DNA of 64,000 nucleotides from Desulfobacca sp. (GTDB lineage: Bacteria; Desulfobacterota; Desulfobaccia; Desulfobaccales; Desulfobaccaceae), in NCBI GenBank assembly GCA_020725545.1, contig DYEV01000027.1:1-64000 (forward strand), in the 5' to 3' direction. The position numbers and the translations under genes were made by a program. Below are positions 1-64,000 of the stretch, one piece after another. The notes under the pieces are model-generated. The model did not search any database and had not been told where the DNA came from. It saw only the letters and a program-made list of their open reading frames with translations. How positions within the stretch are numbered: position 1 is the stretch's first letter; every line of letters begins with the position of its first letter.

Positions 1-269
1 CTACGACTTTTTTGCCGGCAATTCCTTCATGGCGTCGATCTCCAGGTCCCGGTTGGCCAAGAGCCTTTTAGACGGGCGTTTTCCGCCTCCAACCCCCTCA
101 GGCGTCGGGCCTCGGACACCTCCAGGCCGCCCTACTTCTGCCGCCAGCGGTAAAGAGATTGCTCGGAAACGCCAGGGGCTCGGCAAATTTCGCCGATGGT
201 CCGTTCGCCCCGCTCTGCTTCCCGCAAGATGCTAATGATCTGCGCCGCTGAAAACCGCCTTGTCCTCAT
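1..269 (-). pseudogene. IS3-family transposase orfA remnant
   Basis: Reading the minus strand from an ATG at 269 gives the N-terminal helix-turn-helix typical of IS3-family OrfA (MRTRRFSAAQIISILREAE, then a TIGEICR...SEQSLYRWRQK helix-turn-helix). An in-frame TAG follows RWRQK where the family has Tyr (KYGG). After NARLK one base is missing, so the last part (LLANRDLEIDAMKE, ending at a TAG at 1-3) is in another frame. At least two inactivating changes are therefore visible. OrfB, the DDE domain, would lie to the left, outside the window. It cannot make a full transposase subunit unless programmed recoding is invoked, which I do not favour. Confidence 0.8.
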
Positions 270-366
270 CCTGAACCTCCTGGCGCTCAGGAGATTCTAT
301 CATTTTTACTGGTCTAGTTCTCGGGGAGCAGTGCAGAGCCTCATCTAATTTAATAATGATATTGAG

Positions 367-451
367 TGCCTGGGGCCGGACTCGAACCGGCACGGGGATA
401 AACCCCGAGGGATTTTAAGTCCCTTGCGTCTACCAATTCCGCCACCCAGGC
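367..451 (-). tRNA. tRNA-Leu (anticodon TAA)
   Basis: The minus strand folds as a class II tRNA of 85 nt. The acceptor stem is GCCTGGG/CCCAGGC with discriminator A, the D-arm holds GGTAGAC, the anticodon stem AGGGA/TCCCT encloses the loop CTTAAAA (anticodon TAA), there is a variable arm, and the T-loop is GGTTCGAGTCC. The long variable arm and A73 fit leucine. CCA is not encoded, since the next bases are CTC. Confidence 0.95.
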
Positions 452-822
452 AGCGGGGGAGGGGCCGGCCATCATGCCAGGCTCCAGAGGCGAGTGGCGA
501 GGGTCGGGAGTGGAGGGCTGAAGGGTTTCTGCCCCGGAGTTCCGGCCAATGAGTGGGGAAGGAAATCAGCGGCCTTCCTGCTGTCGAGGCAGAGATTCTT
601 CCTTGCCGGCCATTCCGAAAATTTCTCTTAGTGTAATATGAGCCTGGGAATTTGGCAAGGGGATGTACCACCGGAAAGTTTCTCTTTTTGCCAACGGCAG
701 AATTTTGTCAAAAAAGGGATGACTGGGAGTAGGCAATTTTTTTGACACATGATATTATCTAAGAATCCAGCACCGGTTGTTTGGAGTGTCTGGCATGAAT
801 TTTTCAGGGAGGAGACCCCCGC
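452..822. other. intergenic region upstream of the oxidoreductase
   Basis: No gene is supported here. A possible promoter for the downstream gene is TAGGCA (730-735), 17 bp, then TATTAT (753-758), which is only a moderate match. A GGGAGGAG ribosome binding site lies just before the start codon at 823. Confidence 0.4.
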
Positions 823-3800
823 ATGGAACCAAGGATTGATTTGTTGACCCTGCAGATGAATTTGCCCTACTACAACCTTAAGGAAAAATTGGGCCGCAAA
901 GTGGACATCGACTGGCGGGCGGAGTGGGACCGCTTTGACGCCAAGAAGCTCTTTGAATTTGATCTGGCGGCAATTCCGGTAGCAGACCTGGAGTCCATGC
1001 GAAAACGTCAGGAAGTCTTGATGGACGGCAACACGGCGGCGATTTCCGTACTCACCCGCCTGGTGGACGGGTTGTGCGGCTATCCCATTACCCCATCGAC
1101 GCCCATTGCCGAATCTTTTGCCCGGGCCGCGGCCCAGGGCCAGAAGAACCTGTTCGGCCATGAGCTGATGTATTTCCAGCCCAGTGATGAGTTGTCGGCC
1201 ATCGTCTCGGTGGAGGCCATGGCCTGTCAAGGGGGTCGCTATTCTGACAACACTTCTTCCCAGGGGTTGCTGCTGAAAACCAAGAACCTCTTTTCGGTGG
1301 CTGGCAAACGCCTGCCGGTGGTTATGACGGTCATGGCCCGGGAGGTGAACAAAGGGTCACTCAGTATTCATTGCGGTCACACCGATTTCTATGCGGTGCG
1401 CAACGCCGGGTGGGCGCAGCTGGTGACCGGCGACAACCAGGAGCTCCACGATCTCTTGCCGGTGGCCTTTAGGGTGTCGGAGCTGCGGCAGGTGATGTTG
1501 CCGTGTATGGTCATCGGCGATGGCTTCATTAAGAGCCATGCCATCGAGAGTATTAAAGAATTATCTGATGAGTATCTCCGTTATTTTGTGGGCGCGCCCA
1601 ACCGTTTTTATCAGCCCAATTATTCCTATCCGACGCTGACAGGCACTTTCACGGATACCGATCTGACCATGGAGGGTCAAATCAGCCAGGATTTTGCTTA
1701 TCATTTTATGCGCAAGGCCTATATTGCGGCGATGAACGTGGCCAACCAGATCCTCGGGACGAACTACAAAGTGGTGGAGTGTTATCGCACCGAGGATGCA
1801 GATATGGTGGTCATGGTGCTGGGCTCAGCTGCTGGGGTGGTCAAAGATGTGGTGGACTATTACCGGGAGTCCCGGGGCTATAAGATCGGCGTGGTGCGGC
1901 CGGTGTTGTTTAACCCGCCGTGCTATGAGGAGATCGCTTTTGGAGTCCGCCAGGCCAAGGTCATTTCGGTGCTGGAACGCTCCGGTACGGCCCACAACCA
2001 GCTCCTGTTGGCTGATTTACAGGCGGCCTTGCAGATCTCATTGCGAGCTGGTCGAGAAGGCAAACCGGAGCATCGGGTTTATGGCCGGGAGAGCATGCCG
2101 ACGTTGCTGCACGGCGTCTATGGTCTGGGGAGCAAAGACTTCAATAAATACGACGCCGCCGCGGTGGTGGAAAACATGATCGCCTGCTATGAAAAGAAGC
2201 GGGGCGGTTTTCTGCGGGATTTTTCCGTGGGTATTGAAGGCCCCTATACCCTGAAACCGGCGCCGCTGCCCGGCTATCCGGAAAGGGAATTGGGAATGAC
2301 CTTCATTGGCATCGGCGCCGAAGGGGTGAAGACGGCCCTGGAGACCGCGGCCTTGATTTATGCGGAGGAAAGCGACGGTCCGAAGAACTATATTCAAACG
2401 GGGGCCCGTTATGGGGCAGCCCGCAAGGGCGCGCCGGTCTTCATGAATCTGCGCCTCAGTCCCCGGCCCATCCGCAACAGTTCCGAGCTGACGGAGCGGG
2501 ATGTCTTGGCCTTTTTCAATGAAAAATTCCTGGAAGGCCAGATCCTGCGGGAATATGTGGGCGGCCTGAAGGAAAACGGCCTGCTGGTGATCAACAGCCT
2601 GCGGGACCCGGAAGAAATCATAGCCTCTTTCCCTCCGAAAATCCAGAGTCTCATCAAGTATCGCCAGATCAGGGTTAAGGTCATTGACGCTACCTGGGCG
2701 GCCCTGCAACAGATGAAAAAGAACCTGCCCGGTGCGGTCCTCCTGGGGCTGATCAACAAAGAGTTGGGGATCCTGCCGGAAAAGAAATTCGAAGAACGTT
2801 TCCGGCGCATTATGGAGCGGAAGATGGGCAAGAAAAAGGGGACGGCGGTCATCGACGTCAACCTGAACCTGCTCCGCTATGGTGCCGAAAAGAGCGGCGC
2901 CACGCGCAAAGGGACGGCGGCGAACGATCTGGCGGCTATGGAAATGCCCGGCAGTGATTATCAGCCGCCTCTCCCGGAGGATTTCGGCCAGCAGCCCGGC
3001 ACATCCGGACTGCCCGTGCAACTCAAGGAAAAAGATGAGTTGGGGACCATTAAACCGGTGAACCTGATCCCCAATTACCAGGAAATCTTTTATCTGGAAA
3101 TGGTGCATCCCATCATCGAAGGGCGCAAGGTCAGTTGGGATCATTTCCTCCCCGTGGTGCCGGCCGCCACCACTCGCTATCGTGATCTCAGCTTTATCGG
3201 CACCCAGCTGCCGGTGTGGGATGCGGCCAAATGTACCGCCTGCGGCACCTGCACCGCCTCCTGTCCGGATTCGGCCCTGTTCTGCACGGTGACAGAACGG
3301 CCCATCCCTCTGGAATACGAAAACTACTTTAAAATCTTTAAGAAACCGCCCAAAGGGGTGCCCTGGGACAGCTTTGCCATGAACATTGATGCGGTGCCCA
3401 GTGCCTGCAAGGGTTGCGGCGTCTGTGCGGCGGTCTGTCCCACCGATGCCCTGCGCATGGTGGACAAGACCAAACTGACGGATCGGGATTTCCTGCCGAC
3501 ACCCTGCCGGGAGTATGATAATACTTATGGCCTGGCGCCTCATGTGAGTCAGTTGACGCAGATGCATCAGGTCCTATTCGTGCTTTCCAAGATGTATCCC
3601 GGTAAACATACATTATGTCCGGGTTGCAGCGAGCCGACCATCAACCTGCTCACCTATTTCGCGGCAGAGTCGTTGCGGAATAATCCCGAGGGGATCGCCA
3701 CCTTCTATCAGGGCATTAAAATTCTGTCGGACAAGGTCCGCTATGCCATCGAGCACATGCTGGATCATGGCTTCAACATTTATACCATCAACTCCACCGG

Positions 3801-4707
3801 CTGCGACCAGGTGTCGGAGCTTACGAATCCTTTCAATGCCCGAATTTATCAGGCCGGTCACTATGGCTTCGGCACGGCCTCAGCCGCGGCTCTGGGGTCC
3901 AAGTTCAGCTTGGATCAGGCCTATGAGAACCGCTACAACAACATCTTCACCAAGGTCATTGTCTTTGCCGGCGACGGCGCCATCTATGATATCGGCAACG
4001 GTCCCTTCAACTACGCCCTGGGCGAAAATTTTGACATCACCTGGGTCATCTACAATAATGAAGGGTACATGAATACCGGTATGCAAAAATCCGGTGCCAC
4101 CCGCTTCGGCAGCGATCGCTCCACCTCGCCCATCGGTACCAAATTCGCCGGCAAGACCACCTTGCACCGCCGGTTGATCAGCCAGGCCATGGCTATCTCC
4201 CATGTCTATGCTGCCAAGTTGACCATTGACAATCCCATGTATGCCATCAAGATCCTTAAAGAGGCCATTGCCTACAACGGCCCCTCCATGGTGGAGTTCT
4301 TCTCCTTTTGCCCCCAGGGGCACCAAAGCCATGATTGGGCCGGGCCGCTGGTCTCCCGGATGATGGTGGAATCACGGAAATGGCAGATCGCCGTGCGCCG
4401 ACCTTTCCAACGTATCGATATCTCCGGCAATCCGGAGCCGGAAAACATCTATCCGCTGGAAGGCAAGTCCTTCAAGAGAAATATTAAGCGGGAGGCGGCC
4501 ACCTTCTATGATGTGGTGAGCATGCTAGGCCAATACAATCAACATATCCACACCCAGGAGAGCGGCGTCATTCCGGAAATCGTCCGGATCAACGAAACCG
4601 TCAGCCTCTTCCGCTGGCTCCGCAACCAATATATGGCCGGGTACCGGGATACCATGCCCAGCGAAGAAGAGGTGGAACGCATCGTGGCGGAACGCTATCA
4701 GTTGTAG
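823..4707 (+). CDS. single-chain 2-oxoacid (pyruvate-type):ferredoxin oxidoreductase
   Basis: This 1294-residue protein has the domain order of NifJ-type pyruvate:ferredoxin oxidoreductase. An alpha-type pyrimidine-binding domain (GYPITPSTPIAE near residue 95) comes first, then a gamma domain from about residue 500, then a two-[4Fe-4S] ferredoxin domain (C804, C807, C810, C814 and C862, C865, C868, C872). A thiamine-diphosphate beta domain closes it, with CPGC at 932-935 and GDG at 1050-1052. The family decarboxylates 2-oxoacids to acyl-CoA and reduces ferredoxin in the cytoplasm. It is about 100 residues longer than typical NifJ, partly from an N-terminal extension and a variable linker near residues 690-760. 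The substrate is not proven; pyruvate is likeliest. It stands alone, not in an operon. Confidence 0.85.
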   Translation: MEPRIDLLTLQMNLPYYNLKEKLGRKVDIDWRAEWDRFDAKKLFEFDLAAIPVADLESMRKRQEVLMDGNTAAISVLTRLVDGLCGYPITPSTPIAESFARAAAQGQKNLFGHELMYFQPSDELSAIVSVEAMACQGGRYSDNTSSQGLLLKTKNLFSVAGKRLPVVMTVMAREVNKGSLSIHCGHTDFYAVRNAGWAQLVTGDNQELHDLLPVAFRVSELRQVMLPCMVIGDGFIKSHAIESIKELSDEYLRYFVGAPNRFYQPNYSYPTLTGTFTDTDLTMEGQISQDFAYHFMRKAYIAAMNVANQILGTNYKVVECYRTEDADMVVMVLGSAAGVVKDVVDYYRESRGYKIGVVRPVLFNPPCYEEIAFGVRQAKVISVLERSGTAHNQLLLADLQAALQISLRAGREGKPEHRVYGRESMPTLLHGVYGLGSKDFNKYDAAAVVENMIACYEKKRGGFLRDFSVGIEGPYTLKPAPLPGYPERELGMTFIGIGAEGVKTALETAALIYAEESDGPKNYIQTGARYGAARKGAPVFMNLRLSPRPIRNSSELTERDVLAFFNEKFLEGQILREYVGGLKENGLLVINSLRDPEEIIASFPPKIQSLIKYRQIRVKVIDATWAALQQMKKNLPGAVLLGLINKELGILPEKKFEERFRRIMERKMGKKKGTAVIDVNLNLLRYGAEKSGATRKGTAANDLAAMEMPGSDYQPPLPEDFGQQPGTSGLPVQLKEKDELGTIKPVNLIPNYQEIFYLEMVHPIIEGRKVSWDHFLPVVPAATTRYRDLSFIGTQLPVWDAAKCTACGTCTASCPDSALFCTVTERPIPLEYENYFKIFKKPPKGVPWDSFAMNIDAVPSACKGCGVCAAVCPTDALRMVDKTKLTDRDFLPTPCREYDNTYGLAPHVSQLTQMHQVLFVLSKMYPGKHTLCPGCSEPTINLLTYFAAESLRNNPEGIATFYQGIKILSDKVRYAIEHMLDHGFNIYTINSTGCDQVSELTNPFNARIYQAGHYGFGTASAAALGSKFSLDQAYENRYNNIFTKVIVFAGDGAIYDIGNGPFNYALGENFDITWVIYNNEGYMNTGMQKSGATRFGSDRSTSPIGTKFAGKTTLHRRLISQAMAISHVYAAKLTIDNPMYAIKILKEAIAYNGPSMVEFFSFCPQGHQSHDWAGPLVSRMMVESRKWQIAVRRPFQRIDISGNPEPENIYPLEGKSFKRNIKREAATFYDVVSMLGQYNQHIHTQESGVIPEIVRINETVSLFRWLRNQYMAGYRDTMPSEEEVERIVAERYQL

Positions 4708-4714
4708 GACCCTC

Positions 4715-4747
4715 TTTTGGCGTCCACTGGCACTATGGGCGCCAAAA
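4715..4747 (+). terminator. possible terminator after the oxidoreductase
   Basis: TTTTGGCG (4715-4722) and CGCCAAAA (4740-4747) form an 8-bp inverted repeat just past the stop codon. The following T-run is poor, so intrinsic termination is uncertain. Confidence 0.35.
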
Positions 4748-5353
4748 AAGTAATTTCTCAAAAATAGAGAGAATAGAGCCACGGAAACGAAGAAATTTTT
4801 CTATTGCCAGGAAGACGACATGTGCATCGGCTGGCCGGAGAAATTTCCTGATTATGAAACGCAGGGGAAACTCAAGGAAAACCTAAAAGATGGCTCTGCT
4901 GAAATATCCGGTGGGAGAGTTCCCCAGGTGTTTCGGGTCGGCGAGCTGCGTGTGGCATGAAACGGATTAAACGGTTCTTTGAACCCCCTTGTTCCCCAGA
5001 TGCCAAGGAGGTGCGTCCTCATGGACCAGGGATCGGAGGAGAAAAGGGGCGATAGACGCGAGAAAGGCAGGACCCATCGGGACCCTGCCTTTCTCGCGAT
5101 GCGGCGGGGCGCCAAGAGGGGCTAACGGGGGCGAGAGGATTGCCAGCCAAAGGTTGCAAGATGCAATGGCAGTAACGAAAAGGCTTGTCAAGCCCGGGTG
5201 TTTGTGGTAACAAGAGATAACAAATTTATATCGCTATATAATTATCTATTATATTGATTTTCTTAACCATTTATTATCCTTGGAGGTCAGATCTTCCGAC
5301 CGGCTTCTGGTCCCGCTGACCAAAGCTCACAAGGGTAATGTCTGGGGAGAGGT
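4748..5353. other. 606-bp intergenic region, no gene recognised
   Basis: Short open frames exist on both strands but none has family similarity, a convincing ribosome binding site or a coding pattern. The notable structure is a perfect 15-bp inverted repeat at 5057-5098. An AT-rich stretch at 5215-5280 precedes the lipoprotein gene and probably holds its promoter. Confidence 0.5.
5057..5098. repeat. perfect 15-bp inverted repeat (hairpin)
   Basis: CGCGAGAAAGGCAGG (5057-5071) is repeated as its exact reverse complement at 5084-5098, around a 12-nt loop. No T-run follows on either strand, so it is not a plain intrinsic terminator. It could be a decayed mobile-element end or a structured transcript. 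Confidence 0.8.
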
Positions 5354-5992
5354 ATGAAAAAAGTCTGGCTATTTTTTGCAGTACTGGGAATCTTATTGGT
5401 TGTGGGGGGCTGTGGCAAAAAACCGATGGTGAGCAAGACGCCGCCAGTTGTCGAAGAAATTGCGGAGCAGGAGGAAAGGATCGAGCCGAAGTTTGTGGCG
5501 GACCGGGAAGTGGTGCAACGGGTCCTAGGCCAGTCAAACTTCTGGACGGACAGAAATGCCACGATTTTGGTAGTGCGCAAACAGAGCCGCACCCTGACGG
5601 TCTTTCAGGGGACCAAGCCGGTGAAGAAGTATCCGGTGGTTCTGGGTCACAACCCCCGCAACGACAAGCTCATGCAGGGGGATAAGTGCACCCCCGAGGG
5701 GGTTTATCGGGTGGTAACCAAATACCCCCATCCCAAATGGCATAGATTCATCCTGCTGAATTATCCCACCCGGGAGAACTGGCTGAAATTCGCCCAGGCC
5801 AAGAAGCGGGGGCAGATTCCCAGCGAGGCCCAGATCGGCGGTGACATCGGCATCCACGGCACGGACGATGAGCTGAAAAACCTCTTGCGGGAAAACTGGA
5901 CGGAGGGCTGCATTGCCCTGAGCAACCGGGATGTGGAGGAGATCTACCGTCTAATTCGCCCCGGTTCGTTGGTGGTTATCCAACGGAGGTAG
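5354..5992 (+). CDS. L,D-transpeptidase (YkuD) lipoprotein
   Basis: The 212-residue protein begins with a lipoprotein signal peptide: MKK, a hydrophobic stretch, then the lipobox VVGGC with the lipidated Cys at position 20. A YkuD domain fills about residues 68-210. The catalytic signature is visible as HGT at 168 and the WTEGCIALSN block with nucleophile C186. Family members make 3-3 peptidoglycan cross-links or attach proteins to peptidoglycan, or alternatively trim them, in the periplasm. GGGGAGAGG precedes the ATG. It is monocistronic and faces the ruvA end of the next operon. Confidence 0.88.
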   Translation: MKKVWLFFAVLGILLVVGGCGKKPMVSKTPPVVEEIAEQEERIEPKFVADREVVQRVLGQSNFWTDRNATILVVRKQSRTLTVFQGTKPVKKYPVVLGHNPRNDKLMQGDKCTPEGVYRVVTKYPHPKWHRFILLNYPTRENWLKFAQAKKRGQIPSEAQIGGDIGIHGTDDELKNLLRENWTEGCIALSNRDVEEIYRLIRPGSLVVIQRR

Positions 5993-6040
5993 GGGCGCGG
6001 CTAGAGGCCAGAGATCGGGAAGCTGTTACGGGTGTGCTTG

Positions 6041-6067
6041 CAGGGGTGAGCTTGGGGCTTGCCCCTG
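6041..6067. terminator. hairpin between convergent genes
   Basis: CAGGGG (6041-6046) pairs with CCCCTG (6062-6067), followed by TCATTTTG on the plus strand. It sits between the convergent ykuD-type gene and ruvA and may terminate the former. The T-run is short. Confidence 0.4.
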
Positions 6068-6147
6068 TCATTTTGTTCTCTCGGGCCAGGTTGAGAGTGT
6101 CGGTCTCGTGGTCTGGGTAGGAGGACCAGGTTGCTTGCCTGGGCTAC

Positions 6148-6744
6148 TCAGGCGGCGGCCAGGCGGGCCAGGCTGAGGCGGAGGATATCCTCGAGGGTAA
6201 GGGGTTTTTCCTGGGCATGGACGGTGCGCAGGACGTTTTCGGCCAGGGACCGGGAGTAGCCTAAATTGACCAGGGCTGAGAGGGCGTCATCCCACAAGGA
6301 ACCCTGTGGTCCGACGCTTGTCGGCGCCAGGTGCAGGGTCTCGGGGTGCAGCTTGCCTTTCAGCTCCACCAACAGGCGTTCGGCGGACTTGCGCCCCAAG
6401 CCGGGGATGGCCGATAGGCGGCGGATGTCGCCGGCCGCCAGGGCTTGGGCCAGATCTCGGGGGCTGATCCCAGAGAGGATGGCCAGAGCCAGTTTGGGGC
6501 CGATGCGCGGGATGGTGAGCAGCTTGACGAAGGTCTGCTTTTCGTCAGGAGTGGCAAAGCCGTAAAGCTGCAGGGTATCGGCCTGCACGTGGGTATGAAT
6601 GTGGAGGCAGATCGGGGCCGGCGGCTCCGGCAACTGATAAAAGGTGGATAAGGGCACAAAAGCCTGATAGCCGACGCCACCAGCCTTAATGATGACATAT
6701 TCCGGGCGCTTCTCCCAGAGTTCTCCCTCCAGATAGGCAATCAT
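6148..6744 (-). CDS. ruvA: Holliday junction branch migration protein RuvA
   Basis: A 198-residue protein starting [15 protein letters not shown], the normal RuvA N-terminus (OB fold). Two helix-hairpin-helix motifs follow (IPRIGPKLALAIL and IPGLGRKSAERLL), then a linker and the C-terminal domain III (SALVNLGYSRSLAE) that contacts RuvB. RuvA tetramers bind the four-way junction and load RuvB. The start at 6744 overlaps the ruvC stop in ATGA, so the two are translationally coupled; longer upstream frames are not needed. No ruvB follows, so it must lie elsewhere in the genome. Confidence 0.95.
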   Translation of the reverse strand: MIAYLEGELWEKRPEYVIIKAGGVGYQAFVPLSTFYQLPEPPAPICLHIHTHVQADTLQLYGFATPDEKQTFVKLLTIPRIGPKLALAILSGISPRDLAQALAAGDIRRLSAIPGLGRKSAERLLVELKGKLHPETLHLAPTSVGPQGSLWDDALSALVNLGYSRSLAENVLRTVHAQEKPLTLEDILRLSLARLAAA

Positions 6745-7244
6745 AGGGAAGTGGCGGCCTCCAGGTGTTGGTGCCAGCGGCAGTGAAAATGATGGCAAAG
6801 GCTCAAGGCCAGGGCGTCGGCGGTGTTATGGTTGCTGATTTTCAGGTGCAGCAATTTTTCCACCATGAGGAGCATCTGGGTTTTGGTGGCCTGGCCATAA
6901 CCGACGATGGCTTTCTTCAGGACCAAAGGAGAATATTCAAACACCGGCAAGTCGGCCTGACCGGCGGCCAGCAGGATGATGCCCCGGACCTGGCCCAATT
7001 TAATGGTGCTTTGGACGTTGTGGGCCAAAAAAACCTCCTCCACGACTAGGGCCGCTGGCTGGTAACGCTGCAGAACTTCTGCCAGGCGCTGGTAAATCCT
7101 GGTCAGCCGGCGGCTATGGGGCAGGGAAGATGGCACCGTGATACAGCCGCTGTCCACGTGCGAGAGCCGGTCACCGTCGGCGGCCACCAGCCCATAGCCG
7201 GTGGCCCGGGAGCCAGGATCTACCCCGAGAATAATCAGACTCAT
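6741..7244 (-). CDS. ruvC: crossover junction endodeoxyribonuclease RuvC
   Basis: A 167-residue protein with the RNase-H-like resolvase fold. The first catalytic Asp is in [14 protein letters not shown], the Glu in VVEEVF, and the C-terminal acidic pair in [10 protein letters not shown]. It cleaves Holliday junctions symmetrically, working with RuvAB. It overlaps the upstream yebC-type gene and the downstream ruvA by 4 nt each, so the three form one tight operon. Confidence 0.95.
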
Positions 7245-7993
7245 CCCATGGCCTCAAGGAGCGAATCGGGGATGTCAAAATTGGCAAAGACGTGCTGCAC
7301 GTCGTCGTGATCCTCCAGCATTTCCATGAGCTTGAGGAGTTGTTGGGCCGGCTTTTCTTCTTCGACGCGCACCGTGGATTTGGGATGCATCTGAATTTCC
7401 GCCATGTCATGTTTGAAGCCCTTGGCTTCCAGGGCGCTTTTGACCTTTTCGAAGCTGGCCAGGTCAGTGATGACCTCGTATTCGCTCTCACCCACCTGCA
7501 GGTCCTCGGCGCCGGCCTCCAACGCCGCCTCCATGAGGTCGTCTTCGGCAACGGAGTCCTTATTAAAGGCTATGACGCCCTTTTTTTCGAACATCCAGGC
7601 CACGCAGCCGGCTTCGCCCATACTGCCGCCATACTTGCTGAAGAGGTGGCGAACCTCCGAGACGGTGCGGTTTTTGTTGTCAGTGAGGCTTTCCACTAAG
7701 ACGGCCACGCCGCCGGGGCCATAGCCTTCGTAGATGACCTCTTCAAAATTGCTGGCCCCCTCCAATTCGCCGGTGCCTTTTTTGATGGCCCGGTCGATAT
7801 TTTCCTTGGGCATATTTTCGGCCCGCGCCGCGGCGATGGCCGCCCGCAGGCGGGGATTGCCGGTGGGATCGCCGCCCCCCAAACGGGCCGCCACCATGAT
7901 TTCCTTATTCAATTTGCTGAAAATTTTGCCCCGCTTGGCATCTAACGCCCCTTTTTTGCGTTTAATGGTACTCCATTTCGAATGTCCAGACAT
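7241..7993 (-). CDS. YebC/PmpR family protein
   Basis: A 250-residue protein starting [23 protein letters not shown], the hallmark N-terminus of the YebC/TACO1 family. The full three-domain length is present, including the central [14 protein letters not shown] motif and TDNKNRT. Members are annotated as transcriptional regulators, and more recent work ties them to translation of difficult peptide motifs at the ribosome. Its position directly ahead of ruvC is the common bacterial arrangement. An upstream GAGGGGAC may serve as ribosome binding site. Confidence 0.93.
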
Positions 7994-8148
7994 AGACGCG
8001 GTCCCCTCCCGTTACTTTAGGGAAAAAGGATACAGGAAGAGGGGAGAGTGATTCGTTGCCGGATGTCAGTTGCCGGTTGTGCCTGGTGAGTGGCTCGCTG
8101 CCTCTTCCCGCTCCTTTTGCCTTTTTATCTATATGATAGTTAAAAATC

Positions 8149-8760
8149 TTAAGACTTTATTTGAGGTTTTGCCTTTTTCTGATAGCCCAGCACATAGATC
8201 TCCCGGCTTTCCTTCCGGGAGGCAGTGGGTTTTATGAGTACTACCTTCTGAAAGTGAGGTTTGATGGCGGCCACAAAGGCTGAAAAATCGGGCCCCGCGA
8301 AGACTTTGACCAGAAAGTGTCCCCCCGCGGCGAGGAGGCGCTCGGCAAATTCCCAAGCCCGGCGCGCCAGGTTTAAAGAACGCTGGTGGTCCACGTCCTT
8401 AATTCCCGAAGTGGCCGGGGCCAGATCGCTCAACACGACATCGAAAGCCGCGCTTAGATGATGCAAATCTTCGGGGGGGAGGCTGGTGATATCGGCCTGT
8501 CGAAAGACTATCGGCGGTCCCGGGGGGTTTGGCAAAGGGTGTTGGTCCACCCCCACCACCAAGCCTTGGGGGCCGACCCGGGAGCTCACGTACTGCAGCC
8601 AGGAACCGGGGGCACACCCCAGATCCAGGACCCGTTGACCCGGTTGCAACAACCGATGTTGTCGGTCAATATCAGCCAGCTTATAGACGGCCCGGGAGGC
8701 AAACTGCTCCTGACGGGCCTTGCGGCTATAATAATCTGGTCTGTCCCGCCGTGCCGCCAT
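8149..8760 (-). CDS. rlmE: 23S rRNA (uridine-2'-O-)-methyltransferase RlmE/FtsJ
   Basis: A 203-residue protein from the ATG at 8760 (MAARRDRPDYYSRKARQEQ). The SAM-binding motif VLDLGCAPGSW is followed by catalytic K-D-K-E type residues: K in FASRAVYKL, D in VLSDLAP, K in HFLVKVF, and E in SRKESREIY. The family methylates U2552 in the A-loop of 23S rRNA. An alternative start at 8802 would add 14 residues; neither start has a strong Shine-Dalgarno, and I prefer 8760 because family homology begins there. Confidence 0.92.
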   Translation of the reverse strand: MAARRDRPDYYSRKARQEQFASRAVYKLADIDRQHRLLQPGQRVLDLGCAPGSWLQYVSSRVGPQGLVVGVDQHPLPNPPGPPIVFRQADITSLPPEDLHHLSAAFDVVLSDLAPATSGIKDVDHQRSLNLARRAWEFAERLLAAGGHFLVKVFAGPDFSAFVAAIKPHFQKVVLIKPTASRKESREIYVLGYQKKAKPQIKS

Positions 8761-9005
8761 GGTATTTTCGGGAAAAATTGATATAGTATCTGTTTGTATC
8801 ATACTAGTTGATGGCCGTGCAACCCTGAGCCTGGTCCGGCGAGCCAACTGAGGTTGACAAGGCTTGGTGTATAAACTCCCCAACCACTATTAAAGTTGGT
8901 GGAAGGGGTGCGGGGTAGGGCCGGGGCTGGGCTTCCTGGCCGCCTCCCCTCAAAAATTTTTGGGCCACATCCTGCTCTGGTTCAAAAGCAGCTGAGACAC
9001 CCTGC

Positions 9006-10580
9006 ATGTCTTTTATTTCTTGGCAATTTCCCTTTTTCCTGTTGGGCTTTGTCCTTCTCTACTGGCGTCTGCCCCACCGGCCGCGGTTGTGGTTTCTGCT
9101 GCTGGGCAGCTATACCTTTTACGGCTTCTGGGATGTGCGCTTCCTGGCCCTGGTTTTTACCACCACGGTGGTGGATTACCTCTGTGCCCTGGGTATCGTC
9201 GGCGAAAAATGCCGGCCGGTGCAATGGCTGGCCTTGGTTTTTCTGCCCTTTAGCTGGCTGGCGGCCATGGCCCTAATGGTGCCGGCGGCGGGGATCGATC
9301 AAAAAGTCCTGTATACGGCCCTGGCGGCCACCGTTCTGTTTCTCGTCGGCTACGGCCTGGTCTGGCGGTTGCCGGAGGCGGCCCGACCTCGGGGGTTTCT
9401 GCTGCTGAGCCTGGGATTTTGTTTAGCAATCCTCGGATTTTTTAAGTATTTTAACTTCTTTCTCAGCTCCGCAGCCGCGGCCCTGGCCGGACTCGGATTG
9501 TCGCCGGATTGGCCCACCTTATATATTATCCTGCCGGTGGGCATTTCCTTTTATACCTTCCAGTCCTTGGGGTATGTCATCGATGTCTATCGGGGGCAGG
9601 GTCCGGTCTGCCGCGACCTCTTAGTCTTCGCGGTGTTTGATGCCTATTTTCCCCAGATGGTGGCTGGCCCCATCGAGCGGGGCCGGACGTTGATCCCCCA
9701 ATTGATCACTGATCTGAAATTTCAGGCTGCGGATCTCCATGAGGGACTTATCCGGATTTTGGTGGGTTTTTTTAAAAAAGTGTTTGTTGCCGATAATTGT
9801 GCCCTGTTGGCCAATTATGTCTTTGATCCCGGCACCAGCCTCAACGCCCCCTGGGCTTTGTTGGGCGGCGTGGCTTTTGCCTTTCAGATTTATGGGGATT
9901 TTTCCGGGTATACGGACATCGCCCGGGGCACGGCCAAACTCCTGGGAGTGGAATTGGTGCACAATTTCCACTTTCCTTATTTCGCCCGCAATCCTTCGGA
10001 TTTCTGGTCCCGTTGGCATATTTCCCTATCCACTTGGTTTCGGGATTACGTCTATATTCCCTTGGGCGGCAATCGGGGCACTGACTGGCAGACGACCCGG
10101 AATCTGCTGTTCACCATGCTTTTGGCCGGACTCTGGCATGGCGCAGCCTGGACCTTTGTCATCTGGGGGGCCTACCATGGGTTCCTGCTGCTCCTCTATC
10201 GTTTCGGCCCCTTCACCTGGCTAAACCGCAAAGAGTACAATTCTCTCGGGCTCGGCCTCCTGGCCGGGGTGATAATGACTGTCTTGACAGTGGTGGGCTG
10301 GGCCATCTTTCGCAGTCCCACCCTGGGCCACTTCTGGACCTGGCTGACCGCCCTGGGTGCTTGGGGCACCCGAACGCTCCCCTGGCACTCGTCTTTCTGG
10401 TGGCTGGCCATCCATGTGGCGCCGCTATTGCTGCTCCAGGGGTTGACCTGGCGCCGGGCTGATGAAACCAAACTCCTGGATCTGCCCTGGGTGGCGCGCG
10501 GGGTGATTTATGCGCTCTTGTTCATCCTCGTGGTCTCCTCCACAGCCCAGGACCAGGAATTTATTTACTTTCAATTCTGA
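9006..10580 (+). CDS. MBOAT-family O-acyltransferase (AlgI-like)
   Basis: A 524-residue polytopic membrane protein with many hydrophobic segments. The MBOAT core is clear: PSDFWSRWHISLSTWFRDYVY, with the conserved GLWHGAAW motif whose His is residue 378. Relatives such as AlgI and DltB transfer acetyl or other acyl groups across the membrane to polysaccharides or teichoic acids. The downstream gene encodes an SGNH protein and overlaps by one base (TGATG), so the two are coupled. No polysaccharide synthase is nearby, so the acceptor is unknown. Confidence 0.9.
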   Translation: MSFISWQFPFFLLGFVLLYWRLPHRPRLWFLLLGSYTFYGFWDVRFLALVFTTTVVDYLCALGIVGEKCRPVQWLALVFLPFSWLAAMALMVPAAGIDQKVLYTALAATVLFLVGYGLVWRLPEAARPRGFLLLSLGFCLAILGFFKYFNFFLSSAAAALAGLGLSPDWPTLYIILPVGISFYTFQSLGYVIDVYRGQGPVCRDLLVFAVFDAYFPQMVAGPIERGRTLIPQLITDLKFQAADLHEGLIRILVGFFKKVFVADNCALLANYVFDPGTSLNAPWALLGGVAFAFQIYGDFSGYTDIARGTAKLLGVELVHNFHFPYFARNPSDFWSRWHISLSTWFRDYVYIPLGGNRGTDWQTTRNLLFTMLLAGLWHGAAWTFVIWGAYHGFLLLLYRFGPFTWLNRKEYNSLGLGLLAGVIMTVLTVVGWAIFRSPTLGHFWTWLTALGAWGTRTLPWHSSFWWLAIHVAPLLLLQGLTWRRADETKLLDLPWVARGVIYALLFILVVSSTAQDQEFIYFQF

Positions 10581-11569
10581 TGATAAGACGCCTCTTTGCC
10601 GATTTTCTCTTGGCCCTTTGCCTGTTGTTGGTGGCTGAACTGGCGGTGCGTCTGTTTCTGCCCCACGATGTCAGCGGCAGATTTTCTTATGGCTACGACC
10701 GGGAGGCCGGTTTTGTGGAATCGGGGGAGGTTGTCCGGTTGGTGCGGGCCGGCGGCCGCCGCTTCCATCCTCAGACCTTTAGTCGGCGCCGGCCGCCGGA
10801 CACCCTGCGGATTATGGTGATCGGCGATTCCGTACCGCGGGGGCCCAGTCTGGCGGCGGCTTACCCGGGGCAGCTCCAGGAGCTCCTGGCGGCCGCGGGA
10901 ATGAAGGTCGAGGTCATCAATCTGGCCATCCCCGGTTTTGGCGCCCGCCGCAGCCGCTTGGTGGTGGAAAAAATTCTGCAGTATGAGCCCAGCCTGATAA
11001 TCTTGCACCTCAATGATTCCAATGAATATGAAGATGAACGGGAATACCGCCGCAGTCGGGAATTCCAGGGTTGGCATCCCCGCCATTGGCTGATGAAGAG
11101 CTTTATCCTGGCCCGGGCCTATGAGATCAAGACTGAAAAATTGCAGTGGCGCCTCCTGCCGGAAACAATTCGCCAACAGCAACTGCTCAACGACGCCGAC
11201 GCGGAATTGGCCGCTTCCCTGGATGAGGCCCAACAACGCCGCTGGCAGCAGCGCTTCTGGGAGACCACTCGAGAGACGGTGGCTCTGATCCGGGAACGGA
11301 GCATTCCTGTCATCCTGGTGATCCAGGCCTCTCGGCAGGCCGGCGACCAGGGTCCTGAGCGCCTGGACGACCACGGCCTGGGGGCATTAGCACAGTCCCT
11401 CCAAGGTCCGGGGGTCCAGGTGGTGTCCATGGGACAGGTCTTCTCCGGTCTGAATCCGCTCAGGCAGTACTTTGCCGACAGCGCCCACCTGACTCCGACC
11501 GGACACCGGCGTCTGGCCGCAGCCCTAGCCGCAGTGATACGAGGAAGAGGGCAGGGGGCAGGGCATTAA
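10580..11569 (+). CDS. SGNH/GDSL hydrolase-fold protein, partner of the MBOAT transferase
   Basis: A 329-residue protein with an N-terminal hydrophobic anchor (residues about 5-25) that places the rest outside the membrane. SGNH block I is IGDSVPRG (near residue 82), an Asn-containing block is LHLNDSNE, and block V is DSAHLTPTGH with the catalytic Asp-His pair. In AlgI/AlgJ/AlgX and PatA/PatB systems such a protein takes the acyl group from the MBOAT partner and moves it to the sugar, or removes it. I infer the same here from the one-base overlap with the MBOAT gene. Confidence 0.82.
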   Translation: MIRRLFADFLLALCLLLVAELAVRLFLPHDVSGRFSYGYDREAGFVESGEVVRLVRAGGRRFHPQTFSRRRPPDTLRIMVIGDSVPRGPSLAAAYPGQLQELLAAAGMKVEVINLAIPGFGARRSRLVVEKILQYEPSLIILHLNDSNEYEDEREYRRSREFQGWHPRHWLMKSFILARAYEIKTEKLQWRLLPETIRQQQLLNDADAELAASLDEAQQRRWQQRFWETTRETVALIRERSIPVILVIQASRQAGDQGPERLDDHGLGALAQSLQGPGVQVVSMGQVFSGLNPLRQYFADSAHLTPTGHRRLAAALAAVIRGRGQGAGH

Positions 11570-11572
11570 GGC

Positions 11573-11601
11573 CCGGGGAGGGGGCACATCCCCCTCCCCG
11601 G
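11573..11601. terminator. strong bidirectional hairpin between convergent genes
   Basis: A perfect 12-bp stem, CCGGGGAGGGGG and its complement, surrounds the loop CACAT (11585-11589). It is followed on the plus strand by ATAGCACTTTT. It lies between the SGNH gene and the convergent DUF1015 gene, as expected for a shared terminator. Confidence 0.65.
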
Positions 11602-11637
11602 ATAGCACTTTTACCACAACCCAGCGGCTGGTACGGA

Positions 11638-12984
11638 TCAGACCGTCTCGGTGGGATCGATGAGATGCATCACCGGACCCGCCGGCACCTTGGGGTAAAA
11701 ATAAGTAGATTTGCGGGGCATGATCAGGCCGCTGCTGGCCACTTCCTGGACGTGTTCGATGCGCGTCGGGTTCAACAGAAAAACCAGCCCGACCGTGCCC
11801 TGCTCCAAGGCCGTCAGGGCGCCGGCCACGGTACTGTCGTAAGTGAAGATGTGTTCATCATCCTGGTGGTCGTTGTCTAATCCCATAACCTTTTCAAAGA
11901 TCAAGAAGTTCAGGGCAACGACGTCCAATTTGGTGAGGACCGGCGGGAGATGGGCGGTTAGAGGACTATCCATGACGCCGGCTTTGAGTTTGAGGAGATA
12001 AGCCCGGTGGGAGGCTGTGACCACGACCAGGGCGGTGCCGTGTTGACCGGCCTCAGACAGGGCCTGCCCTAAGGCGGCTGCATTGGCGGCTAATGGCGGG
12101 GGGGCCAGGCTCAGCGGCGTGACTTCGAAATACTGGGGCAACTGCGCCAGAAGGGCCTCTTCGGAGAAGTTTGGCAGACGTCGGACGTCCACCAGCCGAT
12201 GGGCCGGACGAATGACCAGGTCGGGGTCCAACATGTTGCTCAGATACATGAGGACGTAATTAAAACTGGCCTGAGGCGGCGCTTGGGGATGGCGTTCTTG
12301 CAGCCAGTTGCGGTAGGCGAGAGCGGTCTCATAGCGGTGGTGGCCGTCAGCAATGAAAATGGGCAGGTCGGCCAGGCTGGCCGCGGCCGCCCGGATGGCC
12401 TGGGGATCGGTGACCCGGAAAAACCGGTGTTGCGACCCCTCATAATCACGGAAGGCAAACAGCGGAGCCGCGGGCACACCGTGGCGCAGTCCATCCAAGA
12501 CCAGATCGCGGCTATCAGGATAGAGGGCGAAGACCGCGGACAAATGGGCTTGCACCTGCAACATCAGCTTAAAGCGATCGGTTTTATGGGCCGAAAAGGT
12601 TTTTTCATGGGGACGCACGATACCGCTGTCAAAAGACTCCAGACGCACCAGACCGACCAAAGCCCGCCGGGTGTGGGGCTGACCTTCCAGCTGATAATCG
12701 GTTTCCCAATAAAACAGAGCCGGCACGGTATCCCGGATCAGAATGCCTTGCTGCAGCCAGGCCCGTAATTGGACCCCGGCCTGCTGGTAGCGCGAATCGG
12801 GATCAGGATTAGTGGCCGGGGGCTGCGGCAGGATCAGGCGAATGATATTGTAGGGATGCTGCTCATAAAACCGGGCCTGCTGTTCGGGCGAGATGACGTC
12901 GTAGGGAGGTGTGACAATGGGGCCAAGATCCGGAACTCTTTCAGGATTATAATGCAACGCCCGCCAGGGCACGAGTACGGCCAT
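11638..12984 (-). CDS. DUF1015 family protein
   Basis: A 448-residue protein matching the DUF1015 family from end to end: the N-terminal VPWRALHYNPERV, VTPPYDVIS, the central FIADGHHRYETALAYR signature and a C-terminal PRKSTYFYPKVPAG. The family is widespread in anaerobes and is often described as an uncharacterised HPB-like protein; the GHHRYE block looks like an active or ligand site. It is a single gene with no operon partner, and its biochemical role is not established. Confidence 0.88.
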   Translation of the reverse strand: MAVLVPWRALHYNPERVPDLGPIVTPPYDVISPEQQARFYEQHPYNIIRLILPQPPATNPDPDSRYQQAGVQLRAWLQQGILIRDTVPALFYWETDYQLEGQPHTRRALVGLVRLESFDSGIVRPHEKTFSAHKTDRFKLMLQVQAHLSAVFALYPDSRDLVLDGLRHGVPAAPLFAFRDYEGSQHRFFRVTDPQAIRAAAASLADLPIFIADGHHRYETALAYRNWLQERHPQAPPQASFNYVLMYLSNMLDPDLVIRPAHRLVDVRRLPNFSEEALLAQLPQYFEVTPLSLAPPPLAANAAALGQALSEAGQHGTALVVVTASHRAYLLKLKAGVMDSPLTAHLPPVLTKLDVVALNFLIFEKVMGLDNDHQDDEHIFTYDSTVAGALTALEQGTVGLVFLLNPTRIEHVQEVASSGLIMPRKSTYFYPKVPAGPVMHLIDPTETV

Positions 12985-13450
12985 ACGTGTCGATCCTTGT
13001 TGATAGTTAATTTAAAGTATCAATTTTATCAAATTTTTCCTGAACGTCAACCCAATCCGGTCGAGGCAACCCGGCCCTGGACGGCGGAATATCAAAGACT
13101 CGGCCAGCAGGCCGGATCATTTGGAACTGGAAAGGGGCGGACCATGAAAAAGCTGTTGATTTTTTGAAACGTCTCAGGTATACATTCGGTATATTTTGCT
13201 TATTTTTGCGGACATTAGAAGGAAGCGAACTGTTAGTGCTGTTTTAAGGGTAGTGCCGCTGTTGCCCTGAAGGGCAGGGAGCGGCCAGAAAACTGAGGCC
13301 TGTTATTCGTCGTTGCTCTCATGGGTTTTATCAATAAGAATACTTAAGACACAAGCTTACCCACCCTTAAAAGTTAGCACCCACCTACAGACAATCTGCT
13401 CTCAGAGCGCCTCAGGCAAACCAATACGGCAGGTATTTTCCATATTAGGT
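12985..13450. other. intergenic region ahead of hisC with a stem-loop
   Basis: No gene recognised. GCCGCT (13255-13260) pairs with AGCGGC (13280-13285), and inside it GCCCT/AGGGC makes a nested hairpin. The element could be a 5' leader structure or a terminator. There is no run of His codons, so His attenuation is not supported. Confidence 0.45.
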
Positions 13451-14551
13451 ATGTTTGAAGCATTAGTACCTATACATATTGCCACCTTAGCGGCCTATCC
13501 GCCCGGTAAACCTTTGGAGGAACTGGAACGGGAACTTGGCATTACCGATTCCATTAAATTGGCCTCCAACGAAAACCCGTTGGGTCCTTCGCCTTTGGCT
13601 CTGCGGGCCATTGCCGGCCAGCTCAACCGCCTGCATCGCTATCCCGATGCCAACGCCTATTACCTCAAGCAGCGTTTGAGTCGGCATTTACAGGTGGCCC
13701 CGGCCCAGCTGATCTGCGGCAATGGTTCTGATGAAATTTTGGAACTGATTATGCGGGCCTTTGTCCAGCCGGGCCAGGAAGTCATCAGTGCTGCGCCTTC
13801 TTTTTTGATGTATGGCCTGTTGACTCAGGGCGCCGGCGGGATTTTTCGGCCGGTGCCGTTGAAAAACTTTGCCGTCGATCTGGGCGCTATTTTACAGGCT
13901 GTTACCGACCGGGCCAAAGTGATCATTATCAATAATCCGAATAATCCCACCGGCACGGCGGTGAGCCGCTCAGACTGGGAGGATTTTTTAGAGGCGCTGC
14001 CCCCACAGGTTATAGTCGTAGTCGATGAAGCCTATATTGAATTTGCCGAGACGCCGACGGTGCCCCAAGGTTTAGAGTATCTCCGGGAGGACCGGCCGCT
14101 CATCGGTCTGCGCACCTTTTCCAAGGCCTATGGCCTGGCGGGGTTGCGCATCGGCTACGGGTATGGCCCCAGCACTCTGATCGGCTACTTGGATCGGCTG
14201 CGCTCGCCCTTTAACGTCAATTCGTTGGCCCAAGCTGCGGCGGTGGCCGCCCTGGATGACGACGATTTTTTGGCCCGCACCCGGCAGGTGGTCAAAGAAG
14301 GCTTGGCCTACATCTGCGGCGCCTTGGATCAGCTGGGGGTCCCTTATATCCCCACTCAGACAAATTTTCTGCTCATCCAGGTGGGGCGGGACAGTCGGGA
14401 AGTATATGAGCAGATGCTGCGCCAGGGAGTGATCATCCGGGCCATGGGCAGTTATCAGTTGCCGGAATATATCCGGGTTAATGCCGGTTTGCCGGAGGAA
14501 AACCAGAGATTTATCGCAACGTTCAAGCGGGTCATGGGTTATGGCGACTGA
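13451..14551 (+). CDS. hisC: histidinol-phosphate aminotransferase
   Basis: A 366-residue fold-type I PLP aminotransferase. SNENPLGPSP near residue 40, the NNPNNPTG motif, VVDEAYIEF and the Schiff-base lysine K225 in TFSKAYGLAG are all present, plus the C-terminal RVNAGLPEEN arginine block. It converts histidinol phosphate and 2-oxoglutarate in histidine synthesis. The start at 13451 (MFEALVPIHIATLAAYPPGK) is chosen because homology begins there; the open frame extends upstream without a better start. It overlaps cmk by 11 nt. Related enzymes act on aromatic or other amino acids, so substrate range is inferred. Confidence 0.9.
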   Translation: MFEALVPIHIATLAAYPPGKPLEELERELGITDSIKLASNENPLGPSPLALRAIAGQLNRLHRYPDANAYYLKQRLSRHLQVAPAQLICGNGSDEILELIMRAFVQPGQEVISAAPSFLMYGLLTQGAGGIFRPVPLKNFAVDLGAILQAVTDRAKVIIINNPNNPTGTAVSRSDWEDFLEALPPQVIVVVDEAYIEFAETPTVPQGLEYLREDRPLIGLRTFSKAYGLAGLRIGYGYGPSTLIGYLDRLRSPFNVNSLAQAAAVAALDDDDFLARTRQVVKEGLAYICGALDQLGVPYIPTQTNFLLIQVGRDSREVYEQMLRQGVIIRAMGSYQLPEYIRVNAGLPEENQRFIATFKRVMGYGD

Positions 14552-15224
14552 TTGCCGCCGGCGGCTCATTGTGACGGTGGACGGTCCGGCCGGCTCCGGC
14601 AAAAGCACCCTGGCCAAACGCCTGGCCCGACGGGCTAACCTGCGGTATCTGGAAAGCGGCGCTTTTTATCGGGCCGCCGCCTGGCTGGCGATCCGGGGCG
14701 AAGGAGATCTTACTGACCCCGAATGGCTGGCGGCGTTATTGACCGCCACCCCAGTGGAGGTCATGCCGGGGCAGGATAGGTTTTTTCTAACCGTGGCCGG
14801 GCAGGACATCACCCAGGACCTGCGTCTGCCCCAGATAAGTCAAAATGCCTCGCTGGTGGCGACCTTGCGGCCGGTGCGCCAATGGGTCTTGACCAAGCTG
14901 CGGGCTCTGGGGGCCGCAGGCGGGCTGGTGGCCGAAGGCCGGGATATGGGCAGCCGGGTCTTTCCCGAGGCCGAGGTAAAAATCTATCTGGACGCCTCCC
15001 TGGCCGTGCGGGCCCATCGCCGTTGGCTGGAGCTGCAGGCCCAAGGGAATAATGTCAGCGAAGCAGAGGTCCTCCGGGATATGGCCCAACGGGATCAACG
15101 GGATCGGGAACGGCAGGAGGATCCGTTGCGGGTTCCCCAAGGGGCCTACTGCCTTGACAGCACGGCCTCTGATCCGGACCGGATGGAGGAGATCTGTTTT
15201 CAGCTGATCCAAGCACATCTATAA
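14541..15224 (+). CDS. cmk: cytidylate kinase
   Basis: A 227-residue protein. The P-loop is DGPAGSGKSTLAK (about residues 14-26), followed by the LRYLESGAFYRAAA NMP-binding region, the AEGRDMGSRVFPEAEVKIYLDAS block typical of CMP kinases and a lid rich in Arg/Asp (RDQRDRERQ). It phosphorylates CMP/dCMP to the diphosphates. The start ATG lies inside the end of hisC, giving an 11-nt overlap and likely coupling. hisC-cmk-rpsA order matches the common cmk-rpsA linkage. Confidence 0.94.
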   Translation: MATDCRRRLIVTVDGPAGSGKSTLAKRLARRANLRYLESGAFYRAAAWLAIRGEGDLTDPEWLAALLTATPVEVMPGQDRFFLTVAGQDITQDLRLPQISQNASLVATLRPVRQWVLTKLRALGAAGGLVAEGRDMGSRVFPEAEVKIYLDASLAVRAHRRWLELQAQGNNVSEAEVLRDMAQRDQRDRERQEDPLRVPQGAYCLDSTASDPDRMEEICFQLIQAHL

Positions 15225-15324
15225 GATTTTCTGCTGGCCGTCGGCAACCGTCCAGACAGCGTGGCGGTCGGCCTAGAGGGATAAAAACCCGAGAGGGTTA
15301 AAAATATAGGTTCAGGGGGTAGGG

Positions 15325-17172
15325 ATGACATCGGACAATACTTTTAACGTCACAGAAGAACAGGTAGCCACGGCTGCCCCAAACACCACGGGGGAGGAAA
15401 AACCGGAACAGGGTCCTTCCCAGGGCTCGGATGTCCAGACTGCCGAGTCCGAGGAGATGAAAGATCTGGGCGGCAGCTTTGACCAGCTGCCCGATCTTTA
15501 TGAGGAAAGTCTGAAACAATACCAGGAAGGTGAAGTTGTCAGCGGCCGGATCGTGGCCGTGGATAAAGATTACGTCATCGTCGACATCGGCTATAAATGC
15601 GAAGGCCACATTCCCATTCATGAGTTTTTGGATGCCGGTGGCGAAAATACCGCCAGGGTCGGCGACCAAGTGGACGTCCTGCTGGAAAGGCGTGATGATG
15701 AAGAAGACATCATCCTGCTCTCCAAAGAAAAGGCCTCCAAGATTAAGGTCTGGGAAGAAATCAGCGCCGCCTATCAACAGGATGGCGAGATTGAAGGCAA
15801 CGTCGTGGCCAAAGTCAAGGGCGGCTTATCCGTCGATTTGGGCGGTGTCACTGCTTTCTTGCCCGGCTCCCAGGTCGATCTGCAGCCGGTGCGCAATATT
15901 GACAACCTCATTGGCCAGACCTATAAGTTTAAGATTCTCAAATACAATAAAAAACGCCGGAATGTAGTTCTCTCCCGCCGAGTCATTTTGGAAAAAGAAC
16001 GGGCTGAGCAGAAGGCCGCCACCCTGGCAACCCTCGAAGAAGGCAAAGTCGTAACCGGGACCGTCAAGAATATTACCGATTACGGCGTCTTTGTGGATCT
16101 GGGCGGCATCGACGGTCTGCTGCATGTCACCGACATGTCCTGGGGACGCATCGGTCATCCTGCCGACCTCTTTCAGGTGGGCGACACCATCCAGGTCAAG
16201 ATCTTGAGCTTTGACCGGGAAAACGAAAAAGTCTCCCTCGGTCTGAAACAGTTGGTGGAAGATCCCTGGCTTACCGCGTCGGAAAAGTATCCGGTGGGGC
16301 AACGGGTGCAAGGCAAGGTGGTCAGCCTGACCGATTACGGTGCTTTTGTGGAGTTGGAGCCGGGGGTTGAGGGCCTCATCCACGTATCCGAGATGTCTTG
16401 GACCAAGAAAGTCCGCCATCCCTCCAAAATCGTCTCCATCGGCGATATCGTCGAAGCCCAGGTTCTGGATATTGATACGGCGAAAAAACGCATCTCTCTG
16501 AGCATGAAGCACGTGGAGCCCAACCCCTGGGATGTCATCGGTGAAAAATATCCGGAAGGTACCGTCATCGAAGGCAAGATCAAAAATATCACGGACTTCG
16601 GAATTTTTATCGGCATCGATGAAGGCATCGACGGGTTGGTGCATATCTCTGACATTTCCTGGACCAAGCGCATCAAACATCCTTCCGAGGTTTTTAAAAA
16701 GGGTCAGGAAGTTCAGGCCAAGGTCCTAAAAATTGACAAAGAAAACGAACGTTTCTCTTTGGGCATTAAACAACTTACCGACGATCCCTGGAAGACCATC
16801 GACCAGCGCTACCCCATCGGCAAAACTGTCACCGGACTGGTGACCAACAAGACCGATTTCGGGGTCTTCATCGAGCTGGAAGAAGGGATTGAAGGCCTGA
16901 TCCACGTCTCGGAATTGAGTCGGGATAAGAATAAGCCCCTCCAGATTGAAGTGGGTGATATGGTGACTGCCAAAGTGATCAACGTATCGCCCAAGGATCG
17001 CAAGATCGGCTTGAGTGTCCGTAAGTTGGAGACCGACCAGGAGCAATCGGTCTATCGTGATTACCTCCACTCCCGCCAGGAAGCCACCACACCGCTGGGC
17101 GAGCTGTTGCAGGAGCGTTTGGAGGAGAGCGAACTGCTGAAACAGGAAGAGAAACAAGAAGATTCAGACTAG
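15325..17172 (+). CDS. rpsA: 30S ribosomal protein S1
   Basis: A 615-residue protein with six S1 RNA-binding repeats. The last four are very regular, each about 87 residues with blocks such as GVFVDLGGIDGLLH, GAFVELEPGVEGLIHVSEM, GIFIGIDEGIDGLVHISDI and GVFIELEEGIEGLIHVSEL. The N-terminus is an acidic, low-complexity leader of about 50 residues and the C-terminus is Glu-rich. S1 binds mRNA leaders on the 30S subunit. GGGGGTAGGG precedes the ATG. It follows cmk by 100 bp. Confidence 0.96.
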   Translation: MTSDNTFNVTEEQVATAAPNTTGEEKPEQGPSQGSDVQTAESEEMKDLGGSFDQLPDLYEESLKQYQEGEVVSGRIVAVDKDYVIVDIGYKCEGHIPIHEFLDAGGENTARVGDQVDVLLERRDDEEDIILLSKEKASKIKVWEEISAAYQQDGEIEGNVVAKVKGGLSVDLGGVTAFLPGSQVDLQPVRNIDNLIGQTYKFKILKYNKKRRNVVLSRRVILEKERAEQKAATLATLEEGKVVTGTVKNITDYGVFVDLGGIDGLLHVTDMSWGRIGHPADLFQVGDTIQVKILSFDRENEKVSLGLKQLVEDPWLTASEKYPVGQRVQGKVVSLTDYGAFVELEPGVEGLIHVSEMSWTKKVRHPSKIVSIGDIVEAQVLDIDTAKKRISLSMKHVEPNPWDVIGEKYPEGTVIEGKIKNITDFGIFIGIDEGIDGLVHISDISWTKRIKHPSEVFKKGQEVQAKVLKIDKENERFSLGIKQLTDDPWKTIDQRYPIGKTVTGLVTNKTDFGVFIELEEGIEGLIHVSELSRDKNKPLQIEVGDMVTAKVINVSPKDRKIGLSVRKLETDQEQSVYRDYLHSRQEATTPLGELLQERLEESELLKQEEKQEDSD

Positions 17173-17206
17173 GACAAGGCACGCTTGGCAGAGCCATCCT
17201 CTTCCG

Positions 17207-17229
17207 GGCGGGCCGGTGTTGGGCCCGCC
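17207..17229 (+). terminator. probable rpsA terminator
   Basis: GGCGGGCC (17207-17214) pairs with GGCCCGCC (17222-17229) around GGTGTTG. TGCCCCAACTTTTC follows, so the T-run is displaced. It is 35 bp past the rpsA stop. Confidence 0.45.
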
Positions 17230-17350
17230 TGCCCCAACTTTTCTGCCTGATAACCTGGTGCCAGGGTATGCTTGGCAAACGCATAGACCGAAAGCGATAT
17301 TTTCCCCTTACCGACTCATGATGAGGCGTTCGACGCCTTAAGGTGTTGCC

Positions 17351-18241
17351 ATGGCCAATCGTTCTCCGGTGGTAATCTTTCTGTTATTGGGCGCTATTTT
17401 GCTTTTTTTCAGCGGGGTTATCCTGCTTATGCTGTCCATGACCGGAAGCCAGGTGAAGTTGGTCCGGAGCAATAAAGTGGGCGTGGTGGAGGTCACGGGG
17501 ATCATCACCGAGGCCCGGAGCACCCTGAATACCCTGAAGAAATTTCGGGAAAGCGCCGCGATCAAGGCCATTGTCCTGCGGGTCAATTCCCCGGGTGGGG
17601 CGGTGGGACCTTCCCAGGAGATTTTGGCCGAGGTCTACCGGACTCGTCAGCAGAAGAAGGTGGTGGCTTCGTTGGGCACGGTGGCGGCTTCCGGCGGATA
17701 TTATATTGCTTCGGGGGCCGATGTGATCCTGGCCAATCCAGGCACCCTCACCGGCAGTATCGGGGTGATCATGAATTTTACCAATATCGAACAGCTCACC
17801 CAGAAGTTGGGCATAGAGCTCTTTAATCTCAAGGCCGGTCGCTTTAAAGACGCCGGTTCACCCACCCGGCCCATGACTCCTGTGGAACGGGCCTATTTGC
17901 AGAAACTCATCGATAACGTCCATGAACAGTTTATTCTGGACGTGGCCCGGGGGCGCAAAATGCTGCTCCACAAAGTCCGGGAAGTGGCCGACGGCCGGGT
18001 CTTTACCGGCGAGATGGCCAAACACTTGGGGCTGGTGGATCAATTCGGCAACCTCTCCGAGGCCATTGATCTGGCCGGCCAGTTGGCCGGCTTGACGGGC
18101 AAAGTAGAGCCCGTTTACCCGCCCAGGGAACGATTTTCCCTCTTCCGGCTGCTCATGGGAGATGATCCGGAAGAACTCCTCAGCCGCTGGCTTGGACCGG
18201 GCGCGGCCAGCCCGGCATATCTCTTTGCTCCCGGCCAGTGA
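17351..18241 (+). CDS. sppA: signal peptide peptidase SppA
   Basis: A 296-residue S49-family serine peptidase of the short, single-domain type. One N-terminal membrane segment (about residues 8-30) is followed by the crotonase-like protease domain. The VNSPGGAVGPSQEI block and the nucleophile region VAASGGYYIASGAD are visible, as is GTLTGSIGVIM. It digests leftover signal peptides in the membrane. The catalytic Lys is presumably in the segment near FNLKAGRFKDAGSP. It faces the yciO-type gene tail to tail with only 10 bp between stops. Confidence 0.92.
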   Translation: MANRSPVVIFLLLGAILLFFSGVILLMLSMTGSQVKLVRSNKVGVVEVTGIITEARSTLNTLKKFRESAAIKAIVLRVNSPGGAVGPSQEILAEVYRTRQQKKVVASLGTVAASGGYYIASGADVILANPGTLTGSIGVIMNFTNIEQLTQKLGIELFNLKAGRFKDAGSPTRPMTPVERAYLQKLIDNVHEQFILDVARGRKMLLHKVREVADGRVFTGEMAKHLGLVDQFGNLSEAIDLAGQLAGLTGKVEPVYPPRERFSLFRLLMGDDPEELLSRWLGPGAASPAYLFAPGQ

Positions 18242-18251
18242 TTCCCGCCAT

Positions 18252-18860
18252 CTACAACACTTCACTGATCTTTCCTTTGCCCTCGCGCAGGACTTCCGGC
18301 GTATCATCGATTAAGGAGATGATGCTGGACGGCTCCGGCACGATAATGCCGCCGTCAATCACCAGATCCAGCGGCGGCTTATAATATTCAGCGATATCAT
18401 AAGGGTCGCTCATGATGGTGCCGTCTTCCCGGCTGGCGCTGGTGGTGATTATGGGGTGGCCCAGCAACTGTACCAGGCGCAGACAGATGGCATGATCCGG
18501 AACGCGGATGCCGGCCGTTTTGCGGCGCGTTAACATAATTTTGGGGACCAGCCGGCTGCCTTCCAGGATAAAGGTATAGGGGCCGGGCAGCAGGCGGCGC
18601 ATGGTTTTGTAGGCAAAGTTGGTGACTTTGGCGTATTCACTGATGTTTTTCAGGTCACCGCAGATGAAGCTGAAGGGTTTGCTGAGCGGCCGCTTTTTCA
18701 GTTGATACACCCGCTCAATGGCCTTTTTATTGAACAGATCGCAACCGATGCCATAACAGGTGTCCGTGGGGTAGGCGATGATGCCGCCCTCAGCCAAAAC
18801 CTCCACGACCCGGCGGAGGAGACGCTCCTGGGGATTGTCAGGGTTAATGCGCAGAAGAAT
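18252..18860 (-). CDS. Sua5/YciO/YrdC family protein, probable AUU start
   Basis: The YrdC-like domain is clear (IIAYPTDTCYGIGCDLF, KRPLSKPFSFIC, LLPGPYTFIL, HPIITTSAS), as in the enzymes making threonylcarbamoyl-AMP for tRNA or the YciO relatives. The N-terminal residues LLRINPDNPQERLLRRV, typical of YciO proteins, are encoded upstream of the first GTG (18806), but no ATG, GTG or TTG precedes them. An AAGGAG Shine-Dalgarno at 18874-18869 sits 8 nt before an in-frame ATT at 18860, which I take as the start (202 residues). If ATT is rejected, the GTG at 18806 gives 184 residues. It follows the M23 gene by 12 nt. Confidence 0.85.
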   Translation of the reverse strand: MLLRINPDNPQERLLRRVVEVLAEGGIIAYPTDTCYGIGCDLFNKKAIERVYQLKKRPLSKPFSFICGDLKNISEYAKVTNFAYKTMRRLLPGPYTFILEGSRLVPKIMLTRRKTAGIRVPDHAICLRLVQLLGHPIITTSASREDGTIMSDPYDIAEYYKPPLDLVIDGGIIVPEPSSIISLIDDTPEVLREGKGKISEVL

Positions 18861-18872
18861 AAGTTGATCTCC

Positions 18873-20378
18873 TTATTGGCGTTTTTTCTTTTTTGTTCCC
18901 GGCGTTTTCCGGGATTCCGTCCCTGACTCCGGCGCCGCCACCGCTTTGGCCGGGGCTGCGGGCAACCCGACGATGGCCAGTTGCCGGTAAACCTGATCTT
19001 TCAGCCAATGGGGATCCCACCATTCCACCGGATTGACTGGGTGACCGTGGATCATGACGGCGAAGTGCAGGTGATCTCCACCTGCCATGCCGGTGGCGCC
19101 GGTGCGGCCGAGGATATCACCCTTCTGGACCTTTTGGTTCTTTTCAACCTTGATTTCACTCAAGTGACTATAAAGGCTGAATAATCCCAAGCCGTGGTCG
19201 AGGATCACCGATTGCCCATAAATCCCCAAGGGACCGGTAGAGACCACAATGCCCGTATTGCCAGCCGGGACTTCGGCCCGCTCCAGGGAGGCCAAATCCT
19301 GCCCGAGGTGCACCTGTTTGTCGACCTCGCGGCCGCGATATTTATAAGTGCGCTGATCGGCAAAACCAGCCATCGGCTTACTGTTGGGCAGTCGGGAAAA
19401 AGCCCCCTGCCACAGAGGCTCAGAGTGGCTCTGTTGGCAGACGTCCAAGATAAACCGGTCGTTTTTGAGACGTTCGGCCTGATTGATCTGGAGAAAGACC
19501 GCCAACGGGTCGGTCAGGCCTTGCAGTTGCGGATTCATCCCCTGAAATTCGGCCAGCTTGCGCTGGAGGAAGTCATCGCTGATGTTTAAGGTATCCGCCT
19601 TCCACTTGCGCGGCTTGAGGCGATACCATAACTTATGCCGAACTTCGGCACCGCCTAAGTCCACGGCCAGCAGTTCCAGGTTCAGGGGTTGGGGCAGGTC
19701 GTATGGAACGGCGAAAAAGGCCAGATAGCGGCCGGCTTCTTTGCCCACGGCATAACCGGGATAGAACACGCCGTTGACCAAAAGCCCGGTTTTGGCCGTC
19801 GGCTTATTGACCTGATAGGTCACCAGGCCGGTGCCGCCCTGATTGAGGACCTCGTTAATGGACGTGAAAGTCAGGCGCAAGGGGGTCAGATCAATGTGCA
19901 GCGGCCGCACCAGTTCGGCCCGGTTGCCCTGGAACCAGCCCATCAGGGAGTAATCCCGGGCTTCCACTGTCAAGGTGGCCGGTCCTTCCTGAAAACCCCA
20001 GGCCTTGGCTTCCAAGGTCAAAGGAATCTGCACCTGCCGGTCCTGGCCGCCCCGGCCCCAGCGCCGGCCCGGGAAGGTCTGGGCCAGGACCTCTTTGCGG
20101 TTGCCTTCCTGTTGCAATCGGACCGTTACCCGACTCAAGCCGCTGTTATCATCACTGAGGGTGAGGGTGAAGGTTTGTTTGGGACCCAATAATTGGGCAT
20201 CCGGTTGTAACTGTATCACTGGCGCATGCAGATCAAACCAGGTGCCGGTGAGCCAAACAGCCCCGGCAATGAAGGCCAGGCCGATGAACGCCAGAAACAG
20301 ATAGGTGGAGAAGTAACTTCCCCATTTTGACCAGGTTCGCTTCCTGCTAATGGCTGCACCCTCCTCAGAAAAATCCAT
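18873..20378 (-). CDS. membrane-anchored M23 (LytM) family metallopeptidase
   Basis: A 501-residue protein with one N-terminal membrane segment (about residues 22-46), a long periplasmic region of beta-rich character and a C-terminal M23 domain. The zinc and catalytic residues are seen in VHLGQDLAS (H-x3-D) and DHLHFAVMIHG (HxH). Glycyl-glycine endopeptidases of this family cut peptide cross-links or act as inactive activators of amidases; the complete metal ligands suggest an active enzyme. The C-terminus is a basic tail (TKKKKRQ). It is co-directional with the yciO-type gene and 12 nt upstream of it. Confidence 0.87.
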   Translation of the reverse strand: MDFSEEGAAISRKRTWSKWGSYFSTYLFLAFIGLAFIAGAVWLTGTWFDLHAPVIQLQPDAQLLGPKQTFTLTLSDDNSGLSRVTVRLQQEGNRKEVLAQTFPGRRWGRGGQDRQVQIPLTLEAKAWGFQEGPATLTVEARDYSLMGWFQGNRAELVRPLHIDLTPLRLTFTSINEVLNQGGTGLVTYQVNKPTAKTGLLVNGVFYPGYAVGKEAGRYLAFFAVPYDLPQPLNLELLAVDLGGAEVRHKLWYRLKPRKWKADTLNISDDFLQRKLAEFQGMNPQLQGLTDPLAVFLQINQAERLKNDRFILDVCQQSHSEPLWQGAFSRLPNSKPMAGFADQRTYKYRGREVDKQVHLGQDLASLERAEVPAGNTGIVVSTGPLGIYGQSVILDHGLGLFSLYSHLSEIKVEKNQKVQKGDILGRTGATGMAGGDHLHFAVMIHGHPVNPVEWWDPHWLKDQVYRQLAIVGLPAAPAKAVAAPESGTESRKTPGTKKKKRQ

Positions 20379-20455
20379 TTAATGCTATCAGGGAAAAGGC
20401 TTCCCTGCAAGCCACCAGCCCTTGTCCTCCAGGGCGGGGGCGAGGCTGATTTTTC

Positions 20456-21844
20456 TTACCGGCGTCTGGCTTTTTGGGACCGTCGCGCCTCAGAGCCAGC
20501 CCTTTGGCAGGCGAAGGTGCCCAATCGTTGGGCATATTCCTTGACCCGGGCCATGGCTTCAGCCACATCCAGAGTTAACAGGCGCCGGTCCTGCAGAACC
20601 AATTGGCCGGCGATGAGCACCGTGCGGACATCGCCGCCGCCGGCCGCATAGACGATCTGGGAATAAGGATTATACAGGGGAATCAGATGGGGTTGGTCGC
20701 CATTGATGACGATCACATCCGCCTGTTTGCCGGGTTCCAGGGAGCCCACCCGGTCCTGCAGGTTGAGGACTTGGGCCGCCTGACGGGTGGCCATTTTGAG
20801 AACGGTGGTGGCTGGCATCACCGTGGGATCCCGGCGAAAAACCTTATGCAGTTTGGCCGCGGTGTCCATTTCCTGGAGCATGTCCAGATTGTTATTGGAG
20901 GCGCAGCCATCCGTTCCCAAGGCAACGTTGACGCCCAATTGCAGTAACTCCACTACCGGAGCCACACCCGAGGCGAGTTTCATGTTGCTTTCCGGGCAAT
21001 GCACCACCCCGACCCCCTGGTCAGCCAAAAGTGCCTGATCCTCCGGACTGAGGACCACACCGTGGTCGATTACCAGGCGGTCGTTTAACAGGTCCAAGTT
21101 ATAAAGATGGACGACCGGCGAGGCGCCGTAACGTTGCCAGCAGTTGGCCACCTCCTGTTGAGTCTCGGATAGGTGGATGATGAGCTGGACCCCATAGCTG
21201 CCGGCCAAGGCACCGCACTGCTGCAAGAGCTCCGGGGAACAGGTATACACGGCGTGGGGTTGCACCGCCACCTGGATGAGAGGGTCATTCTGCCAGGTCT
21301 GGATCAGCGTCTCGGTGAATTTCAGACCGTTGGCCGCTTCCCCATAATTGGTGGAGGGGAAGTCATAGAGGACTTCCCCCACCACCGCCCGCATGCCGAT
21401 TTCCCGGGCTGCCTGGGCCACAGCATCGGCGAAAAGATACATGTCGCAGAAGGTGGTGGTGCCGGAGAGGATCATCTCGGCGATGGCCAAACGTGTTCCC
21501 CAATAGACCAGATCCCGGCAGATGAGGCGTTCAGCCGGGAAGATGTGGTCGTGGAGCCAGATTTCCAAGGGGAGATCATCGGCCAGGCCCCGAAAACAGG
21601 TCATGCCAGCATGGGTATGGGCATTGATGAGGCCGGGCAGGATAATGTCCTGGGGGTAGGCAAGGGTTTGGCGGGCCTGGCAGCGGCTGGCCACCTCAGG
21701 CCGGGGCCCCACGGCCACAATGCTGTCCCCGCGCACGGCGATGGCGCCATCCTGGAAGACTTCCCCCGCCCCATTCATGGTTATGACTGTGCCAGCAGTC
21801 AGAAGCAGATCAACAGGTTCCGGGTGCGCAAAAACTTCCGTCAC
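20456..21844 (-). CDS. mtaD: 5-methylthioadenosine/S-adenosylhomocysteine deaminase-type amidohydrolase
   Basis: A 462-residue member of the TRZ/ATZ amidohydrolase group. The metal ligands H76 and H78 lie in GLINAHTHAGM, later ligands are the His in QPHAVYTC and HLSET, and the Asp is in ALGTDGCASNNNLDML, which is characteristic of MtaD. The family deaminates MTA, SAH or adenosine to the inosine forms in nucleoside salvage. Length is normal for MtaD (about 430-460). Substrate choice within the group cannot be told from sequence alone. Confidence 0.87.
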   Translation of the reverse strand: MTEVFAHPEPVDLLLTAGTVITMNGAGEVFQDGAIAVRGDSIVAVGPRPEVASRCQARQTLAYPQDIILPGLINAHTHAGMTCFRGLADDLPLEIWLHDHIFPAERLICRDLVYWGTRLAIAEMILSGTTTFCDMYLFADAVAQAAREIGMRAVVGEVLYDFPSTNYGEAANGLKFTETLIQTWQNDPLIQVAVQPHAVYTCSPELLQQCGALAGSYGVQLIIHLSETQQEVANCWQRYGASPVVHLYNLDLLNDRLVIDHGVVLSPEDQALLADQGVGVVHCPESNMKLASGVAPVVELLQLGVNVALGTDGCASNNNLDMLQEMDTAAKLHKVFRRDPTVMPATTVLKMATRQAAQVLNLQDRVGSLEPGKQADVIVINGDQPHLIPLYNPYSQIVYAAGGGDVRTVLIAGQLVLQDRRLLTLDVAEAMARVKEYAQRLGTFACQRAGSEARRSQKARRR

Positions 21845-21877
21845 AGGAAAGCTCCTCAGTTGTTAGGGAATAGGACA

Positions 21878-22963
21878 TCAGCGTTTTTTCGGAGGATTTT
21901 TGCCGCTTGCCGCTGGTTTGGAAGGAGGTGCGGTTTCGCCGACGGCCGGCGCCTCACCACGGCTGCCCCCGAGACCACCTCGGAGATAAACTTCATAAAA
22001 GCGGGAGGCAGTGCCGGCCGGCACGTTGAGCTTATACATGCCCGGCGGCAGAACCGCGGTCTGCAGGCGCGGATTCAGGCGGCGGATGAGCTTGTAATAG
22101 GTGCCGCAGGCCTCGGCCAACTGGCGGAGGGGCAGTTCTTTGGCCAGGACAAATTCCACCTGATCCGGCTGCAAAGGCGGATAGAGGTCCTCAGTCGGAA
22201 TCTGGTAGCCATAGCGGGCCGGCTCACTCAGAATGATCTTGGCGGCAATGATGCGCAGGACATAGCGGTCCGTCTCATCGGGGAGATCCAGGTGGTAATA
22301 ATTAGCCACCCCCTGGTCTTTGATGGCTTTGCGCAGTCGGCCTTCGCCGCAATTGTAGGCTGCCAGAGCTAAAGGCCAGTTCTGGAATTCCCGGTGGAGC
22401 GTTTTCAGGTACTGCAAGGCTGCCTCGGTGGAGCGATAAAAGTCGAAGCGGTCGTCAAATTTTGTATCTGTCTTCAGGAGAAAGCGATTGGCCGCCGGCT
22501 TCATGAACTGCCACGGGCCGCCGGCTCCAGCCCCGGAGCGGGCGTCCAGACGGAGGTCGCTCTCCACCAAGACCACATATTTCAGATCGTCGGGCAACTT
22601 GGCTTCCTGCAAGCGTTTTTCCAGGTACGGGAAGTAGCGGGCGGCCCGCTTCAGCCACATAATGGTCTGGATCCGGCTCCAGAGGATAATGGTGAACTCC
22701 CGATCCAGATCCTCCCGCACCTCAGGTTCGTGCAAAGGCACGTCTTCGCCGCAAAGACTCACCTGGGCCGGGAGAGGGTAGTATGATTTTAACATCTCTT
22801 CAGAAGGTGGCGGGTTTTTGGTTTCCATCTGGGCTGCGGCTGGTTGGGCCAACCCCAGGGCCAGCAGGAAAACTGGGCAGCCCAGCAGCCAGCGAACCGC
22901 CCGGTTGAACCGGCCCGCCTTTGAAAAGCCGCGCATTATTGCTCTAAAATCATCAGAAAACAT
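21878..22963 (-). CDS. lytic transglycosylase (SLT/MltD-like) with LysM-like tail
   Basis: About 361 residues. A signal peptide (RWLLGCPVFLLALGLAQPAAAQ) marks a periplasmic protein. The transglycosylase domain has the catalytic Glu in VVLVESDLRLDA, followed by GAGGPWQFM, LKTLHREF and AAYNCGEGRL. A LysM-like segment (LPLRQLAEACGTYYKLIRRLNP) follows, then a Pro/Lys-rich tail. It cleaves glycan strands to 1,6-anhydromuropeptides. I use the ATG at 22963, which has AAGG upstream; the ATG at 22936 gives a more typical signal peptide and is possible. The longer frame to 23056 runs into repeats. Confidence 0.85.
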   Translation of the reverse strand: MFSDDFRAIMRGFSKAGRFNRAVRWLLGCPVFLLALGLAQPAAAQMETKNPPPSEEMLKSYYPLPAQVSLCGEDVPLHEPEVREDLDREFTIILWSRIQTIMWLKRAARYFPYLEKRLQEAKLPDDLKYVVLVESDLRLDARSGAGAGGPWQFMKPAANRFLLKTDTKFDDRFDFYRSTEAALQYLKTLHREFQNWPLALAAYNCGEGRLRKAIKDQGVANYYHLDLPDETDRYVLRIIAAKIILSEPARYGYQIPTEDLYPPLQPDQVEFVLAKELPLRQLAEACGTYYKLIRRLNPRLQTAVLPPGMYKLNVPAGTASRFYEVYLRGGLGGSRGEAPAVGETAPPSKPAASGKNPPKKR

Positions 22964-23301
22964 GGTTGGCAACCTTGAATAGACGAAATGTCTCACCAAG
23001 AAAATAAGTTTCGAGTTTAAAAAAGCCACTCCTCGGGGGCCGGGCCCGCCCTGCAATTTTTATCAGTGGGGTGACCCCCTGTGCCTACTATGCCATCTTT
23101 ATCAGTGGGGCGGGCCTCCGTGCCCGCCCAAAAAATACCTTTCGCCGCGCCGCACTGGATTTTCATGCTGCGCGGCTGCCGGGGGGAATAACGAGTTCCC
23201 TCTTTTTATAACACGGCGGAGCGGCTCTGTCCCGATTTTTTGGGTTCCTCAACCAGACCTTCCCTAACTTCACCGGCAGAAGCGAGCTCAGCCAGCAACC
23301 C
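22964..23301. other. 338-bp gap with GC-rich hairpin repeats
   Basis: No gene. Two copies of a hairpin element lie here: 23061-23088 (ATCAGTGGGGTGACC...) and 23101-23128 (ATCAGTGGGGCGGGCC...GCCCGCCC). The second folds as GGGCGGGC/GCCCGCCC around CTCCGT and matches a copy at 61041-61072 and an inverted copy at about 55472-55491. Confidence 0.7.
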
Positions 23302-24357
23302 TCAAAAATCCACTGGCAATGGTCCCAGCGCCGCCAGGGTCGGCGGCGACCAGCGGGGTTGATCATCTTTGTCCAACAGGCGGGCCCGGATGCCTTCGAC
23401 ATAATCGGGATGGCGCACGATAAAGGCCGCGGCCTTGGCTTCCGCAGCAAAGACCTCGGGCAAGGGTCGGCCTTCATTATGGCGGAGAAGTTTGAGGGTC
23501 AAGGCCAGGGCCGTGGGGGAGCGTTCACCCAGACGGGACCAGACTTCCCGGCAGACCAGGCTCTCCAGGGAGCAGCTGGACAAAGACTCGGTCAGCTCCT
23601 GGAGGGTTTGTTTGCCTTGGAAATGTTGGGCAACCCAGTCATCCAGAGGGCAGGGGAGGGTAGGGGGGGTCTCCAAAAACAGGGCGATTTCAGCCCGGAG
23701 CAGGGCGGCTGCCGCCCGGCGCTCAGGGGGCAAGGGCAGTTTCAAGCTTGTCAGGGCATCCTGGATGAGGGGCAGGTGGCTGGAACGGCAATAAGCAGTG
23801 GCCAGCCCCAAACGCACGGTCTCCGTTCCCTGAACTTCATAGCCCGTCAGGGCCAGAAACTCCGGGTAGCCCGGCGGACATTTGCTGAAGAGCCAGCCGG
23901 TGGCGCCGACGTCCGGGATAAAGCCGATGCGGGTCTCCGGCAGGGCCATGCGGGTCCGTTCCGTGGCAATAACCAGATCGGCACCGGCCGCCAGCCCCAA
24001 GCCGCCGCCCATGGTCACGCCGTCGGCCAGGGCAATAACGGGCTTGGGAAATTCATGGATGGCCAGATCAACGGCGTATTCTTCCTGAAAAAACTGGTCG
24101 GCTTGCTCGGCTGTCCCGGCCTGCACCGCCTGGGCCAGGCTTTTCAAATCCGCCCCGGCGCAAAACCCCCGCTCCCCGGCGCCCCGCAGCAGGACGCCGC
24201 GAATCTGGCGTTCGGCCTTAGCAATCTCCAGGGCTGCCCGAACGAGCCGGATCATATCAAGATTTAGACTATTGATGACCCTGGGCCGGTTCAGGGTAAC
24301 CACGAGAAAATAGCCGGCTTGGGTCATGAGAATGGGGCTGGCAAGCGCAATGGTCAA
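23302..24357 (-). CDS. enoyl-CoA hydratase/3-hydroxyisobutyryl-CoA hydrolase family protein
   Basis: A 351-residue crotonase-fold protein of the ECH_2 type. The oxyanion-hole segments GERGFCAGADLKSL and VTMGGGLGLAAGADLVIA are present, the acidic segment is ALPETRIGFIPDVGA, and the C-terminal HPDYVEGIRARLLDKDDQPRW block is diagnostic for 3-hydroxyisobutyryl-CoA hydrolases. In valine breakdown this enzyme releases 3-hydroxyisobutyrate; here the physiological thioester is unknown. It overlaps the tmk stop by 4 nt, so it is co-translated with thymidylate kinase, an unexpected partner. Confidence 0.85.
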   Translation of the reverse strand: MTIALASPILMTQAGYFLVVTLNRPRVINSLNLDMIRLVRAALEIAKAERQIRGVLLRGAGERGFCAGADLKSLAQAVQAGTAEQADQFFQEEYAVDLAIHEFPKPVIALADGVTMGGGLGLAAGADLVIATERTRMALPETRIGFIPDVGATGWLFSKCPPGYPEFLALTGYEVQGTETVRLGLATAYCRSSHLPLIQDALTSLKLPLPPERRAAAALLRAEIALFLETPPTLPCPLDDWVAQHFQGKQTLQELTESLSSCSLESLVCREVWSRLGERSPTALALTLKLLRHNEGRPLPEVFAAEAKAAAFIVRHPDYVEGIRARLLDKDDQPRWSPPTLAALGPLPVDF

Positions 24358-25025
24358 GAGTCGTTCTCCTTTTCATGGGCTGGGGGCGCAGGCCTTCTGG
24401 GAGATGTCGGCAAATGCAGCCGCTGCTGCACCTGCACCAGAATCCGGGCCTGCACTTCCACTTCGGAGCCGCAACCATCCACCCGAATGAGGTTGGGAGC
24501 CTGCAGGCGGTCAAAAATGGCGGCCACGTGGGCCAGATAGTCCTGCTCTTCAAAGGTATCCAGCCTTTTGCCCCTCTGCCGGAGGCGAGAGATTCTCTCG
24601 GCAGGGGGCAGTTCCAGGAGAATGATCAGATCGGGCCGGGGGGCGAAATCCGCGTGTTGAGCTTCGATGTCCTGGGGGTCAAGCCCCAGGGCGCCCTGAT
24701 AAGCCATCGATGAGTAATAATAGCGGTCGGTGATGACAATCTTCCCTGCGGCCAAAGCTGGGCGAATCACCTGGTCAACGTGCTCCCGACGGTCGGCCAG
24801 AAAGAGGGCCAACTCCTCGGCCGGGGTGATACCCTGGCGGCCGCGTTGGCTGAGCCGGCGGATTTCCTGACCGAACACACCCGCGGTGGGCTCTCGGGTG
24901 AGGACCACCGGCAGTCCCAGACGGGCAAGATTTGCGGCCAGGAGTCGGGCCTGGGTGGTCTTGCCGACGCCATCCAGCCCCTCAAAGGCAATGAGATGGC
25001 CCTGGCAGGATGATGAGTGTTCCAA
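24354..25025 (-). CDS. tmk: thymidylate kinase
   Basis: A 223-residue P-loop kinase: FEGLDGVGKTTQARLLA near residue 14, the DR(Y/H) motif in VITDRYYYSSMAYQG, LTREPTAGVFG and an Arg-rich lid (RISRLRQRGKRLD). It makes dTDP from dTMP. The last 35 residues form a Pro/charged tail (HLPTSPRRPAPPAHEKENDS) that is longer than usual. It is the first gene of a two-gene unit with the acyl-CoA hydrolase and is divergent from the polyprenyl synthase gene. Confidence 0.93.
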   Translation of the reverse strand: MEHSSSCQGHLIAFEGLDGVGKTTQARLLAANLARLGLPVVLTREPTAGVFGQEIRRLSQRGRQGITPAEELALFLADRREHVDQVIRPALAAGKIVITDRYYYSSMAYQGALGLDPQDIEAQHADFAPRPDLIILLELPPAERISRLRQRGKRLDTFEEQDYLAHVAAIFDRLQAPNLIRVDGCGSEVEVQARILVQVQQRLHLPTSPRRPAPPAHEKENDS

Positions 25026-25144
25026 GCTCGGCCTCAGAGAGTTGTCATAGCCAAGGGCCCAAAAGAATGGTCCGGGGCCCTATTGCGGGAAAAAAGGCGT
25101 GAGCCATACCTCGTGCCTCTTTGCGGCTCACGTCTCAGTGTATA

Positions 25145-25173
25145 TTGACAAGCAGGCCTTGAAAAGATACTAT
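25145..25173 (+). promoter_or_regulatory. sigma-70 promoter of the polyprenyl synthase gene
   Basis: TTGACA (25145-25150), a 17-bp spacer and TACTAT (25168-25173) lie 22 bp upstream of the GTG start. This is a perfect -35 and a good -10 at ideal spacing, giving a short leader that still holds the AAGGGGAA ribosome binding site. Confidence 0.75.
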
Positions 25174-25195
25174 TATCACGTTAAGGGGAAAGTTT

Positions 25196-26173
25196 GTGAA
25201 ATTGCGCCAAAAAATGATCTTAAAACGCCTGGAGCCCGATCTTTTGCGCATCAATCAGGCTCTCAGCGGCCACCTGGCCACCCACGTCCATCTCATCTCG
25301 CAGGTCTGGGATCATATCCGCATTTCCGGAGGCAAACGCATCCGGCCACTGCTTTTTATCCTGGCGGCCCGGATGTGCGGGGCCAAAGAGGATCGTCTGC
25401 CAGAGGTATCGACTATATTCGAGTACCTGCATGCAGCCACCCTGCTGCATGACGATGTCGTGGACGCGGCCACCGTCCGTCGGGGTCACTCCTCTGCCAA
25501 TACTATTTGGGGGAATCAGGCCGTTATCCTGGTGGGCGATTTTCTTCTCTCCAAGGCTTTGAGCATTGCCGTGGCCACCAAAAACATCCGGGTGATGGAA
25601 GTTCTGGCCCAGACCACCACCTTCATGGCGGAAGGAGAGGTGTTGCAATTGGTGAACACCGGCCGGGTGGATATGACCGAAGCCGAATATTTTGAGGTCA
25701 TCATCCGCAAGACTGCCAAACTCATGGCCGCAGCCTGTCAGATCGGGGCCCTCATGGGGGGGGCTGCTCCGGCCTTGGAGCAGGCCATGGCCGAATTCGG
25801 CCTCAACTTGGGGATCACCTTCCAATTGGTGGACGATATTTTAGATTTTACCGGCGATCCCCAAGAGATGGGCAAGCCCGTCTGCAACGACTTAAAAGAG
25901 GGCAAGATCACTCTGCCTTTTATCCACGTCCTAGGTCAGGCCACGCCGGCGGAACAGGACCACTTGCGCCGTTTGGTCAAAGAGAGCGACGTCACGGCTT
26001 TGGCCCGAGAGCTCCTGCCCTTGCTGGACAGATATGGCTCCATTGCCTACGCCCGCCAAAAGGCCCAACACTATACCTTGGCGGCCCGACAAAACCTGGC
26101 CGTTTTCCCCGATTCTTCGGAAAAAACCCTCTTTTTGGAGATTACCGACTACTTATATCACCGCACCGCCTGA
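25196..26173 (+). CDS. ispB: polyprenyl diphosphate synthase (octaprenyl type)
   Basis: A 325-residue trans-isoprenyl synthase. The first Asp-rich motif DDVVD is at residues 86-90, the second is DDILD in TFQLVDDILDFTGD, and GGKRIRPLL, which binds isopentenyl diphosphate, is near residue 45. Members elongate farnesyl diphosphate to the side chain of quinones; in an anaerobe this would serve menaquinone. The start is GTG at 25196 after AAGGGGAA, matched by the promoter above. Exact product length (C30-C50) cannot be read from sequence. Confidence 0.88.
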   Translation: MKLRQKMILKRLEPDLLRINQALSGHLATHVHLISQVWDHIRISGGKRIRPLLFILAARMCGAKEDRLPEVSTIFEYLHAATLLHDDVVDAATVRRGHSSANTIWGNQAVILVGDFLLSKALSIAVATKNIRVMEVLAQTTTFMAEGEVLQLVNTGRVDMTEAEYFEVIIRKTAKLMAAACQIGALMGGAAPALEQAMAEFGLNLGITFQLVDDILDFTGDPQEMGKPVCNDLKEGKITLPFIHVLGQATPAEQDHLRRLVKESDVTALARELLPLLDRYGSIAYARQKAQHYTLAARQNLAVFPDSSEKTLFLEITDYLYHRTA

Positions 26174-26185
26174 CCTGGGCCAGCC

Positions 26186-26491
26186 TTACTCTGCTCCCCC
26201 GCCTAGCTTATGTTCCAGGGCTTTCACCCGTTCTTCCAGGGCTTTGAATTCCGACCGCCGTACCAGAGCCATCTCATCCACCAGTTTGTTGACGTAGTCT
26301 TTCACCCGGTCCCAGAAGGCGCTCTGTTCTTTTTTGGCCTTCTCCCACAACTCTTCGACGGCCTGAGAACTCTCCTGGCGGCTCAACTCACCCCGTTTGA
26401 CCATCTCTTCCACCAGGGATTCCACTTTTTCTTTGGTGTAATCGAACAGGCCAAGGCCAAATTGCATGGTTTTTTTCAGAAAATCGTCCAT
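26186..26491 (-). CDS. phasin-like coiled-coil protein
   Basis: A 101-residue, highly charged helical protein: MDDFLKKTMQFGLGLFDYTKEKVESL, then a KRGELSRQES segment and a C-terminal heptad-like helix ending EERVKALEHKLGG. This pattern is shared by the poly(hydroxyalkanoate) granule-associated (phasin-like) family common in Deltaproteobacteria. A polymer synthase is not in view, so a granule role is only an inference. The ATG is preceded by AAAGGAGACG. It lies downstream of the metallo-hydrolase gene. Confidence 0.7.
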   Translation of the reverse strand: MDDFLKKTMQFGLGLFDYTKEKVESLVEEMVKRGELSRQESSQAVEELWEKAKKEQSAFWDRVKDYVNKLVDEMALVRRSEFKALEERVKALEHKLGGGAE

Positions 26492-26530
26492 AACGTCTCC
26501 TTTTTGTCTTGGGCGGCGGAGGGACCTGCC

Positions 26531-27301
26531 TCACACCGTCAATCTCAGGCCGTCTACGGCCAGGATGATTTCGCCGGCAAACTCCTGGCGGCAGGCTGCG
26601 GCCATATCCACCTCATCGCAGGGGGGATAGAAATGGGTCAGCACTAGCCTGGGGACGCCCGCGTGGGCGGCCAGGCGGCCAGCCTCCTCGGGGGTCAGGT
26701 GGCCCGGCACCTTCCAGGGGTTGGCAGCCTCAAGAATCAGCAGATCCGCTCCCCTGGCCAATTGAATAAGGCTGTCGCTCCAGTCGGTATCACCGGAATA
26801 GACCACGGCCCGGCCGCCGTGCTCCACCCGAAAGGCCAGACTGCTGGCCAGATGCTGCACCGGCGCGGTTTTGATGGTCACTGCCGCCAGAGAAAGAATG
26901 TCTTCCCGGTCGGTGGTCATTTCCTTGACGTTCAGCAGTCCGGCCGGCGGCTCCAGCCATTCGCCCCAGACGCCCCGGAGCCGGTGGTAAAATTCCTGGA
27001 AGCCCTGGGCCGCCACGAGCCAGACAGGATCCTGGCGGGTATAGCCCAAGCCATAGCGGCTGGCAAAAAGAAACGCCACCAGATCAGCCACATGGTCGGG
27101 ATGCTGATGACTGAGGCAGAGAACGTCAATATCGTTAAAATTCAGGCCATAGTTGAGCATGGCCCGCAAGGTGCCGGGGCCGATGTCCAGGAGGAGAAAG
27201 GTACCCCCGGCCTGGATGGCCAGCGCCGGCGACCCCCGCCGGCGCGAGGGCACCGCCGTGCCCGAACCGATTATGACGACTTCCAGATAGTCCGAAGCCA
27301 A
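26531..27301 (-). CDS. MBL-fold metallo-hydrolase (RNase Z/AtsA-like)
   Basis: A 256-residue metallo-beta-lactamase-fold protein. The metal motif HxHxDH is complete (LSHQHPDHVADL), further ligands are the Asp in VVYSGDTDWSD and the His in RLVLTHFYP, and GSGTAVPSRRRGSPALA at the start is typical for the RNase Z-like subgroup. It probably acts as a phosphodiesterase or other hydrolase; it lacks the clear exosite arm of tRNA 3'-processing RNase Z. It starts 2 bp after the stop of the ferritin-like gene, so they form one transcript. Confidence 0.85.
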   Translation of the reverse strand: MASDYLEVVIIGSGTAVPSRRRGSPALAIQAGGTFLLLDIGPGTLRAMLNYGLNFNDIDVLCLSHQHPDHVADLVAFLFASRYGLGYTRQDPVWLVAAQGFQEFYHRLRGVWGEWLEPPAGLLNVKEMTTDREDILSLAAVTIKTAPVQHLASSLAFRVEHGGRAVVYSGDTDWSDSLIQLARGADLLILEAANPWKVPGHLTPEEAGRLAAHAGVPRLVLTHFYPPCDEVDMAAACRQEFAGEIILAVDGLRLTV

Positions 27302-27303
27302 GC

Positions 27304-27831
27304 TTAGGCACCGTCCACGTGGCCCATTTCTTTGATGAAATACCAGTCCGCCGGATCCACCAGGTAGTTGCGGTAGTCGGCCAGAAAATTGTAATGGCCC
27401 CGCTCCTCATTCACCAGACTGAGGAGGAAGCGCCGTTCCTTGGGGTCCTTGGCCTGACGGGCCAGCCGTTGGTAGAACTCGATGCTCTTGGACTCCATCT
27501 GCATGCCGAGCTCCAGGGCCTGCAGGTCATTGGCATCTCCCGCCCCCATATTGCCTTTCGCCAGGGCGGCGGAAAAGATTTTGGGATCTTCGGCCGGTGG
27601 GCTGAACTCGCACATGGATTCCTGCCAATGGGGGTCTTTTTCCAGAGCGTCGTAGATTTCTTGGATGCGTTTGATATGATAAACTTCACCGTTGGCCAGA
27701 TACGTAAAGATTTCTTTGGTCCCTTCGTCTTTGGCCCGGCGGGCTGCTTCTTCATAGAACTTCTTGCCATCTTCTTCCATCTGGATGGCAGTCCGCAGAT
27801 CGCTTAAAATGAGGCATTCGGTCGCCGCCAT
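27304..27831 (-). CDS. ferritin-like di-iron (rubrerythrin-family) protein
   Basis: A 175-residue protein made of two related helical pairs with Glu-x-x-His-type iron ligands (QMEEDGKKFYEEAA, NGEVYHIKRIQEIYD, ESKSIEFYQRLA, NEERGHYNFLADY). This matches the rubrerythrin/YciF-like ferritin fold without a rubredoxin tail. Such proteins reduce peroxide or sense it. The start at 27831 follows GGAG; the open frame beyond is noncoding. It is upstream of the MBL-fold gene in the same unit and divergent from the NUDIX gene. Confidence 0.85.
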   Translation of the reverse strand: MAATECLILSDLRTAIQMEEDGKKFYEEAARRAKDEGTKEIFTYLANGEVYHIKRIQEIYDALEKDPHWQESMCEFSPPAEDPKIFSAALAKGNMGAGDANDLQALELGMQMESKSIEFYQRLARQAKDPKERRFLLSLVNEERGHYNFLADYRNYLVDPADWYFIKEMGHVDGA

Positions 27832-27956
27832 AGTTTTCTCCCTCACCTGTCTGGGTTTGCTGGCCGGCCGTGATCTCCTCTTGCCGAGAGCCGGTATTTT
27901 CAATATAGTTAGTGTATTCTGATCACGCAATTCCTGCCAGTGTTTTTGGTGTGAAA

Positions 27957-28538
27957 ATGACCCCCCAACGCCTGCATCGACTTTTTCCTGAGGTCGTGCC
28001 GAACCCTCCGAATCTCGGCCCCGGCACACCGGCCGCAGTACTCATCCCTCTGTTTTTCCAGGACGACGAATTGATGCTGTTGTTTACCCAACGCACCCAG
28101 TGGGTCAAACAGCACCGGGGGCAGATTTCTTTTCCCGGCGGCGTCCACGATCCGGAGGATGAAAATTTCCTGAACACCGCCTTGCGGGAGGCCCAGGAGG
28201 AGATCGGCCTGGCGCCGACGGCGGTGGACGTCTTGGGCTTTCTCAACACCACCTTGACCACCACGGGCTACCTGGTCCACAGTTTTGTGGGCCTCATCCC
28301 CCATCCATACCCTTTCCGGCTCAACGCCCGGGAAGTGGCCCGCCTGCTTTCTTTCCCTGTCCGGCAACTGCTGGAACCCCACCGCTGGCGCACCGGCCCC
28401 CATGTCTGGGAAGGACGATCCCACCAGGTTTATTATTGTGATCTGGAAGACGCCACGATCTGGGGGGCGACGGCGCGAATACTGGTGGACCTGCTGGTCA
28501 TCCTGGACCCTAATTTTCAACTGCCTGCTGGGGCGTAA
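27957..28538 (+). CDS. NUDIX hydrolase, CoA pyrophosphatase type
   Basis: About 193 residues. The motif LLFTQRTQWVKQHRGQ, followed by FPGG, is the extra signature of CoA diphosphatases (NudL/YeaB), and the NUDIX box ends in LREAQEEIGL. It would split CoA or acyl-CoA into 3',5'-ADP and phosphopantetheine. The start is uncertain: ATG 27957 is used because homology begins near TPQRLHRLF; GTG at 27951 or 27912 is possible. Confidence 0.85.
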   Translation: MTPQRLHRLFPEVVPNPPNLGPGTPAAVLIPLFFQDDELMLLFTQRTQWVKQHRGQISFPGGVHDPEDENFLNTALREAQEEIGLAPTAVDVLGFLNTTLTTTGYLVHSFVGLIPHPYPFRLNAREVARLLSFPVRQLLEPHRWRTGPHVWEGRSHQVYYCDLEDATIWGATARILVDLLVILDPNFQLPAGA

Positions 28539-28692
28539 GCCCATCTTTCCTGCCGGTTTCTCCTCCCTCATTGATATGTTAGTTCTGATGCCGATAATTT
28601 CCTAATATTACCAGTGGCTTAGACATGGCAGAGCCATTTGCCGGGATAAAGGGAGGAGAATGGAATCCGATGAAAATCTTTCCTCCCTCACC

Positions 28693-28756
28693 TTGACAAG
28701 GCTGTGGCGCGGCATTATTATAATTATCAATAATAGGATTTATTATTAATTGATAA
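28693..28756 (+). promoter_or_regulatory. strong promoter with Fur/PerR-like AT-rich operator
   Basis: TTGACA (28693-28698), 17 bp and TATTAT (28716-28721) form a near-perfect sigma-70 promoter. Directly downstream is an AT-rich palindromic zone with TTATCAAT (28724-28731) and its exact complement ATTGATAA (28749-28756), plus AATAATA/TATTATT between. It lies immediately before the Fur-family gene, consistent with autorepression. Confidence 0.7.
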
Positions 28757-28759
28757 GCA

Positions 28760-29167
28760 ATGAAACGCCATAGCCATCAGCGGGATATTATTTTAGAGGA
28801 AGTGCGCCGGGGCAAGACCCATCCGTCGGCCCAGGAGGTGTTTGACCGGGTCCGCCCCCGGCTACCGAAGATCAGTTTGGGCACGGTCTACCGCAACCTG
28901 GAGCAATTGGCGGCTCATGGTGTGATCCGCAAGTTGGAGCTACCCGGCCAGCAGCGGCGCTTTGACGGCGACACTTCCGAACATTATCATATTCGCTGCC
29001 TGGCCTGCGGTCAGGTGGACGACATTCCTGGACCGCTCTTGGTGCAGATCCGCCAGCTGCCTGACACCCTCAACAATTACACTATCTTGGGACACCGCCT
29101 GGAGCTAATTGGCATCTGTCCCCGCTGCCGGGAAACGGCAGGACCAAATCCTTCCAACGGACAATAA
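28760..29167 (+). CDS. Fur-family metalloregulator (PerR/Fur-like)
   Basis: A 135-residue protein. The winged helix (TVYRNLEQLAAHGVIRKLE) and the C-terminal dimerisation and metal domain (HYHIRCLACG...CPRC) are present, with two CxxC pairs for structural zinc and the regulatory His cluster HYH. It represses target genes with iron, manganese or in response to peroxide. It heads an oxygen-defence gene cluster of rubrerythrins, superoxide reductase and ferritin, so a PerR-like role is likely but not proven. The start has no strong Shine-Dalgarno. Confidence 0.88.
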   Translation: MKRHSHQRDIILEEVRRGKTHPSAQEVFDRVRPRLPKISLGTVYRNLEQLAAHGVIRKLELPGQQRRFDGDTSEHYHIRCLACGQVDDIPGPLLVQIRQLPDTLNNYTILGHRLELIGICPRCRETAGPNPSNGQ

Positions 29168-29170
29168 CTC

Positions 29171-29986
29171 ATGGCTGTTTCAGCATTACAGTTGTTTAAG
29201 CTTCTGCCCCAAACCAACTGCGGAGAATGTGGTTTGCCTACCTGTCTGGCCTTTGCCACCCAGGTCGTGGTGGAGGGCGTTGATTTGGCTGCTTGTCCTT
29301 ATCTTGCCGAGGAAGCCAAAGCCCTGGCCGGGACCATCCAAAGCCAACAGGAAAAGGGTGTGGGGCGCAAACGGGATAATCTGGCCATCGCCCTCAAATT
29401 TCTCCAGGAAAAAGTAGCCCCCGTGGATTTGGCCACGGCCGCCCCTGGCCTGGGAGCTGTTTACGGGGAAGAGGACGGTCGGCCTTTCCTCTCCTTCCGC
29501 TACTTCTCCCGGCCGGTGCAGGTATTCAAAGATGAGGTGCGCTACGGCCAGGGATTTGCGCCCAATCCGTGGGATCCTATCCTTCTCTATAATTATATAA
29601 CATCCGGCGGCCAGCGCCCGCCCAGCGGCCGGTGGATCAAATTCCCGGAACTGCCCAACTCCGTTTCCAAGACCAAAACATTGTTGCGTTTGCAGAAACA
29701 ATTGGCTGAGGCGGTTACCGGCAAAGTCACCGCTTTTGTCCGCAGCGCCCGGGAATTGGGCGGTGAGCCCATCGACGTCACGCCTGAGGCCACTTTCCAG
29801 TTAATTTTCCAGCCGTTGCCCCGGATCCCTCTGTTGTTGGTCTTTCATGAAGCCGAACCCGAAGAGAATTTTGCCGCCGAAGCCCATTTCCTCTTCGATG
29901 CCCAGGTGATGGACTTTCTTGATCTGGAATCTTTATTGTTCCTGGTGGAAAGGCTCATGGAGCAACTGCTGAAAAAACTTGCTTAG
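29171..29986 (+). CDS. 4Fe-4S domain plus DUF3786 protein
   Basis: A 271-residue protein. The N-terminal Fe-S domain has C17, C20, C25 and C42 in the spacing of the CoFeS/ACS corrinoid type of [4Fe-4S] domain (C-x2-C-x4-C-x16-C), with TNCGECGLPTC visible. The rest is a DUF3786-type domain with ending LVERLMEQLLKKLA. Its role is unknown; the Fe-S part suggests electron transfer to a corrinoid or metalloenzyme. It starts 3 bp after the Fur gene stop, so it is probably under the same control. Confidence 0.75.
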   Translation: MAVSALQLFKLLPQTNCGECGLPTCLAFATQVVVEGVDLAACPYLAEEAKALAGTIQSQQEKGVGRKRDNLAIALKFLQEKVAPVDLATAAPGLGAVYGEEDGRPFLSFRYFSRPVQVFKDEVRYGQGFAPNPWDPILLYNYITSGGQRPPSGRWIKFPELPNSVSKTKTLLRLQKQLAEAVTGKVTAFVRSARELGGEPIDVTPEATFQLIFQPLPRIPLLLVFHEAEPEENFAAEAHFLFDAQVMDFLDLESLLFLVERLMEQLLKKLA

Positions 29987-30038
29987 TTGGGACAGAGCTG
30001 TCCAAGGATCGACTAAACATACTCGCAAGGAAAACAAG

Positions 30039-30233
30039 ATGAAATGCCCGGTTTGTGGTTCCACGAAGTTTTTTCTCAAAGACCCTGCGGATGAATACGA
30101 GACCTATGAATTTAACCTCGAGAATGGCCAACCGGTTTTTCTGGGGGAGCCGCAAGAACTGCAGAGGGATACCGAGAGCTTCTGTCAACGCTGTTCCTGG
30201 CACGGCCATTGGGAGGAGATATGCCCCAGGTAA
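30039..30233 (+). CDS. small zinc-ribbon-like protein, unknown function
   Basis: A 64-residue protein with an N-terminal CPVCG and a C-terminal CQRCSWHGHWEEICPR, four to five cysteines suited to one zinc or iron site. The ATG at 30039 has AAGGAAAACAAG upstream, which fixes the start. I do not recognise a named family. It overlaps the next small gene by 13 nt and sits among oxygen-defence genes, so co-regulation is likely. Confidence 0.65.
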   Translation: MKCPVCGSTKFFLKDPADEYETYEFNLENGQPVFLGEPQELQRDTESFCQRCSWHGHWEEICPR

Positions 30234-30436
30234 CTTTTTTCCGTCCCTATCCCTTCCGGATCGGGCAGAAGATCACCATTCAGGGCGGGCCCCGACGGGG
30301 GGACTGGGAGGTGATCGGCGTGTCCGAAAAACACGTGAAGCTACGCTGTCCGGTGTCCTTTCGGGAGTTTGAGTGGCCCCTTTTCTGTTATCTGGTGGAA
30401 GAAAAAGAAGTGGAGCTTTGGCCCCATCATGATTAA
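30221..30436 (+). CDS. small conserved-looking protein, unknown function
   Basis: A 71-residue, beta-rich protein (MPQVTFFRPYPFRIGQKITIQGG...DWEVIGVSEKHVKLRCPVSFREFEW). No cysteine pair or catalytic motif is seen; the pattern suggests a small SH3-like barrel. GGGAGGAG precedes the ATG at 30221. It overlaps the end of the zinc-ribbon gene by 13 nt, which points to coupled translation and a joint function. Confidence 0.6.
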   Translation: MPQVTFFRPYPFRIGQKITIQGGPRRGDWEVIGVSEKHVKLRCPVSFREFEWPLFCYLVEEKEVELWPHHD

Positions 30437-30475
30437 GCTGTCTACATATAACCCACATTTACGAGGAGGAAGACT

Positions 30476-30970
30476 ATGTCGAAAGTAATGGAGCATCTTA
30501 AGGAAGCGTTTGCCGGTGAGTCCCAGGCCAACCGGAAATATCTGGCCTTTGCGAAAAAGGCCGACCAGGAAGGCTTTCCCATGGCGGCCCGCCTATTCCG
30601 GGCAGCTGCGGCGGCGGAGACCGTCCATGCCCATGCCCATTTAAAAGTTATGGGCGGCATCAAGTCCACCAAGGAAAACCTGATGGAGGCCATCGCCGGG
30701 GAGACCCACGAATTTAAGAGCATGTATCCCCAGATGATCGCCGATGCTAAAGCTGAAGGTAATACCCAGGCCGAACGGTCTTTTACCTACGCCAATGAAG
30801 TGGAAAAGATCCACGCCCAACTTTATCAAAAAATGCTGGACAACCTGGACAATCAGACCATGGTGGATGTCTATATCTGTCCGGTCTGCGGCCTCACCGT
30901 AGAAGGCGAGCCCCCGGAAAAATGCCCCGTCTGTAATACGCTGAAGAAATTTTTCGAGCGTATTGATTAA
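30476..30970 (+). CDS. rubrerythrin (first copy)
   Basis: A 164-residue rubrerythrin: a four-helix di-iron domain with Glu ligands (FAGESQANRKYLAFA, TVHAHAHLK, IAGETHEFKSMY, ANEVEKIHAQLY) and a C-terminal rubredoxin domain (YICPVCGLTVEG...CPVCNTLKKFF). It reduces hydrogen peroxide with electrons from rubredoxin or NADH-linked partners in the cytoplasm. The short type and ACAVC-like spacing differ from the second copy 130 bp downstream, so the two are not a recent duplication. A GAGGAGGAAG site precedes the ATG. Confidence 0.94.
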   Translation: MSKVMEHLKEAFAGESQANRKYLAFAKKADQEGFPMAARLFRAAAAAETVHAHAHLKVMGGIKSTKENLMEAIAGETHEFKSMYPQMIADAKAEGNTQAERSFTYANEVEKIHAQLYQKMLDNLDNQTMVDVYICPVCGLTVEGEPPEKCPVCNTLKKFFERID

Positions 30971-31039
30971 GCCGAAAAAAGGTTTACTATAAGACAGACA
31001 AGCCTGGACCAGAAGGATGAGACAGATCCAGGCTTCGGC
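30971..31039. repeat. stem-loop between the two rubrerythrin genes
   Basis: AAGCCTGGA (31000-31008) pairs exactly with TCCAGGCTT (31027-31035), and an outer GCCGAA/TTCGGC pair (30971-30976 with 31034-31039) competes with or extends it. No T-run follows. It could stabilise the upstream transcript or attenuate reading into the next gene. Confidence 0.5.
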
Positions 31040-31102
31040 TCAGGTGAGTCGGCCAGGGATGGCCGACTGCCGGGCTTTGACACACCACCCAGGAAAGGAC
31101 GC

Positions 31103-31678
31103 ATGAAATCTCTTAAAGGCACTCAGACGGAAAAGAATCTGCTCACCGCCTTCGCCGGTGAATCCCAGGCCCGCAATCGCTATTCCTATTTTGCCTCCAA
31201 AGCCAAAAAAGAAGGCTTTGTGCAGATCTCCTTTATCTTTGAAGAAACCGCCAATCAGGAAAAGGAGCATGCCAAAAGGTTTTTCAAGTTCCTGGAGGGT
31301 GGCGAAGTGGAGATCAGCGGTGGGTTCCCGGCCGGCAAGATCGGCAGCACCCTGGAAAATCTGCAGGCGGCCGCTGCAGGCGAGCACTACGAAAATACCA
31401 AGATGTATCCCAATTTCGCCCAAATCGCCCGGGACGAAGGCTTCCCGGACGTGGCCGCGGTCTTTGAAGCCGTTGCCGTGGCCGAAGCCTATCACGAGCA
31501 GCGCTATCGGGCTCTGGCGGCCAACGTGGCCAACAACCGGGTCTTTGCCCGGGAGACTGCGGTGACCTGGCGCTGCCGCAATTGCGGCTACACGGTGGAA
31601 GGCACTGCCGCCCCGGCCATGTGTGCTGCCTGCGCCCATCCCCAGGCCCATTTTGAGGTCCTGGCTGAAAGCTTTTAG
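31103..31678 (+). CDS. rbr: rubrerythrin (second copy)
   Basis: A 191-residue rubrerythrin of the classical length. The di-iron ligands are in [38 protein letters not shown] and [10 protein letters not shown], and the rubredoxin end is [12 protein letters not shown]...[11 protein letters not shown]. Peroxide reduction is the family function. The stop codon TAG opens directly into a 7-bp-period repeat (GGGGGCA GGGACCA GGGATCA), so the gene end borders mobile-looking sequence. Confidence 0.95.
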
Positions 31679-31795
31679 GGGGCAGGGACCAGGGATCAGG
31701 GATGAGGGGAAAAAAGATAATACGTCCATTCCCCATTCAACATTATGACCTGCAACCAATACTCAAAACTCGAAACTCAAAACTCGAAACTCATC
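31677..31795. repeat. two 7-bp-period repeat blocks between rbr and desulfoferrodoxin
   Basis: Block 1 (31677-31710) reads as GGGACCA, GGGATCA, GGGATGA units. Block 2 (31758-31795) alternates CAAAACT and CGAAACT. The unit length is 7 bp in both, though the sequence differs. The blocks fill the gap between the second rubrerythrin and desulfoferrodoxin genes. Confidence 0.8.
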
Positions 31796-31810
31796 TAAGG
31801 AGGAACTACC

Positions 31811-32185
31811 ATGACCGCACAACTGGAAGTCTATAAATGTGAAATCTGTGGCAACATCGTTGAGGTGCTGCATGCCGGCCCCGGGCAGTTGGTCTGCTGC
31901 GGCCAGCCCATGAAAAGGTATGAAGAAAACACCGTCGACGCGGCCAAAGAAAAACACGTGCCGGTGGTCGAGAAGGTAGCCGAGGGATTCAAGGTGAAGG
32001 TCGGCAGCGTGGCCCATCCCATGGAAGAAAAACATTATATCGAATGGATTGAGATCATCGCCGATGGCAAAACCTACCGGAAGTATTTAAAACCCGGCGA
32101 TGCCCCCGAAGCAGTTTTCTGTATTGACGCAGCAACAGTCACCGCTCGGGAATACTGTAACCTGCACGGACTTTGGAAGGCCTAA
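31811..32185 (+). CDS. dfx: desulfoferrodoxin (2Fe superoxide reductase)
   Basis: A 124-residue protein with the N-terminal desulforedoxin centre (VYKCEICGN...VCCGQPMK, ligands CxxC and CC) and the superoxide-reductase centre, with the EKH motif in KEKHVPVV, the His in [14 protein letters not shown], and the Cys-His pair in YCNLHGLWK. It reduces superoxide to peroxide, which rubrerythrins downstream in the pathway remove. AAGGAGG precedes the ATG. Ferritin follows 3 bp later. Confidence 0.96.
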
Positions 32186-32188
32186 GCC

Positions 32189-32701
32189 ATGCTCAGCGCC
32201 AACATGGAGCGAGAGCTCAACAAACAGCTGAATGCCGAACTCTATTCCGCCTATCTGTATCTGGCCATGGCAGCTTATTTTTATGCCCACAACCTGAACG
32301 GCTTTGCCAATTGGATGATGGTACAGAATCAGGAAGAGACCACCCACGCCATGAAGTTCTATCACTTCATCAACGAACGGGGCGGGCGGGTGCACCTGGA
32401 TACCATCGCCAAACCGGAGGGCGAATGGACATCGCCGCTGGACGTCTTTGAAGCGACCCTCCGGCACGAGCAAAAAGTCACCGGTTTGATCAACCATCTG
32501 GTGGATGTGGCCATGGCTGAACGGGACCATGCCACCAACGCCTTTCTGCAGTGGTTCATCACCGAACAGGTGGAGGAGGAGGCCTCGGCCGAGACCATTA
32601 TCCAAAACCTCAGGTTGGCCGGCGATAATCCCCAGGCTCTGCTCATGCTGGATCGGGAGTTGGGCACCCGGGTCTTTACGCCACCGGCGACTGGAGCCTA
32701 G
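32189..32701 (+). CDS. ferritin
   Basis: A 170-residue non-haem ferritin of the FtnA type: NMERELNKQLNAELYSAYLYLAMA, the ferroxidase residues in QEETTHAMKFYHFI and HEQKVTGLI, and FLQWFITEQVEEEA. It stores iron and consumes oxygen or peroxide at the ferroxidase site. It is 3 bp from the desulfoferrodoxin stop, so it shares a transcript and helps keep free iron low during oxygen stress. A second possible start (M6) is in frame. Confidence 0.94.
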   Translation: MLSANMERELNKQLNAELYSAYLYLAMAAYFYAHNLNGFANWMMVQNQEETTHAMKFYHFINERGGRVHLDTIAKPEGEWTSPLDVFEATLRHEQKVTGLINHLVDVAMAERDHATNAFLQWFITEQVEEEASAETIIQNLRLAGDNPQALLMLDRELGTRVFTPPATGA

Positions 32702-32716
32702 CAGGAGGGTGCCAAC

Positions 32717-32806
32717 GGGTTTCTTGGGGAAGGGGGCAAAAGCCTTGCCCCTTTCCAAACCCATCCTTATCTGCACAAGTTAAGCACAGACTATGGGTCT
32801 GTGCTT
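32717..32806 (+). terminator. double hairpin after ferritin
   Basis: Two stems: GGGTTT/AAACCC enclosing a G-rich/C-rich stem (32717-32762), and a perfect 10-bp stem AAGCACAGAC/GTCTGTGCTT (32782-32791 with 32797-32806) around TATGG. ATCCTTTCTT follows. It probably ends the rbr-dfx-ftn transcript before korA. Confidence 0.6.
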
Positions 32807-32870
32807 ATCCTTTCTTGCCAGGCGAGCAAGAGTCGGAAACCAAATTTTCTCAACAGTATAAAGGAAACCC

Positions 32871-34574
32871 ATGGGACGCCATGATCTGAATCTCCTCATC
32901 GGCGGCGAGGCCGGACAAGGGTTGGTGACCATCGCCATGATCCTGACCAAAGCCCTGGTCCGTTCCGGTTATTTTATTGTCGTCACCCAGAGTTATCAAT
33001 CCCGGATAAGAGGGGGACACAATACCTTTGCCATCCGCATCAGTCCGGCGGAGATCATTGCCTCTCGGGCCCAGGTGGATTTTCTCGTGGCTCTGAATGA
33101 AGAAACCATACAACGGCACCGGCCGGAGATGAGCGACGCCGGTTTGGTCTTAGTGGACGAGCGTTTTGCCGGGGGCAACGACCAGGTTCTGAAGGTGCCC
33201 TTTCAGGAATTTGCCACGGACCGCAGCGTCAATGTGGCCTATCTGGGCATTTTAACCCAACTTCTGGGCCTTGATGAGGCTGTGGTTTTTCAGGCCCTGG
33301 AGGATTACTTCGGCGCCAAGAAGCCGGAGATGACTGCGGCTAATCAAGCCGTTTTTACCAAAGCGGTGCAGTGGGCTGAAGAGAAACATCTGCCCGAGAC
33401 GGTGCGGCTGGCCCCGGCCACGGATCGTCGGGAGCGCCTCATGCTCAACGGCAACGAAGCCATTGCTTTGGGGGCCATCTCCGCCGGGGTAAAATTCTGC
33501 GCCTTTTATCCCATGACGCCCTCCACCTCCATCCCTCTGACGCTCCAGGCTGCGGCCGATACTATGGGGCTGGTGGTGGAGCAGGCCGAAGACGAGATTG
33601 CCGCCATCAATATGGCCATCGGCGCCTCCTATGCCGGGGTGCCCGCTATGGTGGCCACCTCGGGCGGCGGCTTTGCCCTCATGGTGGAAGGGGTGAGCCT
33701 GGCCGGGATGACGGAAACGCCGGTGTTGATCGTGGTGGCCCAACGCCCGGGCCCGGCCACGGGTCTCCCCACCCGGACCGAACAGGGAGATTTGGAATTT
33801 GTCCTGCATGCCGGTCATGGCGAGTTCCCTCGGGCCATCTTGGCCCCGGGCACCGTGGAGGAATGCTTTCATCTGAGCCGTCAGGCGCTGTTCTTGGCGG
33901 AAAAATATCAGACTCCCATCTTTCTGCTCACCGACCAGTTTCTAGCCGACTCCTATCGGGCCGTGGCGCCTTTTGATATTGACTCCCTGGAGACGGTTAA
34001 GGTCGGGAATGACCCGGCTATGGTGCCGGAACCCTACCGGCGTTATGCCTTTACGGAAAGCGGCATCTCGCCCCGCCTGCTGCCGGGCTTGAGTGAACAC
34101 TTGGTTGTTTGTGACAGCGACGAGCATACCCCCGACGGCCACATTACCGAAGACCTGACGGTCCGCCGGCAGATGGTGGACAAACGGCTACGGAAAGCAG
34201 CCGGTCTCCGGGCCGAGGTGAGCCCGCCGGCCTATGTCGGCCATGTCAGTCCCGACCTCCTCCTGGTCACCTGGGGATCCAACCGGGGGGCGGTCCTGGA
34301 GGCCGCTGCTACCCTGAAGACCAAAGGGCAGAAGGTGGCGGCCCTGTGTTTCTCCCAGGTCTGGCCGTTGATACCCGAGCATTTTCTGGACTATCTGCTG
34401 AGCGCCCGGGAAGTAGTCATGGTGGAGGGCAACGCCCTGGGCCAGATGGCCCGGCTCATCCGCCGGGAGACCGGTTTTGAGATCCGGCGCCACATCCGGC
34501 GCTATGACGGGCTGCCCATTACTCCGGAATATGTACTCCAGGCCTTGGCTTCTGGCGCAACCGCAGCGAGGTGA
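32871..34574 (+). CDS. korA: 2-oxoacid:ferredoxin oxidoreductase, fused gamma-alpha subunit (KorA-like)
   Basis: A 567-residue protein. Residues about 1-185 are the gamma domain (IGGEAGQGLVTIAMILTKAL, RSGYFIVVTQSYQSRIRGG), then the alpha domain with FYPMTPSTSI and EQAEDEIAAINMAIGASYAG. The beta subunit follows 4 bp later. The pair is the 2-oxoglutarate:ferredoxin oxidoreductase (KorAB) arrangement in which gamma is fused to alpha; 2-oxoglutarate is likeliest but pyruvate or 2-ketoisovalerate is possible. No ferredoxin-like delta subunit is next to it. Confidence 0.88.
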   Translation: MGRHDLNLLIGGEAGQGLVTIAMILTKALVRSGYFIVVTQSYQSRIRGGHNTFAIRISPAEIIASRAQVDFLVALNEETIQRHRPEMSDAGLVLVDERFAGGNDQVLKVPFQEFATDRSVNVAYLGILTQLLGLDEAVVFQALEDYFGAKKPEMTAANQAVFTKAVQWAEEKHLPETVRLAPATDRRERLMLNGNEAIALGAISAGVKFCAFYPMTPSTSIPLTLQAAADTMGLVVEQAEDEIAAINMAIGASYAGVPAMVATSGGGFALMVEGVSLAGMTETPVLIVVAQRPGPATGLPTRTEQGDLEFVLHAGHGEFPRAILAPGTVEECFHLSRQALFLAEKYQTPIFLLTDQFLADSYRAVAPFDIDSLETVKVGNDPAMVPEPYRRYAFTESGISPRLLPGLSEHLVVCDSDEHTPDGHITEDLTVRRQMVDKRLRKAAGLRAEVSPPAYVGHVSPDLLLVTWGSNRGAVLEAAATLKTKGQKVAALCFSQVWPLIPEHFLDYLLSAREVVMVEGNALGQMARLIRRETGFEIRRHIRRYDGLPITPEYVLQALASGATAAR

Positions 34575-34578
34575 CCCT

Positions 34579-35430
34579 ATGTTGGATTTAGCGATTTACG
34601 GCGATTACGAAACCGCCTGGTGTCCGGGCTGCGGCAACTTCCGCATCCTGCCGGCCGTCAAAAAGGCCCTGGCCGCAAGCAATCTGGCCCCCCATCAGGT
34701 GACCTTTGTCTCCGGCATCGGTCAGGCGGCCAAGGCACCCCATTATCTCAATGTCAACCTTTTTAACGGCCTGCACGGCCGCTCTCTGCCGGTGGCCACG
34801 GGGGCCCGCCTGGCCAACCACACGCAGCCGGTCATCGTCGAAAGCGGTGACGGTTGCAGTTACGGCGAGGGTGGTAACCATTTCCTGGCGGCCATCCGCC
34901 GCAATGTGGACCTGACCATGCTGGTCCATAACAACCAAGTCTATGGCCTCACCAAAGGGCAGGCCAGCCCCACCTCGGACGAAGGTTTTGTCACTAAGGC
35001 GCAGCCCCACGGCGTTTATGCCATGCCCTTTAATCCCCTGGCCGTGGCTGTGGCCCTGCAGGCCAATTTTGTGGCCCGGGCCTTCGCTGGGCTGGAGGAC
35101 CATCTGGTGGAGATGATCAAGCAGGCGATAGCCCATCCTGGCTTCGCCCTGGTGGACATTCTCCAGCCCTGTGTGTCCTTCAATAAAGTCAACACTTTTG
35201 GCTGGTATAAAAACCGCTGCTATACTTTGCCTGATTCCTATGACCCCACTGATTGGCCGACAGCCATGGTCAAGGCCCACGAATGGGGCGACAAAATCCC
35301 CTTGGGAGTGATATACAAAAACAACCGGCTGCCGTTTGAGGCCCATTTTGCCTGCTTGCAAGATATGCCGCTGGTCCGGCAACCGGTGGCCAAGGCCAAA
35401 TTCCAAGAGCTCCTGGCCCATTTTCAATAA
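34579..35430 (+). CDS. korB: 2-oxoacid:ferredoxin oxidoreductase beta subunit (KorB-like)
   Basis: A 283-residue thiamine-diphosphate subunit. WCPGCGNF near residue 14 gives cluster ligands, and [22 protein letters not shown]...[11 protein letters not shown] is the TPP-magnesium signature. The ATG at 34579 follows GAGGTGACCCT and sits 4 bp after korA; the longer frame runs back into korA. The third Cys near [10 protein letters not shown] fits the [4Fe-4S] ligand set. It works with the fused gamma-alpha subunit. Confidence 0.9.
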
Positions 35431-35447
35431 GTCTGAGGAGGATGGCG

Positions 35448-35633
35448 ATGGCTAATTTCGCTGAGATGTGGCAGTGTCAAACCGCCAACTGCGGCTATAT
35501 TTATGACCCGGAGCGGGGTGATAAAAAAGGCAAGATTCCCAAGGGGACCAAGTTTGAAGACCTGCCCGCTGACTGGAAGTGCCCCCTGTGCGGCGTCGGC
35601 AAGGCCTTTTTTAAACGGTTGGCAGCGGCTTAA
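35448..35633 (+). CDS. rubredoxin with extended CxxxxC motif
   Basis: A 61-residue protein: [18 protein letters not shown]...[14 protein letters not shown]. The first metal pair is spaced C-x4-C instead of C-x2-C, as known for the Rd2 type of sulfate reducers, and the second is normal. It carries one electron on iron. The ATG at 35448 has AGGAGG at good spacing; an earlier ATG at 35442 is directly against that site. It follows korB, suggesting it may be an electron partner in the cluster. Confidence 0.88.
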
Positions 35634-35767
35634 GGCAGATTCCGACTTGCATTTTAGCAGCCAATGCTTATTAATAAATGAACAAATACGCCCCTGAAAT
35701 TTATGGCGTCACTACTACCAAGCCATTTTAGGTTACAATGGACTGAATGCACAGAGGAGAGGAAAAC

Positions 35768-35926
35768 ATGAAGAAATACGTCTGCAGCGTCTGCGGGTTT
35801 GTCTATGATCCGGCCAAAGGAGATCCCGAAAACAACATTCCTCCGGGTACTCCGTTTGAGAATCTGCCCGACACCTGGGTCTGCCCGGTCTGCGGCGCCT
35901 CTAAAGACCAATTCGAGGCCGAATAA
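35768..35926 (+). CDS. rub: rubredoxin, classical type
   Basis: A 52-residue protein, [19 protein letters not shown]...[16 protein letters not shown], the standard rubredoxin with two CxxCG pairs (C6, C9, C39, C42). GAGAGGAAAAC precedes the ATG. It is the natural electron donor to rubrerythrin, desulfoferrodoxin and the FprA protein encoded next to it. A strong terminator lies 38 bp beyond its stop, so FprA needs its own promoter. Confidence 0.96.
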
Positions 35927-35963
35927 GCCCCCTCGCTTTTATGTGGAAAATGTCATCCCATTC

Positions 35964-35995
35964 CGCCCGGGGGTGGTTTCCCCGGGCGTTTTTTT
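35964..35995 (+). terminator. strong intrinsic terminator after rubredoxin
   Basis: CGCCCGGGG (35964-35972) and CCCCGGGCG (35980-35988) form a perfect 9-bp GC stem with a 7-nt loop, followed by seven T (35989-35995). Confidence 0.92.
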
Positions 35996-36043
35996 GATAA
36001 ACGCCATAATACTCGCCCTCGACAAACCTACAAGGAGCTTGCG

Positions 36044-37234
36044 ATGTTTCCCGTGGCAATAAAAGAAAACATCTACTGGGTCGGTGCCATCGACTGGAAT
36101 ATCCGGGACTTCCATGGCTATTCCACTTACAAAGGCACGACCTACAACGCCTATCTCATCCTGGATGAAAAAATCACCCTGGTGGATACGGTCAAATACC
36201 CCTTTCGGGGGGAATTACTCAATAACATCCGGCAGCTCATCGATCCCGCCAAGATCGATTACCTCATTGTTAACCATGTGGAGATGGACCATGCCGGGTC
36301 TATCCAGGAAGTGGTCAATCTGGTAAAACCCGAAAAGATTTTTTGCTCGGCCATGGGTCACAAGACCATGTTGGCTTACAACTTTCCGGCCGACTATCCT
36401 TACGAGGTAGTAAAGACCGGCCAGACCATCAGTTTGGGAAAAAAGACCGTCCAGTTCATCGAAACCCGCATGCTGCACTGGCCGGACAGCATGTTCTCCT
36501 ATCTTCCTCAGGATAAGCTACTTATCTCCAGTGACGCCTTCGGCGAGCATTGGGCCACCAATGAACGGTTTGACGACCAGGTGGATATGGCTGAGCTTAT
36601 GGCCCATGCCGCCAAATATTACGCCAACATCCTCTTGCTCTACTCGCCGCTGGTGCAAAAACTCCTGGCCGATGTCCAACAAATGGGTCTGGACATCGAC
36701 ATGATTGCCCCGGACCATGGCCTCATCTGGCGGAGCAACCCCCAAGCTATTATTCAGGCCTACGACCGCTGGAGCCGGCAGGAGACCGCCCAGAAAGCCG
36801 TAGTCATCTACGACACCATGTGGCACAGCACCGAGAAAATGGCCCACGCCATCGTCGAGGGCTTGACCCGGGAAAACATCTCCACCCGGCTCATGAGCCT
36901 CAAGGCCAACCACCGCAGCGAGATCATGACCGAGGTGTTGGACGCCAAGGCCATCATCTGCGGCAGCTCCACCCTGAACAACAACATGCTGCCCACCATG
37001 GCCGACATACTCACCTATATGAAGGGCCTAAAACCGGTGGACCGGATCGCCGCCGCCTTCGGCTCCTATGGCTGGAGCGGCGAGGCTGTGGGCCAGATCA
37101 ATCAATATCTGGAGGAGATGAAATTCACTCTGGCCAGCCCGGGTATCAAGGTCCTTTACGGCCCCAGTGCCGCGGATCTCCAACAATGCCTGGAGCTGGG
37201 CCGCCAGATCGGCCGCCAGATTAAGGAGCAGTAG
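36044..37234 (+). CDS. fprA: FprA-family flavodiiron protein
   Basis: A 396-residue protein. The N-terminal beta-lactamase-like di-iron domain has the ligand motif H78-x-E80-x-D82-H83 (NHVEMDHAGS) and later ligands in ETRMLHWPDS, the Asp in SSDAFGEH and the His in APDHGLIWR. A flavodoxin domain begins near residue 250 (VVIYDTMWHSTEKMA). It reduces oxygen to water, or nitric oxide, with electrons from rubredoxin. Its 3' end overlaps the convergent polymerase gene by 14 nt. Confidence 0.94.
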   Translation: MFPVAIKENIYWVGAIDWNIRDFHGYSTYKGTTYNAYLILDEKITLVDTVKYPFRGELLNNIRQLIDPAKIDYLIVNHVEMDHAGSIQEVVNLVKPEKIFCSAMGHKTMLAYNFPADYPYEVVKTGQTISLGKKTVQFIETRMLHWPDSMFSYLPQDKLLISSDAFGEHWATNERFDDQVDMAELMAHAAKYYANILLLYSPLVQKLLADVQQMGLDIDMIAPDHGLIWRSNPQAIIQAYDRWSRQETAQKAVVIYDTMWHSTEKMAHAIVEGLTRENISTRLMSLKANHRSEIMTEVLDAKAIICGSSTLNNNMLPTMADILTYMKGLKPVDRIAAAFGSYGWSGEAVGQINQYLEEMKFTLASPGIKVLYGPSAADLQQCLELGRQIGRQIKEQ

Positions 37235-39584
37235 ACAGCCGACCCTGCCAGGGCCAGAGGACCTCGTCCACCGCCTTGGCCAGCAGCTCCAGATAATACT
37301 TCCGGTCATACCGGTCCAGGGTGTCGCTGAAAGGGGCGGCCAGAACCCGCCCCTCCGGCGGCCCCTGCCGATCCCGGACAAGGTAACGGATCTTTTCCCC
37401 CGGTACCAACCGGATGCCGGCCGCTTCCAACTGCCGGGCCGCCAGGGCCGTATGCGTCTGCACCCGGAACTCGGCGAGCGGCCGGGACAACACCTTAGTG
37501 ATCACCAGATCCTGGGGCTGGACCAACCCCTGGTCCAGAAGCAGACGCCACTCGGTCACTATTTCCTGAAAATCACCCCACTTTTTCAAGCCATCCTCCC
37601 AATCCTGGACCCCGGCCAAGCGCGCCAACAACGCCTCCTGGGCCCGCCGCACCAGCGGCGGCGTATCCCGCCGCCGACACATCAACCCCCGATACTTCAA
37701 CGTGCCGTCCTGAAACACCCCATAATACCGGTTGGGCACCGGCCGCCCTTCCTGCTGCACCGACGGCAGAAAAACAATCCACCGATACACCCCCTCCAAC
37801 GCCATAGTCACCCCTGTAGCCGCAGTGATGCGCCGGCAGAGGTCCAGGAGGTCGGTTTGGTGGAGGTGTTGAGTGTACGTGGGGAGGAGGCGAGGGGCCA
37901 ACGGCCCCTCCCCCCTCCCCACGCCCCACCCCCAACCCCCGTCTGGGATTGGGAGGGGGTGTGGGGGAGGGCAGGGAGCACTGCTCTCTGGCCCTCCCCC
38001 ACAAAACCCAATCATCCCGTCCACTCTTCCTCCATTCACCCGCCTGATCCACAGGCAATCGGTCAGGCCGTGGAGGACCTCGTAGCCGGCGTCTTCGCAG
38101 ATTTCCTTGGCGGTGAGGAGTTTTTCCCGGCCGTAGGCGGTGACGGCTTCATGGGCTTCGATGCGGCCGAAACGGGCGTTTTTGTAGCCCAGGTAGCCGA
38201 AGCAGGTGACCAGGATCCATTTCAGGGCGGTCTGCCGGGCCTTGAAGTCCGCGGCGGTGGCCGGGTCGGGGGCGGTTTGGGCCCGGGCTTTCAGGCGGGC
38301 CCGCAGGTCCAGGATGGGTCTGAGGGTGCGGGGCACCAGGCCTTCCCGGTGTTGACAGAGGACGTAGTTGTCTTCCGGCACCCGAGGTGCGGCGCAGCAG
38401 GGGCAGTCAACGGTCTCCGGCGAAATGTTGTGGATGGCCATGATGGTGGGGTACATGGAGGCAAAATCGATTTCGGCCACGTCGGTATGGAAGCCCACCG
38501 GCGGCTGGAAGACCAGGCCGCCTTTGTCCGCGGTGAGAAGTTGGGCCGCGGTCTTGAAACGCTCCGGTTCGCCTTTGCGCCAAGGGATGAGGATATTGTC
38601 GGCCACGGCCCGGGCCAGCTGCATGGAGGTGATGAGGGTTCCAGGGCTGGTGCGGGCCAACTGTTGTAGGGGGATCTGTCCCAGGCGGGCGAGCTGGGCC
38701 AGGCCGGGGAGGCCCGTCTCCCGGTAGAAGAAAGAATTGCGCCGGTCCACGTGCCAGCGGCCGTAGCAGGGGACGGAGGGGCCCTGATAGACGATGCGGC
38801 CGTAGGAGAAATAAGACCGGCCCTGGGGGGTGAGGTGTCGGGGCGGCGGGGTCGGGTCCCGGTCCAGGGGCAGGGGACAGCGGTATTGGCGGCTCCAACG
38901 CCAGAGGAGCGGCAGGATATGTTCGTCGCCCCAATCGCTGAGGATGAGGTCGGGGTCACAACGCCGGAGAAAACCGGCCAATTCGCGCAGCAGGGTAGGG
39001 ATGTTGTCGGCCGTCAGTTCCACCGTCCGTCCTTCCCAGGTGAGGGCCAGGCCGTTGCCCCGGCCCAACGGGATGAGGTAGTCCCGGGTCAGGGCCATCT
39101 CCAGGGTGGTGAGGGGCGGCAGGGTGAGGTCTTCCTGGAACTGCGCCTCCAAGGCGGTCCAGGCGGTGAGCCGGTCGCCGTCTGCTTCCAGCTCATACCA
39201 GGAGCAGGGGTAGAGGCCCCGGGTGTAGAGGTAATAGGAGGCGATATCCAGATCACAGTGGTAAAAGGTAAAATCCTCTTCCAGGGCGCCCAGGAAGGCC
39301 AGCAGCCGGGGCCGCTGTTCGTAGGATGTGACCTCCAGGCAGAGGACCGGGACGGTGCGCCCGCTGGCCAGATCGATTTTCTCCTCAAAGCAGGCGTGCC
39401 GGACCCAGCCCTGGGCCCGCAGATGCTGAGCCAACCGCCGCAGTTGGGCTGCCTCACCCCAGGCGTAGAGCCGGTAGCTGAAGCTGTCGGTCAAACGGAG
39501 GCGGTGGCCGTCCGCAGTGAGGAACCATAGAACCACCTGGGAGCGCCAGGGGTAGAGGTCAAAGAGCCAGCCCCGGATCGTCAT
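37221..39584 (-). CDS. family-B DNA polymerase, PolB2-like, with degenerate active-site motifs
   Basis: A 787-residue PolB homologue from ATG 39584. Motif A is kept (EIDFASMYPTIM, D373), but motif B reads KWILVTCFGY from K455, with Val459 where the family has Asn, and motif C reads VLHGLTDCLW, with Leu507 for the first Asp of DTD and only D509 left. In the exonuclease domain the DIE motif is replaced by LEMALT, so proofreading looks lost. This is the pattern of the inactivated PolB2 clade known from archaea and some bacteria. A Cys cluster CPCC...CQH follows motif A. A Gly/Pro-rich insert follows motif C. It is downstream of a small helical protein, a RecA-like gene and lexA. Confidence 0.85.
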   Translation of the reverse strand: MTIRGWLFDLYPWRSQVVLWFLTADGHRLRLTDSFSYRLYAWGEAAQLRRLAQHLRAQGWVRHACFEEKIDLASGRTVPVLCLEVTSYEQRPRLLAFLGALEEDFTFYHCDLDIASYYLYTRGLYPCSWYELEADGDRLTAWTALEAQFQEDLTLPPLTTLEMALTRDYLIPLGRGNGLALTWEGRTVELTADNIPTLLRELAGFLRRCDPDLILSDWGDEHILPLLWRWSRQYRCPLPLDRDPTPPPRHLTPQGRSYFSYGRIVYQGPSVPCYGRWHVDRRNSFFYRETGLPGLAQLARLGQIPLQQLARTSPGTLITSMQLARAVADNILIPWRKGEPERFKTAAQLLTADKGGLVFQPPVGFHTDVAEIDFASMYPTIMAIHNISPETVDCPCCAAPRVPEDNYVLCQHREGLVPRTLRPILDLRARLKARAQTAPDPATAADFKARQTALKWILVTCFGYLGYKNARFGRIEAHEAVTAYGREKLLTAKEICEDAGYEVLHGLTDCLWIRRVNGGRVDGMIGFCGGGPESSAPCPPPHPLPIPDGGWGWGVGRGEGPLAPRLLPTYTQHLHQTDLLDLCRRITAATGVTMALEGVYRWIVFLPSVQQEGRPVPNRYYGVFQDGTLKYRGLMCRRRDTPPLVRRAQEALLARLAGVQDWEDGLKKWGDFQEIVTEWRLLLDQGLVQPQDLVITKVLSRPLAEFRVQTHTALAARQLEAAGIRLVPGEKIRYLVRDRQGPPEGRVLAAPFSDTLDRYDRKYYLELLAKAVDEVLWPWQGRLSTAP
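37892..38002. repeat. GC-rich hairpin element inside the polymerase gene
   Basis: GAGGGGCC/GGCCCCTC (37892-37899 with 37903-37910) and a 12-bp perfect stem GTGGGGGAGGGC with its complement (37961-37972, 37991-38002), extended by AGGGAGC/GCTCTCT. The stretch is translated as a Gly/Pro-rich insert of about 45-50 residues between motif C and the conserved DLLDLCRRITAATG. Family members go straight from one to the other, so it looks like an in-frame insertion. Confidence 0.75.
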
Positions 39585-39846
39585 GGCGGTCTTTCTCCTC
39601 CAACCGGCGCAGCCGCTCTTCCAGGGCGGCCAGGGCCTTTTGCTGCTCCAGGAGCATGGACATGAGGATAGTCTCCAACGGCCAGGGCTGGGAGGCATAG
39701 ACCCCGGCCTGGGTGTGGCGCCGGGCCAGCTCAAAAAGCCGGTCGAAATAGGGTTGATCCTCTTGGCGCAAGGCCCGCCGGAACTTCTGCCAGCGGCTGC
39801 GCTCCTCGTCCAGGATCTGGGTATAGGGTATGACAGTGCGGCCCAT
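39559..39846 (-). CDS. small helical protein encoded ahead of the polymerase
   Basis: A 95-residue protein, MGRTVIPYTQILDEERSRWQ, mostly helical with a C-terminal coiled coil (EQQKALAALEERLRRLEEKD). No family is recognised. It overlaps the polymerase start by 26 nt, so it is probably translated with it and may be an accessory subunit. Its ATG directly follows a 7-bp-period repeat (ACCACTA), leaving no normal ribosome binding site; the repeat may have displaced the original leader. Confidence 0.65.
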   Translation of the reverse strand: MGRTVIPYTQILDEERSRWQKFRRALRQEDQPYFDRLFELARRHTQAGVYASQPWPLETILMSMLLEQQKALAALEERLRRLEEKDRHDDPGLAL

Positions 39847-39894
39847 GGTAGTGGTTAGTGGCCAGGGGTAGGGGCGGGGTAACCCCGCCCCTAC
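39847..39894. repeat. 7-bp repeat block plus REP palindrome (copy A)
   Basis: 39847-39867 is a short GGTTAGT/GGCCAGG block. 39868-39894 is a 27-bp palindrome: GTAGGGGCGGGGT, a central A, and ACCCCGCCCCTAC. Identical copy B lies at 40197-40223 inside the neighbouring transposase gene. Confidence 0.9.
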
Positions 39895-40577
39895 GGTTTT
39901 TTTGGTCGTTTAACGGGCCTCGTATGAAAAGACGCCAGCCAGCGGTCAAATTTGTCGTCCCCCTGCCGTTGAGGATTTTCCTGGTCCAGGTCCCACCGCC
40001 GGGGGTTGGTGAGGATGTATTCCCGGATGCGGGTCAGGGAGTCTTCGTTCCGGATGACGTGTTCGTAATAGTTGCGCTGCCAGAACTTGGTTCCTGGTTG
40101 TCGGCGGAGAAGATTGATCATTTTGGTGGTTTGATATTTGAAATAGCCAACGACCTGCCCTAACGTCGGTTGAGGCGTCGGGGCCGTTTCATCCCTGTAG
40201 GGGCGGGGTAACCCCGCCCCTACAGGCGGCCCCACCTCCACTTTTCCCCTGCCAGCTGGTCGGCAGGTCCTGCCCAGGGGTAACCCCGCCCCTACAGGCG
40301 GCCCCACCTCCACCCCTCCGAGGACTATCACGCCATGCACATGGTTCGGCATGACCACAAAGGCATCCAAGCTGACCCCGGGATAATGGTTCGGCAGAGC
40401 ATACCAGCAATCCTGGACAATCTTGCCGAAATCGTTTGCCTGCATAACGCCATCCCGCACTTCTCCCAACACACACTCCCGCCCCTGCACACAGATAGTA
40501 ACAAAATACGCCCCGGCCTGGGCATAATCATACTCCGGCAGGCGGAGGGAGCGGCGGCGAGGCGAGGTTTGAGCCAT
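39891..40577 (-). CDS. REP-associated tyrosine transposase (Y1_Tnp, IS200-like)
   Basis: A 228-residue RAYT protein. N-terminal RRRSLRLPEYDYAQAGAYFVTICV, the HUH metal motif in MPNHVHGVIVL, and the catalytic Tyr region WQRNYYEHVIRNEDSLTRIREYI, followed by NPRRW and DLD. The family binds REP palindromes and is thought to mobilise them. Its middle has two tandem copies of VEVGPPVGAGLP that are translated REP elements, so the protein carries an insert of about 40 residues between HUH and Tyr motifs. The 3' end touches REP copy A. It interrupts the lexA-recA-like-polB gene string. Confidence 0.9.
   Translation of the reverse strand: MAQTSPRRRSLRLPEYDYAQAGAYFVTICVQGRECVLGEVRDGVMQANDFGKIVQDCWYALPNHYPGVSLDAFVVMPNHVHGVIVLGGVEVGPPVGAGLPLGRTCRPAGRGKVEVGPPVGAGLPRPYRDETAPTPQPTLGQVVGYFKYQTTKMINLLRRQPGTKFWQRNYYEHVIRNEDSLTRIREYILTNPRRWDLDQENPQRQGDDKFDRWLASFHTRPVKRPKKP
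40197..40313. repeat. REP copies B and C inside the transposase gene
   Basis: Copy B at 40197-40223 is the exact 27-bp palindrome of copy A, followed by AGGCGGCCCCACCTCCAC (40224-40241). Copy C at 40277-40295 keeps only the right half (GGGGTAACCCCGCCCCTAC) with the same following 18 bases (40296-40313). Both remain in frame. Confidence 0.9.
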
Positions 40578-40717
40578 GCTCTCTCCTTCACCCTATCTAT
40601 GCCCGCCTATCCCAGCCGCCAGGCCGGCTGCTCCAGGAAATGGAAGTTGTTGACCTGGAGCCAGTGTCTCGGCGGGTGGTCGGGGGAAATAGTGGCTGTA
40701 CGGGCTGGAGCGCACAT

Positions 40718-41260
40718 TCACGACCCTAAGAGCCTGCCTGCCGCCGCCACTCTTTCTGGCGGCCGTCCGGATAACGCCCGCCGCACCGCCGTCCTCGCCT
40801 CGCCCCCCACCCGAACAACCTGGTCCGCCAGGCGGGCCAGGAGGCGGCCGAAATGCTGGTTGGCCACCTGCGGCGGCAGGCTGGGCTGCAGGAACCACAA
40901 GGCCGCCCGCTTTTTGATCTGGGCCAGGGCCCCCAGCATGGTGCGGAAGAGCCGCCGGCGCTCCGGCAAGGGCACCTGTTCGTCGTAGAAGAGGCTGCAG
41001 GGGCCCAGGAGAATCACCAAGGCCGGCTCCGCCCCGGCCAAGGCCGCGGGCAGGCCTTCTTGCACCAACTGCACCAGTTGGTGGCAGGTGAAGGCCCGGG
41101 CCACTTGCACCTGCTGGAGGACCACATCTGGGGGCAGCCCCCGTTTCCGACCCTCCCGCACCAACTCATAGGGGTCGAAGCGGTTGGCCGCATCCACCAC
41201 AAAGACCAGCACCCCCTGGGCCACCCCCCAGGCCGCGGCCGCGGCGGTGAGGGGGCGCAT
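40718..41260 (-). CDS. RadA/RecA-like protein without a visible P-loop
   Basis: About 180 residues from ATG 41260. The region VLVFVVDAANRFDPYELVREGRKRG...VLQQVQVARAFTCHQLVQLV matches the RadA/Rad51 core just after Walker A (compare VVYIDTEGTFRPERI and YARAFNTDHQ), and ALVILLGPCSLFYDE the Walker B strand. The Walker A GxxGxGKT is absent: upstream is LLAFGTAMRPLTAAAAAWG, then 7-bp repeat. Either the P-loop has degenerated, as in ImuA/SulA-like proteins, or the 5' end was replaced. A longer frame to 41377 is mostly translated repeat. It sits between lexA and the polymerase. Confidence 0.7.
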   Translation of the reverse strand: MRPLTAAAAAWGVAQGVLVFVVDAANRFDPYELVREGRKRGLPPDVVLQQVQVARAFTCHQLVQLVQEGLPAALAGAEPALVILLGPCSLFYDEQVPLPERRRLFRTMLGALAQIKKRAALWFLQPSLPPQVANQHFGRLLARLADQVVRVGGEARTAVRRALSGRPPERVAAAGRLLGS

Positions 41261-41283
41261 GGCCGTGCCGAAGGCGAGGAGAG

Positions 41284-41360
41284 AGTGGTTAGTGGCCAGG
41301 GGCCAGGAGTTAGTGGTCAGGGGCCAGGGGTTAGTGGTCAGTGGTCGGTGATTAGTGGTA
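41284..41360. repeat. long 7-bp-period repeat block ahead of the RecA-like gene
   Basis: Eleven units such as GGTTAGT, GGCCAGG, GGCCAGG, AGTTAGT, GGTCAGG, GGTCAGT, GATTAGT. It lies between the four-helix-bundle gene and the RecA-like gene. Confidence 0.9.
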
Positions 41361-41373
41361 TGCCGGGCCATGG

Positions 41374-41778
41374 TCAAACCTTTCTGTGCTTTCCTGCCGA
41401 TCTTGGCGTGCTGTTTCTGAGGGCGGCCAGGAGTCCGTTAAGCAACTTGCCAACTGCGGTGGCAGCCTCGGATAAATGGGAGAGCTGTTCTTCCGTAAGA
41501 TAATGTAAATTTTTGGCGATATACAGTTGGGTTTCGAGTTCGGCTAATGAGCCACGCGCGTGTCCCAAAAATTGTCTGAATTCTCCAGTGGAAGCCCGCG
41601 CCTGCCCTTCGGCGAGATTGCTGGGAATGGATACCGCCGCCTGCCGCATCTGCGAGGTTAGACCGAATAGTTCTTCCGGTGGAAGCGTGCGGGTGATGGT
41701 ATAAATTTCGGTCACCACGGCCAGTGCCTTCTGCCAGACCAGCAAATCGCTATAAGATCGAATCGGCCTATCTTGCAT
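41374..41778 (-). CDS. four-helix-bundle protein (S23/23S rRNA IVP family)
   Basis: A 134-residue protein: RSYSDLLVWQKALAVVTEIYTITR, the LPPEELFGLTSQMRQAAVSIPSNLAEGQAR core and SLAELETQLYIAKN. This is the TIGR02436-type family first found in intervening sequences of 23S rRNA genes and now common near repeats in many genomes; its function is not known. 7-bp-period blocks flank it on both sides (41284-41360 and 41803-41822). It separates lexA from the RecA-like gene and looks like an insertion into that gene string. Confidence 0.9.
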   Translation of the reverse strand: MQDRPIRSYSDLLVWQKALAVVTEIYTITRTLPPEELFGLTSQMRQAAVSIPSNLAEGQARASTGEFRQFLGHARGSLAELETQLYIAKNLHYLTEEQLSHLSEAATAVGKLLNGLLAALRNSTPRSAGKHRKV

Positions 41779-41802
41779 AAATCGCTCTCCCTAAGTATCT
41801 TT

Positions 41803-41822
41803 TCCCTGACCCCTGACCCCTA
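41803..41822. repeat. short 7-bp repeat at the lexA stop codon
   Basis: On the minus strand the stop TAG is the first part of TAGGGGTCAGGGGTCAGGG, three near-identical 7-bp units that begin exactly at the stop. Confidence 0.75.
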
Positions 41823-42428
41823 CAACGCCCGATACACCCCCACCACCTTGCCCAGGATCTGCACCAGCTCCGCGGCTTCAGCAGGGGAGAAGCGCAAGGG
41901 TGTGAAGCTCGGATTATCGCCCTTCAGGACCAGGCCGCCGGCCTCTTCATAGACCCGCTTGACGGTGGCCTCGTCGTAGATCAAGACCACCGCGATGTCG
42001 CCCCGGTCCACCCGGGGCTGCACCCGCACCATGACCAGGTCGCCGGGCAGGATGAGGGGCGCCATGCTGTCGCCGCTGACCCGCAGGAGAAAGACCTCAT
42101 CCCCTCGGACCCAGGACCTGGGCAAGGGGAGGGTGTCTTCCACCTGTTGGGTGGCCAACAGGGGTTGCCCGGCGGCGATCTGTCCCAGGATGGGCACCTC
42201 CACCACGGCTTCGGGGCCGCGGCCGACGAGGGTCAGGCCCCGGGAGCGGCCCGGCTCCCGGTGCAGGTAGCCCTTGCGTTTCAGGGCGCTAAGGTGATCG
42301 GCCGCGGCCCGGGGCTGGATGCCGAAATGGGCCGCCACCTCCCGCACCGTGGGCGGGTAGCCCTGCTGCTGAAAAAAGTCTTCCACAAAAGCGAGAACGG
42401 CCTGTTGTTTGGCAGTGAGCGTCTTCAT
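41820..42428 (-). CDS. lexA: LexA repressor
   Basis: A 202-residue LexA: the winged helix (KTLTAKQQAVLAFVEDFF, YPPTVREVAAHFGI), the self-cleavage site A86-G87 in ILGQIAAGQP, the nucleophile S121 in VSGDSMAP and the base K157 in EATVKRVY. It represses SOS genes until RecA filaments trigger cleavage. It differs in the recognition helix (GIQPRAAADHLSALKRKG) from E. coli LexA, so the operator also differs. It heads the string of RecA-like and polymerase genes on the same strand, suggesting they form its damage-inducible unit. Confidence 0.95.
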   Translation of the reverse strand: MKTLTAKQQAVLAFVEDFFQQQGYPPTVREVAAHFGIQPRAAADHLSALKRKGYLHREPGRSRGLTLVGRGPEAVVEVPILGQIAAGQPLLATQQVEDTLPLPRSWVRGDEVFLLRVSGDSMAPLILPGDLVMVRVQPRVDRGDIAVVLIYDEATVKRVYEEAGGLVLKGDNPSFTPLRFSPAEAAELVQILGKVVGVYRAL

Positions 42429-42434
42429 GGCTCC

Positions 42435-42463
42435 ATAATACTATACAGAAGAATAGTTGTCAA
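42435..42463 (-). promoter_or_regulatory. lexA promoter with palindromic operator between -35 and -10
   Basis: On the minus strand: TTGACA (42463-42458), 17 bp, TATTAT (42440-42435). The spacer holds ACTATTCTTCTGTATAGT (42457-42440), whose ends ACTATTC and GTATAGT are imperfect inverted repeats. A LexA dimer bound there would block RNA polymerase. The -10 ends only 6 bp before the ATG, so transcription would begin at or next to the start codon. Confidence 0.75.
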
Positions 42464-43047
42464 GTGGATAGTAAAAACTCTGCCGCCTGTGTCTGCAGGG
42501 CCAGCCCCAAGTCTCCAGCAAAAAAAGAAAAACCTCGTTGGTCCTGAGAAATCAGGCGGATAGAATAAGGCATCAACAAACCAGCTATTATCAACGAGGG
42601 GAAGCCATTATGACACAAGGCTTGCTTCCTTCTTGATGGCCACCCACAAACAGGAGGCCTGGATCAGTTGCCAGGGCAAGAAGGCGTCTCAACGGCAGCA
42701 GGTGTATGGGGCTGAACAGGAGCTGGGGTGGGCTGCGGAGTCCCGGGATGGCAACGTGCCAGCGGGGGGAGAGGTATGTGGCACATCCCCCCTGGCAAAG
42801 AGCAAAGCCGCCCTCAGCAGGCGAAAAAAATGACGGCCAGCTCTCTTTAACCCTGGCTCAATCTCACCAATCGGCCCCCACCGCGCACCTGCAACCCTGG
42901 AAGGCGGAGGATTTGGGCCCGTTGGCCCGATTGACAAAACAGCCGGTTTTGGTTAGGTTGTAGCATAGCCTTCGGCATAATCGGGTCAACAGCTCTTGGC
43001 CCTCGTTCTGCAGGAAAGAGAACCGTTCTGCCAACGGAGAGGAGGGC
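42464..43047. other. 584-bp gap with a nested stem-loop, no gene recognised
   Basis: CCTCGTTG (42533-42540) pairs with CAACGAGG (42592-42599), and inside it CCTGA-GAAA-TCAGG (42543-42556) forms a hairpin with a GAAA tetraloop. GAGGGGAAG and an 8-codon frame from ATG 42610 follow. The open frames at 42633-42833 have no family likeness. The structure may be a small RNA, a leader or an element end. Confidence 0.5.
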
Positions 43048-43254
43048 ATGAAAAGAAAAGTGCGCGTGCCCTATATCGTCTACGCTGAATGCATTGCCTG
43101 TGGGGTATGTGTCGAACTCTGCCCCGAGGTCTTTCAGATGGACGAGAAAGAGGGTTATGCCATTGTCAGCGATCAGGGCGGCGCCGATCCCGAAATAATT
43201 CAGACTGCCATGGACAATTGCCCCACCGCCTGCATCCATTGGGAAGAGGTCTGA
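43048..43254 (+). CDS. single-cluster [4Fe-4S] ferredoxin
   Basis: A 68-residue acidic protein. The cluster ligands are C15, C18, C21 (AECIACGVCVEL) and C58 (DNCPTACIHW), with C25 and C62 probably forming a disulfide or a second partial site, as in Desulfovibrio ferredoxins I. It carries low-potential electrons, for example for the 2-oxoacid oxidoreductases of this window. GGAGAGGAGGGC precedes the ATG. Confidence 0.93.
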   Translation: MKRKVRVPYIVYAECIACGVCVELCPEVFQMDEKEGYAIVSDQGGADPEIIQTAMDNCPTACIHWEEV

Positions 43255-43647
43255 TCCCAGACTTGGCACCCTGAGGATCGCTTTCGCCCGGCTGGCCTGA
43301 GCGGCACGAGCCCCGGCGGCAGAATTGACGCCAGCTTTTTTCGTTGACAGTTGAGCATTGACAGCCTACATTATATATGAACTTTTGTTCAATTAGAAGT
43401 TCGGCGGTTAGCGCGGTGATGGCCATCAAGACCCTGCCCATAAGTCATAGCCCCTAAATTATCCTAAACCTGACGGCTCTCCGTTGGTTTCCTCGATTTT
43501 CTCAGGAATGCAGCTACTGGCGACAGGTTTGATTTGGGGCCAGGGGTGTGGCCGCCCACGGCTGACAGTCGCTGGCCGTCGCGGCTAGAGACAACGCCAA
43601 GATTCGCCCCCATACATCACAACTTTTTCTGACGAGGTATGTACCAG
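43255..43647. other. 393-bp gap with a possible promoter
   Basis: No gene. A 7-bp repeat GTTGACA GTTGAGC ATTGACA at 43343-43363 provides TTGACA (43344-43349), 17 bp, TACATT (43367-43372), a moderate sigma-70 promoter that could drive the apbC-type gene with a long leader. Confidence 0.4.
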
Positions 43648-44562
43648 ATGTCAACTTCAGACCATGATTCGGAGAAAAATGCCTGCTCCAGCTGCGGGGC
43701 CGGCGCTACCTGTGGCCATACTCACAGCCATGCGGGAGGCCAGGAACATTTTGAAGAAGCCTTAGTGCGGGCCGCCTTGAACCAGATCGGCCGGAAACTT
43801 TTGGTCATGAGCGGCAAAGGCGGCGTGGGCAAGAGCAGCGTGGCCGTCAGTCTGGCCCTCACCCTGGCCCGCCAGGGCTACCAGGTGGGGCTTATGGATG
43901 TGGATCTGCACGGGCCCAATGTCCTGCGCATGCTCGGCCTGAGCGGTCCGCTGAATATGGAAGAACGCCAATTGTTTTATACTCCCCCGGGGGTGGCCAA
44001 CCTGAAGGTGGTCTCCATTGAGGCCTTTATGCCCGACCGGGAAAGCGCCGTCATCTGGCGGGGGCCGCTCAAACACTCGGCCATCCGGCAGTTTATTGCG
44101 GATATCGATTGGGGTCGCCTGGACTACCTGGTCATCGACGCACCGCCGGGCACCGGCGATGAACCCTTGTCCGTGGTGCAGACCATTCCCGAAGTGGAGG
44201 CCGTCATTGTCACCACCCCCCAGGAGATTTCCTTGGCGGACGTCCGCAAATCCATTGACTTCTGCCGGAAGACCAACATGCACATCGTCGGTCTGCTGGA
44301 GAATATGGGCCGCCTGTTCTGCCCGGATTGCGGCAAGGAGATCCCCTTGTTCTCCACCGGCGGCGGCCAGCGTCTGGCTACCCTCGCCAAGGTAACCTAC
44401 CTGGGATCTTTGCCCTTCGACGCCAAGGTCCTGGAAAGCGCCGACGCCGGCCAGCTCAGCCTCCTGGACCCCGCAGACAGTCCCTTCCTGCAACACTTGG
44501 GGGAAGTGGCCAAAACCATTGTGGCCACGGCACCGCCACGGACTGCTGCCAGCGTTTCTTAG
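43648..44562 (+). CDS. apbC: Mrp/NBP35-family iron-sulfur cluster carrier ATPase
   Basis: A 304-residue P-loop protein. A Cys/His-rich N-terminus (NACSSCGAGATCGHTHSHAGG) precedes the deviant Walker A GKGGVGKSS, the switch DVDLHGPN, VIDAPPGTGDEPLSVVQ and the bridging CPDCGKEI near residue 230. Members dimerise and carry a [4Fe-4S] cluster between CxxC pairs for transfer to apoproteins. Start: ATG 43639 is only 1 nt from GAGG, so ATG 43648 is preferred. It fits a genome rich in Fe-S enzymes. Confidence 0.92.
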   Translation: MSTSDHDSEKNACSSCGAGATCGHTHSHAGGQEHFEEALVRAALNQIGRKLLVMSGKGGVGKSSVAVSLALTLARQGYQVGLMDVDLHGPNVLRMLGLSGPLNMEERQLFYTPPGVANLKVVSIEAFMPDRESAVIWRGPLKHSAIRQFIADIDWGRLDYLVIDAPPGTGDEPLSVVQTIPEVEAVIVTTPQEISLADVRKSIDFCRKTNMHIVGLLENMGRLFCPDCGKEIPLFSTGGGQRLATLAKVTYLGSLPFDAKVLESADAGQLSLLDPADSPFLQHLGEVAKTIVATAPPRTAASVS

Positions 44563-44583
44563 GGGGCGCGCCATTGTAAGATG

Positions 44584-44603
44584 GGGGGCTGAGTAGAGCC
44601 CCC
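44584..44603 (+). terminator. hairpin after apbC-type gene
   Basis: GGGGGCT (44584-44590) pairs with AGCCCCC (44597-44603) around GAGTAG, followed by TGCCTTCTC. The T-run is weak. Confidence 0.5.
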
Positions 44604-44723
44604 TGCCTTCTCTCCTAACACCCCTCCGCCCCCCACATCAGCAAAAAACTATCCAGAGCCACTATTTTTTCGTAAAATAGATGAGAAACTTCCTTTGAAA
44701 TTAACCAAACAAAGGGGGCAGCT

Positions 44724-45179
44724 ATGCAGCCGAGTGGTGTGGAAGGAGTGATCAGAGCGGCTCATCACGGCGATCTGCCGCAGATTCTGGAAATCGAAAG
44801 CCGCTGTTTTCCCAGGCAATGGAACGAGAGCCAGTTCTACCCGGCATTTAAGGATCTTTTCCTGGTTTACGAAGAGGACAGCGCGGTCTTGGGGTTCATC
44901 ATCGCCTGCTCCTGTGAGGTGGCCAAAAGGGCGGTGATCATGCGGGTGGCGGTGCATCCCCGGGACCAGGGCCGGGGCATCGCTTCCCGTCTCATGGAGC
45001 GGGCCCTGGCTGAATTGCGGGAAAAGAAAATCAGAACCGTTGATTTGGATGTGGAGATCCCTAAGACAGATGTCAAGCGGCTCTACGAAAAGTTCGGCTT
45101 CAAGACCCTGAAGGTGGTCCATGTGGATGCCGATTACGAGAACGACGCCTTCTATCTCATGCAACTGCGGTTTGCCTGA
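44724..45179 (+). CDS. GNAT-family N-acetyltransferase (RimI-like)
   Basis: A 151-residue GNAT protein. The acetyl-CoA binding motif A is RVAVHPRDQGRGIASRLMERALAELR, and the N-terminal IRAAHHGDLPQILEIESRCFPRQWNESQF is characteristic of RimI-like protein N-terminal acetyltransferases; VKRLYEKFGFKTLKVVH closes the fold. Its substrate is unknown. AAAGGGGGCAG precedes the ATG. It is monocistronic and faces the two-component genes. Confidence 0.85.
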   Translation: MQPSGVEGVIRAAHHGDLPQILEIESRCFPRQWNESQFYPAFKDLFLVYEEDSAVLGFIIACSCEVAKRAVIMRVAVHPRDQGRGIASRLMERALAELREKKIRTVDLDVEIPKTDVKRLYEKFGFKTLKVVHVDADYENDAFYLMQLRFA

Positions 45180-45221
45180 AGCCTCAGGCCGGCCCTGATT
45201 TGTCGGCCGCATCCACATGGC

Positions 45222-46625
45222 TCAGGATTCCCGGCGTTCCGGCGAGAGGCGGTGCTTTTTCAAAAGAATGGAGAAGTTGGAGCGCTGCATCCCCACCCGG
45301 CGGGCTGCCAGGGTAATGTTGTGGTCGGCGGCGGTCAAGGCTTTGAGCAGGAAAGCCTTTTCCAATTGGCCGTAGGTCTCTTCTATGAGCCTTTTTTTGG
45401 CCTCTTTGAGCTCCTGCAACGTTGCCGGGATGGTCTCGGTGCGCCAGCCTTTGCGGTCCAGATGTTCCAACAGATCAACGCCATCCAAGATGGGATGGTC
45501 CACCATGATCACCAACCGCTCCACCAAGTTTTTTAACTGTCGGACATTCCCCGGCCAGGGGTAGGTGGCCAGCATTTCCAAGGCTTCAGGGGTGAACCCC
45601 TCCAGAGGCTTACCGATTTTGCGGCTGAAGTGTCGGAGGAAATGATAAGCCAGGCGCGGGATGTCGTCCTGGCGGGCCCGCAGCGGCGGCAGATAGATGG
45701 GAAAGACGTTCAGGCGATAATACAGATCGTCCCGGAACGTGCCCTCCTGGACCATGGCCTTCAGGTCCCGGCTGGTGGCCGCCAGCATCCGGGCATCGGT
45801 CTTTTTCACCTGACTGGCCCCCACCGGTTTATAATCATGGGTTTCCAACACCCGCAGGAGCTTGCCCTGAATTTCCAGACTCAGGTTGGCTACCTCGTCC
45901 AGAAAGAGGGTGCCCTTGTGGGCCACCTCGAAGATGCCCGCTTTATCTTTGCTGGCGCCGGTAAAGGCGCCTTTGACGTGGCCAAAAAGTTCGCTTTCCA
46001 GAAGGGTAGGGGAGAGGGTGCTGCAATCGATGGCGATAAACTGGTGGCCGGCCCGGCGGCTATAGGTATGGATCGCTCGGGCAAAGAGCTCCTTGCCGGT
46101 GCCGGGCTCACCGCAGATCAGCACGGTGGTATCGGTGGGCGCCACTTTGCTGATTTCTAAAAATATCTTTTGCATGGCCGCATTTTCCCCGATGATATTG
46201 GAAAAGCCGTAGGTTTCCACCAGTTGTTGCCGCAAGGCCAGATTTTCCTCCACCAGCCGCTTCTTTTCCACAGCCTTGGCCACGGTAATGAGGAGCTCAT
46301 CATCGGTAAAGGGTTTGGCCAGATAGTCAAAGGCCCCGGCCTTCATGGCGGCGACGGCGTTCTCCACGGTGGAGAAGGCGGTCATGATGATGGCATAGGG
46401 GCTGAGGCGCTCTTGTTGAATGGTGCGCAGGATTTCCATCCCCTCCAGGTCCGGCAGTTTGAAATCCAGCAAGGCTACGTCGTGGTCTCCGGTGCGCAGT
46501 TTCTCTAAACCCTCACGGCCCGTCTGGCAAACTTCTACCTGATAGTCCTGCTCCTCCAGGACCAGGCGGCAGACCAGACCAATGACCGGTTCATCGTCAA
46601 TAATGAGCACCGTGCCGGCTGGCAT
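45222..46625 (-). CDS. NtrC-family sigma-54 response regulator
   Basis: A 467-residue protein: receiver domain with phosphoacceptor D54 (VALLDFKLPD), AAA+ domain with Walker A GEPGTGKE (about residue 172), the sigma-54 contact loop GAFTGA and arginine fingers in FRDDLYYRLNVFPI, and a C-terminal Fis-type helix-turn-helix (NITLAARRVGMQRSNFSILLKKHRLS). It activates sigma-54 promoters once phosphorylated. Its start overlaps the kinase stop by one base (TGATG), so kinase and regulator are coupled. Targets are not known; a sigma-54 promoter lies 8 kb away at 53981. Confidence 0.94.
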   Translation of the reverse strand: MPAGTVLIIDDEPVIGLVCRLVLEEQDYQVEVCQTGREGLEKLRTGDHDVALLDFKLPDLEGMEILRTIQQERLSPYAIIMTAFSTVENAVAAMKAGAFDYLAKPFTDDELLITVAKAVEKKRLVEENLALRQQLVETYGFSNIIGENAAMQKIFLEISKVAPTDTTVLICGEPGTGKELFARAIHTYSRRAGHQFIAIDCSTLSPTLLESELFGHVKGAFTGASKDKAGIFEVAHKGTLFLDEVANLSLEIQGKLLRVLETHDYKPVGASQVKKTDARMLAATSRDLKAMVQEGTFRDDLYYRLNVFPIYLPPLRARQDDIPRLAYHFLRHFSRKIGKPLEGFTPEALEMLATYPWPGNVRQLKNLVERLVIMVDHPILDGVDLLEHLDRKGWRTETIPATLQELKEAKKRLIEETYGQLEKAFLLKALTAADHNITLAARRVGMQRSNFSILLKKHRLSPERRES

Positions 46626-47875
46626 CAGAGACCTGACCTCGGGACCCCGGCCGCCCCGGTGGGGCCGGGTATGGTGACGGTGACGCGGGTTCCCTTTCCC
46701 GGTTCGCTGGCCACCTGAATATCCCCCTGATGATTCTGGACAAAGCCCAGGCTGACGGTCAGTCCCAGACCGGTGCTCCTCGGTTTGGTGGAGAAGAAGG
46801 GGTCAAACAGGCGCGCCAGGTTCTCGGGCGGGATGCCGCAGCCGTTATCGGAGATGGTGATGACCGCGGTTTGTTGTTCCCGGTCCCACCGGCTGGCGAG
46901 CGCTACTTCTCCTTTGGCGGGAACCGCCTCCAGGGCGTTCAGCAGCAGGTGGACGAAGACCTGCTGCAACTGGCCGATATCCATGAGCAGATCCGGGAGG
47001 GTGGGGTCCAGTTCCTGGCGCAGGCGGACAGCCCGCCGGCGGAATTCGTTCTCCAACAGATGGGTTACTTTGGTGAGGATGGCATTGAGGTTGGCGACAA
47101 TCTTTTTGGGTTCTTTGCTGCGGGCCAGTTCCAGGAGTTCCTGAATCAGGGCCTTGCAACGCTTGGTCTCTTGGATAATAATACTCAGACCTTCATGGAG
47201 CGGGCTGTCGGCTGGCACCTTTTTCAGCAAGTTGCTACTGTAAAGGAGAATACTGGCCAAAGGATTGTTCAATTCATGAGCGACGCCGGCGGCCAGCCGC
47301 CCCAGAGCCGTCAACCGCTCCGTCTGCTGGGCCAACCGGGCAAATTCCGTTTTTTGTCTCACGATGAGCAGGATCTTGGCCAGAGCGCAGGTGCTCTGTT
47401 GCCCGAGGTCTGCCAGATGGTCCAGGATGGCCGGGGCCATTTCCTGACGGCGGTCAAACAAGAGGTAGAGCCCCCCCCACCACTCCTCCTGCCCGCCGAG
47501 AGGGAGCCAGGCCAGGGTCTCCACGGCTTCCGGCCCGTCGGCTAAGGTGGGAAAGTAGTCGACCAACACCGGTTGGTGGATTACCCAAGCCTGCTGGCGG
47601 TCAGACCGGGCGAAAATCTGCTCCGGCTCCATGGCCAGTTCCGCCCGGCAGCGCTCTCCCCAACCCCACACTTTGGTCAGGAAAGGGGTGTCTTCCTGGG
47701 ATTTCCAGAGCTGCAACACCGCCCCCCGGGCCCCCAGGGTCTGGGCCAGCTGGTCCACCAGGAGAGCAGCGATTTCCTCTGCCCCTTGACTGGCATGCAA
47801 CCGCCGGCTGATCTCCCGAAAGGTCTGTTCCAAACCTGGCATCCCTGGGGTGTCCTTTCCTGTCGCCACTGCCAT
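46625..47875 (-). CDS. GAF-domain sensor histidine kinase, cytoplasmic
   Basis: A 416-residue kinase without membrane segments. A GAF-like sensory part fills residues 15-170, then the H box with H200 in LAAGVAHELNNPLASIL, and the ATP-binding N, G1, F and G2 boxes (LLNALEAVP, SDNGCGIPPEN, LFDPFFSTKP, GLGLTVSLG). It phosphorylates the regulator encoded next to it. The ATG at 47875 is used; a GTG at 47887 adds four residues. With no membrane segment, the signal must be intracellular, perhaps redox or a metabolite. Confidence 0.9.
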   Translation of the reverse strand: MAVATGKDTPGMPGLEQTFREISRRLHASQGAEEIAALLVDQLAQTLGARGAVLQLWKSQEDTPFLTKVWGWGERCRAELAMEPEQIFARSDRQQAWVIHQPVLVDYFPTLADGPEAVETLAWLPLGGQEEWWGGLYLLFDRRQEMAPAILDHLADLGQQSTCALAKILLIVRQKTEFARLAQQTERLTALGRLAAGVAHELNNPLASILLYSSNLLKKVPADSPLHEGLSIIIQETKRCKALIQELLELARSKEPKKIVANLNAILTKVTHLLENEFRRRAVRLRQELDPTLPDLLMDIGQLQQVFVHLLLNALEAVPAKGEVALASRWDREQQTAVITISDNGCGIPPENLARLFDPFFSTKPRSTGLGLTVSLGFVQNHQGDIQVASEPGKGTRVTVTIPGPTGAAGVPRSGL

Positions 47876-48017
47876 GCCGCGCCCCACGTTGTCGCCGGCG
47901 CGGCAACCCTTCTTATCTGATTATAATCAGTTGCAAAAAATCTGAAAAGGAAATTGTCTGGCCATCAGTCGGACTTCAAGGATTTTACTCAGAAAAAGGG
48001 GGGTAGCGGAGCGTCAA

Positions 48018-48050
48018 CAGGCCAGGGACCAGGGAAGAGGGGGGAGAGGC
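48018..48050. repeat. 7-bp-period repeat between kinase and ydcF-type genes
   Basis: AGGCCAG, GGACCAG, GGAAGAG, GGGGGAG units. It directly adjoins the 3' end of the ydcF-type gene. Confidence 0.6.
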
Positions 48051-48051
48051 A

Positions 48052-48591
48052 TCACCAGATATTCCTGCCCCAAACTTTCATCCAGGCCCCGGCTTCCCGG
48101 AGGAGAAACTTGCTGAGGCGCAGGAGGCGGCGCCGGCGCCAATAATCCTGCAAGAGACCGGGGGCCGGCAAGGGCTGGAATTCCAATTGCCGAAGCTCAA
48201 AAGTTTGTCCGAAGAGGTAACGGACCCGGGGCATGTGCAGGGTATCGGTCACCACCCCGGCGCGTTTTAACCCATGGCTCTCCAGCAGCAGGGCCGTGTA
48301 GTGCGCCGACTCCGCCGTATTCCGGCTGTTTTCCTCGGGGAGCAGGCGCGCCGCCAGCTTTCTCGCCGCGGCCTCGCCCCACTGCGCCGCCGCCTCCTGC
48401 ACGGCCCAAGCCCCCATGGCCCGGGCCTCACTGCACGGCTGCCCCGGCAGTCGACCACCGGTGATGATGACATAACTCTCGGGGTAGTCCTGGATCACCA
48501 GGGGCAGGGCATATTGCAGGCGGAAGCGGGCGACTCGTCCGGGGTAGCCGTCCCGGCCGACGCGCGCCCCCAATATGACCACGGCATCCAT
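48052..48591 (-). CDS. YdcF/DUF218 family protein
   Basis: A 179-residue protein from ATG 48591 (MDAVVILGARVGRDGYPG). DUF218 signatures: VVILGA at the start, YVIITGGRLPGQPCSEARAM, the EENSRNTAESAHYTALLL loop and VVTDTLHMPRVRYLF. Members such as SanA and ElyC are linked to envelope integrity; they are usually membrane bound but this one has no N-terminal membrane segment and looks cytoplasmic. GGAG lies 9 nt before the ATG. Confidence 0.82.
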   Translation of the reverse strand: MDAVVILGARVGRDGYPGRVARFRLQYALPLVIQDYPESYVIITGGRLPGQPCSEARAMGAWAVQEAAAQWGEAAARKLAARLLPEENSRNTAESAHYTALLLESHGLKRAGVVTDTLHMPRVRYLFGQTFELRQLEFQPLPAPGLLQDYWRRRRLLRLSKFLLREAGAWMKVWGRNIW

Positions 48592-48681
48592 TGTTACACG
48601 CTCCAACCCCTGCGGTTGGCAAGGTAGGACAAAACCTCATTGCGGCGCGCGGCACATGGGAAATTTCTTTGTGCCTTGACC

Positions 48682-49431
48682 CTATTTTATTAATTTATCG
48701 AAAATCTCATTCACCGACTTGACGGCCATGGCGTCGGCTGGCAGGGTGACCGTGGGTTTGCCCAAGCCGTCGTATTCGGCGATCAACGGGTCTTCCGGGA
48801 TGACTCCCGCCAGCGGCAGGCCCCAGTGTTGGATCTCCTCCAGGCTTCGGGGCGGGATGCCGTTGGTGACGCGGTTGATGATGAGAGCAGCTGCACCCAC
48901 GACGATTTTCAGGCTCTTGGCCACCTCATGGACGCGGCGGGCCGCCTGGACGCCCCGGAACGACGGGTCGCTGACAATGAGCAGCAGGTCCACGTCTTTG
49001 GTGGTCAAGCGGCTCAGGTGCTCCATGCCGGCCTCATTATCCATGACGATGTATGGGTAATTTTTGGATAAGACTTCCATATAATGGCTGATCAGGTTGT
49101 TGGCGGCGCAGTAGCAGCCGGGTCCCTCCGGCTGGCCCATGCAGATGAGATCAAAGCCATCGGCTTCCACCAGGCACTGGTTAATGCGGAATTCCACCAA
49201 CTGGTCTTTGGTCATGTCTACCCGGCCGCCGCCGGCTTTCACTTCCTCCCGGGCCTGGCCCACGGTCATCTCGACGGTGACCCCCAGAACTTCATTGAGA
49301 TTGCTGTTGGCGTCGGCGTCAACGGCCAGGACCGGCTTCTTGCCGTGTTCGATGAGATAACGGACGGCCAGGCCGGCCAGCGTGGTTTTGCCGGTGCCGC
49401 CCTTCCCGGCCATGGCAATAAGATAGGACAA
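48682..49431 (-). CDS. cooC: CooC-type nickel/CO-dehydrogenase maturation ATPase
   Basis: A 249-residue MinD-like ATPase. The deviant Walker A GKGGTGKTT is near residue 9, switch ADANSNLNEVLG follows, and GPGCYCAANNL carries the CxC that binds nickel or zinc at the dimer interface in CooC. It inserts nickel into CO dehydrogenase. No CODH genes are beside it, so they are elsewhere; its presence suggests a Wood-Ljungdahl-type pathway. The related AcsF, which matures acetyl-CoA synthase, is an alternative. Confidence 0.87.
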   Translation of the reverse strand: MSYLIAMAGKGGTGKTTLAGLAVRYLIEHGKKPVLAVDADANSNLNEVLGVTVEMTVGQAREEVKAGGGRVDMTKDQLVEFRINQCLVEADGFDLICMGQPEGPGCYCAANNLISHYMEVLSKNYPYIVMDNEAGMEHLSRLTTKDVDLLLIVSDPSFRGVQAARRVHEVAKSLKIVVGAAALIINRVTNGIPPRSLEEIQHWGLPLAGVIPEDPLIAEYDGLGKPTVTLPADAMAVKSVNEIFDKLIK

Positions 49432-49620
49432 AGTTGATACCTCCGGATATCTTTTTCTCGAAGAGAATGCTTGATTCTGCTAAAATATAAGCTGTGGCAA
49501 GGGATTCGTCAATTAAAGATAGGTCAAAGGGCGAAGATCTAAGAGGTAAGGTTAATTCCATATTCTTCTTGCCGTGTGCCTGTTAGCTGACCACTCAGGC
49601 AAAGGGGGGGAAGGAAAATC

Positions 49621-50154
49621 ATGCAGGTCCAGATCAACGAAGCCGTCCTGGAAATTGTGGAAGGCGATATTACCCAACAGGATACCGAGGCCATTGTCAA
49701 TGCGGCCAATAATGAATTACGGGTTGGAGGGGGAGTGGACGGCGCCATCAACCGGGCCGGCGGTCCGGCTATCCAGGCTGAGGCCCGCCAGATCGGCTAC
49801 TGCCCTACGGGTCAGGCCGTCATCACCACCGGCGGCAACCTTAAGGCCAAATATGTTATCCATACCGTGGGGCCCATCTACCGGGGCGGCACCAGCGGCG
49901 AAGCCGACCTGTTGGCCTCCTGCTACCGTGAGAGCCTGAAACTGGCCTCAGCCCGGAGCATCAAGAGTCTGGCCTTTCCGTCCATTTCCACTGGCGTCTA
50001 TGGCTATCCCGTGGCGCAAGCCGCCCGCATCGCCCTGCGCACGACGGCGGACTATCTGGAGGAACACCCGGAGATCAGATTGGTGCGCTTCGTCCTCTTT
50101 GGCCAGCAGGCCTACGAGGTTTACGCCAAAGAGCTCGAGAAGATTGGCGGTTAA
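49621..50154 (+). CDS. macrodomain protein (O-acetyl-ADP-ribose deacetylase type)
   Basis: A 177-residue stand-alone macrodomain: LEIVEGDITQQDTEAIVNAANNEL, GGGVDGAINRAGG, CPTGQAVITTGGNL, and FPSISTGVYGYP. The Asn pair and the GVDGAI and GVYGYP loops bind ADP-ribose; this class removes acetyl or ADP-ribose groups from O-acetyl-ADP-ribose or proteins. The gene starts after AAGGGGGGGAAGG and is divergent from cooC. It has no toxin or NAD-using partner next to it, so a housekeeping role is likely. Confidence 0.92.
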   Translation: MQVQINEAVLEIVEGDITQQDTEAIVNAANNELRVGGGVDGAINRAGGPAIQAEARQIGYCPTGQAVITTGGNLKAKYVIHTVGPIYRGGTSGEADLLASCYRESLKLASARSIKSLAFPSISTGVYGYPVAQAARIALRTTADYLEEHPEIRLVRFVLFGQQAYEVYAKELEKIGG

Positions 50155-50320
50155 CAGGTTATGGAAAGAGTGCCTTCAGGAAAAAAGCCTGGGGCCAAAA
50201 CTCCTGCCCCCTCCCCCGGAACCCTGCCTCCAACTGCGACGGGTGCTGGCTTCGCTAAGAGCTAGCAATCAGGGATTTGCTTCGATCGCGGCAGACAGAA
50301 GAGAGTTTTTCACCAGCCTG

Positions 50321-52585
50321 CTACTCCATTCCCACCGGGTCGACATTAAGGAGCCCGGTGACGGCTGAGCCGAGTTTTTTGGTGGCCAGCTCCCGCAGCG
50401 CGGCCAGCACGGTGGCCAGGGGTTGGCGGCCGTAGCTTTTCAGCAGGATGTGCCAGCGGTAGTATTCCTTGAGGCGGGACCGGGGGGCCGGGGCCGGGCC
50501 CAGGATTCGGACATGGGCCGTGAGGCCGGCCGTGGTGAGCACGGATTGGAGCTGTCGGACCAACGTCGTTGCCGCGTGCGCTACTTTCTCGGCATTTTTG
50601 CTCTGCAGGGTCAAAAGGGCCAGCCGGGTGAAGGGAGGATAGCCCAACTCCTGACGGGCCGCCAGTTCGGTCTGATAAAAGGTCTCGTAAGCATGGTTCA
50701 GGGTGGCTTGCAGGGCCGGATGCTCCGGATGGAAGGTTTGGATAAAGACCTGGCCCGGGTTGTCGCCCCGACCGGCCCGGCCGGCCACCTGGGTGAGGAG
50801 CTGAAAGGTGCGCTCGCCGGCGTGGTACTCCGGAAAATAGAGGCTCAGATCGGCCATGACCACCCCCACCAGGGTCACCTGAGGGAAGTCGTGCCCCTTG
50901 GTGATCATCTGGGTGCCGATGAGGAGGTCCAGGCGGTGTTGGCGCAGCTCCTCAAGAATAGTCCGGACTTTCCGGGCGGTGGCGGCGGTGTCCCGGTCCA
51001 GCCGGCCGATGCGGGCCTGAGGGAAGAGGGCCTGGACCTCTTTTTCCAGGCGCTCGGTGCCCAGGCCGTGGTGTTTCAGGGCCGCGGATTGGCACTCCGG
51101 GCAGAGGGCCGGGATATCCTCCTGATAGCCGCAGTAATGGCAGCGCAGGCGGCCCTGTTGCCGGTGCATGGTCAGAGTAACACTGCAGGACGGGCATTGG
51201 CGAATATGCCCGCAAAAAAGGCAGAAATATATGTTGGCGTAGCCCCGGCGGTTCAGAAAGAGCAGGGCCTGTTCGCCCCGGGCCAGGGTCTCGTGCAGGG
51301 CCAGACGCAGGGGCGCGGCGAGGATTGGTTGGCGCCGCCCCTCCCGGTATTGGCGCAGGTCGATGAGGTGAATCTGGGGCAAGGGCTGGGGCGTCACCCG
51401 CTGGGGCAGCGGTAAATATTGATATCTGCCCTGCTGCGCCCGATAGAAAGTGGTCACCGCCGGGGTGGCCGAGCCCAAGACCACGGCGGCACCGGTCAGA
51501 TGGCCCCGATACAGGGCCGCATCCCGGGCCTGGTACGGCAAGCCGCCTTCGTTTTTATAAGCCGGGTCATGTTCTTCATCCACCACTATAAGGCCCAAGT
51601 TGGACACCGGGGCAAAGACGGCCGATCTTGCCCCCACGACGATCTGCATCTCGCCGCTGGCCAGGCGCCGCCACTGGTCCAAGCGGGCTCCGGGGGACAG
51701 GCCGCTGTGCAGCAAAGCCACCCGCTGGCCGAAGCGGGCCTGAAAGGCTTGGGCTACCGGATCGGTGAGGGCAATCTCCGGCAGCAGCACCAGCACCCCC
51801 CGCCCCAGCTCCAGGGCCGCAGCCGCGGCTTGCAGATAGACCTCGGTCTTGCCGCTGGCCGTGACCCCATGCAGGAGAAATGGGGTAAAGTTTCCCTTCG
51901 CCAACGCGGCCCGGATGGCCTGGACGGCCTGCTCCTGGTCCGCACTTAAAACCGGTGGCGCGGCCAGACTCGACAAGGGCGGCGTGATCAGCGCTGCACC
52001 AGGCCGGGGGCGGGCGCTCATGGCCACATAGCCTTTTTGCACCAAGCGGCGGAGCACGGTGTGGGGTTGAGGGATTTCTTGGGCCAACTCGCGGAGTGGA
52101 CAACTGCCCTGCTCGGCCAGAAAAGTCAAGATGGCAGCGGCCTTCGGTCCGAGGCGGGGCGACTCGGCATCGGGTCGTTTCTCCGGCACCAGGGCAACCC
52201 AGCGCTCTTGAGCGATCTGTTGCCCCCGGGGCGGGTCCGGAATGGCTGTCTGCAGAACCTCGCCCAGGGGATGCTGATAATAGTCGGCCAGCCAGCGATA
52301 GAAGGCGAGAAGGTCGGCGTCAAAGCGGGGCAGCGGATCAAGGATGGCCAGGACCTCTTTGAGGGCCACCCGGGGGACTTCCTGGGCCGGCCCCAGGAGA
52401 TAACCCACCAACCGCCGCCGGCCCACCGGCACCAGGACCGCCTGGCCGGGCCGGGCGGCGGCGGCCAGTGTCGCGGGCAGCCGATAAGTCAGGGGCTGGG
52501 CCAGGGGCAGGGGCACGGCCACCGCCACCAGGGGGCCGAGCTGGCTGACCGCCTCTCCCACCTCAGACCTGGGCTCACGGCTCAA
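50321..52585 (-). CDS. priA: primosomal protein N' (PriA helicase)
   Basis: A 754-residue superfamily-2 helicase. The N-terminal 3'BD is followed by a winged helix, Walker A GVTASGKTEVYL, DEEHD box, and the zinc-binding insert with CLFCG, CPSC, CHYCG and CPEC pairs, then motifs V/VI with GRAGRG. It restarts stalled replication forks by loading DnaB. Slightly longer than E. coli PriA (732). It is the first gene of its unit; a 7-bp repeat block lies about 20 bp upstream of the start. Confidence 0.95.
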   Translation of the reverse strand: MSREPRSEVGEAVSQLGPLVAVAVPLPLAQPLTYRLPATLAAAARPGQAVLVPVGRRRLVGYLLGPAQEVPRVALKEVLAILDPLPRFDADLLAFYRWLADYYQHPLGEVLQTAIPDPPRGQQIAQERWVALVPEKRPDAESPRLGPKAAAILTFLAEQGSCPLRELAQEIPQPHTVLRRLVQKGYVAMSARPRPGAALITPPLSSLAAPPVLSADQEQAVQAIRAALAKGNFTPFLLHGVTASGKTEVYLQAAAAALELGRGVLVLLPEIALTDPVAQAFQARFGQRVALLHSGLSPGARLDQWRRLASGEMQIVVGARSAVFAPVSNLGLIVVDEEHDPAYKNEGGLPYQARDAALYRGHLTGAAVVLGSATPAVTTFYRAQQGRYQYLPLPQRVTPQPLPQIHLIDLRQYREGRRQPILAAPLRLALHETLARGEQALLFLNRRGYANIYFCLFCGHIRQCPSCSVTLTMHRQQGRLRCHYCGYQEDIPALCPECQSAALKHHGLGTERLEKEVQALFPQARIGRLDRDTAATARKVRTILEELRQHRLDLLIGTQMITKGHDFPQVTLVGVVMADLSLYFPEYHAGERTFQLLTQVAGRAGRGDNPGQVFIQTFHPEHPALQATLNHAYETFYQTELAARQELGYPPFTRLALLTLQSKNAEKVAHAATTLVRQLQSVLTTAGLTAHVRILGPAPAPRSRLKEYYRWHILLKSYGRQPLATVLAALRELATKKLGSAVTGLLNVDPVGME

Positions 52586-52606
52586 GGTTCACCTTGCAAG
52601 AGCGGC

Positions 52607-52635
52607 AAGTGGTCAGTGGCCAGTGTTCAGAGAAA
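52607..52635. repeat. 7-bp-period repeat upstream of priA
   Basis: AGTGGTC, AGTGGCC, AGTGTTC, AGAGAAA units between priA and the membrane protein gene. Confidence 0.75.
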
Positions 52636-52698
52636 ATGGCGAAGGGACATAGATAGAATGATACATAATGAGGAGACACCATTGACCCTTGGCCATAC

Positions 52699-53334
52699 CT
52701 AAAAAGAGGTTGAGCGGATGCCGAAGATGTCCTGGTAGGCAATGGTCAAGACGCAGAGGCTGTACGGAAAGGAGACCAACAGCCCCAGCCCAAAAAGCAG
52801 CAGGCCGCCGAGATTAATGAGGCAGAGGATCAGGAGAAAGCCGAAAACCTCAAAGAAACGGCGGTGCACCGTCTTGCGGCTCAACTCCATGGCCGGCCAG
52901 AAATCCAGTTTGCAGTCAATGATCAGCCAGGTGGTAAAGACATAGCCCACCATCAGATAAATACCCGGCAGGATCAGGAGGAGCAGGCCGACGCTGATAA
53001 AAATGGACGAGACGACGCTGTAGAGCAAGAGCGGCAGGATATAGGCAAAGCCGGCGGCAAAATCATTGACTTCCGTCGGCTGATTGAGGCGCAGCTTCAA
53101 GGCGACGATGAGAAAGCCGGCCCACAGCGGCGGCCCTACCACATAGGTCAGGACCTGGCCCAGACCGGGGAGTTTATTCAGGGCCAGGACCACGATGAAG
53201 GCCAAGACGCTGAAGCCGACGAAGCCCACGGCATTCTGTTTAAATAATTCCCAGCCGGCTTTGAGATAATAACCGGTGCGGATATGGTAGTCGGGGATGG
53301 CATCTTCCAGTCTGATGAGCGTGTCAGCGGACAT
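52699..53334 (-). CDS. multi-pass membrane protein, unknown function
   Basis: A 211-residue protein with about five to six hydrophobic segments and a short cytoplasmic start (MSADTLIRLEDAIPDYHIRTG). The stretch PGIYLMVGYVFTTWLIID and LSRKTVHRRFFEVFG, ending SLCVLTIAYQDIFG, resembles membrane domains found in the UPF0259/DUF975 and glycerophosphodiester-phosphodiesterase-like families. No catalytic residues are visible. A 7-bp-period block lies just upstream (53352-53388). Confidence 0.65.
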   Translation of the reverse strand: MSADTLIRLEDAIPDYHIRTGYYLKAGWELFKQNAVGFVGFSVLAFIVVLALNKLPGLGQVLTYVVGPPLWAGFLIVALKLRLNQPTEVNDFAAGFAYILPLLLYSVVSSIFISVGLLLLILPGIYLMVGYVFTTWLIIDCKLDFWPAMELSRKTVHRRFFEVFGFLLILCLINLGGLLLFGLGLLVSFPYSLCVLTIAYQDIFGIRSTSF

Positions 53335-53980
53335 GACCCAACTCCTTGTGAAGTGACCAGTGGTCAGGGGCCATTGGTCAGAGATAAGGGAAAAAGATGA
53401 GTTATCGCCGTTCTCGATTGGTTCATGGTATCACAAAATGGGGCGAGATGAAAATAGCTGAGTTTTTCCCCAGATGGAAATAATAAAAAATCAACGAGTT
53501 AAGCGTCTAAAAGCGTTTTTTGGCCGCTTTTTTTGTGTAATTTTTCGTTAATTTTTCGGTTGTGATTCGGTAACGTCCCTGCAATTTTCGCTGCGATGGC
53601 GCTGCGGCGCGGTTTGGTGCAGCAGGGTCGGGCCAGGACTGCCGGATCGTCGGCCGCCAGGCGGCAACGGCAAATCAGCCCGGGGAACTCCTCGAGGAAA
53701 AACAAGCGTCGTCACCATTAGGATAAGAACCTTTTATTATCGCCTTACGAGTTTTTTCCTGCTGACAAATTTTGGGCAGAACGGGTTGCCCCTTTAAGAG
53801 ATTGCCTTAGGTTTAAATATTTGAACGTTATATTGTTTAAATATTTTAACGTTATATTATCTAATAATATCATATAGTTAGCCGATTTATATTGTTTTCG
53901 TGTTAAGAATTTCAAACGTTGGCAAGAAAGCCTAGAAAGGGGGTATCAAATAACCGGCTAAAAATATTAAAATTATTATA
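53335..53980. other. AT-rich intergenic island
   Basis: No gene recognised. It begins with a 7-bp-period block (53352-53388: AGTGACC, AGTGGTC, AGGGGCC, ATTGGTC). AAAAGCG/CGCTTTT (53509-53515 with 53525-53531) plus a T-run makes a terminator-like hairpin on the plus strand with no gene before it. From 53750 on the sequence is far richer in A+T than the rest of the window. Confidence 0.6.
53812..53859. repeat. 24-bp direct tandem repeat, two units
   Basis: Units 53812-53835 and 53836-53859 share TTTAAATATTT and AACGTTATATT and differ at only 2 of 24 positions. They lie about 120 bp upstream of a sigma-54 promoter, a suitable place for enhancer (activator) sites. Confidence 0.85.
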
Positions 53981-53996
53981 TGGCATGACATTTGCG
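53981..53996 (+). promoter_or_regulatory. sigma-54 (-24/-12) promoter
   Basis: TGGCATG-ACAT-TTGCG: GG at 53982-53983 and GC at 53994-53995, spaced by exactly 10 bp, matching the consensus TGGCACG-N4-TTGCA at nearly every conserved position. It is 45 bp before the next start codon. Confidence 0.78.
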
Positions 53997-54040
53997 TACT
54001 TTTTGGTGTAAATCTTCAATGAGCTCGAGAGGAGAAAGAG

Positions 54041-54943
54041 ATGAACCTATGGGGTGCCAAAAAGTTTTTTAGAATTATTTTGTCATGCCGCATTATCTGT
54101 TGTCTGCTTGTGGCGCCAAGTCTTCTTTTTGGTTTAGTGCCGAAAGGTTACAGTGCCTATTTGGAATATTTAGGCGGTAAAGCAACCATGGAAGTTTATG
54201 CATTGGGTTATGTCAGCGTCCCATCATCTTGGAATGAAAACGGTCGGCAATTCATAAACGATTCTTTTTCTTTTCATCAGGGACCGATTCGTGCTTTCGA
54301 TTATCATATAGAATATAGCAATGGTGTTAATTTACATAACGAGTATGGATATGCCAGCGCCGGGGCAGGGATAAAAACTGATTTCTTTATTGGTACTTAT
54401 GGCTTGCATTTAACAGGAAGTTCATATAGTGGAACTTATATAGACTCCCCTGATTGTTCAGCTAGTGCTGAGAGTATTATGATATTTTCTATTATTGAAC
54501 CATTTTCATATTTTGTGGCTCCAGATATGGGTGAGAAATTCGGGGATCCTCTGGAGGAATATTATCTAATTGAATATCGTTATATCGACGTTGATGGTGA
54601 GGGAGGTTTTGGTTCAATCGGGCCACTATTCGTCCGAATAAATGGATCAATAGTTGCTTACAGTCCTAAATTAGAAACTAATTATGCCAGTGATTGGCGT
54701 TCTGAAACCTATTTCCATCCAATTGACCTAAAGATAGGGGATATCCTAAGTATTGATTCCTACGAAAGTTACATGCGGACATCCCATAGTAATTGGCATG
54801 GCCGTATGCCAACGGCATTTTTAACCCATGAAATTTCTCTTGGCCTGCCGGTGTCTTACCCGGCTGGGGCAGTGCCCATTCCCGGCGCCGTTTTCCTTCT
54901 GGGCTCTGGTTTGCTCTGGTTGGCGATTTCCCGGCAAAAATAA
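54041..54943 (+). CDS. secreted protein with PEP-CTERM-like sorting tail
   Basis: A 300-residue protein. An N-terminal signal peptide (hydrophobic core LLVAPSLLFGLV, ending near GYSAYL) and a C-terminal tripartite tail (VPIPGAVFLLGSGLLWLAI, then SRQK) mark it for export and, as in PEP-CTERM/exosortase substrates, for anchoring and processing. The middle is rich in Tyr, Ser and Gly with no known domain. The gene is AT-rich, unlike its neighbours. The ribosome site GAGAGGAG precedes the ATG, and a sigma-54 promoter lies ahead. No exosortase is in the window. Confidence 0.75.
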   Translation: MNLWGAKKFFRIILSCRIICCLLVAPSLLFGLVPKGYSAYLEYLGGKATMEVYALGYVSVPSSWNENGRQFINDSFSFHQGPIRAFDYHIEYSNGVNLHNEYGYASAGAGIKTDFFIGTYGLHLTGSSYSGTYIDSPDCSASAESIMIFSIIEPFSYFVAPDMGEKFGDPLEEYYLIEYRYIDVDGEGGFGSIGPLFVRINGSIVAYSPKLETNYASDWRSETYFHPIDLKIGDILSIDSYESYMRTSHSNWHGRMPTAFLTHEISLGLPVSYPAGAVPIPGAVFLLGSGLLWLAISRQK

Positions 54944-55529
54944 TCTTACTGTAAATGCTTAGAGGCAAGGACAGGGATGTCCTGATCTGCTACATTTTTT
55001 CCAACAGCCGGTTGCCTTTCTTGTTCCTCAGCCATATCGAAATGCGGACGGTAAGGCGTCGGTGGGCGTGGGCATGGCTGGCCTAACTTGTCACCCGCCC
55101 CTAATTTTTAAAAAGTCACTGATTCCTCCTTCAGGCATTGGGTAGTAGCCCTCGATCACCTCGAACAAAAATACTATTCGAAATCATTATAAATATTCTG
55201 ATTTTATCGAAAGTTAGCTAGGGCAGGAAGGATTGCCCGGCGGGGGCACCTTGGTCTGGCATATCATACTTGAAAAAAAGCAGGACCCCTGGAACGGTTG
55301 TCGCATTTTTGCGGGGCGGGGGGTGAATCCTGGCGGCAGAGGCTGGCCAAGTGGGGCTGCCGGTCGTGGGGCAGAGTGGCCGCGGTTTATCGCTTGGCGT
55401 TTCCAAGTGAAACCTGGGAACGGGAGAATAGGTGGCAAACGCCCACCTGGAGGGCGGCGCTCCTAAGCGGGGGGCGGGCACGGAGGCCCGCACCATTACA
55501 GAAATCTTTGCCCTCTGGTGCCTGATTAC
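54944..55529. other. 586-bp gap with decayed repeat elements
   Basis: No gene recognised. GTTTCCAAG...CCTGGGAAC (about 55398-55420) can fold as an imperfect hairpin, and an inverted copy of the GGGCGGGCACGGAGGCCCGC hairpin repeat lies at about 55472-55491. Short open frames read through these repeats and are not convincing genes. Confidence 0.55.
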
Positions 55530-55624
55530 TAATCCCTGGCCCCTAACCCCTGCACCCTGGCCCCTGGTCCCCGGCCCCTCATACCTTCAGCCTCTAGCCC
55601 CTGACTCCTGGCCCCTAACCCCTA
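55530..55624. repeat. long 7-bp-period repeat at the 3' end of the activase gene
   Basis: CCCTGGC, CCCTAAC, CCCTGCA, CCCTGGC, CCCTGGT, CCCCGGC, then more degenerate units. The activase stop codon (55617-55615) lies inside the block, so its last residues derive from the repeat. Confidence 0.88.
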
Positions 55625-58600
55625 CGCTGCTCCCGGAACTGGCGCACCTGGTACATGAAGGCCTCCATGCGGGTGCGGGTGTTGGTCTGTTCCTGGCCGT
55701 CGTAGGCCAAGTTGAGGAAGGGGATGTTGCCGTGTTCTTCCCGGAAGCGTTTAAACAGGGCATTGACCACGGTGCCGGGCATGCAGGTGAAGGGCATGAT
55801 GTTCACCAGGCCGCTGACGCCTTTCCTGACGAAATCTTTGGACTTGCCGATGCTCAAAATGGCTTCGCCTTCAAAGGAGGCATCCAGGTAGCCATTGGCT
55901 TGGGCAATGAGGTCGGCGATGGGGGGTTCGCTGAGGTTTTTTAGGCCGCCACGGAAAATCTCTTCCAGCCGGTGTTCGTCTTTGAGCTGCACCCGCTCCG
56001 TCAGATAGACCTGGAGGAAGTGTTTCCATTTGCGCATCTGCCAGGCCCGGCGTTTGGCGGTGTGATTGACGTAGAGGAGCCATTCGCTGATGGGGGCCAT
56101 CCAGACTTCGCCGCCCAGGGCTTCGATCTCCCGGACCGTATCTTCGTTGGAGAAGGTGTTGGCCCGGGTGTAAATTTCGCCGACCACGCCCACCACTGGT
56201 TTGTCCCGCAGGCCGTTCCTGGAGACGGCCTCAAAGGCCTGGCGGGCCCGGCGCAGGGTGGCCTCGAGGTCGCCCCGATCCCGCAGGGTTTGGTAGACCT
56301 GCTGCAGGGCCTGGGCATAGACCTGATCGGCATCGCCGGAGTAGCGCTCATAGGGCCGGGTTTCCCGTACTTTTTTCTCCAACAGGTCGATGGCCACGAC
56401 GCCCTGCCAGGCGATGCGGGTGAAATCATCGCCCACCATACCCAATTCCTCATACATGGTCTCGGTCTGGTTGGGGGCGATGATGGGCACCTGGGGGAAG
56501 CCCAAGTCATCGAGGATCAGCCGCTGCAGCCGGTTGTATTGGCCGAAGCGGCAGGGCCCGTCGCCGCTGGGCATAAAGAAGGCGCTCTTCTCCGGGTCGA
56601 AATCCGGCCGCTGGGTCATCTTGGCCATATCGCCGGTGGTGAGGATGAGGGGGTAGCACTCTTTCCCGGAGGTCAGGCGCCGGCCCCAGACCAGGGTTTC
56701 CTGATCGGAGGGCGGCAGCAGCTCGGCATCGGTGCCGCAGGCCTGGAAGGCCGCGACCAAGGCCAGGGCGTGGTCGGTCATGGGTGGCAGGTAGACCTTG
56801 CGGCGCTGGGGGTTGGCCACCCGGATGGTGATGGACGGCCGGGAGTGCATGCCCGCGGCCGGGGGGACGTTTTTGAGGCTGTCCAGGAAGGCCTCCAGCC
56901 GGGTAATGGCCCCCACGTCGGCGGAATGTTCGTCGATCTCGATTTCCAGGAAGGGTTTGCCCCGCATCATGTCTTTGAAGAAGTGCTGGATGAAGGAATC
57001 GGGGCCGCAGCTGAAGTTGGTGACATAGACGGCGTGCAGCCGGTTATCCTGGCGGATGAGGTCGGCGGCGGCCAGGATCTTCTGGCCGAAGCGCCAGTAC
57101 ATAGGCTTAATTTCGGCCAGAGCCTGGGCGTCGTCTAAGGGCAGGAAGTCCATGGGGATGGCCAGGATCCCCAGCTGCCGGAGTTTGCGGGGCAGGTTGA
57201 GGTTCATGCCGCAGTCAAAACCGTTATAGGGCCGGCTGACAATCACCATGGCCTGTTCCCCTGGCGGCAGGTTGGCCAGGATTTCCCGGCCCCGAGCCTG
57301 GAGTTTGGCATAAAAGGCTTTTTGGGCGGCTTCCGCGGCCCTGAGAGCCCGATTGACGGCGAAAACCGAGACGCCCAGTTCTTTGCCCAGGATCTGCAGG
57401 GAGCGACGCAGGAGCCGAGGCCCCCGGCCGAAATAGAGGACCGGGGTCAGCAGTTTGACGCCAGGCGCGGCAAAATCAATGGTAGCCGGTACAGTGTAGG
57501 CCAGGGTCTGGGCCAGGGGGCAGACCAGCCCCTGCTCAATTTCCGGATTCTTGTGGGGCAGATCAATGATGCTGGGTAAAAAGATGGTCTTGGCGCCCTT
57601 GTCCAAGAGATCCAGGATATGGCCATGGGCCACTTTGACGGGATAGCAGGTCTCCGCGGCCATGCACTCGACGCCCTTATGGATGACCGCCTTGTTGGTC
57701 TTCTGGGAATAGACCACGCCATAGCCCAGAGTCTCGAAGAAGGTGCGGAAGAAGGGCATCATCTCCTGGAAGTACATGGCCCGGGGCAGGCCGATGACGC
57801 CCCGCCGGCCGCGGCCGTCGGGTTCGGGGCCGTAGAGCCAATCGTCCCGCTCCTGGAAGAGGTCGGGCAGGTCGGCCAGCTGCTGATCCCGGCGCACTTC
57901 GTATTTTTCGCAGCGGCCGCCGTAAAACAGGGGTTTTTCGCCGCTGATCTTGACCTGCCGGATTTCGCAGGTATTGGGGCAACCCTGGCACTCAAAGGAT
58001 GAGATGCCATATTCCCGGTTGACCAGAGCAAAGCCCTTAAAGCGGGATTTCTCCCAGGTGCGCTCCCGCATGGCCAGGATGGCGGCGCCAATGGCGCCGG
58101 TAACGTCGTGGTGCGGCGGCACGGTAATTTTTTGGCCGAGAACGGCTTCAAAGGCGGCGACGATGCCCCGGTTGGCGGCCGTGGCGCCCTGGTAGAAAAC
58201 GGTCTGGCCCACCCGCCGCTCTTCTTTCACCTTATTGAGGTAGTTTTGGACGATGGAGTAGGCCAGGCCAGCCACCAAGTCTTCTTTGGCCGCGCCCTGC
58301 TGCTGGTGGTGCACCAGGTCGGATTCCATGAAGACGGTGCAGCGTTCGCCCAGGGGGACGGGTTTCTGGCTCTGCAGGGCCAGGCGGCCGAACTCTTCTT
58401 TGATGGCGATGCCCAGCTTTTCGGCCTGCTCCTCCAGGAAAGAACCGGTGCCGGCGGCACAGACTTTGTTCATCATGAAATCGACGATGGCGCCGTTTTC
58501 CAGGGCAATGAACTTGGAGTCCTGGCCGCCGATCTCAAAGATAGTATCCACCTTGGGGTTGATGGCCGCGGAGGCCGTGGCCTGGGCGGTGATTTCGTTG

Positions 58601-59793
58601 CGCACCAGGTCGGCGCCGATGAAATCCGCGGTCAGATAGCGGCCGGAGCCGGTAGTGGCTGCGCCCAGGATGGTCAAGCGGTCGCCGAACTTGGCACCGA
58701 TGCGTTTCAGACCTTCGGTCACCGCCTCGAGGGGCCGACCAGCGGTCATGAGGTATTCCCGGGCCAGGACCCGCATCTCGGGGTCGATGACCACCACATT
58801 GGTACTAATGGAGCCGACGTCGATACCCAGATACCCTTCGGCCCGCTCCTCGGGGCCAAGTTCCACCACCCGATAATGCTCCTCGGTTAAGGGTTCCGGC
58901 GGCTGCAGGGGTGGATGATGCCGCTCTTCGCCCTGGGTCTGGGCCAGATAGTCTGCCAAGGCCTGAATCCGCAGGTGGAAATCATGGGGTGGGTTCTCCC
59001 GGGCCACCTGAATGGCGCCGATGGCCCCCAGCGAACAGAAGTGGGGCGGGATGATGAGCTCGTCCTCGGCCAACTCAAAAACCGTCCGGAAGGCCTGACG
59101 CACGCCCAGGTTGTGGGCCACGCCGCCCTGGAAGGCCACCGGTTTGCCGATGGTCTTGCCTTTGGCCAGATTGCTCTTCAGGTTGCGGGCCATGGCCAGA
59201 CAGAGGCCGGCAATGATCTCATAGTCCGGCGTCGCCCCCTGCTGCAGGTGGATCATGTCGGTCTTGGCGAAGACGCTGCAGCGCCCGGCCACCCGGGGCG
59301 GGGTGGTGGACTTCAGGGCCAAGTGGCTGAATTCTTCGATGGTGTAGCCCAAGCGGTGCGACTGCTGGTCCAGAAATGAGCCGGTGCCGGCGGCGCACAG
59401 GGTGTTCATGGCAAAGTCGACGATAATCAGGCCGCCTTGGGTGTCCTGAGCCAGCAGGATCAATTTGGCGTCTTCCCCGCCCATGTCAATGACCGTCCGG
59501 ACCTGGGGCAAGAAAGTAAAGGTGCCCCGGGCCTGGGCAATGACTTCGTTGATAAAGACGCCGCCCAAGGTCTGGGCCGGCACCTTGCCGCCGATGCCGG
59601 TGAAGGCGGCCAGGCGAAAAGCCTCGGCGCCAAATTGCTGCTCCAATTCTTGCACTATCTTCAGGGCCGTGGGCAAAGGCTCGCCATGTGTGCGCCGATA
59701 GTCCTCGTAGAGAACCTGGCCGGCCTCATCGAGAACCACAGTGTTGATACTTACCGACCCGATGTCCATGCCCAGATCAAACCTTGGCTTCAT
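55615..59793 (-). CDS. giant BadF/HgdC-type acyl-CoA dehydratase activase-related protein
   Basis: A 1392-residue protein with two ASKHA ATPase (BadF/HgdC) domains in tandem: domain 1 from residue 5 (FDLGMDIGSVSINTVVLDE; cluster motif CAAGTGSFLDQQ) and domain 2 from about 320 (YLGIDVGSISTNVVVID; CAAGTGSFLEEQ). Then DUF2229-type and HgdB-like regions with many cysteines (CQGCPNTCEIRQ, GGRCEKYE, CYPVK, GPCRFGQYN). Single-domain relatives reduce 2-hydroxyacyl-CoA dehydratases or benzoyl-CoA reductases by ATP-driven electron transfer. Target here is unknown; large fused forms occur widely in anaerobes. The last residues run into a repeat. Confidence 0.88.
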   Translation of the reverse strand: MKPRFDLGMDIGSVSINTVVLDEAGQVLYEDYRRTHGEPLPTALKIVQELEQQFGAEAFRLAAFTGIGGKVPAQTLGGVFINEVIAQARGTFTFLPQVRTVIDMGGEDAKLILLAQDTQGGLIIVDFAMNTLCAAGTGSFLDQQSHRLGYTIEEFSHLALKSTTPPRVAGRCSVFAKTDMIHLQQGATPDYEIIAGLCLAMARNLKSNLAKGKTIGKPVAFQGGVAHNLGVRQAFRTVFELAEDELIIPPHFCSLGAIGAIQVARENPPHDFHLRIQALADYLAQTQGEERHHPPLQPPEPLTEEHYRVVELGPEERAEGYLGIDVGSISTNVVVIDPEMRVLAREYLMTAGRPLEAVTEGLKRIGAKFGDRLTILGAATTGSGRYLTADFIGADLVRNEITAQATASAAINPKVDTIFEIGGQDSKFIALENGAIVDFMMNKVCAAGTGSFLEEQAEKLGIAIKEEFGRLALQSQKPVPLGERCTVFMESDLVHHQQQGAAKEDLVAGLAYSIVQNYLNKVKEERRVGQTVFYQGATAANRGIVAAFEAVLGQKITVPPHHDVTGAIGAAILAMRERTWEKSRFKGFALVNREYGISSFECQGCPNTCEIRQVKISGEKPLFYGGRCEKYEVRRDQQLADLPDLFQERDDWLYGPEPDGRGRRGVIGLPRAMYFQEMMPFFRTFFETLGYGVVYSQKTNKAVIHKGVECMAAETCYPVKVAHGHILDLLDKGAKTIFLPSIIDLPHKNPEIEQGLVCPLAQTLAYTVPATIDFAAPGVKLLTPVLYFGRGPRLLRRSLQILGKELGVSVFAVNRALRAAEAAQKAFYAKLQARGREILANLPPGEQAMVIVSRPYNGFDCGMNLNLPRKLRQLGILAIPMDFLPLDDAQALAEIKPMYWRFGQKILAAADLIRQDNRLHAVYVTNFSCGPDSFIQHFFKDMMRGKPFLEIEIDEHSADVGAITRLEAFLDSLKNVPPAAGMHSRPSITIRVANPQRRKVYLPPMTDHALALVAAFQACGTDAELLPPSDQETLVWGRRLTSGKECYPLILTTGDMAKMTQRPDFDPEKSAFFMPSGDGPCRFGQYNRLQRLILDDLGFPQVPIIAPNQTETMYEELGMVGDDFTRIAWQGVVAIDLLEKKVRETRPYERYSGDADQVYAQALQQVYQTLRDRGDLEATLRRARQAFEAVSRNGLRDKPVVGVVGEIYTRANTFSNEDTVREIEALGGEVWMAPISEWLLYVNHTAKRRAWQMRKWKHFLQVYLTERVQLKDEHRLEEIFRGGLKNLSEPPIADLIAQANGYLDASFEGEAILSIGKSKDFVRKGVSGLVNIMPFTCMPGTVVNALFKRFREEHGNIPFLNLAYDGQEQTNTRTRMEAFMYQVRQFREQRRG

Positions 59794-59847
59794 ACAATCG
59801 TCCTTAGAAATAAGCTAGCGGAGAAGGTATACCAGATATGCTGTTAG

Positions 59848-59870
59848 AGAGAGTTTCGAGTTTCGAGAGA
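59848..59870. repeat. short 7-bp repeat upstream of the activase gene
   Basis: GTTTCGA GTTTCGA GAGAATG, two exact units, 55 bp before the activase start. Confidence 0.55.
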
Positions 59871-60029
59871 ATGCCTTGGCTCTCATTTTAAAGGAGGATC
59901 AGCATATTCTCGATGGTTCTTTAATATAGCCGAATCATGGGGATATCTGCAAGAATCTTTTGGAATTCTTTCATTCTGGAACACCCCCGGAGCCGTAAGC
60001 CGAAGGTTGCCGCTTCGCCCCTGATCATA

Positions 60030-60956
60030 CTACGCCGACACGGTCTGATAAAAAACCTGCTTCTCATGGTGCGTGGCCCGCACCCGGCCTTGCTGCTGCA
60101 AAAAGTGCAGCCGTTTGGCAACCTCCTCTTCCGGCAGGTGCAAGACGGCGGCCAAGTCGGCGGCGGTCTGCGGCCGCCTCGCCAGGCTGGCCAGAAAATC
60201 AGCGTCGCTCAGGTCAAAATGGGGCTGCTGCGGGTGTGTCCAGGAGGCAATGACCCGGGCGTTCGGCCCCAGAAAGGCGGCTGCGGTGGCCAGAGCCTCG
60301 GGGCTGACGGCCATGGCATAGTTTTCCACCACTGGGCGCACCGCGGTGTTGAGATGGATTTCATCCGGTCGAAGGTCCGCAAGGACGGCTTTGAGGCGGG
60401 CCAGTTCCGCCGGGGTGTCGTTCAGGCCCTGCAAGAGCAGGATTTCCAGCCAGATCTGGCCAAGGTATTCCTGACGCAAGGCCTTGAGGCCGGCAATCAG
60501 GGTTTCTGCGGTGACGCCGGCCACTGGCCGATTGATCTTTTGGAACAGCTCCGGGGTGACGGCATCCAGGGACGGCAGGATAACATCGGCCTGGCTGATT
60601 TCCCGGCGGACCTGCGGATCGATGAGCAGCACGCCGTTAGTCAGCACGGCGATGGGCGCTTTGGTCAGCTCTTTTAGCTTAGCAATGATCTGCCCTAGAC
60701 CGCTATGCAGCGTGGGCTCGCCGGAGCCGGCGAGAGTAACGTAATCAGGCTCCGGGTTGGCGCCGGCAAAATAGGCGCGCAATTCCGCGATAATGGCCGC
60801 CGCTGGGATGTACTCCCGCCGTTCCAAGGTTTTAACGGTGGTCCGCCCAACTTCACAGTAGATGCAATCCAACGGGCAGGTCTTGGGCGGGATGAGGTCC
60901 ACCCCCAGAGACAGCCCCAGACGCCGGGAGGCCACGGGTCCGAAGAGGTAGTTCAT
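60030..60956 (-). CDS. radical SAM protein with C-terminal winged helix
   Basis: A 308-residue protein. The [4Fe-4S]/SAM motif is C27-x3-C31-x2-C34 (TCPLDCIYCEVG), with VTLAGSGEPTLH and ILLLQGLNDTP as barrel strands. The last 65 residues (ADFLASLARRPQTAADLAAVLHLPEEEVAKRLHFLQQQGRV) are a winged-helix domain. This architecture is common in anaerobes and annotated only as radical SAM; the substrate is unknown. The ATG directly follows a 7-bp repeat, leaving no normal Shine-Dalgarno. Confidence 0.88.
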   Translation of the reverse strand: MNYLFGPVASRRLGLSLGVDLIPPKTCPLDCIYCEVGRTTVKTLERREYIPAAAIIAELRAYFAGANPEPDYVTLAGSGEPTLHSGLGQIIAKLKELTKAPIAVLTNGVLLIDPQVRREISQADVILPSLDAVTPELFQKINRPVAGVTAETLIAGLKALRQEYLGQIWLEILLLQGLNDTPAELARLKAVLADLRPDEIHLNTAVRPVVENYAMAVSPEALATAAAFLGPNARVIASWTHPQQPHFDLSDADFLASLARRPQTAADLAAVLHLPEEEVAKRLHFLQQQGRVRATHHEKQVFYQTVSA

Positions 60957-61272
60957 GGGTTGGTAGTTTATAGTTGTTAGTTGTAAGTTGATAATTTTTA
61001 GTTGTTAGTTTGTTGTTGATAGTTGATAGTTGATAGAAAATATCAATAGTGGGGCGGGCCTCCGTGCCCGCCACCGTCCGCCAGAAGCAGCAAGCCTAAT
61101 TTCCCAGATTCGCGAGTGACACCTTTATCAGCAATGGCGATTACCAAGAAAATAAAGTTATCATTACAATTCCGATTAAACCGGACTTAGCCATCTGGGC
61201 ATCATTACGTTGCAGGGCACCGTTGTCCTGAATTGATTTTCAGGAACCAGAAACTGGGAACAGGAGACTTTT
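60957..61272. repeat. gap filled with 7-bp repeats and a hairpin repeat
   Basis: 60957-61035: GTTGGTA, GTTTATA, GTTGTTA, GTTGTAA, GTTGATA and three exact GTTGATA near the end. 61041-61072: a copy of the GGGCGGGCC...GCCCGCC hairpin. 61240-61270: AGGAACC, AGAAACT, GGGAACA, GGAGACT units. No gene. Confidence 0.85.
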
Positions 61273-61449
61273 TTACGGAAAACAGCCCAATTGGCAGCTG
61301 ACGATCTTGATCCGGAGTTCGTTTAAGAGTTCTCCCAGTCGACTGCGGCTGATCCCCAGCTCCTCTGCCAACTTAAAGGCGGCGGCGCAGGGGATTTTGC
61401 CCTCCGGCGCGGCCGCCTGAATCCGGGCCTTGATGTCTGCAGTAGTCAT
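61273..61449 (-). CDS. small HTH-like protein with C-terminal CxxxC
   Basis: A 58-residue protein, MTTADIKARIQAAAPEGKIPC, then AFKLAEELGISRSRLGELLNEL (helix-turn-helix-like) and KIVSCQLGCF at the end. Short proteins with the same SCQLGCF ending occur in many deltaproteobacteria; I know of no function. The Cys pair next to a DNA-binding-like helix suggests a redox or metal sensor. GGAGGAGTGGG precedes the ATG at 61449. Confidence 0.75.
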   Translation of the reverse strand: MTTADIKARIQAAAPEGKIPCAAAFKLAEELGISRSRLGELLNELRIKIVSCQLGCFP

Positions 61450-61579
61450 TCCCACTCCTCCTCGGTTCTTTCACAACAATAATCTTATAGCCTAAAATCC
61501 CTGAAAAGGCAAGAATCCTCCCCGGTGGAGGGTTCATGGGCAAAGATCCAAAAAAAAATTTTGCCCTTTTCCCTACCAT

Positions 61580-61610
61580 AAAAACCCCGCCGGGGGGTGC
61601 CCAGGCGGGG
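61580..61610 (-). terminator. terminator of the methylmalonyl-CoA mutase unit
   Basis: On the minus strand CCCCGCC (61610-61604) pairs with GGCGGGG (61591-61585), followed by TTTTT (61584-61580). It is about 30 bp after the B12-binding subunit stop. Confidence 0.85.
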
Positions 61611-61638
61611 TCTGAGGCCGCGGTGCGTTTGCTGCTGG

Positions 61639-62040
61639 CTAATTGCGCCGGATGTTATTGCGGATGAAATCGATAATCTGGTTGGTAGTGGCCCCGGGAG
61701 TGAAGATTTCGGCAATGCCGCTGGCCTTCAGGGTCGGGATATCTTCTTCCGGGATAATGCCGCCGCCCAGGACCAGGATGTCCTGGACGCCCTTTTCTTT
61801 GAGCAGTTCGGTGACCCGGGGGAAGAGGTAATCATGGGCGCCGGAGAGGCAGCTCATGGCGATGACGTCAACGTCTTCCTGGATGGCGGCGCTGACGATC
61901 TGTTCCGGGGTCTGGCGCAGGCCGGTGTAGATCACCTCCATGCCGGCGTCCCGCAAGGCCGCGCAGATGACTTTGATGCCACGGTCGTGGCCGTCCAGTC
62001 CAGGTTTGGCGGCCAGAACACGGATTTTTCTTTCAGGCAT
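61639..62040 (-). CDS. methylmalonyl-CoA mutase small (B12-binding) subunit
   Basis: A 133-residue cobalamin-binding domain: [18 protein letters not shown] holds the DxHxxG motif whose His replaces the lower ligand of cobalt, followed by [14 protein letters not shown] and [11 protein letters not shown]. It is the C-terminal domain of mutase as a separate subunit, as in archaea and many anaerobes. It is 29 bp downstream of the large subunit and shares its transcript. AAGGAGAGAGAG precedes the ATG. Confidence 0.95.
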
Positions 62041-62069
62041 ACTCTCTCTCCTTCAATGATCGCTGGCCC

Positions 62070-63737
62070 TTAGACAAAGGGAGCCGCTTCGTATTCCCCA
62101 AAGACATCCCGTAGGGTGTCGCAGATCTCGCCCAAAGTGGCCATGGCCCGGACCGCACTCAGGATGGGGGGCATGAGGTTGGCGCCGGTCTGGGCCGCTT
62201 CCTTGACGCCGGCCAGGGCCTGGCTGACCGCGGCGGCATCCCGCTGGCTCTTCAGTTGTTTGAGCCGTTCGACCTGCTGATCCCGGACGCTCGGATCGAC
62301 CTTCAGGAGTTCCTTGGGTTTTTCCTCCTGGACCTGGAATTTGTTCAGTCCGACAATGATCCGTTCGTTGCTTTCGATCTCTTTCTGATACCGATAGGCG
62401 CTTTCCTGGATTTCTTTCTGGATATAGCCCTTTTCGATGGCCACCACCGGCCCGCCCATCTTCTCAATGGTATCGATGTAGGCTTGGGCCCGGGCTTCGA
62501 TCTCGTCGGTGAGTTTTTCGATGTAGTAGGAGCCGGCCAGGGGATCGACCGTATCGGCGACGCCGGTTTCGTAGGCGATGAGCTGCTGGGTCCGCAGGGC
62601 CACTTGCACGGCCTGTTCGGAAGGCAGGGCCAGGGCTTCGTCCATGGAGTTGGTGTGCAAGGATTGCGTGCCGCCCAGGACGGCGCTCATGGCCTGGAAG
62701 GCGACTCGGATGATGTTATTCAGAGGCTGCTGGGCTGTCAAGGTGCAACCGGCCGTCTGGGTATGGAAGCGCAGCATCAGGGTGCGGGGGTCCTTGGCCC
62801 CGAAGCGTTCTTTCATGGTCTTGGCCCAGAGGCGGCGGGCGGCCCGGAATTTGGCCACTTCTTCCAAGAAATCCTGATGGGAATTGAAGAAGAACGACAG
62901 CCGGGGGCCAAAGGAATCCACCGGCAGGCCAGCATTGATGGCCGCATCCACATAGGCAAAGCCGTTGGCCAGGGTAAAGGCCACTTCCTGCACCGCCGTG
63001 GCCCCGGCTTCCCGGATGTGATAGCCGCTGATGCTGATGGTGTTCCATTGCGGTACTTCTTTGGAGCAGTATTCAAAGATATCGGTAATAATTTTCATGG
63101 AGGGCCGCGGCGGGAAGATATAAGTGCCCCGGGATGAATATTCTTTCAGAATATCGTTCTGAATGGTGCCCCGGAGTTTGTCATAGCTGATGTTCTGCTT
63201 TTCCGCCAGGACCAGATACATGGCCATGAGGATGGCCGCGGGAGAATTAATGGTCATGGAGGTGCTGACTTTGTCCAGGGGAATGCCTTTGAACAGGGTT
63301 TCCATATCCCAGAGGGAGTCGATGGCCACCCCTACTTTGCCTACTTCCCCCCGGGCCAGCTCGTGGTCCGAGTCATAACCGATCTGGGTAGGCAGGTCAA
63401 AGGCCACGGACAGGCCGGTCTGGCCGGCATTGAGCAGGTAATGGTAGCGTTCATTGGTCTCCTGGGCGGAGCCGAAGCCGGCATACTGGCGCATAGTCCA
63501 GAACCGCCCCCGGTAGGCGGTGGGCTGGACACCCCGGGTATACGGAAAGTCGCCGGGGAAGCCCAGCTTCTCCATGTAGTCGAAGTCTTCTAAATCCAAG
63601 GGGGTGTAGACCCGCTCCACCGGAATCCCCGAGGTGTTGACAAAGGCGGGTTTCCGTTCCGGCATCTTCTGCAAAGTTTTGGCGACTTTCTCCTCAAATT
63701 TGGCTTTTGCCGCCTTAATACGTTCCAAAGCTGACAT
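62070..63737 (-). CDS. methylmalonyl-CoA mutase large (catalytic) subunit
   Basis: A 555-residue TIM-barrel subunit: [28 protein letters not shown], the Tyr in that TMRQYAG motif, [51 protein letters not shown] and the C-terminal [11 protein letters not shown]. It interconverts succinyl-CoA and (R)-methylmalonyl-CoA with the B12 subunit encoded downstream. The start at 63737 has AAAAGGAGTGAGT upstream; the longer frame to 63902 is noncoding. Close relatives (ethylmalonyl- or isobutyryl-CoA mutases) cannot be excluded from sequence reading alone. Confidence 0.93.
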
Positions 63738-64000
63738 ACTCACTCCTTTTTCTCCCGGATGAGGGGCGCACCACTCATCCTTATGATTGGCACCAATGTC
63801 GCCGCGTCCCGGTGAGGCGGCCGGGGTATGCGGCAGCGGGCGGCAATTGCAGCGAAATCGGCGCATTGGCTGAATTGCCACTGTACCAATATAGCGAAAC
63901 ATCCGGCCAGAGAAAACAAGAAAGTGGCGGCGGATATACTTTCAAGCCATTTGTGACACCGGTGGCCGAATATATCTGACAGGGTTGTCGTAATACCTGT
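63738..64000. other. leader region of the mutase unit
   Basis: 263 bp to the window edge with no gene recognised. It must hold the mutase promoter; I see no cobalamin riboswitch box. Confidence 0.4.

Follow-up and report, generated by a model that had tools for sequence, protein, structure and literature searches.

The yciO gene described here is encoded on the minus strand of a 64,000-nucleotide stretch of Desulfobacca sp. DNA, the whole of which is referred to as the window. Read from an AUU codon, its coding sequence extends over 18252..18860 (-) and comprises 202 codons plus the stop codon, an assignment based on the reading frame, on two family profiles and on the match to Escherichia coli YciO. 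It is preceded on the same strand by a gene for an M23-family peptidase (18873..20378, (-)), and its convergent neighbor is a sppA-type gene (Peptidase S49; 17351..18241, (+)) recognized by profile matches. The sole tRNA found in a scan of the window, a tRNA-Leu, is located at 366-451.

The yciO frame is open from the stop codon at 18252 back to the TAA of the M23 gene (18875-18873), after which it reads GGA GAT CAA CTT ATT CTT CTG CGC ATT AAC CCT GAC AAT ... GTC GTG. The preliminary description of this locus proposed the first ATT of this series as the start codon, and the distances on which it relied are confirmed: the AAGGAG core of the Shine-Dalgarno (SD) sequence (18874-18869, (-)) is separated by a spacer of 8 nt from the ATT (18858..18860, (-)), and the M23 stop codon is situated 12 nt ahead of it. 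The complete motif, UAAGGAG (18869..18875, (-)), overlaps this stop codon. Translation from the AUU would generate a protein with the predicted N-terminus LLRINPDNPQERLLRRV. The further claim that this conserved N-terminus is encoded upstream of every canonical start codon is borne out, as ATG, GTG and TTG are absent from the conserved first 18 codons and the first of these codons in frame is the GTG at 18804..18806 (-), which constitutes codon 19. In any frame between -20 and +66 around the ATT, only this GTG at +54 and a TTG at +63 were found. Annotation from the GTG would drop the 18 codons at 18807..18860 (-), the loss of 18 residues that had been foreseen.

The protein matches PF01300 (Sua5_yciO_yrdC) over positions 1-178 of the 178 profile positions (192.4 bits, 6.2e-57, cut-off 25.1) and TIGR00057 at 1.1e-61, in agreement with its earlier description as a YciO/YrdC-type gene. 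Among relatives of solved structure, it is closest to E. coli YciO (1k7j; 172.6 bits, 6.5e-50), while TsaC (1hru) reaches 75.8 bits and Sua5-type proteins 90-104. Judged by these scores, it is a member of the YciO subfamily and not of TsaC/Sua5. A second single-domain PF01300 gene is present in the window genome (contig C29, L171:3607-4164, minus strand) and begins with an ordinary ATG. Its product is nearest to Sua5-type synthases (up to 129.6 bits, against 66.2 for YciO) and is, from this similarity, probably the true threonylcarbamoyl-AMP synthase, i.e., the t6A enzyme. Since NCBIfam places both paralogs under TIGR00057, the name of this family does not settle function. Passages of a study on YciO report a very weak synthase activity in vitro, an inability to substitute for TsaC and a conserved positive surface patch in the subfamily; a link to rRNA is proposed there and the biological role is described as unsettled (PMC12506659).

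Start column and ribosome binding site among relatives

Relatives were compared at 110 yciO loci, comprising that of the window, 29 from 59 related genomes and the best 80 of 188 from GTDB contigs. The search of the 59 related genomes gave matches in 49, and loci were taken from the best 30 matches, the window's included. After leaving out two paralogs (L002 and L003), dropping one locus at a contig edge and removing duplicates, 101 distinct loci were obtained. The stretch in which a canonical start was permitted extended from the upstream stop codon to four codons past the ATT column. All available Desulfobacca genomes, four in number, were included: the window genome (G000), G001, G002 and G003.

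The ATT shares its column with the ATG of most relatives: ATG is found in 75 of the distinct loci, ATT in four, TTG and GTG in three each, and another codon in 16, all of which possess a canonical start inside the permitted stretch. Such a start is thus available in 97 of the 101 loci, and the four loci that lack it are exactly the four Desulfobacca genomes, each with ATT in the start column. A near-cognate codon is therefore fixed at the ATG column of relatives in 4/4 genomes of the genus. An ancestral ATG would have changed to ATT in the Desulfobacca lineage and would then have been kept.

Several of these genomes are metagenome assemblies, and a sequencing or assembly error in place of ATG might be suspected. 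This explanation is next to inconceivable, as the same ATT occurs in four separate genomes whose YciO proteins are 83-95% identical. The comparison with relatives that had been suggested as a check on such an error returned ATT in the other three of three genomes of the genus, among them G003, assembled into one contig of 3,282,536 bases, and an error was consequently ruled out. The identity of the codon alone is weak evidence for a start, because one of the 16 other columns with isoleucine in all four species (codon 5) is likewise ATT throughout. The case for an AUU start is carried instead by the SD sequence, by where the codon stands and by the lack of other candidate starts.

In every Desulfobacca genome except G003, the calculated duplex between the SD sequence and the anti-SD sequence, which occurs once in the window genome, amounts to -9.3 kcal/mol, and in G003 to an ordinary -5.3. 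For the 75 loci with ATG, the median is -5.1, and 8% of them exceed -9.3 in strength. The strong SD sequence of yciO fits the AUU and AUA starts of Staphylococcus aureus, as far as passages of PMC13009471 describe them. RNA folding around the yciO start, computed for three of the four species, showed nothing unusual (z -0.11, 0.94 and 1.07).

CUG is a known near-cognate start codon, and CTG occupies codon 3 (18854 in the window) in three of the four Desulfobacca genomes. Initiation at this CUG rather than at the AUU is nevertheless very unlikely: G003 carries ATC at codon 3, the SD spacing is 14 nt to the CTG vs. 8 nt to the ATT, and the ATG of relatives aligns with the ATT and not with the CTG. 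It is still less probable, to a degree that makes it barely worth considering, that read-through or frameshifting of the M23 gene gives rise to an M23-YciO fusion. The layout in the window and in G001, where the M23 stop codon lies in the yciO frame at -15 from the ATT, would permit such a product. However, the M23 stop codon of G003 is located at -58 in a different frame and the yciO frame is closed by a further stop at -15, that of G002 at -51 is followed by a second stop at -15, and the codons between M23 and yciO are not conserved. Read-through was excluded by the frame in G003 and by the second stop codon in G002.

Coding constraint and predicted structure ahead of the first GTG

Between the four Desulfobacca species, 39-57% of the 4-fold degenerate sites of yciO differ despite the similarity of the proteins, which indicates that codons drift freely. 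Pairwise comparison of the species gives 5-8 synonymous vs. 0-4 amino-acid changes within codons 2-18, where a single random change is expected to replace the amino acid in 73% of cases. In the ten codons before the ATT, six to nine of the ten amino acids differ in each pair, except for the closest pair (G000/G001) with three. These upstream codons are hence unconserved as protein while codons 2-18 are constrained, so that the ATT marks the onset of protein conservation. Three residues encoded upstream of the GTG, N6, P10 and R13, are invariant among 34 aligned proteins, namely that of the window and 33 selected from GTDB loci.

The same region forms part of the predicted fold. An AlphaFold model built with 34 sequences reached a pLDDT of 94.5 overall and of 95 and 98 over the first two ten-residue blocks, and both a strand at residues 2-4 and a helix at residues 12-23 are modeled with high confidence. 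It matches E. coli YciO (1k7j) over the whole length with a TM score of 0.94 at 40% identity. According to this model, a start at codon 19 would delete the strand and cut into the helix, whose first seven residues belong to the dropped segment.

These data bear on the possibility that translation begins at the downstream GTG (18806), with the conserved sequence ahead of it being a relic or left untranslated. Besides being the first canonical start in frame, this GTG is compatible with PF01300, which scores the short form equally well (192.9 vs. 192.4 bits), and in three of the four genomes both codon 18 and codon 19 are GTG, with an SD duplex of -6.1 kcal/mol ahead of codon 18 in two of them (G001 and G002). 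However, codon 18 of the window is not GTG, and codon 19 has a weak duplex ahead of it (-4.4 in one genome and -1.1 in the other three, that of the window among them). In addition, the TIGR00057 score drops by 13 bits for the short form, and neither the constraint on codons 2-18, with residues invariant in 34 proteins, nor the loss of the strand and part of the helix is in keeping with a GTG start. This start is accordingly regarded as highly improbable, and was rejected on the basis of codon constraint, invariant residues, structure and the weak SD sequence. A further GTG at codon 21 has an SD duplex of -7.2 in G002 and G003. The AUU at 18860-18858 as the genuine start codon of a YciO ortholog is well supported by the comparison of sequences.

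Start selection elsewhere in the genus

A synteny comparison of the window yielded few genes common to several species, not enough to estimate a base rate, and a larger sample was used for this reason. About 392 kb of G000 and 900 kb of G003 were compared by their stop-to-stop frames, giving 312 reciprocal best pairs, reduced to 99 by the removal of shadow frames. A pair was flagged if its aligned codons reached upstream beyond the first canonical start. Twelve of the 99 were flagged, six in both genomes and six in one genome only. The only credible conserved non-canonical starts among the 99 pairs are those of yciO (ATT) and infC (ATC), whose regions had been put into the sample on purpose and neither of which is an independent draw. 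The other frames flagged in both genomes include one with an ATG, one with a TTG and a presumed nuoB-like frame in which TTG and GTG starts are present and the conserved part upstream shares sequence with the preceding gene. A generally relaxed start selection was rejected in view of the two credible cases among the 99 sampled pairs. As far as this sample goes, non-canonical starts appear to be rare and gene-specific in Desulfobacca.

The remaining frame flagged in both genomes consists of 60 codons (L167 near base 15570, plus strand; contig C29 of G000 at about 35570) and has no canonical start in G000 or G003. The two versions are 67% identical over 48 columns with a gap, and the frame is perhaps not coding. 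The flags in a single genome include a frame that we take from its peptide to be RF2-like (L179 near base 900, plus strand; contig C30 of G000), whose start lies upstream in another frame and which presumably represents the known programmed frameshift of RF2. In G003, a gene that we likewise assume to be TrmN6-like (L142 near base 3600, minus strand) shows no ATG, GTG or TTG before its conserved core. Its ortholog in G000 has an ATG, and G003 alone may use CTG or ATT as the start.

The start of infC could be read in 25 of 28 loci (L113-L140), and each of these 25 has ATC or ATA where the start is expected behind an SD sequence. Almost throughout the order, this start follows a strong SD sequence and occurs without an ATG. 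In G000, G001 and G003 (L122, L119 and L129), infC starts at ATC behind a strong SD sequence and likewise without ATG, and no infC was found in G002. An additional ATG two codons earlier is seen in G010, and several infC loci carry an in-frame GTG within the SD sequence itself.

Expression level, IF3 and known non-canonical starts

In the proposed mechanism, UAAGGAG would pair with the anti-SD sequence of 16S rRNA and thereby place the AUU in the P site of the 30S subunit, where initiator fMet-tRNA would start with one mismatch and at low efficiency. The output of YciO would be low, decreasing further under high IF3 proofreading and increasing under low proofreading. The nearness of the M23 stop codon could additionally provide coupling in two of the four species. 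We infer initiation with fMet, low output and sensitivity to IF3 for this AUU, and the link to IF3 is plausible by analogy, given the ATC start of infC in the same genus. Very likely, the best explanation of the data is an AUU start that is fixed but weak, is assisted by the SD sequence and limits YciO to a low level, probably in an IF3-sensitive manner.

The AUU might instead be a start without any control by IF3, fixed simply at low efficiency or as a mildly deleterious change for which a stronger SD sequence makes up. This is a possibility to be taken seriously, if a somewhat doubtful one. The stronger SD sequence in three of four genomes resembles such a compensation, and passages of PMC13009471 describe no media-dependent effect for the AUU of S. 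aureus cvfC1. On the other hand, some sensitivity to IF3 is expected by default, because elevated IF3 inhibits non-canonical initiation in E. coli according to passages of PMC2268962. A more far-reaching idea extends the weak, SD-assisted start to a small start-fidelity regulon, in which infC (AUC) and yciO (AUU) would both rise as IF3 proofreading drops and accurate start selection would be restored through an action of YciO on rRNA or tRNA. In yeast, the loss of Sua5, a relative of YciO, and of t6A raises non-AUG initiation, as stated in passages of PMC4717488. We consider this regulon unlikely; if true, it would give the YciO subfamily its first hint of a function.

In E. coli, infC has a start of the AUU/AUC/AUA type, is autoregulated and encodes IF3, the discriminating factor itself, and yciO starts with AUG. 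The yciO of Desulfobacca shares with infC an AUN start, a strong SD sequence and conservation across species, and the infC of Desulfobacca itself begins at ATC. YciO, however, is not known to take part in initiation, so that a feedback loop like that of infC is not implied. The AUU start of E. coli pcnB reportedly limits expression (Binns and Masters are said to have described this in 2002). It resembles the yciO case as an AUU start outside the initiation-factor genes with low expression, which for yciO is inferred, but the protein is unrelated to YciO and E. coli belongs to a different phylum. The model structure of YciO corresponds to the full-length E. coli protein, from which the gene differs in its start codon.

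Passages of PMC9410913 name infC and pcnB as the only E. coli genes that start at AUU. Parallels are also found in staphylococci, where cvfC1 (AUU) and ccpN (AUA) keep both the start codon and an extended SD sequence within the group, as yciO does within Desulfobacca; passages of PMC13009471 put the output of such non-canonical starts in S. aureus at about 10% of that of AUG in poor medium. In contrast to yciO, whose start is deduced from sequence, theirs were mapped experimentally, and the proteins are unrelated. In Borrelia burgdorferi, the AUU start of pncA/BBE22 was experimentally proven, unlike that of yciO, and databases still carry a truncated protein (PMC13398362). There, the first canonical codon gives a protein that is short by 24 residues and lacks N-terminal residues needed for the structure, a situation similar to that of yciO, and the passages of this report claim no regulation. 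Within the open-access literature covered and with the terms used, an AUU start of yciO was not found described, and matches to a query on the start codon in Desulfobacca acetoxidans were unrelated by title. The yciO gene is thus a new member of the small known class of genes with non-canonical starts (infC, pcnB, cvfC1, pncA).

Genes with proven or conserved AUU starts are few, and gene callers limited to ATG, GTG and TTG shorten them. Database sequences and structure models of Desulfobacca yciO are probably wrong at the N-terminus. In genomes of a single genus that also carry an AUC-initiated infC, a weak yciO start offers a handle on the role of YciO, and the comparison of orthologous stop-to-stop frames across species provides a cheap route to further genes of this kind.

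A separate observation concerns the intergenic region of G002, where a 9-codon frame (ATG to TAA; L034 about 2956-2985) is located between the M23 stop codon and the AUU. It ends on the TAA that belongs to the yciO SD sequence and is a possible leader peptide or coupling element.

Follow-up and report, generated by a model that had tools for sequence, protein, structure and literature searches.

The locus described here raises the question of why a gene for a REP-associated tyrosine transposase (RAYT, or TnpAREP) carries, within its own coding sequence, the same REP palindrome that stands at its 3' end, and whether the protein tolerates this sequence or has been inactivated by it. We analysed it in the context of the window, i.e., the whole 64,000-nt stretch of Desulfobacca sp. 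DNA (contig DYEV01000027.1), and found the following features (the palindromes are given without strand).

39891..40577, minus strand: RAYT (TnpAREP) gene, 228 aa, a Y1 HUH nuclease by ORF, profiles, fold match and a 40-protein alignment
40335..40343, minus strand: HUH motif, H79-V80-H81, with H79 and H81 invariant in the alignment
40005..40019, minus strand: catalytic Tyr motif YxxxN (Y187, N191), invariant in the alignment, 108 residues past the HUH motif
40197..40307, minus strand: REP-derived loop, residues 91-127, predicted from pLDDT to be disordered
39868..39894: double-foot REP (GTAG-hairpin-CTAC), 27 bp, GTAGGGGCGGGGTAACCCCGCCCCTAC, overlapping the RAYT stop codon
40197..40223: identical 27-bp REP inside the gene, an exact copy, codons 119-127 (VGAGLPRPY)
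40277..40295: half REP, 19 nt, in the first unit of a 1.5-copy tandem duplication
40205..40241, minus strand: 37-bp direct repeat, copy 2, codons 113-124
40277..40313, minus strand: 37-bp direct repeat, copy 1, codons 89-100; unit of 72 bp

The sequence GTAGGGGCGGGGTTACCCCGCCCCTAC at 39868-39894, which touches the 3' end of the gene, occurs again without any change at 40197-40223, where the palindrome reaches 33 bp (40194-40226) and its arms are 100% complementary. When the window was shuffled 100 times, the 27-mer never appeared by chance, even with three mismatches allowed. The REP has the canonical double-foot form, GTAG-hairpin-CTAC, with an 8-bp stem, and the GTAG foot of the outer copy provides the RAYT gene with its TAG stop codon (CCG-TAG-GGG). 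A GTRG-tagged REP hairpin flanks the gene on the 3' side only (39868-39894), as the scan of 38600-41800 revealed no 5' flanking REP. The 18 bases that follow are the same for the two inner copies, which makes a 37-bp repeat with a spacing of 72 nt (24 codons), and both repeats are translated as VEVGPPVGAGLP between the HUH motif and Y187; in-frame REP sequence is thus present between HuH and Y at codons 119-127 and 89-100. The first-pass annotation had described a RAYT with its own REPs inside the coding sequence, namely an exact inner copy, a half copy at 40277 and a common 18-base extension with the same translation, and all of this was borne out. A separate REP insertion was set aside as the origin of the half copy; since the 37-bp match takes in 18 bp of non-REP flank, at a spacing of 72 bp, the half copy is best read as a product of tandem duplication.

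The protein does not reach the cutoffs of the curated RAYT families: PF01797 gives 22.3 bits (E 1.5e-4), just under its cutoff of 23, and NF047646 (REP_Tyr_transpos, the NCBIfam model of REP-associated tyrosine transposases) gives 59.5 bits, below its cutoff of 80. As a family cutoff is a convention and not a defining trait, RAYT membership is not excluded on these grounds. According to Quentin et al. 2018, PF01797 aligns just partly with most class 2 TnpAREP proteins (PMC6006769). The Y1 HUH core, i.e., the HUH motif and one Tyr with YxxxN, is present (H79, H81, Y187 and N191). In the 40-protein alignment Y18, Y24, T27, M76, P77, N78, H79, H81, K147, W166, Y187, I188 and N191 are invariant; every one of them is kept in this RAYT, and its reading frame is full-length, without internal stops. 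The top solved structure found by Foldseek was 4er8, the E. coli TnpAREP with a REP hairpin bound (E 1.2e-6), which shares the HUH/Y1 fold and YxxxN; by sequence the match to this protein is only marginal (E 0.23), and it belongs to subclass 2.2, not 2.4. The AlphaFold2 model has a mean pLDDT of 81.2, with most core blocks above 90; it drops below 50 in the REP-derived loop (residues 91-122 and 124-127), which is located between the HUH strand and helix alpha-C. The HUH-Y spacing is 108 here and has a median of 87 in 93 homologues. Of the two outcomes that the first-pass annotation had offered, the tolerated linker is favoured by the predicted disorder of residues 91-127 beside a mostly well-modelled core, and by the homologue linkers, which are very variable. 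The inactivated enzyme is disfavoured by the family-invariant residues, all kept, and by the low core dN/dS given below.

Such an arrangement has been described before. In Quentin et al. 2018, in-frame REPs within tnpAREP, generally between HuH and Y, are the hallmark of subclass 2.4; the region of insertion is variable and predicted to be peripheral, the REPs are double-foot and might originate from an inverted dimer that loses its centre, and the median HuH-Y spacing is 88 (PMC6006769). Di Nocera et al. 2013 report REPs in frame inside genes, and GTAG REPs which yield TAG stops (PMC3733652). Because these papers describe it, we regard our case as a well-formed new example of a known arrangement, and a claim of novelty was removed once the case had been tied to published subclass 2.4; no closer report than these two was found in our literature searches. 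The assignment to subclass 2.4 is made by features and not by the profile of its authors. These features are the in-frame position of the REPs between HuH and Y, their double-foot form, a long HuH-Y spacing, an insertion domain that separates the HUH strand from helix alpha-C, and occurrence in many phyla. Compared with the published subclass, our locus differs in having one flanking REP only, which doubles as stop codon, in a REP nearly confined to the gene, and in the 1.5-copy tandem duplication. RAYTs were first described with REPs on both flanks (PMC2817692). The intragenic GTAG REPs resemble ours in being read in frame inside genes and in providing TAG stops with their termini; however, many of their hosts are repair and replication genes (PMC3733652), whereas here the host is the RAYT itself. 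The Rickettsia palindromic elements discussed there are likewise in-frame palindromic repeats in protein-coding genes, but of a different repeat family.

The genome-wide count of this REP, which the first-pass annotation had proposed, was performed by pattern search in the genome assembly (2.94 Mb, 38 contigs, 99.96% complete). It gave two full copies of the 27-mer, both at the RAYT gene, and one partial copy at C25:213093. A degenerate REP pattern gave 8 and 6 matches versus 8 and 11 for the reversed control, so that the control was not exceeded, and a dispersed REP family, with the many copies expected of a REP, was not found by this search in the 2.94 Mb. Given two full copies and a degenerate pattern at or below its control, the term REP is used here for form and association, not for abundance. 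Since dispersed copies are nearly absent from the genome, there is no sign of recent spread.

The RAYT gene is co-oriented with its neighbours in an SOS-like cassette (37221-42428, minus strand).

41820-42428, minus strand: lexA
41374-41778, minus strand: four-helix-bundle gene
40718-41377, minus strand: RecA-like gene
37221-39734, minus strand: polB ORF

A RAYT stands next to polB genes also in two genomes of the same genus (G002 and G003); in a genome of the same family (G004), lexA, the RecA-like gene and polB occur together without RAYT. The G003 orthologue adjoins the same polB gene (L131), its linker holds an identical 27-mer (27/27), and a near-identical REP again supplies its stop codon; the arrangement thus probably predates this species. 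The cores of the two orthologues (G000, the genome studied here, and G003) are 69% identical in DNA and 50% at third positions, and their longest identical run is 15 nt. Core dN/dS is about 0.14 at a dS of about 1.7, a rough value as dS is close to saturation; judged from these coding sequences, the RAYT core is under purifying selection. G003 has two RAYTs and the 27-mer type is found at one of them, while the several dozen REPs dispersed in its genome belong to the type that flanks, and lies inside, its second RAYT. This second gene (L133:360-1280) carries several own REPs of the abundant type in linker and flanks, and REP sequence ahead of the usual start is likewise read in frame. In G002 a 116-aa ORF beside the polB companion gene stops shortly after its linker REP, which is a different one (GTAGGGGCGGTTCGCGAACCGCCCCTAC) and lies near the 3' flank. 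As the companion gene starts within about 70 nt of the end of this ORF, the RAYT of G002 lacks its Tyr half. Such a state would be expected if the DNA between linker and 3' REPs had been deleted.

To extend the comparison we used 80 genome-contig loci together with about 30 from related genomes, the linker being defined as the stretch from HUH to helix alpha-C. In 63 of 95 homologue genes, from many phyla, the linker contains a GTRG hairpin with 8 or more bp, and in 9 such a hairpin occurs elsewhere in the gene, linkers making up about a fifth of gene length. In view of this frequency and of the published subclass 2.4 hallmark (PMC6006769), the arrangement cannot be called unusual, contrary to the first-pass annotation. 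The hairpin stands directly at the foot in 122 of 141 linker GTAGGGG seeds (2.9 expected). As to whether homologous RAYTs share these repeats as an ancestral trait, the idea holds in part: the G003 orthologue, of the same genus, has the same 27-mer in its linker and a REP at the stop codon; in other species the same place is occupied by different REPs in other frames, so we are not dealing with one ancient, unchanged insertion. Among individual loci, one (L006, G005) has a single 429-aa ORF in which a partial RAYT is joined in tandem to a full one, with long REP-derived linker repeats, and another (L111) has two tandem RAYT copies with near-identical linkers.

Linker and flanking REPs were compared at 29 loci having both within 1 kb, with relatedness between loci left uncorrected. 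The mean similarity of a linker REP to its own flanking REP was 0.76 versus 0.25 after shuffling (maximum 0.42), and the two were identical at 14 of the 29 loci (shuffled mean 1.2, maximum 7). That the linker REP is of its own flanking type suggests renewal or co-evolution and not inert junk. In one Anaerolineales clade with common position and frame, the stems of the first REP differ by compensated pairs: 97.2% of cells are paired and the covariation score is 0.344 versus 0.187 shuffled (0/500), a result based on 9 distinct sequences in which two pairs vary. This pattern would be expected from selection on the hairpin as well as from renewal by other copies.

We consider it probable that the gene is an intact-looking TnpAREP of subclass 2.4 with its own double-foot REP at the 3' end and, in frame, in a permissive loop. 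The proposed mechanism is as follows. The enzyme, in its present or an earlier form, would process single-stranded GTAG hairpins, with GTAGGGGCGGGGTTACCCCGCCC as putative substrate, and would paste or convert cognate REP copies near and within its own gene, which may also renew the REPs of the linker. Copies falling in the catalytic core would be lost through selection, and the disordered loop would accept REPs in frames that avoid a stop. A later in-frame tandem duplication of 72 bp would have produced the half copy. The near absence of dispersed REP copies and the presence of REP on one flank only count against this explanation; the activity may have been lost recently in this species alone.

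A related suggestion, which we regard as doubtful, is that the linker REP is maintained or renewed at the DNA level together with the flanking REPs because it is useful to the RAYT, as a self-targeting, autoregulatory or specificity-locking cis tag, and is not passive debris. Somewhat less probable still is its stricter form, in which selection acts on the linker REP as a cis element: the RAYT would bind the hairpin in its gene or mRNA and limit its own expression, or the hairpin would keep enzyme and REP specificity together. The compensated Anaerolineales stems are consistent with this, and so is the 27-mer, identical between G000 and G003 despite their diverged third positions and short identical core runs; however, the same would be expected if linker REPs were renewed from other copies, the covariation comes from few sequences, and the element is dispensable, since the linkers of 13 of 89 homologues contain neither of the feet. 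We find it equally improbable that this RAYT is inactive and in decay, with repeats accumulated in its loop. The very low REP copy number and the loss of the Tyr half at the same locus in G002 would fit such decay, but the uninterrupted frame, the complete set of family-invariant residues and the constraint on the core argue against it.

A single ancient insertion, inherited vertically by all homologues, would explain why the position of the linker REP is common across phyla and its reading frame often common within clades. Nevertheless, it is very unlikely: on a tree of cores with the linker removed (89 rows, many weakly supported branches) at least 45 changes were counted in the both-feet frame state, at least 8 in the forward frame and at least 10 in presence; 79 distinct stem-loops were found, and REPs differ at the same locus within the genus (G002 versus G000 and G003). 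With frames and stem types differing in this way, a single ancestral insertion was rejected. Linkers are also rich in Gly and Pro, and the palindrome might be taken for a by-product of G+C-rich codons for these residues. This is hardly conceivable, since synonymous codon shuffling lowers the number of genes with a hairpin in the linker from the observed 63 to an expected 1.3 (elsewhere in the gene from 9 to 1.8), and the same 27-mer stands at the 3' end, where it forms the stop codon and non-coding DNA; window and synonymous codon shuffling thus ruled out chance and codon bias as its source. The reading as a subclass 2.4 TnpAREP with its own REP in a permissive loop is the one we retain.

With respect to the available texts of PMC6006769 and PMC3733652, three points are apparently new: the type of the linker REP follows that of its own flanking REP, the palindrome is identical between orthologues with nearly saturated synonymous sites, and a same-genus species lacks the catalytic Tyr half and has its linker REP near the 3' flank. 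Jointly, they make the choice between passive debris and a maintained element directly testable in a laboratory strain.

Two further observations concern the neighbouring DNA. The polB gene contains an in-frame, G+C-rich block with palindromes (GTGGGGGAGGG...CCCTCCCCCAC; 37879-38002, minus strand), of which no second full copy was found in the genome. The region of the block has about 59 residues more than in G004; G012, G014 and G019 also lack the block, and polB of G003 has a shorter, different insert at this site. The block fits the published tendency for genes of DNA repair and replication to receive in-frame REP inserts. At 40593-40717 (minus strand), immediately upstream of the RAYT gene, by-eye comparison revealed remnants (VVDVRSSPYS... 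and ...LQVNNFHFHEQPVWRLG) similar to genes which G003 and G002 retain in intact form.
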